The notes beneath the pieces are model-generated. The model saw only the letters and a list, made by a program, of their open reading frames with translations, had not been told where the DNA came from and did no database searches. The translations under genes and the position numbers were made by a program. DNA of 64,000 nucleotides from Polytrichum commune. Lineage: Eukaryota > Streptophyta > Polytrichopsida > Polytrichales > Polytrichaceae. The DNA is taken from the NCBI GenBank assembly GCA_950295325.1, contig OX485804.1, positions 46,996,001-47,060,000 of the forward strand, written 5' to 3'. Of the stretch, positions 1-64,000 are shown piece after piece (within the stretch, counting starts at the first letter, position 1; each line of letters starts with the position of its first letter).

Positions 1-939
1 AGCTTCGGCTCGCCTGCTTGCTTCTTATGCAATTCATCATCGTATTTTCCCCTGGATTCCTTGTGGAACTTCTACAAAGACCTGGAAATGTTGCTTTTCT
101 CCTGTGGGCACTTGTTCTTTCACTCGAGCAATTGCAAAAGATCTGCAGTGGACTAAACCTACGGAATCTTTTGTCATATGTGACATGATTTTGCCGCACC
201 TGTAGGATTCGCCTGCTTGCCCCTTCTGGAATTCATCATCCTATTTCGTCTGAATTCCTTGTGGAACTTCTACAGGGACCTAGAATGGTCGCTTTCATTA
301 TGTTCTTTTCCTGTGCGCTCTTGTTGCCCTCTGATCCAAGCAATTGCAAAGCCCATCTTAGAGCCGCTTCCAGTTTTGTATGCCTGGGAGGTTGCAATCT
401 TTCTGGCGAAGCATAACATTATGTAGCACGCAGGAATTTGTACTTCTTGATTTTCTAGAACAGGGGATGCAAAAGTCCCAGCCTATATCCATCTCTATTT
501 ACACAAACTATGTTGAATTACAAGTGTTGTGGATTGATTGACAAGGCTAGGATGGAATTATTTGTGGGAATCAAATGTACGGAGATTCCTTCTCTTGGAT
601 TAAGAAATGCATGTTGGGAGCATCTCTGTAGATTTACCTCAACAAGAACCGTAGAAGGGTTCAATGGTTCTCGAGCAATTAGCTCCTTGAATTGAGGTCA
701 TCCTGGGTTTACGGCACTGTGCGTTTTGTTGAAATTTAGATTACTGTTGACTTGGCTGGATGCTGCATTCTGATATCCAGAACTTTGCCTTTCAGAGAGT
801 CTGTGCTACAGAGTCTTCTCTAATTGACATCAAGTGTTTTGCTGATGCCTTGCCCGTCCCTTACACACTAAACAACAAGTGTCTGGTGGCACAGGATGGT
901 GTGCTGTTCTGAACGTGTTATTGTTGTGTTGATCTGCAG
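1..939 (+). other. Intron 1 of the PGDH gene (partial) with a direct duplication
   Basis: No reading frame here resembles the PGDH N-terminus, and an acceptor (TTGATCTGCAG) ends at 939. The stretch is therefore read as intron. Bases about 10-140 and 208-350 are imperfect direct copies: both contain CGCCTGCTTGC, AATTCATCATC, TTCCTTGTGGAACTTCTACA and AAGCAATTGCAAA-like blocks at an offset of about 198 bases. Confidence 0.7.
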
Positions 940-3623
940 GTTGTGGGCCGGGCCGGTGTGGGAATTGACAATGTGGATCTTCAAGCAGCTACTGAAGTGG
1001 GATGCTTGGTTGTCAATGCCCCTACTGCGAACACAGTTGCTGCTGCCGAGCATGGGATCGCCCTCCTCACTGCTTTGGCCCGGAATGTTGCTCCAGCCAG
1101 TGCTTCCATGAAGGCCGGTAAGTTGTCATTAGTCTTCCAAGGATCACACATATCTTCGATTTTCTTGAACATTTCACAAGCCCTTATAGTCATCTCTTTC
1201 AAGAGATCAATAGCTATAACTTATTATAGCTTCTCCTGGTGATCTTACAAGGTTCCTGTGGGTTGACATTTAGTCCTGTTCACCATAAGACTCTTGCATC
1301 AAAATTGGCAGTTTAAAAAGTGATGGGATGGGGTTTGTGCAGGCAAGTGGCAGCGTAACAAGTATGTTGGAGTTTCACTCGTTGAGAAAACTTTGGGTGT
1401 GATGGGATTTGGAAAGGTGGGTTCAGAAGTTGCTCGCAGAGCAAGGGGACTTGGGATGCATGTGATTGCTCATGACCCCTACGCTTCAGCTGAACGTGCA
1501 AAGGCCATTGGTGTGGAGTTAGTCAGCTTCGAGGAGGCGCTCGCTCGCTCCGACTTTATTTCCCTCCACATGCCACTCACACCCACGACTGACAAAATCT
1601 TCAACGATGACAGCTTCAAGAGGTGCAAGAAGGGAGTGCGCATTATCAATGTGGCTCGGGGGGGTGTGATTGATGAGGATGCGCTCGTCCGGGCCCTTGA
1701 TGCTGGCATTGTTGCTCAGGTAATGGAGTCTCTTTTGTTTGCACATCACGTACCTTTGCATGTCTAAGATGTGTTTGTGTATCATTGATCTATGTGATTT
1801 TAGAACAACACGAGATTTAACATATTTTAATGCCATTCTGTGTGGCAGATGCAGTGTTTTGCAACTGTTTCTCTCAATTGACATTGAAGTGCAATCCGCT
1901 TGTTACAGGCTGCTTTGGATGTGTTTACTGTGGAGCCACCCAAGGAGGGCAATGCACTTGTCATGCATGAGAACGTTGTTGTAACACCCCACTTGGGCGC
2001 TAGCACAGTGGAAGCTCAGGTTTGTGATCCAGCACTACTATAATGGCCAATGCTACAGAATGTCTAATTTTCATGGTGCACAACGATCGACAATGATCAA
2101 CTCTGTAGATTACCCATTGCTATCCCTTAGTAACCTATTACATATATTCTTATGGAGTACAAATGGTTGGATCAACTTCCTTGAATGTTGTCCGGCTTGT
2201 AGAATATATATTTTTAGTGGGCATGCCGATTTATTCACTGAAACTTAACTTTTGCAGGAAGGGGTTGCTGTGGAGATTGCTGAGGCAGTAGTTGGAGCTT
2301 TGGCTGGAGAGCTATCAGCCACAGCTGTAAATGCACCCATGGTGCCTGCAGAGGTAAATTTTTGGTACACATCGGCGTGATCACTGACAATGGCAGAGGT
2401 GTATTGGACATTGACATTTGATTTAGGGTTTTTTCTAATTCCTGCAGCTTTGGCTAATTCGTGTCGTGTTGTTTTACAGGTGATCACCGAGCTTGCTCCA
2501 TATGTTTCCTTGGCAGAGAGGTTGGGACGGCTTGCCGTTCAGTTGGTATCTGGTGCTGCTGGAGTTAAGCAGGGTAAGGTTGTGTACCGTTCCGCACGGG
2601 CTGCTGATGACCTCGACACGCGCCTACTGAGGGCCATGATTATCAAGGGCCTGATTGAGCCAGTGTCAGATGCATTCATCAATTTGGTGAATGCTGACTA
2701 TGTGGCCAAGCAACGCGGATTGAGGATTAGTGAGGAGCGACAGCCTGCAGATGGTGCTGTTGATGTACCACTTGAGACAATCTCAGTAAGTTACTTCTTT
2801 TTTTCTAATCATTTCAAACTTCTCTGGGCCTTATATCAGACACCTATATTCGAGTGGTGTACGCTTGTAGTTAAGATTGGACTATGTGCTCAAAATATGA
2901 CAGCCATTCTAGGTTCAATTGTAAACAGATTTTGGAGGGCCTATGTGATCACTTTGACCACTTATAACTTCTGCATCTCAACTCTGACTCTGAAGCTTTT
3001 ATAGCTTCTGCGTCTCAATTCCAACTCTGGAACTTGAATGGTAATCTTCATTCATTGCAATTGCTAAGTGGATGAGTCTATTCCCAATTAGATCCAATGG
3101 CCAAAATTGCCTGTGGGCATGGTAGTGTCCACAATAGGGTCACATACCTGGAACCACGTGGAGGTGCATTGCACTTATCGTTGCGTCGTACAAAATCTTC
3201 ATGGTCCTTGGAACCTCTCATGTTGACCTCCTGCATTTTTCTTGTACCTTGCAGGTGACGATTGCAGGGGTGGAATCCAAATTTGCAAGTGCAATCGCAG
3301 ATCACACAGGAGACATCACCTTGGAAGGGAAGGTGAAGGATGGAGTGCCTTACCTCTCAAAGGTGGGCAGCTTCAGCGTCGATGTGAGTCTGGAAGGTAG
3401 CATCATCCTTTGCAGACAGGTGGATCAACCCGGCATGATTGGCAAGGTGGGATCCATCTTAGGACAAGAGAATGTGAACATCTCATTTATGAGTGTTGGC
3501 AGGACTTCACCAAGACAGCATGCTGTCATGGCGATTGGTGTTGATGAAGAGCCATCAAAGCCAACACTGAAGAAATTGGGTGATATCACAGCAATTGAAG
3601 AGTTTGTGTTCCTCAAACTATGA
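940..3623 (+). CDS. PGDH: D-3-phosphoglycerate dehydrogenase (serine biosynthesis), 5' exon(s) outside window
   Basis: Catalyses NAD-dependent oxidation of 3-phosphoglycerate, the first step of the phosphorylated serine pathway, in plastids of plants. Six exons join in one frame: 940-1117, 1343-1719, 1909-2019, 2258-2353, 2480-2785, 3255-3623, all GT-AG. They give 478 residues, against roughly 600 for plant enzymes. The missing N-terminus (transit peptide and start of the substrate domain) must lie upstream of base 1, since 1-939 reads as intron. Visible motifs: [12 protein letters not shown] at the exon start, the nucleotide fold GFGKVG followed by a D (HDPY), active-site Arg in NVARGGVID, Glu in TVEPP, His in TPHLGAST. 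The intervening ASB domain is spread over exons 4-6. An ACT regulatory domain ([16 protein letters not shown] onward) ends the protein. No lesion is visible in the part present. Confidence 0.95.
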
Positions 3624-5613
3624 GGGGGTGGCATTCAGAAGGCTGCCAGGTTTGTGGCACCTAGGTTAAAGGTATTTTTTAGTTGTATTTGATATTGTCT
3701 GCACCTGAGCCATCGGCCTTCAGAAAAATGTTCTCTGCGTGGGTAATAGGCTGCTGAGCGTTTTCACAAAAATGAGGAGCTGCCTACAGCAGGTCAATCA
3801 AATAATGCATACCCCCAATGTACTCCTGGATGGATGGTGGGCAAACAGCAGGAATAACCCATTGGTTTTGGCCGAAGCTGAACGCCTTTTCTGCCGAATC
3901 TTAGAATTAATCAAGACTTGAGCAATTTTGTCAGCTTTTAGGCTTTTTGAGCATCTGTGATATCTCCTGCATGCAGGTGAGTGTTTCATTGGGAGCTTAC
4001 CGAATTTGTGAATTGAGATGATGATTTAATGGAGTCATCTCGTTTATGATCAAAACCGAGTACCCATACCACATTGGATTTGTCATTCTGTGAATGCTTT
4101 TACTCGAGTACAGGCCTGACAGGATATGAAGTACGAGTGTCTCTGGTTTCGGTGATGCACTTTATTGAATGGGAACCCGCCTCCTGTCTATTATACAATT
4201 GTAGGTAAGTATGCAAGGAATCTTGTACAAAATGTGCATCTTCCTCACATGCCATCCAACTCGGTGTTTACAAAGTAGGAGAAGATTCCCATGAACATAA
4301 ACCTTCAATCTAAATGATGGAGACCCAAAAGTTTGTGGACAAGCAACTTGTGAAGATCTCGTCGGATTCCAACATCCAACCCTCTACATTATAAATAAAG
4401 AGGTGGAGAGCTTGTAGATCAGAAGTTTCTCATTGGTGGGGAGCCACTTAAGTGACCCTTGTTCACTTCCACTTGAGCTTTTAACTTGGATGGCGACTTG
4501 ATGGAACCCATATGAATTGACCACGAGAAGCTGTTAGTTATTCTTGACAAGTTCTTGGTCAAAATTTGGGTGGGTTTATATAAGACCCCAGTTCCCAGAA
4601 ACTTGGGATCCAAAACACCCCTTAATGGACCTTACCTATGAAAAAACATAAGCTTGAAGATTTCTTTCTCAAAGTAGGAGTATCTTCTTAAGTGCAGAGT
4701 GTCGAGATTTGGACATTAACACTCATATGAAGTGATGTTGCATTCACGTCATTTCATTTTCCATACCTTGGTGTAAACTCCTAGGTCCAAAATTTTGCTA
4801 TGAATAAATAGCATTGCTCAATTTCGGAGTTTCTTTGGTTTTTGAACCTATTGTAATCCAACTTTATGCTACCTCGTGGAGGTTGTTGAGGAATATTGAG
4901 AGGTCGAGCTCTCATTTTGTTGGCCCCAAGTCACTTTCAATAATTCTTTGGTTTTTGAAGAATTTTCCATTGTTTTGGTATGTTTACACTAGAGAAGTTG
5001 AGAGGTTGAGAGGTTGAGAGGTTGACGAAATGACCCTTTTCATTGACCAGGGCCCTCTTATGCAAGCTTGTTCACTCATCTTCCACTTTACACTTTGAGC
5101 TTTTAGCTTGAGTGCTTGAACTTTTATGCAAGTCTACAACACTTAGATGGCACCTTGATGGATCATCATGTGGAACAAGTATGAGAAGCTCTTGGTCATC
5201 CTTGACAAGTCCCTGGTCAAAATCATGGGCTACCTCACCTAGATTATTGAGGGATGTCGGGAGTTCAAGCTCTCATTTTGTCGGCCCCATGCCAATGGAC
5301 TTTTTGAGCATTCTTTGACTTAACATAAATTTGCATGTGTTTAATGCCGTTTGATCCTTGATATCTTACATTGGGCATGAACATTGCACACTTCCTCAAG
5401 GTTTTGAGAAGTTGAGGATTGGCTTTGGAGACACCATAATTAGCTTTAAAGACCTAAAGTTAGTTTAGTCCAAGTCATTTGAGATGAATAAGCCACACAC
5501 TTAAAGGGGGTCAAGTTTGTATGGATGAGAGGTAATCCTCATATGCAATATATCTTGCTTGCATTCCTAAGGTATGTGGTCCTATTGTGGGCATATCCAA
5601 CCCCACAAACATA
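3624..5613. other. PGDH 3' flank and intergenic DNA with a decayed duplication
   Basis: No gene is seen. The first few hundred bases are presumably 3' UTR. Two degenerate direct copies of one sequence lie at about 4440-4930 and 5060-5290. They share GAGCTTTTA.CTTG, CTTGACAAGT(T/C)C.TGGTCAAAAT and GAG.TC.AGCTCTCATTTTGT.GGCCCC. This looks like a decayed repeat of unknown class. Confidence 0.5.
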
Positions 5614-6241
5614 CAGTTATCTCCCGCTTAAGTATGCACCCGTTTAAGTACGCATCCCGGTTAAGTGTGCAATTTTTTTGACAAAAAATAGGGTTCATAC
5701 TTTATTGTTTGAACATGTCATGTGTAGTCATTTGCCACGAATGCATGAATTTTTTACAGTTGAAATTTAATGTCAGTTTGTTAATGTTTCACTAAAACGT
5801 CGCAATTCATCATACATATGTTCAGCTTCCATTTGAACAATAGAGCAAAGCAATTAGTCATCAATGTCAAGGACATTGTTGTGTAGAGCTCCAAAGCCTT
5901 TGAAGTCGGTAGCACTTTCAGATTCAACAAATGTCTCGATAAGTTGGATTTTGTTGCAGTATGTTCTCCCAATTGTCCCCGACTTTCCAAATGTTGTTTT
6001 CAGTGACTTCATACTCCTACCCCAATGCATGCTTGCTTGGCGCGTTCGGTTTACTCAACTTTGTAATGATTTCACATCGTTGGGCTTCGATCAAGCGGAT
6101 TACCTTAGGTTTCATCCGTTTCCCGTTGCGATTCATCAAATCAGAGGGTTTAGAAAGCAATATAAGTAAAGTACGCACCTACCAACTAAGTGCACATCAA
6201 CAGCTCAGGTTCAAAGTGCGTACTTAAGCGGGAGATTATTG
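5614..6241 (-). mobile_element. Decayed pogo/Tigger-like (Tc1-mariner) DNA transposon with TA target duplication
   Basis: The left end reads CAGTTATCTCCCGCTTAAGT. The right end, reverse-complemented, reads CAATAATCTCCCGCTTAAGT. About 26 bases of the terminal inverted repeat match with few mismatches, and TA flanks both ends (5612-5613, 6242-6243). CAG ends with a TA duplication are the pogo signature. On the minus strand, from an ATG at 6136, a frame encodes a psq/CENP-B-type helix-turn-helix remnant (KPKVIRLIEAQRCEIITKLS, then an in-frame stop, then YEVTENNIWKV). It is followed by a short acidic C-terminal tail remnant. The catalytic DDE region is deleted, so the copy is non-autonomous. Subterminal repeats of the TTAAGTACGCA core are visible inside both ends. 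Confidence 0.8.
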
Positions 6242-6243
6242 TA

Positions 6244-9130
6244 TACACTATGTTGGGTTGGCTTGAGAATCATATCAGTCAATTAGCACTTTGTGAATGA
6301 CAAAGATTGTCATATTAAGTTTCAAATCAAAGTTGATGCAAAAGACTTTATAAGAGGTCAAAATAAACATGTTTGATATCTCTTTTAATGATCACATATG
6401 CCCTCCCAATTGTGTTAAATTTTAAACATAGAATGGTTAGATACTTTGAGCACATGAGACAGGTCTCATTTTAACATGTATCTATTAGTGTCCATCCTTA
6501 TACAAGCCATCCAATATACCATTCACATAGAGGTGCAAAACCAAGAAAAATGACCACATAAGGCCCATGTTCCTTATGGACTATGTTCACATGCTAATCT
6601 CTACTTCAAATGGTCACCTTCAACCTTCTATCACACAATTGAGAATGGTTAAGGACTAGGTTCTTACAACAACTGGGAAGTTTTTGTGATAGATGGACCC
6701 AACGATTCAAGGTGTTCATAAGTGGTAGTTCAAAATACACATCATGATACTTTTATCTAGAATGCACGAGGTCAACCTAAAGGCCTTTTGGTGTTTCACC
6801 TTTCTACTCTTCATATTCCAACAATGACCATATCATGTACGTGATCCTCAAAGGAACAACATGGCCATTGTGTGGACTATGTGACGATTTGGGCAAGCCC
6901 CAAAAATGAGATTGAGGTTATATTTTATACTCGGGACCTTAAACATATCATAACTCGGCGTTGTGTGTTCGTTATGTGGGCCATAGAAATATAAGCACGG
7001 GATGTTTGGAACTTAGTATGGTTTGAGTCATCCCATGATTATATTCAGGGCCCGTAGAACGAACACATGTGGTTAAGTAATGTTATGAAATAGTTAAGTT
7101 ACCATGTTGATTACTTAATCTTCTTTTGGCTATTGATTCTTAGCCATCCATTGTGAGCGAGTTTGATTATTATAAGCTTACCATGCTCACATTGTCAATT
7201 CTTTGTTGTATTGTGTAAAATATAATTAATTATTATTACGTGTCACATGCCTTATTCCTATAGTTCAAGATCCATTGAATGACACATGGAAACTATCTTT
7301 CAACACTTTTAGTGTTGAACCATACAATGACGTTCCATTGTTACCTTGAAGCTTAGTAGAACATGATCAACAAAGGAAGAATCGGCTCCCATTCACAAAG
7401 GTTTGAAGAAGAAGAAGAAGAAGAAGAAGAAAGTTTTATTTATTCATGGCGCACACACACACACACATACACACATTTTATATATTTAATAATGGTATTT
7501 CATGGCATACAATTTATTTACACATCGACAAAATGATGGATGTCTACATTTGCTTTGCAAAGATGACACATACCATTTAGATGGAACACAAAATATAATG
7601 AATTTCAGTTATCACACATTAATAATATTACTTGTGTTGAATATATTGAGGCCCTTCGTCCTATCATATTCAAGAGTCCTCTTAATATAAGGTAGGGTTT
7701 ACCACCTACCTTTAAGTGCTCTACAATGGCATATGTATGTTATCAAGGGAAAACAACATTGAGATTTCTTGTTGTTTGTTTTCTATTCTTTGACACAAGA
7801 AGATATGTGAAATATTTGATGGCTAGCTGGTTATTGATTTCATTGTTTTTTTGATGGTTATCGGAGGAATGTGTAGATTGTTCAATAGATTGATACTTCT
7901 TGTGTGTATGATACTTCTCACTCTTGCAATGACAACACACTTTAGTGTATACTTAGGTAGCGATTACCTATTTCATAGGTGTATTGAATGGACCTTTTTT
8001 TTTTATGAATGTTGTTAAATTTTTAGGATTTGGATATTTTTATTCATTTTTTAATATGGAACGAGGGAAGATCTACCAAGTTGATATCGTGCATTCTTCA
8101 AAGAAACCCTAGCCCTACACAACCGGTGCTCAAAAACTATATTGTCATTCATTCTCTAATGTCATTCTTCTTTCAATATCGATGAACGGGGAGAACCCAC
8201 CACTACACTAAATAGGATAATTAGTGTTTGATACACGAGATACGGATGCATACATTAAATATCAATAACCCTATGAAAGTAAGTAAAATTGAATGTAAAC
8301 TCAAACACAAAAAATCAATAATGATAATATGTGGAAGTTACATGTTTGAATTCAGTGTTAGTAAGGATATGAAAAACAAAAATAACATTGATAAAAGGAG
8401 AATTCCAACATATCTTCTACCATATCTTCTAACACTACGTATCAAAAACTTGAAAATTAGTGTTGAGCAGGGCAGGGTGGTAACAACATTAAATATAATC
8501 AAACACAAAATATCCTATTTAGTTTAGTTACATATGAACCGGTTGAGTTTGAGAAATAGTTGGTCGAGGTTCAAGACTTTAGGAGTATTGTCGATCATTA
8601 GAGGAATCTATAGAATGAAACTAAGATTAATAAAGAAAATATGAAAGATCACAACATGTAACTAGTTGGACTTGAAAACACTAGGATCTTGACCAATTAT
8701 ATCCAAAAATCTCCCCGGATGGCACTATTCAATATTTTTGGTGTTTGTTATTGTGTTATGATGTTTTTAACATTGTTAAGTTGCAAGTACACTCTAACCT
8801 CCCTAATATCATGCTTGCGGCAACCAAAGTGCACGTGATATTAAGGAGGTACATTGTGTTAACATGGATGTTTGATGATAGAGAATTAGTGTAACATCTG
8901 ACATTATGGAATAACACAAAGTCAACATTGCAATAATGATAATAATGACAATCATGAGAACGTGATGGGTGCAAACACGTGGTTTGAATTCTTTGGTGGA
9001 TCATTTTAATGTCAAAGCTTGTGATATATGGGAGGGATATTTAAATTGAGCGCATCCGTTCCCTAGGGTTTCAGGATATAAGAGAGGGAGTGACATTGAG
9101 GAGGTTAGGTTGTACCCATCTTGGATGTGT
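6244..9130. other. AT-rich intergenic DNA
   Basis: No gene is recognised. A minus-oriented fragment of the dispersed repeat described at 39815-40025 is visible at about 6380-6520 (AGAATGGTTAG.TACTTTGAGCACAT). Microsatellites: GAA at about 7405-7430 and CA at about 7451-7470. A short inverted repeat at about 8798-8855 could form a hairpin. Confidence 0.5.
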
Positions 9131-10500
9131 GGGCAATGTACAGGAGTACTGAGGTTTAGTTATGAGCTAGCCGATTTTTTTTGAGATTTCCGAATGAGTT
9201 TGCAATGATTGGGGCGAGGTACTGATGTAAAATTGTGAAGGTTGTAAATTGACCAGTTCAAGGGATAATACACCGACAATATGACAGGTTGAGGCATCAT
9301 AGTTTGGGATATTTACCAAGAGTAATTGTTAATCTTAGGCATGGAGCCGAAGGAACTAGGGATATGGCGGAATTATTACTAGGGCGATACTAGAGTCATA
9401 AGATCAAAAAACATGGAGGCTAATTTATGGTTGGTTTCATTGTCATTAGGACAATTAGGGTTTTGAGGCTCTAAGCAGCCAGGAACCCTCTCTCACAAGT
9501 ATAGGAAGAGTTTGAGCCCCTTGGACAAAGCTTGGGGGGTTCACTGGCGAAAAATCGTAGAACAACGTGCGATAAAAAATAGGGTCTAATATATTCATTG
9601 TAGATAAATTTTGTAAAACACTTACATATAATATAGGGGGTTTTTAAATAATGAAAAAGGATTACATGTAAAATACCATCGCATATAAAATACCATCACA
9701 CCTTTATTTTGAAAAATACCATACCTTATAATCTTTTTTGCAAGGTAAATAACCCCCCAATAAATAGGTCCCGAACACACGTGTATGCAAAATATAAGAG
9801 GGAGTGAACCTCCTGAGGGACCAAGTACCTCACTCATCTATTGGGGTTTTCCTCTCTACCCCATTCTTACTCTAAGGTTCTGCTTATGCTCTTGTGTTTT
9901 CAATTGGTGTTTTCCAGCTCCATGTTTGGTTTCGAGCTCAGTGGGTGGCTTCGTGTTGGTGTCAAGGTTTAGGGTTGTGACCTTTTGTTGATGGCTATTA
10001 GTGTGTGACTCAAACTCTAGACACTTTAGCAAAAGTGAAGGGGAAGAAAACCTTCGATTTGTAGTCTCTTTTGTTTGCATCTCAACCTCATGTTCTTTTG
10101 TTTTGTTTCAATCTTGTCTTGTCGTTCATACCATTGCAACTTGTCCACCTTAGAAGTGTTTCATAGAATCGAAAACTCCTTCTAGGGATACTTCAGAACT
10201 CTTTCAACACAAATTCACCCTCTTAAAAGCATAACACCAATTTTCTTTTATAATATTTAAAATAATAATAAAAACCCAACTTACTATACATAACTTCAGA
10301 AACATACCAAAGTAATTTGTGGAAACTAAGAAAATTACTGAATGGTAAAGTTAAATATAGGAATTTAACCAAGAAAAAATTGGCTTTCGGTAGTTTCCAA
10401 GTAAAAAGAAAAAAATACGAACCTCTTTATAAAAGGTAGGAAATGTACCATTTTTTGCATAGAATTCCCCGGACTGTGTGCATGGGCTTTTGAAAGGTTG
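9130..10500. repeat. Long dispersed repeat, copy A (class unknown)
   Basis: Two segments of this region recur at 23398-24030. The left part matches over about 200 bases (GTTTAG.TA.GAGCT, GAGATTTCCGA, GAGTTTGCAA.GATTGGG, GAGGCATCATAGTTT). The right part matches from TTAAAAGCATAA.ACCAATTTT to CGAACCTCTTTATAAAAGGT and GGAAATGTAC. In this copy about 800 further bases separate the two segments. No coding remnant or inverted termini were found. Confidence 0.6.
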
Positions 10501-10644
10501 TACTTGGTGGAATGATGTATAAAAGATAGTGTTGGCACATGCCAAGTGATACATGGAGAGTTGTCCTTTATATTTGGTTGTGAGCCTAAGGAATTCATTC
10601 CACATATTGTTTGACATAAGGTACACTTGCCTAATTCCAACATA

Positions 10645-10870
10645 ATTCTAATATGAACGCCTTTATTTGAGTTATATGTGGTTAGGTGTGGATCTCAAAA
10701 CGGACATTTGAAAGACACGAATTTAAACGAGATTGAACTAAGTGTTCAAAAGATGTTCACCATTCTAAGGTTAACAATCAACATGATTAAGGGGGACTTA
10801 TATGATGAGCACAAAAATCCTCACTCTGATATTAAATAAGAAATTCACATGAGCTCCATAGTTTATGGGA
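10645..10870 (+). repeat. Dispersed ~210-bp repeat family, copy a
   Basis: Shares TATGTGGTTAGGTGTGGATCT, a middle block about GTGCTCAAAATATG and the end ATGAGCTCCA with the copies at 29322-29540, 36975-37180 and 39815-40025. Homology with the copy at 28610-28800 continues downstream (GGGAA(A)TTGGCTACAA). Confidence 0.55.
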
Positions 10871-13800
10871 AATTGGCTACAAACATGATCTAGATTTGCT
10901 AATCACGTCCACCTAATCACATATTTCAAGTCCTACAAAAAGTGGGTGCAAAGAGAAGACGTATCTAAATAACATATGTCTACTTTATGCATAATTGTCG
11001 CAAAATGTTTTAATAAATAGCACTTACCACAAGGAGTTTCAAGGCATAGTAAGTTACATCCACAATGAGTTTTTTTAATCTAATTGTGTCTAATTGGCGG
11101 GTCTATTGATACACTTCCAATACACCCAAAAATCATGGGAAAGGTGTGGATCCATAGTCACTACTTGAATGTTATGCTATTAAGATATGATGGATAAAAT
11201 CAAATACTTTTTTATGTGGGATTGATATAAATATATGTTGAATAGTGAAAATAAAATTAACCCAACTGCTATAATATTATCATAATAAACTTTGCATGTT
11301 CTTTTGGAGGATCTTACCACACCATCCTAGCATAAGATCCTATGATAGAACTCAACATTTTGAATAATAGACTTGGACTTAGTCTAATTTTACTTAAATA
11401 TTGGTTATGTATTGTACTATGGGTTTCCCAAACTCATCATTTGGAACTAAGTATCATTAAGGGTCCCACTAGCCTTGAGGTAGAGGGTGCTAAAACCCCA
11501 CTCAAAATCAATACCCTTAAATCTTGCATAATAATTACATATTGATCATGAGAATGTTCACCATGTGAACATCAAGCCCTCTAACAGTTTTGGGTGACAA
11601 CACAATTTTCACTTAATTTTTTTATGTTAATTTCAATATTGGGAAGGAAAAAAAAAAAAAAAAAAAAAACATTTGCAAAAGACATGGTTTCCTTTTCCTT
11701 TTCTTTTTCTTTTTGGTTCATATGGCTACTACGTGTATGCCAAATATCTAAACTTCTTGGTTTAAGGTGATGCTACACACTAGAGCTTGAGGGCCCTTTT
11801 CCCGTGACATACAAATTATATATGTCATTGGTCAAGAAGTTGGAGGTAGTCTAAGTTCGCTTTATACTATACCATGAGGGACTAAAGACATTTGAATAAA
11901 TGGGAAATCTACATGGTGTCCTACATGATAACAAGTGGATAAGGTTTCATGGTCTACCAAACATTCCATCAGATGAAGAAAGAGGTGGGTCTAATGCAAA
12001 TTTACTAGGGACCATGACAAGTGTTTGAATTGCTAGTGGCTCCTACAAATATATTATTCCCATGGTGGGGTCCTAGACTACCAACTGTTTGGATTGTCCA
12101 TAAAAGATGTTGTGGTTCCTCGATATGGTCCACTTTCACTTTATGTGAAGGTTGAGGACCCATAAATTGTAAGATTGGATTTCTATTCTTATGGTACGGC
12201 CTTTGGATGATTTTCAAGGGCCTCTCAATTTTTTGTGATCACGGCTTTTCGTTCATGTGTAAAGTGCCCCTTACTCAAAGCCCCTCAAAGTGAATCTAGT
12301 AGGTACTACCCGTTACTAAACACTATGGTGTAAGTTACACGCTCTAGAGTATAATCAAATATCCATTATACATTTTCATCTAGATCAAGGTATGCATGTT
12401 TGCCGGCTTAGGGTTTGTAGGTTATGTCTCAAGGCGTGTTTACAAAAAAACCATTAACCCCAACATCCCTAAGCACCATTTTCCTCAAAATTGGCCTCAA
12501 ATCATTGTTTCTAGAAGAGATCATTTAGGACTCAATATGTTGATACATCTAGCTATACGGATATGATATTGGCCTTTGTATGAGCTATCCAAAACAAAAA
12601 AATTAACCATCCATGTGGCAATGTGAATGATATTTGGTGTCGATTATTATTTGAAATTATGTAATGTCGTGCCTATTTATTGTATGTCTCATATTCTACC
12701 CAAAAAATGCTATTTGGTTGTTTGGATATTATAGAACACTAGCAACTTTACTTGATACAAATATTACATCAATAATACAAAGATAATGGCATTCTGTAAA
12801 TCCAAATAGTAAGTGACACTAAATATCATATCTAGTGTAGTACATATTTGAAGGTGTAATGGGTGGGGTATAATGAGTGAGAACAAGCTTTGACCCTACT
12901 GACATCATCAAATGGATGATGGGATGAGACCCAATTGGAATGCATCTCTTTGCATAAGATTTCCAACTAAATTGTGAACCTTTGGGGCTTTAAATTTGTA
13001 TGTTTGCACCAAATGTTATTTTTTTGATAGCCCTTGCAATGTGTAACACTCCGTTTTACATCCAATCTTACATAATATGTTTTAAGTAACTTCCAAAACT
13101 CCAATTACCAATCCCAACGGTAGATATGCGAAACATAAAATCAACTAAATCCTTGCAAATTTTACATATGAGTGTTGTTTTCCTATCTAACACATTCCCT
13201 AGTGTATCATGACCCCAAGGGGGGTGCACCTTTCATTAAAAACCAAGAACCACGTATGTTCACATCATACTCTAAAAAATCCTATATACAAGGTTTTTAT
13301 TATTATTTTAATGTATATGTTAATTTTGGTAAAATTAAAGCAATACACATACAATTTCAATGATAGAAATACAAGTGACAATATGTATGTGTAGAAAAAA
13401 TTACATTTATATATAGCCATTAAAATAAGTATACAAATATACCTTTGAATAATGATGACCCTGTAATATGTATAATGTGAAACCCTAGTACTCATTAATA
13501 AAGTTGTTGAAGATTTTATCATTCTTGGATGTAACTCATAAGCATTTAAGTCTACAATATATGTCATAGAAGCTAATGCATTTATTATTTCTGAATCTAT
13601 CATCAAATGATATGTAAGATTATAAGTCCACTTATTGTTGGGTCCTTATTGATGCCAACATACACCAATCTCCATGTTTGATGGACAATCTATCAAGTCA
13701 ATTGGATCCCTACACTTCACCCAACGATTACTAGAATTTTCTACACATCCAATAAACATTTTGAGCTTCAGGTGTGGTCAAAATTCACACTTCAAAATCA

Positions 13801-14930
13801 CAACCAATAAATAACATAGTATCATGATATGCAACATCAAGGACTTTAGGCTTCAAAAATATAATATCCTGGCCTTAATCCAAGTCGATCGATCTTTAGA
13901 TAAAGTTGGATGGCCATTCAATTGACTAACAAGTGTAGTTTTGAAAATTCTAGACTTCCCTATTTCTACATAAGCCATCATGGACTTTACATTGGATTGA
14001 GAGGACATTTCAACATTTTCATGCTCATCAATTAGAACATCCAAGGCATGTTCAAGCTCACTTTGCAACTCCACATCTTCATGTAAATCTTTTTAAATTG
14101 TAATTATGTCTCTATGACAACGTCCTTGCACATGTTTGAATTGTCTTCTCCAATACTACAATTTTCCTTGTCACCACCTTGTGCATTGTAATCATTAATC
14201 AACATGTGATCATAACCACACTCCTCATCCTTCTCCATATCTCCAAAGAAACGAGCCTCAAGAAGTGACCCTATCATACAAGTGCAAATATGGTATATGT
14301 TTTAAGAGGTCCTCCATACATGTACATAACTATGAGTTATAATTTGTGTAGCATATGTATACGTAATCTAGTAGTAAAGGTCACATCAATACCCCTTTTG
14401 TGCACTCCCGTAAATCGTAATGTGGTATGAAAGGTGCAACCTTTGGGATCCTGGCCTTTTCGCTTGAACCACGTGGTATTCATTGAAAACAATTTATGTA
14501 TTAATATCTCAAGATACACATGTGACAACATTTTGCCAATTGAAGATATATGACACCCATGACAATAAATCCAACATAACTTACTGATTATAATGTTGAA
14601 TCCCATAGTCATATCACCTAAATCTTTGATTTGTGTTAAAACGTTAAAATGCTTGCAACGTTTGCTTGCCAACATACAAGAACATCACAACTGCTTGGCC
14701 CCACCCCAAATTTGCTCTATGGGTAAGGAAGAGATTCCCACCCATCAAAACCGAAGGCGATCACAAAGGTCTATTGTTTTACCTCGAGTAGCAAAACAAA
14801 GCGGGCAAAAAGAACCAACAAACACTAAAGTCCGTAGCAAAAGAGCCAAAAAGTGAGTGGGAGTGCAACCGAGCACAATAATAATGTAATGAGAGCAATG
14901 GGGAGTTCTCATAAAAGTTAACTACTATTC
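10871..14930. other. AT-rich intergenic DNA without recognised genes
   Basis: Only short, unconvincing open frames occur. A poly(A) run lies at about 11649-11670. Nothing with a recognisable protein motif or clear repeat terminus was seen in this 4-kb stretch. Confidence 0.5.
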
Positions 14931-15514
14931 CTAGTACTTTTTCCCCCTATCCTGCCCGTTTCCTACTGCCCGCTGCCCCGACCAGACTCCCAATTCCCAT
15001 CGCGGCACGAACAGATTGCAAGCCTTTTCCTCTTCCATTGTCTACACATACGTGCACGCACATAGGGTTACGATCCTCTCAACCTTTTCGCGTCACATCA
15101 GAGTCGGGGGCACATGCATCGAATCATTCTTGCAACATCATATGGCATCAGAATTTTTTGATTCATAGATGTGCTTCAGGGGTTAAATTGTGGTGTGGAT
15201 GGGCGAAGAAACGAGGATGACGCAAATTAGGTCGAACGGTCGGTGAGAGGGAAGGGAAGAGTGATTGGGAGAGTGATTGATAAGAGTGATTGGTAGATTG
15301 ATTGGGAGAGTGATTGATAAGAGTGATTGGTAGATTGATTGATAGAGTGATTGATTTCGGAATCAAGCATGCGGGGAGCGCAATCGTTAGTGGAAAAAAT
15401 TGGCAGTAGAACAATAAGAGCATGGAATTGTGTGTGTGGTGTTTCTGATTGAGAACGGAGAGCAATTTGCGGTTTTGCAGTACGCTTTCTGAATTGGCCG
15501 AGGAATTGGATTAG

Positions 15515-15550
<36 letters not shown>

Positions 15551-15571
15551 GAGAGGTGTAATTGTTTAGGC
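14931..15571 (+). promoter_or_regulatory. Upstream region of the UBA-UBX-RING gene
   Basis: Composition turns GC-richer here. A tandem repeat with a period of about 37 bases (GATTGGGAGAGTGATTGATA core) runs from about 15262 to 15355. A GA-dinucleotide tract lies at about 15521-15544, some 30 bases before the start codon, a common feature of plant 5' UTRs. No TATA box was identified with confidence. Confidence 0.4.
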
Positions 15572-18500
15572 ATGGCGGACGTTTTGGAAGCGATGGGGTT
15601 TCCAAGCGATTGGTGTGAGCGGGCATTGCAGAGCACCAGCGGGATCGAACCTGCGGTGGAGTTGTTGCTGCAGTGGCAAGCAAACGGGGCTGCACCAACT
15701 CCAGCGGTCGCACCTGCACCTGCGGGGATGGCTCCAACTCTCCACCTATCAGGGAATCCGTCAGCACATACTGCTGTTTCTACCGTGACCACGGCAGCAT
15801 GTGGTCCATCTGATGCTGTAGTTCCTGATGCGTACGCCGATGAGCGGAAGCGGCGAACGGATGCGGCAGTGCGGCAGAGGAAGGTAATTTGGGCATCTGG
15901 ATGGAGTTTGGGAGGTTTCTGAGATAGTTCCTGGAAGGAATTACTACATGCTGAAGGGTTGTTACACTACAATGGTGGTTATGGTTGTAGTTGTGGCGAA
16001 CCACGATAATCAACCACAACTTCGGTTTTTTGTTTGTGAATCCTTGTGGTTGTGGTTGATGGTGGGGTTTGTCTTCTAAGTTTTCGCAATCTATCATTGG
16101 TTTAGGTCTTGAACTTGAGAAACAGTTGATGTGATTATTATCTTTGTTGTTGGCTTTAAATTGTAGTATTAAAATGGAAGGTAATTTGGGAATCTGGAAG
16201 GAGTTGGGGAGGTTTCTGAGATTCATGCTTATTGTTTTCGTCTCTAATGTACATTCTGAAGGGTTGTGTGCACTACAAAGGTGGATACGGTTAAGTGCAA
16301 TAATCAACCACAACTATGATTTTTTTCTTTTTCTTTTCTTAATAAGTATATATTCTACTTGTCTTGTGTGATTTATTGTGGGCGTGGTTGATGGTGGGGG
16401 TTGGTCTTCTAATTCGTTGCAATCTATCTTTGCTCTAGGTCTTGAAGTTGAGAAACAATTAAAGTGTTTTTTTATCCTCCTTGTTGGCCTTTGATTGTGG
16501 TGTTGAAGTGGTTGCTTCCTTAACTTTCTCCCTAGACCTTGGCCTTAAAGATCTTAAGTGGTGGTGCCACATGAGCATGAACAATCACCCTAAGGGTGGT
16601 TAACCACACGGAATAGTGGGGTAGAGGGAGGGTGGTTGTGGTTAGTATTTGTTATGCTTTTCCCATGGAAATAGAACCAAAGAAAGTAAATAACTACAAC
16701 TACGATCACGGCCACTCCTAGCCTTATCACCCCTTGAGTTCCTTTTCTGGTTTGCATTTATCTCCCTCGTTCATGCACTCTTGTCACATTTCACCAGTTA
16801 AGGTGGAGTAGGGTTGCTAAGGCAGAACAGTTTAGGGTGGAAGAATGGAATTTGCACTGTCTGCACACCAGTGTCATCTGGCCAGAATTCTGATTTTTCC
16901 ATTTTGCCATGGTTGTGTCACCAGGTTTTGCCATCTGAATAGTGGTTTACTCGGCCACAACTATTAGTGCTTAGTGCACTGTTGGTGTGGTTTTAAAATG
17001 TGTGATCATGCCTTCTGTATCAAGCTATTGGGGGTGAGACTGGTTTGAACTGATGTGAATATGCCTATGTATATATTTGAGGGCCAGGAACAAGAGGAGG
17101 CGAAGATGAAAATACGGCAGCACTTGGAGGAGGATAAAGCAAATCGGCAATGGCGCAATCAGCTTGCTGTTGGTACACCAGCGGTTAGCCGGAGCTGGCA
17201 GGCTGGTAACAATAGTGTTGATAATGTTGTCGAGCTGAACATCCGTTGTCCAGGTCATCCAAATATGAAGGAGCGATTCAGTGCAGGTACGAGTTAACAG
17301 CAAATTTTTATTTATCTTCCAACTTAAGGGAGAGCTTAGGTCATGGTGGCAGGTCTAGGTTTGTGAAAGGTATTGTGTTTAATGTGATGATTTTGTAGCT
17401 ACAGCAGACCTTGTACGGTGTGTTCTATTCAAAGAACCCTTCAGCAATTTCGTGAGAAGTAATAACTATGAGTATCTCACAAAGACGAGTGTTCCTGGGT
17501 GCCAGATGCAACCTTAAAGGATGTGAGGAAGTTTGTTCTACAGCAGCTGCAACGACAGCAGCTACCATTGTCTATAGGGATGCCATCAACTGCTGTGGCA
17601 AGTCGTCGTCTGGGAAGGCCTGTTCCTTTTAGTGGCGCCTCTGCAGCTCTATCATCTGACAGGTCTGTGCAAAGCTGTGCAACAAGCCTTTGATTCTTGT
17701 TTTTCTGCACAAATGAGAAGTTTGATGGTCTCTTGTTTTTTCAATAAACAAAAACAAGGAAATTGAACCTTGTTTTTAGGCGCATGCATTCCCTTTGCAA
17801 TGCTTAGAGGGGCTGGAATCTGAATTTAATAAGTTGTAATTTCTCTCCTCTCTAGATGCAAAGCCCTGATTTGTAGTAAGTGGTGCTTTGGATGATTTGA
17901 GTGTACATGCCTTGCGTGATTGAGTGGTAAGGAAAAGTGCAGGATGATATGTCAAGAAGCTTTGTAGTGTTCTTGTTGTTGTTCCACTCCTTTCGCATTA
18001 CATCCAAATTCTATTTTTTGCTCCAGATGCAGGTGTCGTGAATTACTCGCTTTGTTATGTTATAGTGATTGAATTTGAACCTTGGTTGATTGGATGCTTG
18101 GTTGTTGCAGAGAGGCACAACACGATATCTTGCAAGCTGCAAGAGAAAATTTTGAATTACAGACGAGTCGAATTGTGGCGCAAGCAAAGTCGATGAGAAA
18201 TGGTCAGTTGGGTACAGGCTCACCGGTGCTGCAAAACCAAGGGAGCGGGACCATTTACTTCTTGATCCCTTATCCACGAATGGTTTTTGATACAGGTGAT
18301 AGTGCAAGCCTCTGATGTTTCAGTTTTTGCACACCTGTCCATTAGTTGTAAGCTGTAGGTCAGAAAGTGCAGGTACAGGCGAACTTCTGATTCTGTGTCT
18401 TTAAATAGTACAGGATGTGATTGGCAATCAAATAGGTTAGGTGGAAGTGAATTGTAAGCTTATGTATTACTTCTGCCTATACACCTAGGGATTTGGTTTG

Positions 18501-21500
18501 TGGGCAAAAGAGGAAAGTATTGTTGGCCCTATTCCAGTGTATGAAACAGCAGGGTTCTAGTGGGGAGTGATGTTTATGGATCAGTGAGCCAGCGAAAACT
18601 GTCCATCTAAAAAATGTGTAAATAAGACTGAACTTTGTTCTCATAGATATTGAAGTAAAGGAGTGGGTGTTGGAAGGATGGTATACCTTGTCAAACATCA
18701 CAATCACTGGTCTTGTCCTTGAAGTGTGCATTTCGTGCCTCTCAACTGCTATTTTTGATGCAGAGGCATCTATGGAGACAACGTTACGGCAAGCAAACCT
18801 TGTTCCAAGAGGAGGCCTCACTGTGCAATTCCGATCATTCAAAGACGCATCTTCGTCTGAACAAGTCAATATATCGTCTGAACGTCTTAGACAACCACAA
18901 GAGAGTGTGAGTAGAGAAGCTGTACCTGGGCAACCAGGTCAATCCCCAGGAGAGAATCAGGTCAGGCAATATAGAGAGGATCCTGAAAAACGAGCACAAC
19001 GACTGAAAGCAACTGTGGATAGACTATCTGAAAGACGATATGGTGAATCGTCAGAGAATGCAGCACCTGCTGCAGCTTCAAGGCCCACATCAACACCAAC
19101 TCCAGCACCTTCTCAACCTGTGGCTATGAATAGGGAGGAGAGAAGCTTGGAGGTTGATGGTGAACGTGTTCGACATAGAGAACTTGCTTTACTGGCAGCT
19201 GCCAAAAGAATGAGTGAAGCAGCCCAGATTTTTCGAGATGGACTACCACCTGATGAAGGAGAGGCAGGGGGCGGATTTCATACACCATCTGACTTACCAG
19301 CTATGCCAGAATCTGCTAGAAATGATGGAGCAGTACAAGAGTTTTCCAATCTTCATGGGTCAAGGGTAGTAAATCATAGCCCTGGGAACCTGGATGTTAA
19401 AGGTAAGCAACCTGCAGATTGTGGTCCAAGTTCCCACCATATGCAATTGGCAGAGGTACAGGCACAGGATGGGGAAAGCCACATTGCAGGACCTACAGTG
19501 CGCTTCAGTAGGGCTCGAGTGCCACTGTCTTCTCCATTGTTATCGCGGCCAGAAAAGTTGCAGCGGACACATGAAGCAATCAACACTGGCTCCGATGAAG
19601 TAAATTTTGACCGAACATTTGCTGCTCGGTATGTCCAAACTTATAGAACTTCTGGTAATTCGAAGGCTTGGTATGGAAATGTGATGCCATCATATTATTG
19701 CATGATATGTCTGCAGGATGTTACAGTCTTAATTGGACATTTGGATTTGTTTCTGTTACGTCCTCTGTAGATTGGAGGTGGCTGTTTGTGCTTGACCTAG
19801 TTCTAGTCCTATTTAATCTACTTTGGGTTGAAGAAAGGATGTGTACTGAGATGTGTGTATCTGGAAGTGATGAAGGTAGTTTGGTATGATATTTGTGGCA
19901 GTGGACATGGCATGGATATTGCTGATAATAAAATGGAGGACATACAAGAAACTAGACCAACTGAAGAGGACACTGAAGGCTCCTCTAGTAGTGGTGGCCA
20001 CTTAATGAGTGAGCTACGGATACGCCTGGAAGATGGCAATGTGGTCACACATGCATTTCCTGCTTGTAAATTCTTCCAGACCCTACTACTTGATTGAATG
20101 TCCACTTGCCACAAGATTAGTGAATATTTCACCTGAATGTCTATCAGATATCTCTTTTCGGGATTGAAATTGACATTTTAATTTTGATATAACTCTCCGG
20201 ATCAAGTCTTATTTCATTCTGGTGCTTTGGGTTTTGAAACATCATTAGCTCTCATGCATGATCAAGATAGCTTATAAAGGGTTGTTGACTGTATATGCAG
20301 ATACTTCACTTCTGGCAGTCTGTGAATCTGTAGTTCCAGAGCATTCTTCAACTTCTGAGTATGGACTTGTAAGTGTCTGACACCTTATGTCTCTTTTTAG
20401 CATTGTCAACTCTTCACTGCTTGCATAAATGGGAGGGGTCACTAGTATAAGCATTAAATTGCGCCCTTCACAATCATCTAGATTTCTAATCAAGTGTACC
20501 CTAACAGGAGTTTTTGTGATTACCTTTACAAGTAATTTGTCCATTGCTAGAGTATTGTAGATTATAATGTCCATAAGGTCTACCACTGCTATTGTGATAC
20601 TGGAGTTGGCTAGATATAAGGTAGCATCTATTTACCTGATGTTGGTGGAATTTTAAGGTGTGAGATGTTCTCTTTGTTAACTCTTGGAAGTTTTGTTTCA
20701 AGCGAATTGATGGAAGGCATTGATTGGTGCAGATAATTCCAACTTCAGGATCACACTACTTGGAAGGAGAAGCATTGAATTCAACCCTTCAAGAAGGTAC
20801 CTTTCAACAGGCGCATCAGAAGTAGTCATTGTGGAGAGGTATTTTACTCTTTGCATGTGTCTCAATGGCAGAATTTTGTTGTCCTGTGCAGTGGGGCTTG
20901 TTCCGCGTGGTATGGTACACTTGCAAAAGGTGGCAAGCAGAGGGTTGGTTACGCAGGGTAGGAGGAGGACACGACGTGGAATGAGATATGCTCACAATAA
21001 TGATGAGCCTGAGCCTGAGCTGGAACAATTGTGGCAAGACTTTAGTCGTCATATGAATCCAAACCTTACATACGAAGAATTGGTAGAGCTTGAAGACAGC
21101 ATTGGCCGAGGTGATTTTAATATTCCAGATAATGTTATTTCTGCCAATCTGGTCTTTGTGTGCAGTGAAAGTTGATGTTTTCCCATATTCAGTGTCCCAC
21201 TGTCAAACCTGGTGAGGGAGAACTGGCTCACTTCTAACATTTACACTGTTTGTGCTTATAGCAAGGTCTCTGTAACGATGAAACTCCTTGTAACAGAGTT
21301 ATCGTTAAACTCAATGGGGCTTTTCAGCAGGAGGTGGTCCTCTATGATTTCCCAGTGGTGTTTTGTATACAAAACCAATGCAATATTTCCACTTGTGGTG
21401 CATGCTTGGAGGTTGTGTTTGAATTTGTATGAAGAGCAACCTATTTTGATTCACTGAGTGCCAATATCATTTTAGCACCCCCTTGGCATGCCAAAATGAG

Positions 21501-21935
21501 TATGGCCCTCAATGAACCGATGTAGAATGTACCTCTTTCAAACCTCCACACTTCCTCCAAGCTTGCATTTACTGAACATGGAAGGTTGTGTATGCAAAAC
21601 AACCAATACTGACCAAAAGGCCTGTTGAGTTAAAGGAGAACTCGAATGAGAGGTTTTAATTCTGTTGAGAAAGGTGGTGTTTGAACTTTTTGTTGCAAAC
21701 GTGGATGTGGGTTGTGACAGTGAATGTAGGGGTTCCGGAAGAAGCAATTGTGAATATGCCAACTCACATTGTTGCGAGGAGTGATGGGGATATTTGTATA
21801 GTGTGCTTGGGGGAGATGGTGGAGGGGGAAGAAGTCCTGTCATTGCCATGTGTACACACATTTCATCCTGCCTGTATCCGACAATGGCTGATGCAATCCA
21901 CATGCTGCCCAACTTGCAAACATTCTCTAACATAG
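15572..21935 (+). CDS. UBA / UBX / UBX / RING-H2 protein, predicted E3 ubiquitin ligase with CDC48-binding potential
   Basis: Ten exons join in one frame to 812 residues: 15572-15883, 17088-17286, 17506-17662, 18111-18295, 18764-19628, 19902-20065, 20301-20368, 20733-20796, 20892-21110, 21730-21935. Residues about 3-40 form a UBA domain with the MGF loop. Residues about 105-130 are charged and helical. A first UBX-like domain is split: beta/alpha part at about 150-190 (ELNIRCPG, DATLKDVRKFV), then about 75 inserted residues. It resumes at about 264-308 with the IPYPRMVF loop, equivalent to the FPR contact with Cdc48/p97, and TLRQANLVPRGGL. A 290-residue low-complexity linker follows. A second UBX-like domain at about 612-690 lacks the FPR loop. 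The C-terminus has a BIG BROTHER-like LTYEELVELED helix and a canonical RING-H2: C767, C770, C785, H787, H790, C793, C804, C807. The domains are seen; ligase activity and CDC48 recruitment are inferred. Confidence 0.85.
15882..16510 (+). repeat. Tandem ~300-bp duplication at the start of intron 1 of the UBX-RING gene
   Basis: Copy 1 (about 15882-16175) and copy 2 (about 16178-16510) share GGTAATTTGGG.ATCTGGA, GGGAGGTTTCTGAGAT, CTGAAGGGTTGT, AATCAACCACAAC, GTGGTTGATGGTGGGG and GAGAAACA. Copy 2 begins with the same AAGGTAATTTGGG string that forms the real exon-1 donor at 15884, so a second potential 5' splice site is present near 16180. Confidence 0.8.
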
Positions 21936-23397
21936 GTTGGTAGAGCTATTTTGGATTGCCACAAGCTATGGGTGTTAAATCCTACATATTACTTGAATAT
22001 GTCAGCACTCATGGAGATGATCGCTTGCAAGGCATGGAGCATGTGTGATAAAACACTTTGGTGGGTGAGGCAACCAACAACAGCAACCAAGCAATCACTA
22101 GGAAAAAAAAAATCAGTTCACAGAAGATAAAAAGCCACTTAGATGTTTCATGTACTGGGTCCACTCTGGAACTATTGATGCAGGAGATGTTGTTCAGACG
22201 GAGTATACTAATGAGTTTAATGTAGATATTTGTACTTTATCAAGACCTAGAGGTGTACCCAATTTAGTCCAAGACCAGATAGCAAAGTCTTCAAGAGTGC
22301 ATAGTTTCTGTAATGAAAGGACAGCAGGATGTCAAGCTTGAGCCTGAATGTATGAATCATGTCTCTATGAAGAGGTTTCTGGAGGCAAGGGTTCTTAGGA
22401 TCAGTAGTCAGTCTCAGGGTTTCTGTTTGGCATAGTCACACGTGTTCAAATTGATTTCCCTCATTTATGTCTACAATTTTGTACATTTAAGAACCAAAAT
22501 TACTAGGAACACCAGGGTGGAGCATTACCACCGCTTGGGTTCAAAGGCTATGGAAATGTTGAAGTTGGAGTTGTTCATACCTGTAAGTTTTCTTTTGTTA
22601 GCAGTGTTTTGAGAGTCAAACCCAAGGGCAAATATGTTTGGTTTGGAGATTTCATCCCATAAGGTAGAGGTCCTTAAACCAACTCTTTAGTTGATTCAGC
22701 CTAATTTTGGAGTTCAATTTGCATTAGTGGTATGCATGATTCGATTTGCAAATTGGCTAAGACATGGTAGATACAAACATAAAATACCTTGCACATGATT
22801 TGAAAATAAAATAACTTTTTATGTTATGTACCCCTAGATAGAATCCTTCCCTAGCTTCACACTTTTTTCATGGCTTCCAAAACCGCCTCACACTCGTCCA
22901 AAACTAACCCCGCTTTTTCTCAAAACTGCCCTGACCTTTGGTCCAAACAAATCCTGCACTGAAACCAACACTCCACTCAATAGAAAATTTGAGCTTTTAT
23001 AACTTTTGCATGTGGGAGCTTAATAATAACATCTGGGTAATGCACCCATAGCTATGTTCCAATGCTTGCCCAAATCCAATCCTATTTTCGTTCAAAATCA
23101 ACCTCCAGATTTCTATGCAAACCTCCCTGCTTGTCATCCAAAATTTGGCCTGCATAGAGAATACTTTCAAGAAGGGGTTGAAATTAGCACCCTCTACCAT
23201 ATTTTGGATTTCTCTTGAAGAACCTCTTTGTAAGACTTGTATTTGGTAACAAGTGCTTGAATACTTGAAGTTTCTGGACTTGGCTCCTTTACCATATTAT
23301 GATCATTACATTCATGTAGAGGCCATCTATTGAGTTAGATTGTGTTTATCAATGCATGGATGAGGTTGGAATAAGGGAATGAAGGTTGTATAACCAA
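21936..23397. other. 3' flank of the UBX-RING gene and intergenic DNA
   Basis: The first few hundred bases are presumably 3' UTR. No further gene was recognised. The open frame at 22150-22341 has no recognisable motif. Confidence 0.4.
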
Positions 23398-24030
23398 TGT
23401 ATAGGGAGTACCAAGGTTTAGCTACGAGCTTGCCTAATTTTTTTTGGAGATTTCCGATTGAGTTTGCAAAGATTGGGATGAGGTATCAATGTAGAAATTG
23501 TCGTCGTCGGAAATTGACTGGTTCAACCGACAATACGGTTAGGTGAGGCATCATAGTTTTAGATACTTTCTAAGAGTAATTTAAAAATAAAAATAAAAAT
23601 TTAAGCAAGTAGCTGAAGGGACTAGGGGTAACTAGCGGTCAGTTCTCCCCATTCATTGATGCACCCTCTTTGGATCCATACATTTTTCAAAGGCTACATC
23701 CTTGGCCCCTAGATGGTGGGCACTTGGCAAGGTTCAACTCCTTCCACAAATACTTGGAATTTCTTTCGACACAAATTCATCCCCTTAAAAGCATAAGACC
23801 AATTTTTTTATAAAATAAAATAAAAACAAAGAAATCCAACATAACTTCGGAAACATACCGAAGTAAAATTTAGAAAGTAAGAAAATTACCGAATGGTAAA
23901 CGTAAATGTAGGAATTTAAACGAGAAAAAAAAAAACCTGGCTTTCAGTAGCTTTTGGGTAAAAAGAAAAAAATCCGAACCTCTTTATAAAAGGTAGGAAA
24001 TGTACTGATTGTTGTATACAACTCCCCAGA
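23398..24030. repeat. Long dispersed repeat, copy B
   Basis: Shorter relative of the sequence at 9130-10500, in the same orientation. Left (about 23398-23625) and right (about 23750-24030) segments match copy A. The middle is deleted or replaced. It lies just downstream of the QTRT2-like gene's last exon. Confidence 0.6.
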
Positions 24031-24505
24031 CTGTGGTTATGACTCTCGCAATTCATTACTGTATCCTAACCTTGCCCACACTCACAATGGAATTATTAAA
24101 CTCATACTTCCTGTGAAATATCCATTAAATACTGAGAATCAGCTGGAAATGGAAGTTCCTAGCTCAAATCCATATTTTTGAGCATAGCGAAGACCTGTCA
24201 TGTTTCTATCTGCCAACAGATACTATAACTGTGTTTGTAATTGGGTACCAGAATAAAATCCCAGGAAGACCTGGATCCAATTTGAGGAAACAGCCTAAAG
24301 CACATGGATTATGCAACTGTCAATCAAAATCTTGATAAATTGGCGAGCTTCAGTGCTTAATATATTGTCCATTGGCTGGAGAATGTAATCTACCAATCTC
24401 GAATTTCACCATCCTCATTTGATCAAGCCTGATAATAGGCATCTAAGTAAAATGCTGTCTAGTTTCTTCTGATTGCCACTGAAGACTATTATGTATACTT
24501 CACAA

Positions 24506-27500
24506 TTACTGTGCACCAAGGGCAAGAATTTCTTTGTCTTGCCTCTCACTAGTAAACCAGATCCTGAAGTTGTGAAAATTATCTTCTTTGATGGAGTCTC
24601 GAATAGCCTGGAAAAATGCAAGATAATGGTACGTGTTGTGTCTGCAGGAAACAGGATACAAGTCAAAAACAATAAATCTTTGCACAGACATTGTGGACAA
24701 GTCATGCAGAGTCACTATCACATAAATTTTCACATCCTGCAAACATGGAACAGTTCCAGTGGAATGCAAGGGGGATGAACATATCATCAAAACTACTCTG
24801 CTAGAATCAAGTGACGATTAACATGCTTCTCTTTGGTTTACAAGCCAACAAAAGAAACACTTACATGTCCAAAAGGGTTTGTGCCAACATTTCGTGGGTG
24901 TTGAGCAAATGGTTGATGTAAGCTCTTGTATGCTTCTGGCAAGTGTAGCACTGGCAACCTTTCACTAATGGCGTATTATCTAACCTGTTGCAGATTTCAC
25001 CACAAGTATCCAAGATGAGTTGACCACTACGTACTTGTTGTAAACAATTGCAGAGTTAGTATGTTACAAATTTGAATGTGATGCAATTGGAACAAGACAA
25101 GTATTCGCACTTGTATGAAACAGCACGAAGATTTATCTTTGCTGAATCTGTGCCAGCTTTGGCCTTCTCCTCCATGTAAGACTGTCTATGTGACAGGCCT
25201 TTTGAGGTTGTCTTCATGCAAAATGGGAAAGTCATGGCATAGCCTCCCATGGTTAACATATACGGATATCTAGAAGAAAGGTCAAGATATATGAACCACA
25301 TCATTGAAACACATGAAAAACTCAAATGTATCATTTACTCCATCCTTATATGTCACTTTAATCAAGTTTGATCTATATGAGTACTCAACAAAAAGTATGT
25401 TTTTGTAGGATACGTGCTCTCAAAGATATCAACTCCAGCTGCTACCCCCTGGAGCACATCCTCTGCTTATCTTCAAGAGCAACTCGATCAGAAGTGTCAT
25501 TTTCAGCATAAAGACCTAATTGATGAAAGCATTCTTCACCAAAATTTTGTTTTGATTTCAAGTAAACAAAAATATGAGATGTTTAATGGAACTAACCTGG
25601 CAATCCAAGCCCACTCACATGACGGAGCTTGTCCTTAGGTAGAATATTCTGTGGAAGCAGTGGAAATATCAGACCCTTCGTTGTTGAAAAGTACTCATAG
25701 GAGGTACAGCATGGTGTTAAAAACATATCAGAAGCAATATGAAACCGACTGCAAAGCTCGAGTTATATACCATAACAGCTTCCAGAAGTTCAGCACGGTC
25801 AGTTGCAGTTTCACCCATTCCAAATCCACCCAATGTAAAACCTGAAACCAGATATGTAACACACGCATTACATTGTATTAGTGCTATCAAAACTTAGGTG
25901 ATTTCATTTCAGATTTTCCATATTTTACCTGAAAAGACTACCTGAGAAGCTCTGAAAAGACCAACATGAATGGTTGACATTATTACCTAGCAGTGCATTC
26001 TTATATATAATACTGCTGGAAAATCTACTGATATGCCCACTATATTGGATTGCTGTTTACTCCATGTAGTGGAACGACCACTTTAACTGCTTATTTGGTT
26101 CCAGAATTCTCATACCCTGGGCGAAGATTGCTCTACATACCTGCCACATTTCGTATTGCCGTTTGTTGAGCAGATCGAATTCGTTGCTCAAGGCTGGTCC
26201 CTCCCAATACTACACCGAGGCATTTATTTCCATGCTCTGCCTAGAGCATAGCTTGTCAGTCTAGTTCCAGAATATACCAACTCCCTCAGTTGTAAAAAAA
26301 GATCGAACTTCTTGGTGGGTACTTAATTTTCGACCTAGTCATTGACACCTGGCAAATCTGAAAGAAAGGAGATGAACCAGGGGTGAAAGGCCCTTTGCCT
26401 AGTTCTATAACTTTGATACTCTGGTAACTTATCTCTGGTTAATACATCATGTGGAAAACAAAAAATAAAAGAAGCAAATCTGAAACTAGTTCAAATTCTA
26501 CTTCAGGAAGAGCTTGGAAGGTAGTCTGAATGCTAATGTGGCATACAGGTTGCAATGAGAGGCAATGGTCTAGCCACTGCAAGGTGCGATCAACAGACAT
26601 CCGATTGCGTTTCTCTGTCACCCAACTGGGAACTTCATCCGGCAGACTGGCCCATAAATCAGGTTTGCATGCATTGACAACCTCCATGTATTTTGCAGGC
26701 CCCACCTGCCTTCCCATGAATACATTAGCAAGACAGAAAGAGAAACAGTGAAGTTGCCAAAAAGTGAAGATGCCAAAGAAGTCTACAATACAGCAGCTCC
26801 TTGACCTCCTATTTGCATATAGAGCAGTAGATTGCACTTTAGGGATCAAGCAAACGACATCCTCATAACTTGAAAATTTTACACAGACAACCTTTCAACA
26901 ATCAGTGGCCCTGCCTCAAATTTCTTTTTAGACATGGCACAACCATATAGTTGGGGAACAGAAGCAAGAGGACATACTAGGCGGCGACCAGAAGAAGTCT
27001 CAAATGAGGCACCCTTTTTGGAAGCAGCCTCTCCATCTGTCTCGTCCATTAACCCATCTCTTGCCACCGCAACCATTCCATAGCCTGTTAAGCTTACAAG
27101 CTTGTGCAGCCCTCCTACATCTGCAACAACATTTGCTGTTGGACTGTCCAAGCTGTAGACAGTGAAATATCTTGTCATCAGACCCGCACATAGGGCACAT
27201 GCATGTCAGAAAGAGATAGCAGCATCACTATTTCAAGCGGAAGGTTGAAGCACCGATATGAATTGTCAGGAAATAGCACACTCCCTCCCATCTCAAACAG
27301 GCAAAATTAATCATCCACTTGTGCTGACGAACCAATAGTGGAAGACAACAAGTAACCATCCTTCTGTATTTCAATTTACAATCACAACCAATGACTTCAG
27401 CAACCTCCACATCACAACCACCAATTGACTGATTTCTGCGAACCAACGCCAACACAGATTGAATAACCTTGCGTGTCTGGATTTGCTGAATCACAATGTT

Positions 27501-28450
27501 GCACCATGTTACATAGGCCTATTTGCGTGACCAAAAAAACACAGTAGAATGGACAACGGTGACGTTTGTCATAACGGTTGCATTCGCTCTGTGTTAAACC
27601 CTAAACCCTTGTGCTGAACCCTACACCTTAAACCCTAAATCCTACACCCTTTCTCCGTGATAAATCCAAACTCTGCTGAATTTTTGGTGCCCTGATAATT
27701 CTTCAGCCGCAATTTGGAATTCCCAGACGAAGAGGGGACACGAGATGACTCCGATGTTGCCGCCATTGCGAATTATGGCGTTAATTCATCTTCAAGTTAG
27801 TCTTATTGATTCCCAGACATTAACGAGAATTAGAGGAACCTTGAGGACTACTGCCTCCTTTCAAAGGCGAACACCTTGAATGGGTGCAAACAAGTCGACC
27901 TGCACCTCATCTCCCCTGAGGGCGAGCCCCTACGTTCCCAGATGGCAGGTTGAAAATATCCGGTTCAACTGGATACTCCCACAATAATTGGGTGAACCAT
28001 AGTTGCAGGGTGCACCAGGAATAAATCAATTGCTAGGTAGTTCCCAAACAAATAATCATGCAAAAAAAAAACTAAAAAAACTTGGGATTGCTCCGAAACG
28101 GCAATTAATCCCGCATTGAAGAACTGCTGAAGGAGATTCCTGATTCGATTGTAACTCATAATCTGCTCAACCGCAAGTTGGGTTGTGATGTAAGGTTTGA
28201 AAATTGGCATGAGAGACAATTGGTTGGGCAGGGAGGAAGGGAGATGAAATGCTTACAAGTGGAGGGGGCTGACTTGACAAGTGCGAGCGTCGGGGTGGAG
28301 CGAATCGAAGAGGTCGGGCGGGATGAAAGCGGGCAAGCCCTTGCGCGTTAGAATGAGCAAGCTTGGGGTCTCCAGTTGCTGGAGACCCGCTGCCAATTGC
28401 AAGGAGCCCAAACGAGCCTGCGCGCTCCATGCCCGCACAGCAAACTCCAT
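24506..28450 (-). CDS. QTRT2: Queuine tRNA-ribosyltransferase accessory subunit 2
   Basis: Non-catalytic partner of the eukaryotic tRNA-guanine transglycosylase that inserts queuine at the wobble position of GUN-anticodon tRNAs. Ten exons (minus order) keep frame throughout: 28257-28450, 26978-27152, 26547-26705, 26141-26240, 25771-25841, 25597-25648, 25414-25462, 25111-25269, 24865-24984, 24506-24641. They give 404 residues; the human protein is about 415. Family signatures: [12 protein letters not shown] near the N-terminus, [54 protein letters not shown] zinc site is formed by C330, C332, C335 (CQCYTC) and probably H361. The start is the first ATG of exon 1. No lesion was found. The catalytic partner QTRT1 is not in this window. 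Confidence 0.92.
27153..28256 (-). other. Intron 1 of the QTRT2 gene, with telomere-like motifs and a 5S-headed element
   Basis: Holds the 5S-derived element at 27749-28060 and a cluster of degenerate CCCTAAA-type motifs at about 27594-27652 (TTAAACCCTAAACCCTT, CTTAAACCCTAAATCC). Similar TTTAGGG-like strings recur upstream of the gene at about 28541-28570. Confidence 0.55.
27749..28060 (-). mobile_element. 5S-rRNA-derived retroelement, copy 2 (truncated head)
   Basis: The reverse complement aligns with 38894-39285. Shared strings, read on the plus strand here, include AGGGTGCACCA with ATTGCTAGG (end of the 5S head), ACTACTGCCTCCTTTCAAAG, CCTGCACCT, ATCCGGTTCA and GATGACTCC. The internal 5S promoter is lost, because the head stops after about 45 bases. 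It has the same orientation as the host QTRT2 intron. Confidence 0.7.
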
Positions 28451-28609
28451 CGCTCGCTCGCTCGCTCGATCACTGCACCCGCTCCGCCATCCACACCCTA
28501 AACCTCTCTTCTGGAGAGTTTCATGAAGGCCGCCTGCTTGAGTCCAGGGTTCAGGGTTTAAGGTTTCAAGGGTATGAATAACAAAGTTTCATATCATCTA
28601 AGGTAAGTC

Positions 28610-28800
28610 TCAATATGGCCAACATAATTGGGAGGACTTATTATTATGGCCTCTTAATGAGCTCATACTCTTCAATTTGTTAACGAATAAGATATTCAAA
28701 TGATTTCCGAACATTGTGAGGGAATTGGCTACAATCTCGATTTGGATTTACTAACCATCTCATACTAATCGTGTGATTCATTTTCTAGGAGAATTGGGCT
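28610..28800 (+). repeat. Dispersed ~210-bp repeat family, copy e
   Basis: Matches copy a (10645-10870) and its downstream extension: ACATAATTGGGAGGACTTAT, AATAAGATATTCA.ATGA, GGGAATTGGCTACAA, TTTACTAA.CA. It lies upstream of the QTRT2 gene. Confidence 0.5.
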
Positions 28801-28823
28801 AGTCGGAATAAAGGTATCATTTA

Positions 28824-29310
28824 GGGCCTGTTCACATGGGTTTCAAGTCCCAAGTCCCACTCATGTAAGCAAGTCCAAAATAGAGGCAAAGCCCAACTTG
28901 CGAGCCTCAAGTAACCACTAAAATATGGTTAATTATCATTAAAATTAGATCTTCATTATTTTATGCAAAAATATTTGCGGGACGGGTTGAGAGTGTGTCT
29001 AGCTTTTTGCTTGACCCAATTCACAATACAAGTCCCAAGCCTCACCTCCAAAAGGCAAAAAGTGTTGCCATGTAGGCATGCATGTCAAGGTTGGGACTTA
29101 GGACTTGGGACCCCATGTGAAGTGGTAAGTCCCAACTTCCATGCTCTCAACGGTTGAGATTGCATGGATTGACCTCATGTGACTTGGGACTTAGGACTTG
29201 GGACCCCATGTGAAGTGGTAAGTCCCAACTTCCATGCTCTCAACGGTTGAGATTGCATGGATTGACCTCATGTGACTTGGGACTTAGGACTTGGAACCCC
29301 CTATGAACCG
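28824..29310. mobile_element. PIF/Harbinger-like MITE with an internal tandem duplication
   Basis: The left end GGGCCTGTTCACATGGG follows TTA. The right end, reverse-complemented, is a decayed CGGTTCATAGGGGGTTCCAA next to TAA. It is closely related to the MITE at 50053-50459 (AAAATATGGTTAATTATCAT, TTTTATGCAAAAATATTTGC, AGTCCCAAGCCTCACCTCC). A block of about 93 bases (GGGACCCCATGTGAAGTGGT onward) is repeated in tandem at about 29104 and 29197. It has no coding capacity. Confidence 0.75.
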
Positions 29311-29321
29311 TAATTTTATGG

Positions 29322-29540
29322 AGCTCATATGCACATCTTAATCATTATCTAGGTGAAGATTCTCATCCTCATTTAGTGGCCATATAGGTCCCACCCCCCC
29401 CCCCAAAAAAAAAAACTAAAATAAAAAATCATGTTTATTGTTGAGCTTAGAATAGTTGGCATATTTTGAGCATGTAATCCTTGAATCTCTTTGGTGCCCA
29501 TTCTTAGATCCACATTTAACCACATACCACTCAATTATAG
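29322..29540 (-). repeat. Dispersed ~210-bp repeat family, copy b
   Basis: Reverse orientation. GGAGCTCATATG, GAAGATTCTCATCCTCATTTAG, GAATAGTTGGCATATTTTGAGC and AACCACATACCACTCAA match the other copies. A C-run followed by an A-run interrupts it near 29390-29425. Confidence 0.6.
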
Positions 29541-30561
29541 GTGTCGAAAATATTGTTGTGTTCGATTTAGGAACATCTACGTTATATATTTTGGCAACCT
29601 GTGGTGAGGGTAGGTGGGCACCAACACAACCACTGTTCTAAACTTCCAAAACGCCCAGCCTTTAATGGCAACATGATAAGTAGATTGTTTGGGGATGGTA
29701 CGCAACATTAATTCCATATGTACATGTGCAACAAATCGGGATGACATGGATCCAAACTAGTCATAATGCATTTTGGCAACCAACATCAAGGGCACGTGAG
29801 CACCAACAAAGTCATCGTTCAAAAGTTTCAATACATTTGGTCATTGGCAACAACGTGTTGAGCAAATGGTTTGGGGAAATCATCTACAACAAAATCTCAT
29901 ACTACTTGTTTGCAAAATCTCGTAAGAGCTTTGTTGACATTTAAAGGTTAAGCTAAGATAAGTGGGCCTAAAATGGAGACTTTAAGCTCCGCACTGACTT
30001 CTCCTAGGATGTTAACATAATTAATAAAAGATGATCAACAAATCCAAATCAAGGCCATAGCCAATTCCTCAAATTTTAAGAGCTCATTTGAATTGCTTCA
30101 TTCATTATTGGAGTTAATACTCTTGAATAGTCATGTACGTCCCCCAATTCTATTCCATGTCTAACAAGTACAAAAAAATACCATTGAAATGTGGACAATT
30201 TGATCAATAATAATTATGCAAATGGATTGTGATGCAGTAAGTTCGAGCACGAATTCAATAAAACTCCATTCATGTGAGGTACTCACCTAGAATGGGTGCA
30301 AACTCAAAGACTCATTCAGTCTGCATGTGTATATTTACTTACAAAAATGTACAGTATTTAAGTGCTCACTGATCATTTACCTTTGGAAACTGGCAAGGTG
30401 ATAAAATTTCCAATAAGGGTGCATGTGTGAAGCGATTCTCTCGCACATGCCCAACCCTGAGTAGAACCACAACATTAGGACCAACATGCCTAGTTAAGTA
30501 ATCCCAAAAGAAGCCAACAAGATCACATTATACCCATTGCAAATCTGTTGGCATTCGAAAA
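29541..30561. other. Intergenic DNA between repeats
   Basis: No gene recognised. A further degenerate, minus-oriented fragment of the same dispersed family is visible at about 30030-30160 (AATCCAAATCAAGGCCATAGCC, GTACGTCCCCCAATTC). Confidence 0.4.
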
Positions 30562-30564
30562 TAA

Positions 30565-33369
30565 GGGCCGGTTTACACTACGGTGGAGAAGGCCTCCGGT
30601 CGGTCAAGAATGCTTGGCCAAGACATGGTTATATGAGGCAAATGGTGGATGTGCCGGAGAAGAATTAAAGGCAATAAAATATTTCTTAAGGAGTCTTGAC
30701 CGGTTGAAGTCTAAACACCTAGAGGAGAAGTTTAGCGGAGAAGTCCACCGGAGAAGTCCACCGGAGAAGTCCACCGGTGAAGAGAAGTTCACCTAATGGT
30801 GAAGATTTTTTGTGATAAATAACCATAATTCTCTACATTCACATTGTATCAAAAGATTTCAACAAGAATTGTGTTCATAAGAATTGTGTAATATAATGTT
30901 CAATTTTATTCAAAAGATAATGAAAATTGCCAAATTGCCAATTGTCAAGTTTGGCCCATGTAGGGAATAAATGTCTCCTTGGGTGTTTAAGAATGAAGAG
31001 GCGAAAACCCATACACATTGGACAAAGCACTACTCTTTGGTATTATTTAAGACATGCTCTCCTCTTAATCATCCTCATCAATTTCTCTCTTCTTATCTTT
31101 GATCTTCAATCATGGATAATCGAAGAAGAGAGATTTTGTGCTCTCTTATGATCTTTATGGTTTTGAAGTATTTTATCGTTTCAACTATGGCGATACAAAA
31201 AACCATCATGTATCACCATAATGCTTCAATTATGATGATGGCATATTTTTTGTTTGGGAGCAAGGAGAGGGCTCAAAATAATTCTCACTACCAATGAGGT
31301 CATCCTCATCTTGGCTACTACCAAACTGAAATTGTGAGTAGCCAGCCATTGCGAAAAAAAATTGCACAAAAAAAAATCACTAAGGAGCTACTACAACAAA
31401 GAGAGCTGACTAATCTTGTCTAGATTACATTCTTGTTACATTAGGTCATGTTACACCTAATGTCAAGTCATGTTATGTAAGAAAATTGACAACATACATC
31501 CCTGATAGACCAGGGTCTTGATAATTTCCAGGTATAATATTCCATATTTCCGAGTACTGATTCATATATTCTTCAGTATGCATAGATGTGACTGTATACG
31601 ACTTGTTAAGGAATGAATCCTTTATTACTCAACTAGCCCAGTGAGTATTCCTGTACCCATATCCCTCATAAGGTCAGTGCCTTATCAACAGAATGTACAT
31701 ATCCAACACTCATACCACCCAAATGCATATAGTCTTCTAATTCCTCAACAGGTATTAGAATATGCTGGGTCTGATGTAAGGTCATTTCACCCCCGATCAT
31801 TAGTCACGCAGTGTACATGACAGGATCCTCCGGGATCATAGAGTACTGTAGTATGATATAATCCCTTTTCGAGTATTATACTAAATACCCTCTTCCAGTT
31901 ATAACTCATTTAACCAGGATATAACAGCCTTAGTCAATAAGTTATTATGTGGTCTCAATAATCAAGCAGAGCAACTCCATATATCATAAAGTATAGAGTC
32001 ATCAAAGAGATCTTGCAGACGTCCCATATAACCAGCCTCCCAGTATGTCTTCTTTCTTATCAGAAGAATAAGAGTACTGAGTTGACTCATAACTAAACTT
32101 AAGTGATTCATAAGAGATTTTTCCATAAAATTTAACAGGAATATACGAGATAGACCTGTATATGTGTTCATAAGAACACTTCATAGTAACATCCATTCTT
32201 ACAGTCACCTCTTCATTATTATGCAGTAATAGATCATTTCCCAAAATAATCATTAGAAGTATATGTAGTTTGAATATACTTATACAATATGTCCTCAGAG
32301 GGACATTCTCCTACTCTCCTCTCATCTGGTCAGTATTCAGCATAGACGTTTTACATAGTACTCATGAGACTTTACTCCAATCCGAAGAATAGTGTTCTTA
32401 TTTCATCAATTTACTGTTACCACATATGGACAGTATATCAGATAGTTCAGTAAACACAGGCACAGCAGGGAAGTCACGTCAAAACTTCACCGCTGTTTAT
32501 GAATATTTGCCATTCTTTCATAGTTCCTGCCTGCTCTATGTCGGTTAGCCTTTGCAGGAATCAATCAGCTTATAGAGTATGTAAACAGTAGTTTATCAAG
32601 TAAGATAATACTCATGATCAAATTTTCTGGGTTTCAAAGAGAAGTGTCAAGAAAGATTGAATGAGTGGACAATTTCTTCGCAAGGTGCTCAACACTTGTA
32701 GAAGAGGTCCTCTCACCTGTGCCCATGCTCCCCACAATTACCAAGAAGTATGTTAGTAGAGCATACAACAGGTGTCAACAGACCTCTTACTTGTCATCGA
32801 TGTCAACAAGGCTATATCACCTCCTTGGAAATATATGAAGTAAATATCATACTCTTAACACACAATCTTGAATCAAGAATTGGTCGTATTTGTTAAGCTC
32901 AAGACTGACTATCCCTTGTAATTATACTCCATTTCAGGTGTAGTCATTGCATTCTCATCAGTTTCCTGGATTCACACCTTGAAATCCTCCTGAGACGACC
33001 TACTCTTGTTCATCCTGTTAATTTTTCGGGATCTTTGATCGGTGTAGAAAAATGGCAATTCAGAGCTGTACTACACTCAGTATGAATATGTGCTGTGTTC
33101 TTCCCTCGTTAAGTACAATGGACCTGGGAAAAATCTATCGCAGACACAAGCAGACTCCTCAACTGCTCATAAGAGTCACTACGTCCATCTGCACCATCAC
33201 TTCAGGAGCTAGTCTATGGAGAAATCTAGCACTGTCTACTGTTAGGAGCCACTTCACACCTGATGCGAGACTTGTCAGAGATGTTTATCTCAGTCTGTAC
33301 TCGTACTTTTATACTATTATTTCCTTTTTCGACGGGCAGCCCGCAGGAAATTTGGGTGGAGCTCCTTGA

Positions 33370-33429
<60 letters not shown>

Positions 33430-33758
33430 CTTGCCAACACCTTAGGTTTTGAAAAAAACGAGATCTGAAATCTACGGTCCATATCTGTTTTTGAAAATTA
33501 ATTTTTTATTGAGTTGGGCTTCTCCGGCCTCTTGAGGCCGGACAAGAAACTCCTCCTCCGGAGAAGCCCAACTCCAAAAAGTGCCGCCATGTAGGCGGCC
33601 ATGTCATTTGTCATCCATGAGAAAAGTTCACCACCATTGTTTTCTTCACGTAGTGTAAACACCCACCGGTCAAGAGTTGCATTTTCGACCAATCACAATT
33701 GAGAAACGCCCTTTTTTTCATGACCGGTGGACTTCTCCACCGTAGTGTAAACTGGCCC
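30565..33758. mobile_element. 3.2-kb PIF/Harbinger-like element with near-perfect inverted termini and TAA duplication
   Basis: The left terminus GGGCCGGTTTACACTACGGT and the right terminus, reverse-complemented, GGGCCAGTTTACACTACGGT differ at one base here. They stay matched through GGAGAAG and a CCGGTC block, about 36 bases in all. TAA flanks both ends (30562-30564, 33759-33761). Near the left end a GGAGAAGTCCACC unit is repeated in tandem (about 30737-30780). Near the right end CTCCAAAAAGTG.CGCCATGTAGGC is shared with the MITEs at 28.8 and 50.1 kb. No transposase domain was recognised in the interior, which also carries an AG tract at 33373-33427 and unidentified DNA at 31440-33370. The element is therefore called non-autonomous. 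It ends about 24 bases beyond the stop codon of the FAD/Rieske pseudogene. Confidence 0.85.
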
Positions 33759-34099
33759 TAAGCTTGTACGCATTTTCCATTGATTTATGTCTCGATCGGT
33801 GAAAGGTTCGCCTTGGCTGGGCCATTGATGCAGCGGCCATGGTGGTCGAAAATGGAGCCATGGCAAGGGCAATCAAAAGTTGAATCAATGGGGTTCCACT
33901 TCACAATACACTTCATGTGTGGACACACCGCTGCAACCACAAGCACATGGAATGCCACCTTTAACCTTAACAATTACTAGTTCATTGAGTTGCTTGATTA
34001 GTTTCAACTATTGAAACCATGAAGACTACTGATAACTTTAAATGTGATCCCTAAATGCCCAAGGGTTTTGAGCAATTTCAATATATACTATAAAAAGTA

Positions 34100-35003
34100 T
34101 TTTCTTCTTTATGGAAGAGAGAACTTCTTAAGACAAAGTTGTCTTTGAAACAATTGGTATATAAATCTATAAAGTTAGTTTTTAAAATGAAGATTAAAAT
34201 GTTTATTTGGGTATTAAGAAAGGGATATCATCTGAACATACCTCATAAATATATTGAATCTTTCTTAGTGGAAATTTTTGTCGTAAATTTGCTATACATG
34301 AGAATAGCATGTCATGAAAAGCAAGGACTTTGACAAGCCATCAAAAGCAAACAATCCGTCTCATTGTGGTGGGGTGGGCTCAGCTATTCCTCAAGTCTTC
34401 ACCCTAATGAGACCATCACATTTTATATTATGTTTCAATTTTTTTTAACATGCATACATAATCATCTTAGTAAAACACATAACAGAATTGAAACAAAAAT
34501 GTTAGTTTTCGTTTCTTAATGATTATTTAAATAAGTATTTAGAGAATTTCAGCTTTTTATTATATTTCATTTTTGTGCATGAACAGAGAAAAATATTTGC
34601 AAACCTCATATATGGAGAAAACCAACATTTGAGTGAAAGTCAATAGTTTCAAAAATACAGTGATTTTGTTGGGAGAACCATTCACCAATTGGGGGTTGGC
34701 CATGAAGTCAATGGGGAACCATAAATACTATGGTAAATCCAAACCCACTTTTCAAAACACTACTATAAAGAAAACCTCGCACATTCCCCCTACAAAGTAT
34801 TCTCTTCTCGGAAAGGACCTCCAACCGTACACTTAGGAGGTAGTACCCTTGAGCTCGAGACCACAATGTGGTCTCGAATAACATTAGGGTGAAGGCTTTG
34901 TGAATCTCACTTTATATCTTATCTTGAAAATACAAAAAAGTTTAGAGATAATAAGGGTTGAGGGTAGAATAAAAAAATGGAAGAGATTAAGGAGTTTGCA
35001 TAC
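34100..35003 (-). other. Last intron of the FAD/Rieske pseudogene
   Basis: The intron runs from 35003 down to 33931. It contains AT-rich sequence and a short perfect palindrome-like element around 34856-34876 (GAGACCACAATGTGGTCTC). No other feature was seen. Confidence 0.4.
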
Positions 35004-35964
35004 CAGAGTATTTGTGGGCATTTCCTTGACCATCTTTATAAACCTCCACTTTATTGACACCCTTCTCGACCACATAACCACTACAAGGACATAGGTCCTC
35101 AATGTCGATGGTGTCAGTACCCACGAGTGGAATGAAATCCTTCAAACCATGTCCATGTCAAAAGTTATAGTGGTTAAATCCTGCAACATGCTCTAACTGA
35201 ATCTGCAACCTTGCAAATGCATGGAGTAAAAATTGATCTAGCTTCAGCTAATTTTGCATCAAATAGCAATGTACAAGTCCTACATTCATCACTACTTGTG
35301 GATGCCAGCTATCATAATTGTTGTAATGCAACAATTTAAGTCTTGATCAAGCTCATTCCACTCCAAGATTATGAGTGTGATGAACTAAATAATTGCAACT
35401 TGTTTCTTTAACTACTAAACCTTTTTGTAGCCCATTTTGGGCCTCTCATACATATGGTATTTTGAAAGTGTACAACATGAATATTCTAGATTGTGATGTG
35501 ACTTTATCTTAGATGATTAAAGCTTGTTTTCATGCAAAGGTTATTCTTCTTGACACTTGGACACAAAGTAATTGATGAAGATTTCATATCATCCAATATA
35601 AAGAGAGAATACAGAGTATGAACATGCTAACTGCCTTCAGGGGTTAAAAGGAACATCTCATATTTCACATTTCTCATAGTCTTCAAGCCTCAACCCCATT
35701 ATTAGCAATGTCATGTGGTTCTACTATTGAATGTTAAGGAAGGAAGGGCCATACCTGAATAGTGTGAGATGACACCTCCCCCAAGCTACTCAATGTGGAC
35801 TTTGAGACAGGTGGTTTTCGACGGGGATCATAGGCAACTACCCATGGGTTTTCCCTCCCAAAAATCATGTCTGTGATGAGAATGCCAGCTATTGTGCTCC
35901 CTGTCATACCTTGTCCACTATCCCCTGTGGCACAAAACAACAAAGGAGCCACAATAGAGTTATC

Positions 35965-36290
35965 CATGTAAAGCAGATGAAACCATGGGTTTAGTCCCAA
36001 ACCCTGAGTTCATGAGAATGTACACAAAGTCACCCAAGTTTCCTTAATGCTTAAATTACCATACCCAAAGAGTGGTGTCAGGCTATTAAAAACCGGTTTT
36101 TTGGCTTGTCCTCCTAGGATGGGTGGGCCACGCTAGCCTTGCATAGGCCGATCTGGGAATTAGGACTACAGGTTTCATGTGCATATCCTATTAGAGATCC
36201 TAAAATTCTCTCAAAGTCTTTGAGATGGCACGAGGAGGTCCCAAAAATTTCACCAACTTTCTAAATAGGCTCCGATACACAACGAGCTAA
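35965..36290. repeat. Dispersed ~310-bp repeat, copy 1 (in pseudogene intron)
   Basis: Matches 63455-63760 in the same orientation: GATGAAACCATGG.TTTAGTC, TTCCTTAATGCTTAA.TTAC, AGTGGTGTC, GCTAGCCTTGCATA, TTCTCTCAA. It lies in the intron between exons 6 and 7 of the FAD/Rieske pseudogene. Class unknown. Confidence 0.6.
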
Positions 36291-36974
36291 CGAGCTCTGA
36301 AATAGAAAGTTTTCTCAAAGAAGGATCAAACCCACGGTTTCGTCTCTCTTTGAGGGACTTTACAGATAACTCTAATGCAAGTATTAAGACTAAATATCAT
36401 CACATGGTCCATCATTCCAAGAGCAATAGGTAATCACCAGAGTTAGATACATACCTGTGACAATGTATTGGTCACTTTTGCCTGCCTCGAGTGGATCAAG
36501 GCCAATGAGGTGCAAGTAGTCTAAAGGCTCATACACCTGCATACAGTGAGTTGGAACCAGAACATGAAGGTAAGCCAAGCTATTTAATTCTCTAGAAAAT
36601 TCAGACAAAGGAAGAAATTGTTGCGAGTTTCACACCTGGCCGGTCCATTTATAGACGACTTCTCCAGCTATCGTCCACCTTTGCTTTAGCCCACTTCTCG
36701 AGGTCCCCGTATGGATCATGGTATTCTTTTGGCTTCATCCCAGTGCTATTGTCCTCCCCTCCAACAATGAGGACATCAAACTCGTGTTTCAGCTCAGTGC
36801 GTACATAATGGTAAGGCTCATCTGTGTCCCACCATTCAGCCTTCCTGTAAGAGGTAGATGTGTGCTATTTAGATACTTTTCTCTCTGCACCCACTTCACG
36901 TAGGAGATGAAACATGCAATTGATGCAACATTATCAGCATATTCAAATCACCCCCGTAACCATTTGCCTCATGA

Positions 36975-37180
36975 TTTTCGGAGCTGATATGAATATTTTA
37001 TTCATTATCAAAATGAAGATTCTCGTGCTCATTAAGTGGTCCCCTCCAATCGTGCTGGCTATTGAGTCTAGAATGGTTAGCATATTTTGAGTACATAGAA
37101 CAATCTCTTTTGAGCGGATCTTATTGGTATCCATTCTACAATCTGTACCTAACCACATACAACTCAAATATTGGTGTTGG
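36975..37180 (-). repeat. Dispersed ~210-bp repeat family, copy c
   Basis: Reverse orientation, in the intron between exons 4 and 5 of the FAD/Rieske pseudogene. GGAGCTGATATGAATATTTTATTCATTATC, AGATTCTCGTGCTCATTAAG-type blocks and AGAATGGTTAGCATATTTTG match the other copies. Confidence 0.6.
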
Positions 37181-37421
37181 TATTATTATTGTGTTGGAAT
37201 TACGCATGTCTACCTTATGACCACATTAGAAGTATGAAATGTTCATATTGTAAAAATCAGAGGCAAGGACATTGCGGAACTTGATTGCTCTTGAACATGC
37301 CTTTCTAGCTCGAGTGTAAAACTCTTTCCACAAACAAGACCGAATTTTGTGTTGGAGTGTAGTCTCTGAAGCTCCATTAGAACAGCTTTCCTTCCCTATT
37401 CTAGAACATAGCGCTAGACAG

Positions 37422-37607
37422 CAGAGCCCAACATTTTCCTTTTTAATTGCACCCATACCCAGACCATGCCCATTAGCAGTGACCTATGCCCACCCATGCC
37501 CACCCATGAACAATAATATTGCACCCATGCCCACCCAAAACCCATGGGCATGGGTGGGTATGGGCATGGGCATGGGCATTGGTATGGGCACCCAATGTAG
37601 GGCTCTG
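37422..37607. mobile_element. 186-bp hAT-like MITE with a perfect 8-bp target duplication
   Basis: The left end is CAGAGCCCAACATT and the right end, reverse-complemented, is CAGAGCCCTACATT. The perfect 8-base direct repeat CTAGACAG flanks both sides (37414-37421, 37608-37615), the duplication size of hAT transposons. The interior is built of CATGCCCACC-type units on the left and GGGCATGGG-type units on the right, so most of the element could fold on itself. It lies in an intron of the FAD/Rieske pseudogene. The intact duplication suggests a recent insertion. Confidence 0.85.
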
Positions 37608-38893
37608 CTAGACAGTCTCGAGTCTTTCTTCCAATTTAATCATCAGGTTGACATCAACAGGTTGGCCACTGCACTCCATCATTCGAGGGAATTAGCCGTT
37701 TTGACACCATCTTGATGTATTTCTAGTCCCATAAACCTTTTGGCTTACCAGACTTCAAAATCAATTTCATTGCAAAAAAGAAAGGACTTACGGAATAGAG
37801 CCTTTGGGAATCTTGAGTCCAATACAGTAAGTGTGTTGTGCTTGTTGACGAGCATGTACTGCAAGGTTGTGGTTGAGTGGGGAATTTGTTGCCATTACAA
37901 CTGCACCAGCAGTGACAGTTTTGCCGTCAATGGTTGTGACTTGGTTGCCTTCACATTTAAAAGCCGACGTTTGCTCAAATATCTGGCCACCTCGTTTTCC
38001 AGTTGCTCGCGCCAACCCATTGATGTACCTGCCATGAGATAAAAGATTGAACCAATTAATTCACAATACTTTTAGTCAACAGAGCTGGCACACATTTGCA
38101 TCAGTATAACATAATTATTTTTTTGTAATCACTCCACTTACATGAGGGGGTGAAATTCTGCAGCTCCCGGAAAAAGTATTGCAACACCAATCTTGCCATG
38201 TTTAGGGTCTTTCTTCAAGTCCACCATTTTCACATCAAATCCAAGTCTCTTGCACACCTCAAATTCCTGGTATATGATTCGGCTCAAGATCATGCACATG
38301 TGATAAATTTTCTTTACGGTAAAAGACTAGACAAATTCAATTGAGCAAACCTTTTGGTTGAGATTAAAAATTCAGACACAAGTGAATTCATACACTTAGA
38401 CCTGAGTCCAATGTATGAGAATGAAGTGGCGCTAAAGGTAGCACCACTTTCCCACCAAATCCTCTTGGTCTCAACTCAAAAAACGTAATTGAAGACGTGA
38501 TTATGAAACAATGACCCTGGCAACAATGTAGAAGGCAAAAAGTGTAGCAGTTTAAGTTAGCTTATTTAATGTGTCAAGCGCTGATTTTGATTCATCATGA
38601 GGGAATAGGTAGCCGTTCACTATTGAGAAATGGCACTCGATGTTTTCCTCCTTCACCACTTCCTCAACCCAATCAATAGACTTCCGGTAGCTATTGGCCA
38701 CCAGCTGCGCGATTTCAATACCATGATCTTTCTCAACCAAGTGGTAGAAATCATCATACCAGGGCATGAGATGTGCTGATGTCCTCCCTGTCTGACCCGC
38801 ACCTAAAAACAATGTGCAAAAACCAGTGGGCAACTTTTCTTCATATATTTTCCCATCATTATTTTCATAGTTAACTACACTTCCCCCTCAAAA

Positions 38894-39285
38894 GGGTGGC
38901 TTAAATACAAGGGCTTAACCCGGGTCCCAAGGAACTCTGAGATCACCTAAGGCCGAAATAGTACTTGGATGGGTGACCTTCCTAGCACTTGATTTCTGGT
39001 GCACCCTACCATCTATTATCCACCGAATCGTAGATATCCGGGTGAACCGGATAAATTTAACCATCCATATGTAAACTTAGAGGCTTGCCTTGGGGGAAGA
39101 TAGGTGCAGGCCAACTTGTCCGCACATGGTCGGTGTTAACCTTTGAAAGGAGGCAGTAGTGTTCAGGGCCCTCTAATTCTTGTGATGGTCGTTCTGGGAT
39201 TACAGTTAGACTTCGACGAACTCGAAGGTAAAGTAACACCATGATTCACACAGTTGGTGACATCGGGAGTCATCTTTGTTTTCTT
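38894..39285 (+). mobile_element. 5S-rRNA-derived retroelement, copy 1 (Cassandra-like LTR or SINE3-like)
   Basis: Bases 38894-39009 follow the plan of plant 5S rRNA: GGGTGGC start, GGGTCCCA..GGAACTC, TAGTACTTGGATGGGTGACC (box C region, matching except one base) and GTGCACCC end. Box A (AGATCACC) is degenerate. A non-ribosomal tail of about 275 bases follows, also present at 27749-28060. TACTTGG rather than TACTAGG is the form found in Cassandra retroelements, as far as I recall. It lies in intron 1 of the FAD/Rieske pseudogene, antisense to it. No clear LTR pair, primer-binding site or target duplication was found. Confidence 0.75.
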
Positions 39286-39663
39286 TCTTTCTTTCTCCCA
39301 CCTCAAACAATAACAAGTTCCATGTCCTCATGAAAATTAGAGACCAGCTTGGGAGTATTGGTGTTGTTTCCATGTACCTCGACATCGTGACTCAAGAACG
39401 ACAACCTTCTTCCCTTGCTTAACAAGATTGTATGCCACACTCAAGCCAGCAATGCCAGCTCCCACAATCACCACATCAGTGCTCATGTCCTGCTGCAATT
39501 TTGGGTACTCTACCCTCTGGTCATTCTGGTCCCAAACAGTGTGCCGCAGGCCAGGGATAGCTTGATTTTCTTGTTCCGCTACACCTTGTTGGGGAAGACC
39601 TGCCATGGAGCTCTGGACACAATAAATACTTTCTTGTTAAATGCCAAACCCAAATAAGCCCCA

Positions 39664-40228
39664 ATGCAAATCTTTGTGACCTCATATGTTGGGGACAAGA
39701 AAGAGTATCAAAAGCACAATGTGCATATTCGGCTCTTAAGATTGGGAACTCATGGCCATAGCCAGATCACCACAAGGTAGACCGATGTTAATCGAACACC
39801 CCCAAAATATGGACACCTATATTTTGAGTGGTGTGTGGTTAGGTGTAGATCTAAGAACGGATGCCAAAAGGTATATGCTTGGAAGAGATTGCATTACGTG
39901 CTCTAAATATGTTAACTATTTTACTCGATAGTCAACATAATTGGGGGTGACCTATATGACCATTTAATGAGCGCAAGAATCTCCACTTTGGTAATGAATA
40001 AGATATTCGTATGAGCTCCAACAGAGAGAAGGGTTTGAGCTCCAAGGTTGCCATGTTAAAACTGGGATTGGAGACACTTACAAGATGGTGTGTCTGATTG
40101 AAGGAGGAAGGCTTGATGGAATTTTGTGGGCCACCAAGATTTCGATCACCAACTCTGGCACAACTGTCGTGATCAATGGACCTCGGTTGAAGCGAGCCCT
40201 GATCCTCTACAACAAGCTGCCACAGTAA
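39664..40228 (+). CDS. Candidate small two-exon gene, product unknown
   Basis: A possible 104-residue protein: exon 39664-39776 starts with ATG after an in-frame stop and ends at AAG/GTAGAC. Exon 40027-40228 follows an acceptor in CAACAGAG, keeps phase and ends in TAA. The C-terminal part (EGFELQGCHVKTGIGDTYKM, later INGPRLKRALILYNKLPQ) has protein-like composition, but I do not recognise the family. The intron (39777-40026) holds a copy of the dispersed 210-bp repeat. The start codon is only 57 bases from that of the divergently transcribed FAD/Rieske pseudogene, so this could equally be a gene relic or a chance frame. Confidence 0.3.
39815..40025 (+). repeat. Dispersed ~210-bp repeat family, copy d
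   Basis: Best-preserved plus-strand copy: TATTTTGAGTGGTGTGTGGT, GTGTAGATCTAAGAACGGAT, AACATAATTGGGGGTGACCT, AATGAATAAGATATTCGTAT and the end GAGCTCC. Related sequences lie at about 6380, 10645, 28610, 29322, 30030 and 36975. No inverted termini or coding part were seen. Confidence 0.6.
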
Positions 40229-42006
40229 ACATCACACACATGTCACCAAGTACAGGGATTACCCACTGGGGATTGATGCATGTTGTATTTTGAAATGCAT
40301 AGTAGGTCAGGGATTTATTCTTCACGATTTGAACAAAGTTTTTAAGAGGGTTTTGAAAACAAGGGATTACGTGATGCACAGCTGAGAACTGAGTTGATCA
40401 ATGCTGCACACACAACACAAAATGGATAAAACAATTGCACCATCTATGCAAAATGTTGCAAAAATATCGAATACAAACCTCTACAAGCTGACCATACTCT
40501 AACAACATAGCAACTGGGGTTCCAGATCAGTCACTGCACAAAAATCACCACCACACAACACAATACGTACAGATACATACAGTTTTCTATAGCAAGACAC
40601 TCCCCATAACACAGTCAAACAAATCATACAGTTCCACAAACTCCCTTGAAATTTCTCACACCCATCCACTTCACAGAACATGAAAATTATGTCTGAAAAT
40701 TATGAAGGAACTCAAGCTGGTCATACCCAAACTACAGCGCCATTGTAGTTCCAAACCATCAAGAACTGCTAAAACCTCACCACCACTTACGTTGAAATCA
40801 CCCCGCATGCATCACCACACAACACATGCAGGAAAGAAACTCTTACACGCCACCCTAAACATCCCTAAAAACAGAACATGACAAGCATGACATGCCTTCT
40901 GCTGGTGCCGATGGAGAGCTGATCCGGAACCAAGTCCGAGATGTTGAAGAAGTAGCTGAGACGAAGCTTTCGAAATTGACCTAGGGGAAGAATTTGTAAC
41001 TACAAATGTCCAGTGATTTCAAAGTAAGCTTATGGGAAGTCGGTGTTACAGCCGGAGGAGGCTGGCTAGGGTGGCCATTACTTAACTCCATCGCAGTTGA
41101 AACGGATCTGGTATCTATGTATTCAGCCTTTCAATTAATCTCATGCCATGTGGCCACAATCCACCATTTGGGGACAATGCCATGCTTATTAATTTCCCTC
41201 TAATTCCGTATTCCTGTTCAGAGTGCATTTGCGCCATGTGGTGGTGAGGTTGCAGTTGGTGAACTTAGGTGGCGCCCTAGGCCTGCATGCATGCACAGCC
41301 TGGCCAATGAGGCGCCAAGACTTGTCCTCCTTAATCCTCATGACAATGTGGTTTATTAAACCGGTTATCAACACAGATAGTGGTATGGGTGAATAGTCTT
41401 ATTAAGCATGTGAAGAACAGTCTAGCTTCAAGAATAGATCCAAAAATCAAGGTTCTTGAATACAGGAATACAGGAACAAAGTGGCAAACTCTCTGATTAG
41501 TTATCGACTCGACACGACACGACATTGTTACCTATCTTCAGACAATGTCTTCTCTGATCCAAGATTCAATTTAACGACCTTTGCAAGAAGAATCTCACCC
41601 TGTGCACACTCTCCAAGATGCTCACCTATACTAGAGAGAATATACACCACACCACTTGTTATGGTAACCAAACTGCCCTCTCAACTGTGTCTTTTTTAAC
41701 CGAAAGCTTGTGGGGTGTACTCCGGGTAATGAAATTTCCTTCACATCCATTGACGATTGATTTCACCCCCCATTAAGGTGTTTTTAACATTTAGTACCAA
41801 CACAGGAAATTTACAAGAGTTCATGGCCCAATACCCTTAAAATTCAGGATACTAATATCGCAATTTATAGAAAAACAGTAATTACAAAATCAAGCCAGAA
41901 TGAAATGAGCCAAGCTAATCACATTACCTCTGATTCTAATGACATCATAGCTATCTTACAAGTCTCGTAAACTAATATTGAGCATAAAGGCAAGGTGATA
42001 TGTCGC
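40229..42006. other. Intergenic DNA between the FAD/Rieske locus and the carboxypeptidase gene
   Basis: No gene recognised. Open frames such as 40499-40681 (-) and 41006-41203 (+) have no family motif. The right end is presumably the 3' UTR of the minus-strand carboxypeptidase gene. Confidence 0.4.
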
Positions 42007-45000
42007 TTATGTTGAACTGGTCTTGTCAGCAGCCTCCTTCATAGTAATTTTTTTGATAATTGATGGATCAGCAACCTTGCCACCAAGAGATTTCCCTCGA
42101 GTCCAGCGGAAAAGCATCTCAAGTGAGTTCTTAGGTTGATCCATTGGCACCATATGACCCGCATTGTGTACCTGCAGACAAGGCCAGACAAAGGTCAAGA
42201 TGTGGGGGGAAAAATATCTGAAATAACTGAAAGGATAATAGGTAATCTCCATGATTGTGCACTCGGGATTCAGGAGTCCAGAAGTTGATGAGAAAAGTCC
42301 CATCAACTTATGGGTGCCATGGCGATATTCAGAAGAAAAATAGCATGAAACAAAATTATTGGCAAGGGAGGAGAATTTTCTTTAAAAAACCCTGAAGTGA
42401 TTACTTTTTAGAAAGTATCATACTCAGAAGGGTCGCAAATTCTAAACATAAGATCCTTGAAATCAAATGGAAAGTGCAAAAAACTTTTCATCAACATGCT
42501 CCAGGCTCAAGTCAAGGAACTTCAAGCTTCCGTGTGCAGTTCTCAAGTAGAGAGCAAGTTCATTTTGAAGTTACATCCAAGGCTGATGCCTGTGTAACTC
42601 AATTGAGAAATGTACCTTGAGAAATTGAAGAGGTCCATAGCCAGTTACAAGACCAGCTTCTTCGCCATCAACTTCAAAGTGTTCCCAATCTGCTTTAGCA
42701 TATTCAACCTGGCCTGACCAATCCATTGCTGTTACCCACCTTGAGTTACCTGCAGTGGGGCAAATGTGGATAACATTGAGCTTCTAGCACACCAATAGAC
42801 GTAGGAACTCATCCAATATGCATATTTCATATAATGTCTACATCAACGTCTGCTTGTACTCCATTGCAAGAAAATTACTCAAACCTAGGCATAATCAAGG
42901 TACAAAGAACTGTAGAAAGAACTGCCACATTACTGAATTTCATCTCCATAGTCATGGAACTTACCCAACCAATTGCAGATAAGATCATACTCTCCAGCAT
43001 ATACTAGAAGCTCAATACCATCCTCCAAAAGTTTAGGAATTCCCTTCTCAAGATTTTTCATCCAATCAACAATCATCGCTTCGTACACCAGTGGACTGCA
43101 TGATACAAACTTGCGATTTCCCACACCCAACGCTTCTCGTACTGTTGCGTTATTCAAGTATGAATCCAAGTTTGAAAAATCATAGCATAGTTCACCATGG
43201 CATTCCTTTCTCACATCATAGTACTGTACAGACAACACAGCTGTTATTTCCTTTGGGATCACCAAATATACTTGATATCATTGGCTATCATTGAACAAAG
43301 AGAAACTAATATTTCCATTAAATAATTGATGTTCCACAATTACAAACACATTAAAAGCTCTAGGATTATCAAGATAAATGATAAACATCACTGCATGATT
43401 GTAAGTGAAAGGTTTCATGGCTAAGAGCCTTCTGGAGTTACACTTACATTGATGTTTCCAGCAATTGTCAAAATGGAGTTGAAAATGCTCTGACAGACCA
43501 AGTACGCTGCAATACATGTGACTGTTCCTTTTGGACCTGTAAAACAGAAAGTTAAATCCTGGCATGACACAATGAGAGCCCATGACGAAAACTGCTCAGA
43601 TGGTCACAATTGACTGCAGTGATGATTAGGAACAATAGCATTAACAAGAATTTTAAGGTTGGTTTCTTAAATTAATGAAGTAAAACTACGTACTGGGAGC
43701 TTACCACAAAGTTCAATGGATTTTAGGCAAGCTGGAAATAGCCTGCTCAACCGTTGGTGATCCAATTCAGTGATCAGATTCATGTCAAGGGCATAGTCAG
43801 CATATGCCTCATACTGCAGATCTGGTTGTGTAAGGCCATTGCCAATTGCAAATCCCTGTATAAAGATCAGCAGGAGTTGTTCAATAGCCAGAAATGAAAA
43901 GAGACAGTCAGACACTTCCAAAGAGATATTGTCGAGTGCAAGCTACTCAATCACGCATTGAAGCCTTGCTACAACAACATCACACTGCATACATAGGATA
44001 TAAAGACTCCTAAACGTTTTCCAGAAAAGAAAAAAGTCTAAAATTATGTACCTTCAAATTGATGGGAACACCCTCCTTGTTCTTCTGAGCCTTATGTAAT
44101 CGCCCAGTGACTGCCGGGACGTAGTGGCCTGCATAGGACTCACCAGTGACAAAGAATTTGTTCTTGGCATACTCGGGATGTGCTTTGAAAAATGCCTACA
44201 ATACAACATTCATAGTTTGAGAACGTTAGTACAAAGAGAAAAAACTGGGCTTAATATCAGCCAATAAAAAGGGCAGTCCACCAACAAAATGAGAGTTCCA
44301 TGTAGTCCCCAGATCACTTATCTTGATACAAATTATCAGGTAGAGAAAATGTATAGTTCACAGAAAGACATACCTGAAAGAAGTCATACATGTCTTCACT
44401 CACTCCCTCCTCATCATGGCGAATATCTCTAATATCAGTGCTGTAGCTGAAGCCTGTTCCCACAGGTTGGTCTACAAAAATGATGTTCGAGACCTGTAGA
44501 TCATTTCCAATAAGATGGTTCATGAATATATGCCTCCAGAACATACTATTGAAAACATCTGAAGCTAAATACATCCATCTGAATTGAATTAGAGCATCAT
44601 TCTCTATACAAGACACCTTGATATCTCCCTTCACATCTTCAAGGCTGGATGATGTACCTTATCCCATCCAAAGTCATTCCAGACAAGAGTAAGGTTGTCA
44701 GTAATCTTGAATGGGCCATTTTCATAAAACAATGCAAGTTCACTTGCACAACCAGGACCACCGGTCATCCACAGTACTAAAGGATCTTCAGTTTTGCTCC
44801 CTCGTGACTCGAAGAAGAAATAGAACATGCTGAAAATATCACCACAATCATGTAACATATTAGCAAACTTGGTATTAGCAAACTTGGGACCAAACTAAAC
44901 GGACACTATCCTTGCCTTAATTTCGTAATGCCCTTTCTACAAAAGAATTTGATCCATAAGCAGTTGTGAAACATTTTCAAATGAGTCGTCACAAATAATT

Positions 45001-46432
45001 CATATCCACCGAGCCCTACTTCGAGCTCCCGTGCTTAAACAGAAGGCGGTACATGATGACTTGACCACAGACACCATGAAATATTGATGCATTTAGAAGG
45101 TCCTGTCATCTTCTTGCAACAGTAAACAATGTGCATTGTTACACAGACAAGGAGTGGTTTCAAAAAAGCATCAATGAAACAGGACACAAACCTAAAGGGA
45201 ACTAATTGAGGTATATAGTGCACTAAATGGTCAACAGAATCTTAGCCAGTCTCCCAGTAACAAGAACCACTACAAAGTACCCAATCACAGCAACTTTCCA
45301 CACAATGATTTCCTCAACGTATATATATTGATATACATCTTCAAGTAATTGATCCATACGCCATCTACCTCATTTAGGTTAAAATAATACATTAGATTCC
45401 ACTAAATAAATCCACCTTAGAACGCAAAGGCTCTTGCTCAGAAGGCCAAAATCCTCAAACCACCGCTTCAAGGCACGGAATCTTCACGCGTTACAATCTG
45501 CATCTAAGATATGATTCTTCCATCATTTTTTTGTTGATGCAGCTAAACATTTACTACTATGAAGAGGATGTTGTCTCTGAAGCATCCAATCACATCAACA
45601 AATGAACTGCAGTGACGAAGGAAGAAACATAGGCAGAATGGATACTCTGGTCCAATCGAGCCACTCAATGTCCCTCGTTAGTCACATGTGCCCGTGCAAT
45701 GGCCAAATGATTACACATAGGGCTTCAGGATAGAGATATGAACAAACAAAAAGACAATTCAAACCAGATACAAAGAGAACGAGACAACAGAATTCCATCA
45801 ATATTCTTGTTGATGCAGCTAAATGTTGCTACAGTGAAGTGGATGTTATTATTGAGCATCTAAGCAGATCCAAAAATGACGTACAGAGACGAAAGAGGAA
45901 ACAATAACGAAATGGATATTCTGCGTTGAATCGAGCCACTAAATTTCCCTAGTTATTCGTATGTGCCCGAGTAATGGCCAAATGCTTCCACATAGGGCCA
46001 CAGAATAGACATATGATCAAACAGAACATATTTTCGAAGTTCAAACCAAATACAAAGAGAATGAGACAGACAACGGGCGAAGAAATGCGTTCCAAAAAAT
46101 CCGCTCATGAACAAGAAAACGCGAACTTACTTCGCAGCATGCGTCCTATCAAGCTTGAAGTAGCCCGCGTACTGTCCAAGCTCCTCGTCGCTGATCCCCG
46201 CATCACCTTCGACCTCTAACCTAATTCTCCTCTCTTGGAGTCTCGGTCCATCGACTACAGCGCCAGACTCTTCCGAAGCTCCGGGTAGGAGGTTCAATGC
46301 TCGTATAAGACGCTCAGCTTGGCCTTGAGGGAAACGTTGGCTAGTCAACAGGTCAGGCTGCAATCGGCAGTGAACTGCGATACAGAGGAGTGCCAAAAGG
46401 CACAATCTCAAACTACCAGGTAAGTATCCCAT
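42007..46432 (-). CDS. Serine carboxypeptidase-like protein (peptidase family S10)
   Basis: Secreted or vacuolar hydrolase removing C-terminal residues from peptides. It resembles the plant SCPL47-49 clade. Nine exons (minus order), all in phase: 46131-46432, 44658-44829, 44374-44493, 44052-44195, 43705-43855, 43448-43536, 42965-43223, 42616-42749, 42007-42171, giving 511 residues. The N-terminus is a signal peptide (LRLCLLALLCIAVHC) followed by a propeptide. The oxyanion segment LWMTGGPGCASELALFYENG is present. Catalytic triad: Ser218 in GESYAGHY, Asp406 in VYAGEYDLICNW, His463 in HNAGHMVPMDQP. DQPVGTGFSYS is also typical of the family. The start is the first in-frame ATG, giving a good signal peptide. 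No lesion was found. Confidence 0.95.
45528..46083 (-). repeat. Direct ~275-bp duplication in intron 1 of the carboxypeptidase gene
   Basis: About 45528-45800 and 45803-46083 share TTGTTGATGCAGCTAAA, GAGCATC or GAAGCATC, ATCGAGCCACT.AA, TGTGCCCG.G.AATGGCCAAA and CAAA.ACAAAGAGAA.GAGAC. They are imperfect copies in head-to-tail arrangement within the intron from 44830 to 46130. Confidence 0.75.
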
Positions 46433-49400
46433 ACTTGCAAGCTGCGAAGCCCTAAATCACTTATGCATGTGTGTGTGTAAGTGTATTCTTATCTTAGCTA
46501 AGTTACAAACATCCTCCAGATCAAGATACTGCTGCTGCCAAGTGCTCCGAATGCCCTGTGTGTTGTTGAATGCCCTGTTCACCCGAACCGTGTGCTCAAA
46601 TGTGTGAGGAAATGTGTGAGGAATTCCAATTGCAGAATGGCGAGGCAATTTGTAGCAAATTGCACGAGTCGATTTGCGACGGTGATCCCGGTGGACGGGT
46701 GGCACTCGATTCGTGAAGTTGCGTGCTGATGAGGGTAAGCAACCATCATCGACGCATGTAGTCGTGAGCTTAATACGAAAGAAGGACGTTGAGCGACTGA
46801 TGAGCGCGGGCCGGGTCGAGGAAATAAAGGGCCGGGTCCGTTCGCTGGGTGTGACGTGGCGTCATCTTGGCCCTTCGATCTTCCCCTCCATCTGGGGAAG
46901 CACTTCACTCTATAACTTCTAGACGCTTTTTACCATGTTTAAGGTAGAAATACCTAAAGTGGTGAATGACCACTAGTGGTGCACTAGACTAAGGGTATAA
47001 TGGTTTTTGTGCGGACTCAAAATGGCTAATTGGAAAAGTAGTGGCCCGAAAAGAATATATTGCTAGATGGCACGTAATGATTGACCAAATAAGTGTTGTT
47101 TCGCATCACTTGCGATCACTTTTTGGGTGCCATCAAATTAACCGTTTTGGGTGTCTTTGTATGGGGAGTATAAAATCTTGATGTTTAGATTAGAGAGACT
47201 CTATTGTACAAGTAGGGGGTTTGACTAACTTGCCTCTTTGAAAAAATGTAACTAATTATTTACAATGAATAAAATTACAAAATAACTTGCATTCCTCATC
47301 ATTTCCTCTTCTCCATCTCTAAAAAATATTGCATAAAATTTCAAGCCACTCATTCTAACCAAATCAACTTATTTTCACTACTTCATGTATTTCTACCTTA
47401 TACTACCTAATTGCGTATTCTCTCTTCATATTGCATGATATGAAATCTTTGTCAAACCCTTGCCGAGTTAGTCAGTTTGTTTGTTGGCTATGTCCCATAT
47501 CATGGGATGAAGGCATTGTGGAGATTGCCTTTGAATGGTAATAAGACCCGTGTAATGCATGTCATTTTAGGACAAAAGCCTCTTGTGGCAAATTTGCCTT
47601 CCCTAGTTTGTTTGTTTGGTTGGTTTGGTTTGCTCATATGTCAAGAAGATTAACCTTGCAAGGCAACAAACTATCGCATCTACCTAAAATCACATCACAA
47701 CCTATATTTACATTGTGTAATCCCAATTTTTCATATGTTCTCAAAGGTCCAATTCAATTTTAACAACCATTTAGGGGTTAACCCTAAAAGGCTTCAAGGT
47801 ATCATTGCATAGTCTAAGTTATGTGACAGTTTGCAAACCCCACCCCCACTCATAAGTATTGAGCTCAATTTTCCACTTTAAATGATAATTAACATAACAT
47901 ATTATACAGAGGAAGAAAAAAAATCTAATGACATGTGACAATGATGATCAAATATGTATTGAAGAAGAAGAAAATTAATTAATTATATATAGAGAGAGAG
48001 TACATGTTTATAAGTTGATTGCATGAGTCTAGATCTCTCTATATTTCCTTCACATCCATGTATTGGTCCATTTGGAAGGATGTATTGATGATTTGTTCAT
48101 TTCAAATGAGGTCAACTTTGACATCATCAACTTAAAATAATTGAAAGTAACCTTAAATACCTTTTTATGACATCTTGAGTCCCACAAGGGGCTTCTCAAG
48201 GGATCTTAAAGGCTAAAGACCTATATATTTTTATATTGGCGAGATGTGGATTTCTGTGATACCCCCAACAAGTATTGTAATATATTCTTACTTGGTCTAA
48301 AATCTCAAGGTTGTGTGAAACACACGCAAACCTCGGTCAAGGAGATCCCATGATTATATCCGACAAACGATGATTATATGTATTTGGTATGTATTCACTC
48401 TAGGTCACTTATGTGAGTCCAAGTCCCCTTATACTACATTTTGAGAAACGCACCAAGATTATAGAAGGTAGAGCACTAGATTGTATATGCTTGTGCAATC
48501 TCATTTCTAGTCCTATTAACTTCCAATAAGAATTAGGATTTGTGCCACTCATGGAAGGGGTCCATGAGGTTTATGGTTTGATTCATCCCAACTTAGTCTC
48601 ATTAGATTTTGTTGAGATCTAGGAAAGTAATTTCAAAATCAAAACTACACAACTTCTTCTTAATTACTGAGGGTGGTACTAATTCCCAAAGCACGCACTA
48701 TTTAGTCAAAACTCAAAGCAACTAAGGGTTTAAATTTGTACTAAGTGACACTAAATTCATGAATACATGCTCATTTACCACAACTTTCATGAAAATTAGT
48801 GTGTGCTCTATGGTGATTGTAAAGTAATAAAAAAATATCTTTATTTGGAAATACATGCTTGTTAATGACAGCGTCGAGTGCCAATACTTTTAATGAATAA
48901 TGCCAAGTGTTGGCACTTTCAATGAATAATGTTGGAATGAACAATAGTTCCTAGATCTTTTGGTGACACTAATTTCATAGTGTGAAGAAGTTTGGTATCA
49001 CCTTCACCAATTTCCCACACTCACTATTAGCCCCCCCCCCCCTCCTTCTTCCTTCACTATTTGGAGTAATCAATGTACTAAGAAGTGGAATATGTTATGT
49101 ATAAGAGGATCCCGACATTCCCACCCTCACCTTACTTGGGTGGCACGAATCCTTGGCCAATATACCATCACACATATGTACTCGCAAAGGTTGCTTGGAT
49201 AACCTAGATGACGTGGTGGTTTTTTTGTGAAGCCGAATTGGTATTAGTGCTTATCCTAATCGATCTTACTAAGTACATAAGCATGTAGGTACATATGTAT
49301 AGAACATCTTGCAACGTGAACCCCATTGAGTTAACCCCTACGCTTAACTTTCTAAGCCTATGAAAGGTTGCTTTGAGTGCATTTGACTCGATGTTAGTTG

Positions 49401-50049
49401 TGGAATTTCCATGGATAAGTTTTGCAGTTAAAATGGGATATATCCATAGAATCTCGAAACATGGGAGATGAGCTATTTTGAGGGAAAAAATGAGCATGAA
49501 TAACCCTTTTGGATTTCATATCATACCAATTGAAGGAAGGGATGCACAAGAGAATGTTGTGTTTTATTGCTTAAGAAACTACCTTTTTTGTCAATCAAAT
49601 TCAATTGGACAATGAGCGGAATGCTTGTGTGATCACTAGATGGGAGCAACTCAATCCTTGAGCAACTTCACAATTCTCATGCCAAAATGTGCAAACTATC
49701 ATAGGCTAGCCACCTCGCATTTAGAATATGTAAATCATCTCTTATTTCTAACTACATATATGCAAAGAATTCCTTAAAATTTAGAAAGTGTTTAAAAGTT
49801 AAAACGAATGGTTGATGTGAGCACAAAGGTTGTTTTTACATTAAACTCAAAAGAATCACTTTTATCAAATTAAACATTATTGGTTTTCATGCAAAGTTTA
49901 CATTAGAGTGGTAACCACTAATTGGAGTCAACACCCTCATAGAGTTCGTATCTTAAAGACCTAGCTAACATAGTACTTAGTTTTTTCCCTTACCCTCAAC
50001 CATATTCAAGTGAATGAAAATGGGATGAGATCCTACATATTGAAGAACC
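46433..50049. other. 5' flank of the carboxypeptidase gene and intergenic DNA
   Basis: 46433-46930 is the moderately GC-rich upstream flank. 46930-50049 is AT-rich with no recognised gene. A C-run lies at about 49029-49042 and an ATTAATTAATTATATATAGAG stretch near 47980. No repeat termini were identified. Confidence 0.45.
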
Positions 50050-50052
50050 TTA

Positions 50053-50459
50053 AGGGTAGTCCACATGGACTTCCTAGTCCCAAGTCCCACTCATGTTAGC
50101 AAGTCCCAACACGGAGGCAGAGTCCTAGCTTTTGAACCTCAAGAGACCGTTAAAATATGGTTAATTATCATCAAAGTCGGATCTCGATTATTTTATGCAA
50201 AAATATTTGCGGAACTTGTATCGAAAGTGGGGTCTAACTTTTCGCTTGGCCCAACTCTCAACATAAAGTCCCAAGCCTCACCTCCAAAAAGTGTTGCCAT
50301 GTCGGCATCCATGTCGTACTTGAGACCCGTGTGAAGTGGTAAGTCATGAATTCCAGGCTCTCAACGGCTGAGATTACACGGATTGACCTCGTCAAGTGAC
50401 TTAGGACTTAGTGACTTAGGACTTAGGACTTAGGACTCGGGAGCCGTGTGAACCGGCCT
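50053..50459. mobile_element. 407-bp PIF/Harbinger-like MITE with TTA duplication
   Basis: The left end AGGGTAGTCCACATGG and the right end, reverse-complemented, AGGCCGGTTCACACGG are flanked by TTA (50050-50052, 50460-50462). The body is homologous to the MITE at 28824-29310. A GACTTAGGACTTA unit is repeated several times near the right end. It has no coding capacity. Confidence 0.75.
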
Positions 50460-50760
50460 TTAGTTAGTTTTTGTCTCAAAGCTTGGACAATTTTGACCTA
50501 ATTCCCTCAATAAGTGCAAAGGGCCACGGGGTAGTTTCCTCTGATCCTTGAATTTAGCACGGTCACTTTTTCAAAGGAAAGTGGAGGAAATCAAGGCCGG
50601 ACTTGTTGGGAGCATGCTGAAGGGTTCTACGCTCACAACCGACCTTGTCATAGAAATATGTGAGTCAAGTTAGATGATACCATTGGAGACATTTAACTAT
50701 GCAATTGCTACAATAATGGCCTCCCCGACTAGGCGTCACTTCAACACGTCCCTTGTCTTA

Positions 50761-51748
50761 GGGCCACTTCACACACGAGCCAAGAGCCGTGACTAAGAAA
50801 TCGTGAGATCCCAAAAGAAAGTGTCCAATGGTTGTCCCAAGACACCTCCAAAATCATGTAGTGTGGTCACGGACTGTCAAGTGTAGTGTGAAGTCATATG
50901 TGAGCAGGCCTTCAACCAAATGCTATTTCAATGAATTTCTATTCATGTGGGTCCTCACGCATGATGAAATAGAGTAAATCAACGGTTATGAGCGTTCCGA
51001 GTGTCATGGTCTCCCGGTTTTGTGTTAGGCCTACCTCCAAGAGGTGGGTTTTGAAAATAATCCAAGTGACCATGAAACATGATCCATTCGATGCCATGTA
51101 GGAATCCATGTAGACTTTACAACCATCTTGCATTCACATACTCCGTTGGTCCCGAAAGCATAGTGTGAAATGAACTTGGACCAGCTCTGCCTTTTCTACC
51201 AATGAGAGTGCTTGAAGTGCAATGGTCATGGGCTCTCAATCTCGGGTGTGGGGCCACTTCACAGATGAGCCAAGAGCCATGACCAAGAAATTGTGAGAGC
51301 CCAAAAGAAAGTGTCCAATGGTTGTCCCAAGACACCTCCAAAATCATGTAGTGTGGTCATGAACCCTCAAGTGTATTGTGAAACCATATGTGGCCAGGCC
51401 CTCAACCAAATGTTATTTCAATGAATTTCTATTCATGTGGGTCCTCACACATGATATAACAAAATAAATCAATGGTTGTGAATGTTCGGAGGGTCAAGGT
51501 CTCCCGGTTTTGTGTTACACTTACCTCCTAGAGGTGGTTTTTGAAAATAATCCAAGTGACCATGAAAATGATCCATTCGATGCCATGTAGGATTCCATGA
51601 AGACTTTACATCCATCTTGCATTCACATACACCGTTGGTTTCGAAAGCGTAGTGTGAAGCGAACTTGGACCGGTTCCATCTTTTCCACCAATGAGAGTGC
51701 TTGAAGTGTAATGGTCATGGGCTCTCAGTCTCGTGTGTGAAGTGGCCC
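50761..51748. mobile_element. Head-to-tail dimer of a Harbinger-like MITE with TTA duplication
   Basis: The outer ends are GGGCCACTTCACACACGAG and its exact reverse complement CTCGTGTGTGAAGTGGCCC. TTA flanks both sides (50758-50760, 51749-51751). Inside are two copies of one unit, 50761-51250 and 51251-51748, sharing AAGTGTCCAATGGTTGTCCC, AATCATGTAGTGTGGTCA, TGATCCATTCGATGCCATGT and much more. At the junction the right end of unit 1 directly abuts the left end of unit 2 (CTCGGGTGTG/GGGCCACTTC). Only the two outer ends have target duplications, so the pair inserted as a dimer or was duplicated after insertion. Confidence 0.85.
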
Positions 51749-51865
51749 TTAGAGCATCCCCACTAGCCCGGGCACCGCCCCGGGCATAATGGCCTCAGTG
51801 GCAGCCCCGGCACAGTGTGGGATGCCCGGCACATCCCCTGAGGCCCACTAGCCCCGGTACATACT

Positions 51866-52200
51866 GGCCCCTAACATTACGAAACCCAAATGTGTTAACT
51901 CCAGCCCGGACTCCGAGGCGTGGCAGACCCGCGTCAGTCCTCGAAACCTGCACATCGCGACCCGGGCGGTTATGGTTCCCCTCCCGGTGCTCCCAGCATC
52001 CACGCTGTCACCTTGCGCAACCAACCTGTCACGCCGGCCACGCTGTAGCAGCAGCCACCCTGTCACCCAAGCCCCCCCCCCCATGCCGCCACGGTGTCAT
52101 GACCATGGCTTCACTCACCCATCACCCATCCATGGCTTCACTCACCCATGCCTTCACGAAACCCATCCATGCGGTGATGGGATGGAATCCTCGGGGAGTG
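51866..52200 (+). repeat. Left inverted arm of the Mutator-like element
   Basis: Inverted copy of about 62735-63067, with small indels around the (C)n/(G)n tract (52074-52082 and 62851-62859). A TATA-like TTATAAAAG lies just inside at 52215-52223 and could drive rightward transcription. Confidence 0.8.
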
Positions 52201-53086
52201 CGAGCAACTCCACCTTATAAAAGTGCAGCTCACCCACCCCGACTCCTTTTTGTAACCTAGACACTCCATCATTGTTGTTGCAATGGAGTGTGAAGCGATG
52301 CCTCAACAACAATGATGGAGTGAGGGATTGCCGGCGGAGGAGCTCACTTTGGAGGGAGCGTTGCGGCAGAGGAGCGCACTTTGGAGTGCAGTCTGGTCAC
52401 ACAGGTGGTTACAGAGAAGGTGAGTGCTTCCCTTTCTTTTTCCAAACATCCAATCAACCATCGTTTCTGAGTGATTGGATGTTACTCATTTCCTGGATAG
52501 TCAAGGGTTAGCGCGCATTGGAGTGTCCTTTCATTTGTGATGGTTTAGATACATAATGATGTGATGTGGAAGGTCCCGCAATGATGCCTGTAACTTACTC
52601 ATATCCTGAAAAATTGCGTTTTGGGGCGCACTGGAGTGTGTGTTAGGGTGTGAAGTGATGTGATGATGTGATGAATGCTGATGAGAGAGATCGCTGATGA
52701 GAGAGATCATGCACTCACGATTTCGATGCACTCAATTTGCCTGCATGTCCTAGTTTGGAATCATGCCAGTCATGTTACACATGGCATGATTCCATTATGC
52801 AATTTCTGATTGCCGCCTACTGTGGATTCAAGTTCATCTGCTACTGCTATGGTCTTCCCCTTTGGAGGCAGAGAGACTCAGCGACGCCTGCCTATTCGCC
52901 GCACGGAGCTCAGAGGTGCAGGAGCGGAGCGGTTTGGGGGTAGTGGTTACAAGGAGCGGACGGCATCAACGGATCGCGATCCATGTAACATGCCGCATCT
53001 TTCTTTCTTTTTGCTGCACATTTTTTGTTTTACGCTATTTCTACGTGGCAACGATTGTGGTTCTCTTATGTTTGCATAGTCTTCAG

Positions 53087-53695
53087 ACTGTGTGCGGCAC
53101 TTTTTTCGTGCCGAGCAGTGACATATTCCCAAATTGCATAGGCACGTGGATGTTTAGGGTGGGGGGATCTTTAGTCGATGTCGTTCCTGGGCGATCTCCT
53201 CTGTTCTTAGGCCCAGAAATTGTCAAATACACTTGCTTCGCTTGCATACGGCTTTAGTTTCAGCTTTTATGGCGCTTTCTCCGCTCTTGAGTCTGTGTGC
53301 GGCATTTTTTTCGCTTGGAACAATGACATACAAACAAATGGCATCGGCACGTGCATGTTTAGGGTGCAGGGATCTTTAGTGGACGTTGTTCCTGGGCGAT
53401 GTCCTCTGTGCTTAGGCCTAAAAAGTGTTCGAAGCACTTGCTTCGCTTGCATACGGCTTTAGTTTCAGGGTTTATGGCACTTTCTCCGCTCTTGAGTCTG
53501 TGTGCGGCATTTTTTTCGCTTGGAACAGTGACATACAGACAAATGGCATCGGCACATGCATGTTTAGGGTGCAGGGATCTTTAGTCGACGTCGTTCCTGG
53601 GCGATCTCCTCTGTGCTCTGTCTTAAAAAGTGTTCGAAGCACTTCCTTCGTTTGCATACGGCTTTAGTTTTAGTTCTTATGGCGCTTTCCCCGCT
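53087..53695 (+). repeat. Three tandem 205-bp repeats inside the Mutator-like element
   Basis: TGTGCGGCA recurs at about 53091, 53296 and 53501, an exact 205-base period. Each unit has GTGACATA, ATGTTTAGGGTG.(A/G)GGGATCTTTAGT, GTTCCTGGGCGAT and TTGCATACGGCTTTAGTTT. The array precedes passenger gene A by about 300 bases and may be part of its promoter or leader. The short open frames in the array just repeat with the unit and are not counted as genes. Confidence 0.85.
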
Positions 53696-53992
53696 CGCCT
53701 GGCACCACAATACTGTGCAATACACTGTCGTTGCAGTGTGTAGGACTTAGGGAGATTTAGTGGACGCGGAACACTCTGCAATACAGTGTGATGGGTTGGG
53801 TTCTAGGGGTTAGGGATGGTAGACCAGTATAGAGCTAAGACAACTATAATCGCCTGCTTTAGGGTATAATAAGGTTTTAGGATCAGGTTCTTCGCGTTGT
53901 TGGCCATGGCCGTGGGCGCGATTCCATTGACGGAGGGATAGAATCTAACAGCTTTGTTTCTTGCCATTGACCTCCATTGTGGCTTGCACAGG

Positions 53993-56900
53993 ATGGATGC
54001 CGAGGGTGAAGCGCCCCGGCCTGACGATGACAAGGTGACGTATTTCGTGAACAGAGATTCCCAAGGCTGGGTGCAGCAAACAGTGAGGAGGCGCGTCTAC
54101 ATCGAATTGAAGTTAGAATGCACTCGCCATAGATCTCGGGATGGGCAGAAGGCTCGCGACGACTGGCTGTGCGTCTACTGTCGCAGCTCCTTCCCCAGCA
54201 AATTGCGAGTGACTGATCATCGAGTGGGTGGGTGCCCGTCTGGACCCGTGTCTCCAAGTGGCAGAAAATTGGAGCTCCCAGTCTACCCCAACCTCAAGAA
54301 TGCCAAACAAGGGAAAGATCTAAAAGCTGCATTGCAACGAGGTGAGCGGTCGGTGTGGGACCTCTTGCAAGACAATTCTATGTGGTTGGAGCTGAATCCT
54401 GAGCTGAAGGATGCGTCCTCCCCCCCAGCTGGAGCGAGAGTGCATGTGCGGCGCTTCATGGAGCCGACAATCGAACATTTGACGGCTTCCCACGTTACAA
54501 AGGCAGGAGGGGAGCAATCGAGGGCGCGACCACCACGGTCTCCCATGCGCGAGACTGCTCAACCCGCGGCACCAGACTTTGTTGATCTAGGGGATGACGG
54601 CCCCGATGACGCCGAGCCGCCTGCTTCTCGACCAAAGAAGCGCTCTCACGCCAAGATGGATGAGGGCCATCGGGTTAGCTACTCCGCCCGGCAGTTCCAA
54701 CCTCCGCCCAAGAGACAACACCCACAACTTGCCCGACGAACGGCACGTCCTCAACCACGACCGCCTCCCCACCCCATTCAGGTGACGCCCCTCCAGTCAC
54801 GTAGCCCATCTCCAGATAGGATGGCCATCTTGGCTACTCCTTCTCCCGTTCCTCATGCTGCCCCTACGCCACCTGATACCCCTGTCCCTCCCATGGAGAG
54901 CCCAAGAGGTGTACCTGATAGTGCAATGGGGCTGAGGAAGGAGCGACAGGCGTTCTACGTGAGAGCCGCAACTTCAGCAAGAGGGTCCGTGAAGATGGAC
55001 ATCCCCAAACCAACGTTGAGGCCGCCAATTCAACCTCCAGGTTTGTATCATTTGATGCCATGTGGCTTGTTGAATTTTGATATGGACTGCGGTGATTTCC
55101 ACGCTTTTCAGGAGGAGGTTGAGGGTTGGAAGAACGATCCAGGATTCATGGACAGGTTGTTTGCTGCCTATGGCAGATTTTACTCGCCTACACATCAGGT
55201 ACATGCTTTCCCTTCCTTGCAATTTGAAGTGGGCGGGTTTAGGTGTTGTAACCTGGGATAGGTATAGATGTACGTCGCATATCACCTCAACATGTAAGTG
55301 ACCAGAGTTTGATTTCAGTGTTTCATTTGTGAGTTTAATTTCATGGTTTCATTTCTGACTTTCATTTCAGAGTTGCATTTGAGTTTCATTTGAGTTTCAA
55401 GCCAGCTTCGTTTCTGTTTCATTTCAGAGTTTCATTTGGGAATTTCAATTCATAGTTTCATTTCAGAGTTGCATTTCACAGTTTTTAGAGTTTAATTTCA
55501 GACATTCATTTCAGCTTGGTTTCAGGGTTTCATTTCAGCGTCATTTCAGGGTTTCATTTAAGATTTTCATTTCTGTGTTGCAATGCAGAGTTTCATTTCA
55601 TAGTTTCCTTTGAGATTTTCATTTCACGATTTCGTTTCAGTGTTTCAGAGTTTCATTTAAGTTTCATCTCATATTCGAGAACAACAACTAAATGTGATGT
55701 CAGTGTTTGATGATATAGGGGTTATCAGATTAAGAGGCAAGGAACCAGAGTATGAATGCATTGATTTTGAATTTGATGTCAGGACACATATGAGTCAGGA
55801 GGTTTTTGGTTTCATGTGTTTGAATGAATATGGAACCAGTGTGATACACTTATGCAGTTTGAGGTTTTTGAGGATCAGGTGGTTGAAGTGTTGTGCTCAG
55901 TTTAGGGGTTTGCTATAGGGAGTTGGAAATTATGCAGTAGCCCGCATGTAGTCAGATATGATTCAATGAATATGTAATCAGTGTTCATGATAGAAGGATT
56001 TTGATGTCTGTAGGCCTGGTTTCAGTGCTTATGAGATTTATGTTATTAATGGAATTTGACAAATATCAGACTTGTAACATGGTAGAGTGTGTTCATGTTA
56101 CACTACAATTTGTAACCAGGGTATTGTGTGTGATGACGCAGGCTAAACCTAATATTGGGCCAACAATTACGCAGAGTGTTGTGGGTACAATGAGCCTTGT
56201 TGATGACGTTGCCGCGCTAACGACTGAAATTAATGCTCTTTGCGACTACATCCAGCACGCTTGCAACATGCGCGAGGTGATCAAGCAACGCAAGCAGTGG
56301 GATGAGGACCGCCAGGCAAAAATTAGCGATGCCATTGCGAAGGCCATGAAGCTATGGGACGATGAGCACTACCCGCGGTTGCTGAAAGCCACATGGGGAT
56401 GGCACCCATTCTATGTCTCATTTGTTTCTAACCCTTTGAGCCTCCACTTCAGACCTTCCTACCCTTTGCATCACTCAGTGGTTGAGGGTTCCCATGTGCA
56501 TGCTTTGCTCGTGAACCATCCCAGCGTTCAGAGGGTTTACCCTGTGCCATGGTGTGTGCTTCTGCTTCGTTGCTTCTTGAAATACCATAGCTTGTCGCCC
56601 CCTCTCATCTCGCACCCACATAGTGGTGGCACTGACGACAACGTTAGGGAGTGGTTAAGGCTCGCCGAAGACATCGACGGATCGGGTTCACGTGCATGGT
56701 GTTTGGCCAAAACTTACTTGAAACATGAAGGTTTTTTGATGTTTGCAGGTGCCAAATCGGTGGACACCCAACATGAATGGGTTGCTAAAGTGGAAGAAGC
56801 TTGGTCCCAATTGAGTAAGCCTACTCCGGCATGGTGGGCAGAGTTGCGAGGGTGGTGCAATTCCACCCAAATCAGGGCAATCCAGGACATGGCCTTCCAC

Positions 56901-57750
56901 GACAAGCAGGCTTGGCTCAATGCGTGGGTGATTCGTGACCGTCCGAAGACACCTTCGCACCAGCTCGCATGTTACGAGCATTGGCTTAGACATTGGGAGG
57001 ACCTGGTAATCGGTTACATCCTTGCAAGACCAGGTTAGAAAACACTTGTCATTCGAGTGACATGCTGCCCCCCTTTCATGTACCCATTCCCAATCTCTTG
57101 AACACTAACCATTCCCATGTGTTGATGTCGGAGCAGATGTCATGGTCCCGTCGTTGGAGCGTACTGAGTACATGTTGGAGCTTCGTGGCATTGCGGACAA
57201 CATTGTTAGGGAACGTTTGGAGCACTCGGAGGTGCATCCCCTAACTCATAGTGGGCCAGCAGCAGATGACTCTTCCTGCGAGGTGGCGCAGTCACATCCT
57301 GAATCACCAACTCACATAGCCACTTCGGCGAAGGCAGTTGGGTCGGAGCATGTGCTGCCTTCGGTGGAGACACATTCTGTTGTTGATGGGAAAGACTCTC
57401 AGCGTATGCCCGGCGACGTGGATGTGGAGCCCGCTTTTCACATACCCATGACGCAGGCGAAGAGTCTTGAAGACTTGCCCAGTCAACTGGACTTTGACTG
57501 GCAAGATTCGGTGTCGCAGATAGCCACTCCCGCCCTGGGTGCAGCTCGTAACTTGGATGGAAAGCTAGACGGTGTTGGCACTCCCCAAAGTGTCGCGGAG
57601 CCAATATCAGTGGGCATGGACACATTCGTGGAGGTTTCGCAAATCGCGGAGGAGGCCGTCCGGGATGTCATGGCGCAGCCATCCGCACCAGTGCCAACAC
57701 CATTGCCAACAACAACGGACGTGGTTGATGCTGATGCTTCCATAATATAG
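53993..57750 (+). CDS. Passenger gene A of the Mutator-like element, 903 aa, C2HC finger protein of unknown function
   Basis: Three exons keep frame: 53993-55198, 56142-57033, 57137-57750. Residues near 60-80 hold a zinc-finger-like CVYCRSSF...H...C pattern (C-x2-C-x12-H-x4-C), suggesting nucleic-acid or protein binding. A long proline/arginine-rich segment follows. Exon 2 encodes a helical region (INALCDYIQHACNMREVIKQ) and a tryptophan-rich region (NVREWLRL, AWWAELRGWC, HWLRHWEDL). Exon 3 is acidic and low in complexity. I do not recognise the family. The middle of exon 2 (about 56400-56630) has intron-like composition and could be a further intron. The frame is intact across 2.7 kb of coding sequence, unlike the transposase beside it. 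The ATG lies one base after a possible acceptor (GCTTGCACAG), so an untranslated leader exon is plausible. Confidence 0.65.
55270..55690 (+). repeat. Degenerate TTTCAT/TTTCAG tandem repeat in intron 1 of gene A
   Basis: About 400 bases built from variants of GTTTCATTTCAGAG. The run is strongly pyrimidine-rich on the plus strand and lies wholly inside the intron 55199-56141. It contains many TTTCAG strings that could act as decoy 3' splice sites. Confidence 0.75.
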
Positions 57751-58222
57751 GTTCAATTTACTGTTACAATGCAGGGTTCAGACTTGTAAACTTTGGTCCA
57801 ATTTGTGTCCCCACTGGAAGCTTCCTTTTCACCTAGAAGGATGAACATGTTGTAACATGTTGTAGCCTACAAGCCTACATCCCTTTATGAAGTTGTAACA
57901 AAGTTGTTGGTTACGCACTTGTTTATGTTTTTGTTTATGTTTTGGTTGTGAATTTGATGTTCCAAAAAATGCCCGTGTGTTCTTCCGCTCCCTCACAATG
58001 CTAATATCATTCCGCGAAGCACACTTGGGACATGTAACGACGGCCAATTCGCATAACCAAACAAACATTCAGATCAAGACATGTTACTGTGCATACAAGT
58101 AAGAAAATAAGCACATAGTTGGTGTTTACTTAGCCATCATTTGAGGAGTCTTCACATGCTTACAGTCCTACGGAGCACAAACGACTCTGTACGTATGCTA
58201 CTATGTAACACGCAATGGGAGA

Positions 58223-58597
58223 CTACGGCGCCCAACTTGGCGTGAAAACTTTAATCGGTTTCTGGTATGCTTTGAGTGGCGCGTTTGAAGGGGGGGGCCT
58301 CACGACTGGAGGTGGGGTTGTGAGCTGCCGCACAACCTCTGCATGTCGCCGCCTTAGTCGGGCAGTTTGCGCCGGCGATAGCAACCGCGGAACCTCACTT
58401 GCTATGGATAGGACAGCCGAAGGGAAATCTGGATTGTTGGACACATGCTGGTCCTCGCCGCATTGCCCAGGAGTTGTTGGAGGCGTGAAGAATTCGTTGT
58501 CGCTCGAACTGTCTTGAACGGGTCCAATGGCATCTGGACATCTACAAAGCCACTTCCAGACAGCCGCGCTAACCCGTATCACATCAAAAGGAGCCAT
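58223..58597 (-). CDS. ORF B of the Mutator-like element, 124 aa, proline-rich, unknown
   Basis: Uninterrupted frame from ATG at 58597 to a stop at 58223. It includes PVQDSSSDNEFFTPP, an arginine-rich ARLRRRHAEVVRQ helix and a PPPVVRPPP run. On the same strand a TATATAAGG box (58722-58730) lies about 130 bases upstream of the ATG, which supports expression. No family recognised. The overlapping plus-strand frame 58215-58517 is considered its shadow. Confidence 0.4.
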   Translation of the reverse strand: MAPFDVIRVSAAVWKWLCRCPDAIGPVQDSSSDNEFFTPPTTPGQCGEDQHVSNNPDFPSAVLSIASEVPRLLSPAQTARLRRRHAEVVRQLTTPPPVVRPPPSNAPLKAYQKPIKVFTPSWAP

Positions 58598-58832
58598 GCT
58601 AAAGGGAATAAAAACTTGCGAGAGAGTGCTATGACATTCTGTTCCCTAAAACCTATGCAGACATTGGAGGAGAAGGAAAGACGTGTCGCTGGAAACATGG
58701 AAGAGAAAGGCAAGTGGGAACCTTATATACCTTAAACCTGACGACGTCATCCCACATGTGGGACGTGCCGTAACATGCGGGCACCGTGTAACATACAGAC
58801 TGTGAAACAGATGGTTGACTGTCATTGTTTAT

Positions 58833-61609
58833 TTAGCGACGTTGGTCCAAAAAGTCCTTCCTGCGCTTCAGGGACATGTTACTGCCGTCATCATTGGGCA
58901 AGAAATGCAAGTCTGGTTGGGATGGCTCCACCAACCCATGCTTGATTTGAGCTAGCAATGCCTGTTGTTTTCCCTGGACGACGTGAAAGTCAGCGAGGAG
59001 GTGTCGTAGCAGGAAAGTGTCACCTGTGGCCGCGTCCATGAACTCTGTTGCAAGGTTCCTCACTTTTTTTTCCATGTCCTCCTCAGATGGTGTCACACGT
59101 TGGCTGCCTTGAGCTGCACTTGGTGTGGGTGTGGGCAGTGTCGGTCCGGGTTCGTAACAATCATCTGGGAAATGAACAATCGGATCCAACATGTTACCAC
59201 GGCCGCCCTCGGTTGTGCCTGCAAGGGATCCACAGTAACGTGTAATGGTTCCCTCGGCGAGGCTAGGGTGGAATATCATGAGCACTTCAATCTGATGTTT
59301 GCAGATGTTTCCCTTCATTGCCCATGCGCAGTCACAACAACCCCACTCACAGTCTGGGTTGTACACAGAGTACAATTTAGCAGCATTGGTCTTCGAGGTT
59401 ACCAATGCTAGTCCAGCACACGCAATGGGTAGAGTGACACAACTGTCGGGGATTTCTCTTGCTTTGAGCACTGCATTGATGACGAATTGCTCCTGTTTCA
59501 AGTTGGGGACGAAGCCGTGTTGCTTCCTCATCGCCTGGTACCAATAGTGGGAGAGTATATCCTCTGTCAACTCGTATATGACCCAATCCAATCGACGTCC
59601 ATGTGCTCTTCCTTTTGAGGCACGCAAGGTGGCCTTCAGGTTGGAATGGTAGCTTTCAATTGCTGCATTAGTGTCCTGCCCAGCATATGGCAGGTTACGA
59701 TGCCCTACAACCCACATATGGGTTTTGTCTGCCCATTGTTTGTTGAAGTACGCCCAGAAATTGCTGACAATGGGGAAGCTATCCATAAGAGCATTTAATT
59801 GCCGAAGAGCCCAAGGCCCAATTTCATCTCCCTGGGGGCACTTTGTATCGTACATAATACGCCCCAATCCCTTTAGCACACCAACCCGGATAGCATGGTC
59901 TTTAATTTTTGCTACCGCTTGTTTCAACCATGCACGACGAACATGTCACAGGCACAGAAATACTTTAACTCTTGGCCACACAGATTGCAACCCTCCAATC
60001 TTTGCCTGCGCACAATCTGTAATGAAAGCATTCGGCATCCAATCTTCTTGCGCTGATGCCAATTTCGTGGCGAGCGCCCTCATCCATGGTTGAAGGTCAT
60101 GTTGTTTGGAACTATAAGTGATAATGTACGCCACGGGCACTCCGTTTAGCCAATCATCAAAGACCATCAAGGTGTACAGCGGAAACTGCAACCACAAAGA
60201 AAAAGGAAAACATTAGAGCTTAGGTGATCATACATGTTACGAATAACACATTTGTAACATGTGTCTCAGCAAAGTACTTAGTTGTGACGGTCTACAATTT
60301 GTCAGTCCATGGAGAATATATGGAACAAACCTTGTTCTCATTAGTTGTAAACGTGGCATCAATGGAAACAATTTTTTTATGCCCGTGCTTGAGCATCATA
60401 TCTTGTTGCCAACACGTTTGGATGCCTATCGTGAATGGCATATTGTCACGTGTAATAGCTCCCCGAACATGTACACCGGACTCTTTGTAGTAGAACACGA
60501 GATGGGGATGTTCTTGCACCCACATGCGCACAGATTTGGCATCATTGTTGTCACGTTTGTAGGTCTCTATTGCAAGGTGGCCAGCGACGTTACGGATGTC
60601 TTGGTCGCAAATGAAGAGGTCCCGAGTGAGGTCCTCACCTCTTTCACACACTTCCAGAAACCGTCTCCTATGTTTTGCCATGATTTGCGGGATAGACAAA
60701 CCCAGCCGCAAATGTTCCATGATGAATTCCCGAACATGCGGTGAGAGATGACTCGAAAATCTGCTCTTATGGCCAGTCTTTGTGGCACCATGGCAGAAGC
60801 ACCCTTTCAAGTTGACATGCTGCATCTGGTGGTATATTACCTCTGCAACCGAGGGCTCAAGGTATAATCGCTTCACAAGAAAACCACATTGGCACCCCCT
60901 TCGTTGGCCAAATTCTCGCATCCTCGCGGATGTGCGAGGACCTGAGTGACCCTTACCATTTGGAACGTATTTCCCTTTCGAATCCAGTTTTTGTTTCTTC
61001 TGGTACATATCCTTTGTAACCACTGGTATGTGCAAAGCATTGTCATTTGGTCCATACTGGCAGTAATACCTGGGGAGGAGAACAAGTGGTTGACGGGATA
61101 GTCATTAACCCCAAGCCACAAACATGTCTGAGCGTTGTAACATTGGAAGATGCAAAATAGAATTGAGATCGCATGTTACAAGCACACCTGAGGATGGCAG
61201 AGTAGTTGTTCCAGCGGGGGAACATTAATTTCCCCTGTTCGTTTGATGCAATGCCCTGGCAAACAAATTTGCAGGGCGCATCTGTGCGAGCCTCCTCACC
61301 CTTCACAAAATCTCGGACTCTTGCCCAGGGTATATATGCAACGGAGACTGGCGCTTGAGTCCTGGAACCAGACCCCCTCCCTTTCCGCCGGATCTGCGGT
61401 GTCTACGTTAGATCGCTGTGCATGAAGGTACCTGCTTGGGGTATCTGAACCAAACTGCGCAGGCGCTCAAACTCCCCTTTGTGTGCCTCCTGGTATGTGG
61501 ACTCGTACGAAGGATCCACACCCAACGGCATGCGATGACTTGTAACGTGTCCGCCACTATGCATTTCGGTAGAGGAGTGAAGGATGACGCCAACCACAGA
61601 GGATCCCAT
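58833..61609 (-). pseudogene. Mutator-like (MULE) transposase with SWIM finger, two in-frame stops
   Basis: Three exons in phase (minus order): 61188-61609, 60331-61069, 58833-60185, 838 codons including stops. The order of parts is typical of MULE/FAR1-type transposases: a Cys/His-rich N-terminal DNA-binding region (GCQCGF..., HQMQHVN, GCFCHG), then the catalytic DDE core. The core has D in VSIDATFTTNENK, D in FITDCAQAKIG and E in TNAAIESYHSNLK. A SWIM zinc finger follows (CDCAWAMKGNICKHQ). Lesions: TAG at 61403-61405 after MHSDLT, with the same frame continuing afterwards, and TGA at 59946-59948 in the conserved FLCxxHVRRAW stretch, where Trp is usual. No frameshift was seen, so inactivation appears recent. 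Whether any copy elsewhere is active cannot be told here. Confidence 0.85.
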
Positions 61610-61940
61610 TGAAGTTTTGTTGTGGTCAAAGTTTTCCGCTCATTTCCTGGGCAGCACTGCTTGTGCATGCAATGAGGTAATATACCTGGAAGCAATGAGT
61701 AGAGTGATGAACATAAAGCGCCAAACACAAGGTAGGGAGTGCACATAGGTGTAACGTGACTGCCAAAGCACATTCACAAGACGCCAATCGCTTTGAGAAG
61801 ATAAAGACCGCGTGGTGTGAAGACATCATTGTTACAGTCGCATGAGATTGACAAGAAAGAGTGTAATGTGGCTGCAGAGAGGACTAAGTAGTAAATGAAC
61901 AGATTTCAATGAGGCATAAGCAATTTTTGACTGCAGATCT

Positions 61941-62546
61941 GATGAGAAATATGGGAAGCAAGTCAAATGTGATGAGGAGTATGGGAAGCAAGTCAGATCT
62001 GATGAGGAATGTGGGAGGCAAGTCAGATGTGATGAGGAGTATGGGAAGCAAGTCAGATGTGATGAGAAATGTGGGAGGCAAGTCAGATGTGATGAGGAAT
62101 ATGGGAAGCAAGTCAGATGTGATGAGGAACTTGGGAAGCAAGTCAGATCTGATGAGGAGCTTGGGAAACAAGTCAGATATGTTGAGGAGCTTGGGAAGCA
62201 AGTCAGATCTGATGAGGAGACATATACCTTCACAACATCATTCTTGGCTTGGCATTAGTACATGGAAGACACCCCAGTGGCGCCCTAAACCAGATTGTTA
62301 TGCAATGCACATGTTACGTGATGAGGAATATGGGAAGCAAGTCAGATGTGATGAGGAACTTGGGAAGCAAGTCAGATCTGATGAGGAGATTGGGAAACAA
62401 GTCAGATATGTTGAGGAGCTTGGGAAGCAAGTCAGATCGGATGAGGAGACATATACCTTCACAACATCATTCTTGGCTTGGCATCAGTACATGGAAGACA
62501 CCCCAGTGGCGCCCTAAACCAGATTGTTATGCAATGCACATGTTAC
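61941..62546 (+). repeat. 30-bp minisatellite within a 229-bp tandem duplication
   Basis: Nine 30-base units of the type GATGAGGAATATGGGAAGCA + AGTCAGATGT run from 61941 to 62210. A unique block follows (CATATACCTTCACAACATCA through to ATGCACATGTTACG). Four more units start at 62320, then the same unique block again to 62546. The offset between the two large copies is 229 bases. Thirty bases are ten codons, so long frames stay open on both strands (MRNMGSKSDV repeats on plus). These are not treated as genes. Confidence 0.9.
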
Positions 62547-62734
62547 GATCAATCGGAATCACAAAAGCAAAGGAACACTGAAACTCACGTTCAATGAGGA
62601 GGTCTTGTCCGTGTATGTTGTCCGAATCATTGCTCAAATCGCATCACTTCATTGAACTCACTCTAGTGCAACCGAAAGTTGGAGTCTCTACTGAACCAGC
62701 AGGTTACAGACAATCATGGGTAGGTGGACGTTTG

Positions 62735-63067
62735 AAAGCACACACTCCCCGAGGGCGGCATTCTTCCCCGCATGGATGGGTGAGTGAAAGGCATGGGTTC
62801 GTGAAGGCCATGGATGGGTGAGTGAAGCCATGGTCATGACACTGTGGCGGCATGGGGGGGGGGCTTGGGTGACAGGGTGGCTGCTGCTACAGCGTGGCCA
62901 GCGTGACAGGTTGGCTGCGCAAGGTGACAGCGTGGATGCTGGGAGCACCGGGAGGGGAACTAAAACCGCCCGGGTCGCGATGTGCAGGTTTCGAGGACTG
63001 ACGCGGGTCTGCCATGCCTCGGAGTCCAAGCTGGAGTTAACACATTTGGGTTTCGTAATGTTAGGGC
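62735..63067 (-). repeat. Right inverted arm of the Mutator-like element
   Basis: Reverse complement of 51866-52200. Outside it, 63068-63220 is rich in GCCCTGCCCG and CCCGGG units, comparable to the GC-rich tip outside the left arm. Confidence 0.8.
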
Positions 63068-63219
63068 ATACTGGCTTGCAGACCCGCTCCGAGGCCGACC
63101 CCCGCCCGGGATAAGTAGGCCCCGAAGCCCTGCCCGTGATTAGATGCCCTGCCCGATGCCCTGCCCGAGAATATATTTTTTGCCCGGTTTCACTGCATGA
63201 ATTTTATTGCCCCGCCCGG

Positions 63220-64000
63220 GAATGAAATAAAACACTACACTAATATGAGATAATTAGCAAATCCAATTCATGTGGGGGCAATAATGAACATAATATTGTT
63301 GTTAAAGAGGTCCGTTCCCCTCCATTGGAAGGACTTGGCAGTTGTAAATGATATCTTCTTCATTCAATGGACCCACTCACACTCACACCCTACAAAGAAT
63401 AAGTTACGAGGATTTTATTTTTGTTTGGGTTGATAGTGTTATTTGTAAAGTAAAGGAGATGAAACCATGGCTTTAGTCCGACTCCCACCCGCCGGGTTTA
63501 TGAGAATCAACACAAATTCATTTCAAGTTTTCTTAATGCTTAAGTTACAGTACACAAGAAGTGGTGTCGAGTTATTGAAAATTGGCTTTCTTGCTTGTTC
63601 TACTATGATGGGTGAGTCAAGCTAGCCTTGCATAATGGGTATGGGATTTAAATCAATGATTTCCATGTGTATACTCTATTTTAGGTCTTATAATTCTCTC
63701 AAGGTTTGAGAGGTGGAAAGAGGACGTCCCAAAAGTTTCAAAATGGTCTCCAATGTATGACCAATGTTCAAGATTGAAGTCTTCAATGACCTTCAAATGT
63801 GATTTGGCCCTTCAAATATACCTCTCTCAAAATAGCCCTTCAAAATGCAACCCCAAATTGAAAATTAAGACATCACTTGAAGTCCTCAATATAATCTACC
63901 TGCCACAAGAATCAACAAGCATAGGGCATTGTCACTACAAGAAGTGGAGTTAGATGGTTGATTCTTAATTCTTCACATTGTACTAGAAACATGTACCATA
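63220..64000. other. AT-rich flank with a dispersed ~310-bp repeat copy
   Basis: 63455-63760 is the second copy of the repeat at 35965-36290 (GATGAAACCATGGCTTTAGTC, CTTAATGCTTAAGTTAC, GCTAGCCTTGCATAATGG, AATTCTCTCAAGG). No gene was seen in the remainder. Confidence 0.55.

Follow-up and report, generated by a model that had tools for sequence, protein, structure and literature searches.

A predicted Polytrichum commune gene that joins a UBA-like and two UBX domains to a CTL-type RING-H2 finger

Introduction

CDC48/p97 commonly depends on distinct ligases and adaptors to reach its clients, and the pairing of a given ligase with a given adaptor is often unclear. A precedent for combining such elements in one chain is gp78 (AMFR), which an excerpt of PMC5559722 describes as an ER ligase carrying a RING, a CUE domain for ubiquitin binding, and a VIM, the last being a p97-binding helix with the consensus RX5AAERR. 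The adaptors contact CDC48 in another way. According to an excerpt of PMC11410653, UBX domains bind to the N domain of CDC48 through a strand 1 arginine together with an FPR loop that connects strands 3 and 4, and a triple mutation of this R...FPR patch weakens PUX10-CDC48 binding. The UBX-L of OTU1 places a tyrosine, not a phenylalanine, in the same p97 pocket, and 700 nM is given in that passage (PMC5559722, excerpt). Among plant PUX proteins, a C-terminal UBX is the only common feature (PMC8181520, excerpt).

On the ligase side, the CTL family is defined by a 21-residue YEELL motif adjoining a RING-H2 finger; BIG BROTHER is CTL19, Arkadia/RNF111 is a human member, and the LPC residue of the RING tells ATL proteins from BTL and CTL proteins (PMC5764321, excerpt). 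Here we describe a predicted gene of the moss Polytrichum commune in which features of both groups meet. It lies in a window of 64,000 nucleotides, the whole stretch of DNA that was analysed (assembly GCA_950295325.1, contig OX485804.1, forward strand, positions 46,996,001 to 47,060,000). A sequence-only reading of this DNA had proposed that one protein joins a UBA, two UBX-like domains and a RING-H2 finger of the BIG BROTHER type, which could form a self-contained extraction module.

Results

The features of the locus are collected in Table 1. The ten-exon, 812-residue model of the sequence-only reading was reproduced when the exons were spliced from the DNA: all nine predicted introns are bounded by GT...AG, every junction is in phase, and the frame ends with a stop codon at 21933-21935. 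The fraction of T is 0.32-0.38 in the predicted introns versus 0.20-0.27 in nine of the ten exons, exon 7 being the exception at 0.37. Retention of any single intron (9/9) leads to a stop after 3-47 codons, and among the nine introns AATAAA is found in intron 3 only, at 17743. Exons 2 and 10 each offer a further in-frame AG acceptor at their start (17082 and 21721, respectively), so the protein may differ in length by a few residues. Expression as one transcript, like the gene model itself, is predicted from the DNA. A search of the protein in NCBIfam returned no family, as expected of a prokaryote-oriented library.

Table 1. Predicted features of the locus, in positions of the window
Feature	Position	Strand	Basis
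Whole gene, ten coding exons, 812 residues	15572..21935	+	In-phase splicing, all introns GT-AG
Exons 1-5	15572-15883, 17088-17286, 17506-17662, 18111-18295, 18764-19628	+	
Exons 6-10	19902-20065, 20301-20368, 20733-20796, 20892-21110, 21730-21935	+	
UBA-like domain (probable), residues 5-33, MGF loop	15584..15670	+	Pfam UBA and PDB sequence matches
UBX1 first half, residues 151-189, strands 1-2 and helix 1, R157	17226..17561	+	Spans intron 2
77-residue insert in UBX1, residues 190-266	17562..18240	+	Spans intron 3
UBX1 second half, residues 267-311, Y277-P278-R279 in strand 3/4 loop	18241..18843	+	Spans intron 4
Weak VIM-like helix, residues 366-376	19006..19038	+	[RK]x5xxERR; K-x5-LSERR
VIM-like helix, residues 423-433	19177..19209	+	R-x5-AA-x-K-R; R-x5-AAAKR
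UBX2, residues 608-685, exons 6-9	20005..20932	+	Pfam
Exon 9, last UBX2 strand and WQD...YEELL segment in one exon	20892..21110	+	Direct sequence
WQD...YEELL segment, residues 719-743	21032..21106	+	Alignment to same-genome CTLs
RING-H2, residues 767-807	21795..21917	+	zf-RING_2 3.3e-11 (Pfam span 766-808)

The fusion does not depend on splicing alone, because exon 9 itself joins the end of UBX2 to the YEELL segment. This exon carries both VGLVPRGMVHLQKV, the UBX2 end, and LWQDFSRHMNPNLTYEELVELEDSIGR, the segment found ahead of the RING in CTL proteins, and it thereby places UBX2 and the YEELL segment in a single chain. An artefact of frame choice was also considered; it is ruled out by what exon 9 alone contains, together with profile matches that span exons 2-5 and 6-9. 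The proposed single-protein architecture is thus borne out for UBX-UBX-RING, whose domains are real and above their cut-offs, while the UBA falls below its own.

The same DNA could be divided into two neighbouring genes, namely a UBA-UBX gene whose exon 5 runs on past the unspliced donor at 19628 as far as a stop at 19770, and a UBX2-YEELL-RING gene that starts from a methionine in exon 6. The exon 5 frame is indeed open up to 19770, and in-frame Met codons lie near the start of exon 6, the first at 19912. However, the two genes would be spaced by merely ~140 bases, the splice signals at 19628 and 19902 both look good by eye and join in phase, and the gap between them is as T-rich as the other introns and holds no AATAAA. 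We consider such a division very improbable; even then a UBX fold, the one without the FPR loop, would share a chain with the RING.

At the N-terminus of the single 812-residue chain, the Pfam UBA profile matched residues 5-32 with E 0.01 and 16.1 bits, below the curated cut-off of 22.4. A PDB search with the N-terminus, at a limit of E 1, gave four chains (E 0.1-0.32): USP5 twice, Sts-1, and a UBA/UBX 33.3 kDa protein, the last at E 0.32. We take USP5 and Sts-1 to contain UBA domains. The UBA of the sequence-only reading is therefore kept in part, as UBA-type chains were matched but the Pfam score stays under the cut-off; an N-terminal UBA is probable, not secure.

Profile searches, which had been set beforehand as a possible refutation, do detect UBX folds in Pfam (curated cut-off 21 bits). 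With the 812-residue protein as query, the UBX profile matched at 2.6e-10, in two stretches at a lax limit (E up to 10). UBX1 is split by an insert with no Pfam assignment, which in terms of the profile follows helix 1 and precedes strand 3. Its first half gave 19.4 bits over HMM positions 5-41 in a 189-residue N-terminal construct, just under the cut-off; the composite domain scored above it, both with the insert removed (5.9e-8, 33.3 bits) and with the insert retained (2e-5, 25.1 bits). UBX2 alone likewise scored above the cut-off (3.5e-5, 24.4 bits). Three shorter pieces searched alone, two from UBX2 and one comprising the second half of UBX1, had no Pfam match. In the PDB, UBX1 matched four UBX chains at E 0.1-1 (UBXD4, UBXD2 and TUG twice), and its YPR was aligned with the FPR of two UBX structures, at E 0.1 and 0.2. 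The four PDB matches of UBX2 at E up to 10 included no UBX, the nearest being a "ubiquitin family" chain at 0.81, and because of this UBX2 is judged from its sequence to be a divergent copy.

UBX2 could be aligned with UBX1, and none of 1000 shuffles gave an equally good alignment. An internal duplication of the UBX was considered. The two domains have in common a phase-1 intron after F[SP]A, which none of the six further UBX exons examined in the assembly (L002-L007) contains. Among the seven UBX domains compared with it, UBX2 was matched best by UBX1 (score 48, Z 6.6), with L002 near (47, Z 5.7). UBX1 was matched best by L007 (80, Z 12.4, with the L007 acceptor uncertain), and L002 and L003 also outscore UBX2 as its matches.

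Both domains had been proposed as UBX-like, and both are above the Pfam cut-off, but a near-canonical CDC48-binding patch is seen in UBX1 only. There it reads R157...Y277-P278-R279, a conservative change from R...FPR. UBX2 retains an arginine, R614, and has T654-S655-G656 at the FPR position. The corresponding loop in the six other UBX exons is FPR in three, FPH in one, FPP in one and LPP in one, so deviation from the full FPR motif is not unusual in this genome. Since UBX2 carries TSG at the FPR site, UBX1 would be the likelier CDC48 binder of the two, and binding by UBX1 is plausible by analogy, because the OTU1 UBX-L also uses a tyrosine there.

These features bear on a further possibility, that a CTL-type ligase is made but no longer uses CDC48, its UBX folds acting as scaffold or client-binding modules. 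Such a protein might be expected to look as this one does in several respects: UBX2 lacks FPR, UBX1 has YPR and an insert ahead of strand 3, and the UBA is weak. Against this, R157 and the Pro-Arg pair are retained in UBX1, and the tyrosine-bearing UBX-L binds p97, at the 700 nM of the passage in question (PMC5559722, excerpt). Overall we regard loss of CDC48 use as unlikely, if less so than a pair of separate genes.

The linker between the two UBX domains was searched for VIM-like helices as additional candidate contacts. The strict consensus RX5AAERR does not occur in the protein; a relaxed pattern, R-x5-AA-x-[RK]-R, occurs at residues 423-433. This pattern, loosened post hoc, was found in 0.5% of whole-protein and 0.35% of linker shuffles; that of residues 366-376 was found in 4.9% and 2.9%, respectively. 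AlphaFold modelling of residues 345-480 from the single sequence (mean pLDDT 65.4) predicted helices at 346-354, 358-377 and 408-442, with a block pLDDT of 85-88 around the last. The resemblance of two of these predicted helices to VIM p97-binding helices is weak and post hoc.

The searches for related genes covered an assembly of 408 Mb in 64 contigs, seven of which make up ~406 Mb. No second copy was found in it with exon 1 as query (1/1 matches in this gene) or with exons 2-5 (4/4 in this gene). Of the 46 matches to exons 9-10, two fell in this gene; the other 44 lay at different sites and covered the RING part in every case. When the genome was searched with PF00789, this gene was not among the 12 places reported at E up to 1, so a UBX split over exons escapes such a search and the absence of similar genes cannot be read from it. 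We take plant-type PUX and CTL relatives to be present in the assembly. A longer DNA pattern for YEELL matched this gene only, and its reversed control also had one match; a shorter pattern gave 43 matches versus 37 in its control, which is chance level, without a match in this gene, and the six of the 43 that were followed up had no RING within the 2.5-2.7 kb read. CTL genes were instead located through their RING exons, with twelve RING loci taken (nine plus three). The strict YEELL pattern was found in none of the first nine. Four loci have a CTL-like RING by eye (L010, L030, L031 and L032), and a YEELL-type exon was read in three of these: L010, with its upstream stretch L028 and more distant, L030 and L031. 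The stretch read at L032 contained no YEELL-type exon.

The C-terminal RING-H2 of the sequence-only reading is confirmed both by its Pfam match and by the presence of all eight ligands (C767, C770, C785, H787, H790, C793, C804 and C807). Its best PDB matches are RLIM, ZNRF3, ARK2C/RNF165 and Arkadia; when the RING exon was modelled from its sequence alone, the result was poor (pLDDT 50.5). The YEELL motif, TYEELVELEDSIG, lies 23 residues ahead of the first ligand and agrees with the 21-residue consensus at nine of its 13 specified positions, with P, V, G and E at positions 1, 9, 18 and 21 deviating. When this upstream segment was aligned to each of the three same-genome CTL genes, 0/2000 shuffles were equally good in each case. 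From WQD to the RING, the alignment to L030, taken up to its last intron, proceeds in order and in one piece, with 37/93 identical and 14 gap positions (E 2e-21 for this single comparison).

The best genome match of the RING by itself is an ATL-like gene, not a CTL. In a RING-only alignment, the ATL-type RING of L008 is locally more identical (26/49) and leaves a gap at the LPC position, where the spacing of the present RING is without an extra residue, as in CTL and BTL proteins. The CTL assignment is thus made because of the YEELL segment and the LPC spacing, the RING alone pointing to ATL. The earlier likeness to BIG BROTHER can in this way be put more sharply than it had been, as the motif that defines the CTL family is present (PMC5764321, excerpt).

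A CDC48 adaptor with a RING that is inactive as an E3, or that serves dimerisation or regulation only, might also be proposed. The residue after the last cysteine of this RING is K808, not the arginine that we take to be the usual "linchpin". Yet all eight ligands are in place along with I768, W797 and P805, presumably E2-contact residues, and the arginine is also absent in the three resolved same-genome CTLs (CPVCK in L010, CPVCS in L030 and L031). We give this explanation little credence.

Intron positions set the fusion gene apart from these relatives. A splice site inside the YEELL motif is highly conserved in CTLs (PMC5764321, excerpt), and all three resolved CTL genes have it in phase 0, at YE\E in L030 and L031 and at YE\S in L010/L028 (the backslash marking the intron). 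All three also have a second intron, of phase 2, which precedes the first cysteine of the RING by one or two codons, and two of the three have one at NK\VCP. None of these introns is found at the corresponding sites of the fusion gene, which thereby differs from CTL ligases in lacking two introns common to all three resolved genes; its sole RING-module intron lies at IGR\G, in phase 1, within the 21-residue YEELL span. The missing introns fit capture of a processed, intron-less CTL copy by a UBX gene, and intron loss would explain them as well. The three Physcomitrella CTL genes have 4, 4 and 6 coding introns in the excerpt of PMC5764321; as described there, none looks like the nine-intron gene, and that survey may have missed divergent members.

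Discussion

Our preferred explanation, which we hold to be somewhat better than an even proposition, is that the locus encodes a putative soluble CTL-type RING-H2 E3 with a UBA-UBX CDC48 adaptor as its N-terminal part. In such a protein, ubiquitin or clients bearing it would be bound by the UBA, docking on the N domain of CDC48 would fall to UBX1 (R157...Y277-P278-R279), and one or two of the VIM-like linker helices would perhaps assist this docking. With an E2 recruited by the C-terminal RING, a chain would be built or lengthened, and the tagged client could then be passed to CDC48 inside the same complex. Because it has lost the FPR loop, UBX2 would more likely be a scaffold or a binder of something else. 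Ubiquitin binding, CDC48 binding, ligase activity and the coupling of tagging to CDC48 recruitment are what we infer from the domains, and a self-contained module is plausible by analogy, with gp78 as precedent.

The comparison with gp78/AMFR lies in the placing of a RING, a ubiquitin-binding domain and a p97-binding element in one chain (PMC5559722, excerpt). It does not extend to details: gp78 sits in the ER membrane and binds p97 through a helix instead of a UBX, and Pfam detected no CUE in the 812 residues described here. With the UBA-UBX adaptors (SAKS1/UBXN1, p47, FAF1, UBXD7 and UBXD8, and PUX in plants) the protein shares a probable N-terminal UBA-like domain, a charged segment and a UBX fold whose binding patch is near-canonical, and like UBX/PUX proteins generally it has UBX domains above the Pfam cut-off. 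It differs from these adaptors in its second UBX and its RING, and in the splitting of UBX1 by the insert. Its UBX is not C-terminal as in PUX proteins, since the RING follows. With the CTL ligases (BIG BROTHER, RNF111/Arkadia, RNF38, RNF44 and RNF165) it shares the YEELL motif, the RING-H2 finger and the LPC spacing, whereas its N-terminal part is UBA-UBX-UBX.

The pairing of UBX with a CTL RING looks new within the open-licence full texts searched, where no report of a UBX and RING protein was found among the papers listed, nor one of BIG BROTHER with a UBX. The terms "UBX" and "UBA" are absent from the main text of PMC5764321 and PMC6118397. GpDSR7 of the moss Grimmia combines a RING with transmembrane spans, and its text mentions no UBX or UBA.

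A more far-reaching history can be offered tentatively, as one that we think less probable than the functional reading above but somewhat less doubtful than loss of CDC48 use. A UBA-UBX gene might have taken up a CTL C-terminus as a processed copy, placed it behind a degenerate UBX2 and evolved VIM-like helices, giving rise to an independent, cytosolic, UBX-based counterpart of gp78, a single soluble protein that would bind ubiquitin, hold CDC48 at up to three points and ubiquitinate the client itself.

If the preferred explanation is true, a natural chain would show that tagging and CDC48 recruitment can be covalently coupled, and one ligase-adaptor pair in plants would be named. The protein would offer a natural template for single-chain degraders, and the gene would be a clear case of the CTL ligase family being recruited by gene fusion.

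Sequences around the gene under study

Directly 5′ of the start codon, GAGTGATTGATAAGAGTGATTGGTAGATTGATTG-type repeats and a GA run were seen by eye (window 15255-15550), in what is likely the promoter or 5′ UTR of the gene. Other features of the window are listed in the table. The two long open frames have what we take to be a transposase-like look, and perhaps represent a DNA transposon; a Pfam search of these frames at 0.01 returned no match.

Features in the window and UBX exons in the 408-Mb assembly (G000)
Feature	Position	Strand	Pfam match
D-3-phosphoglycerate dehydrogenase gene, exons	window 2381-3623	+	PGDH_inter 1.5e-15, ACT 2.2e-10
Exon matching queuine tRNA-ribosyltransferase	window 26442-26894	-	TGT 3.1e-8
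Two long open frames	window 58833-61101	-	
Open frame, mostly ~10-residue repeats (MRNMGSKSDV)	window 61888-62517	+	
UBX exon, L018	C5:16051629-16051760		
Near-identical UBX exon fragment, L017	C4		
Near-identical UBX exon fragment, L019	C7		
Near-identical UBX exon fragment, L020	C1		
Near-identical UBX exon fragment, L022	C4		

UBX exons elsewhere in the genome

When the assembly was searched exon by exon with profiles, the UBX cut-off was passed at eight places. The exon at locus L018 is presumably of the TUG/PUX1 type. Near-identical fragments of a UBX exon (TPGACRVGIRFPDGSRGHRRFLKT) were found at four loci, one of them having L in place of P. The sequence upstream of the fragment is also similar among the four, and beyond it a different continuation is common to L019, L020 and L022. 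The pattern looks as if a mobile element had carried a piece of a PUX gene.
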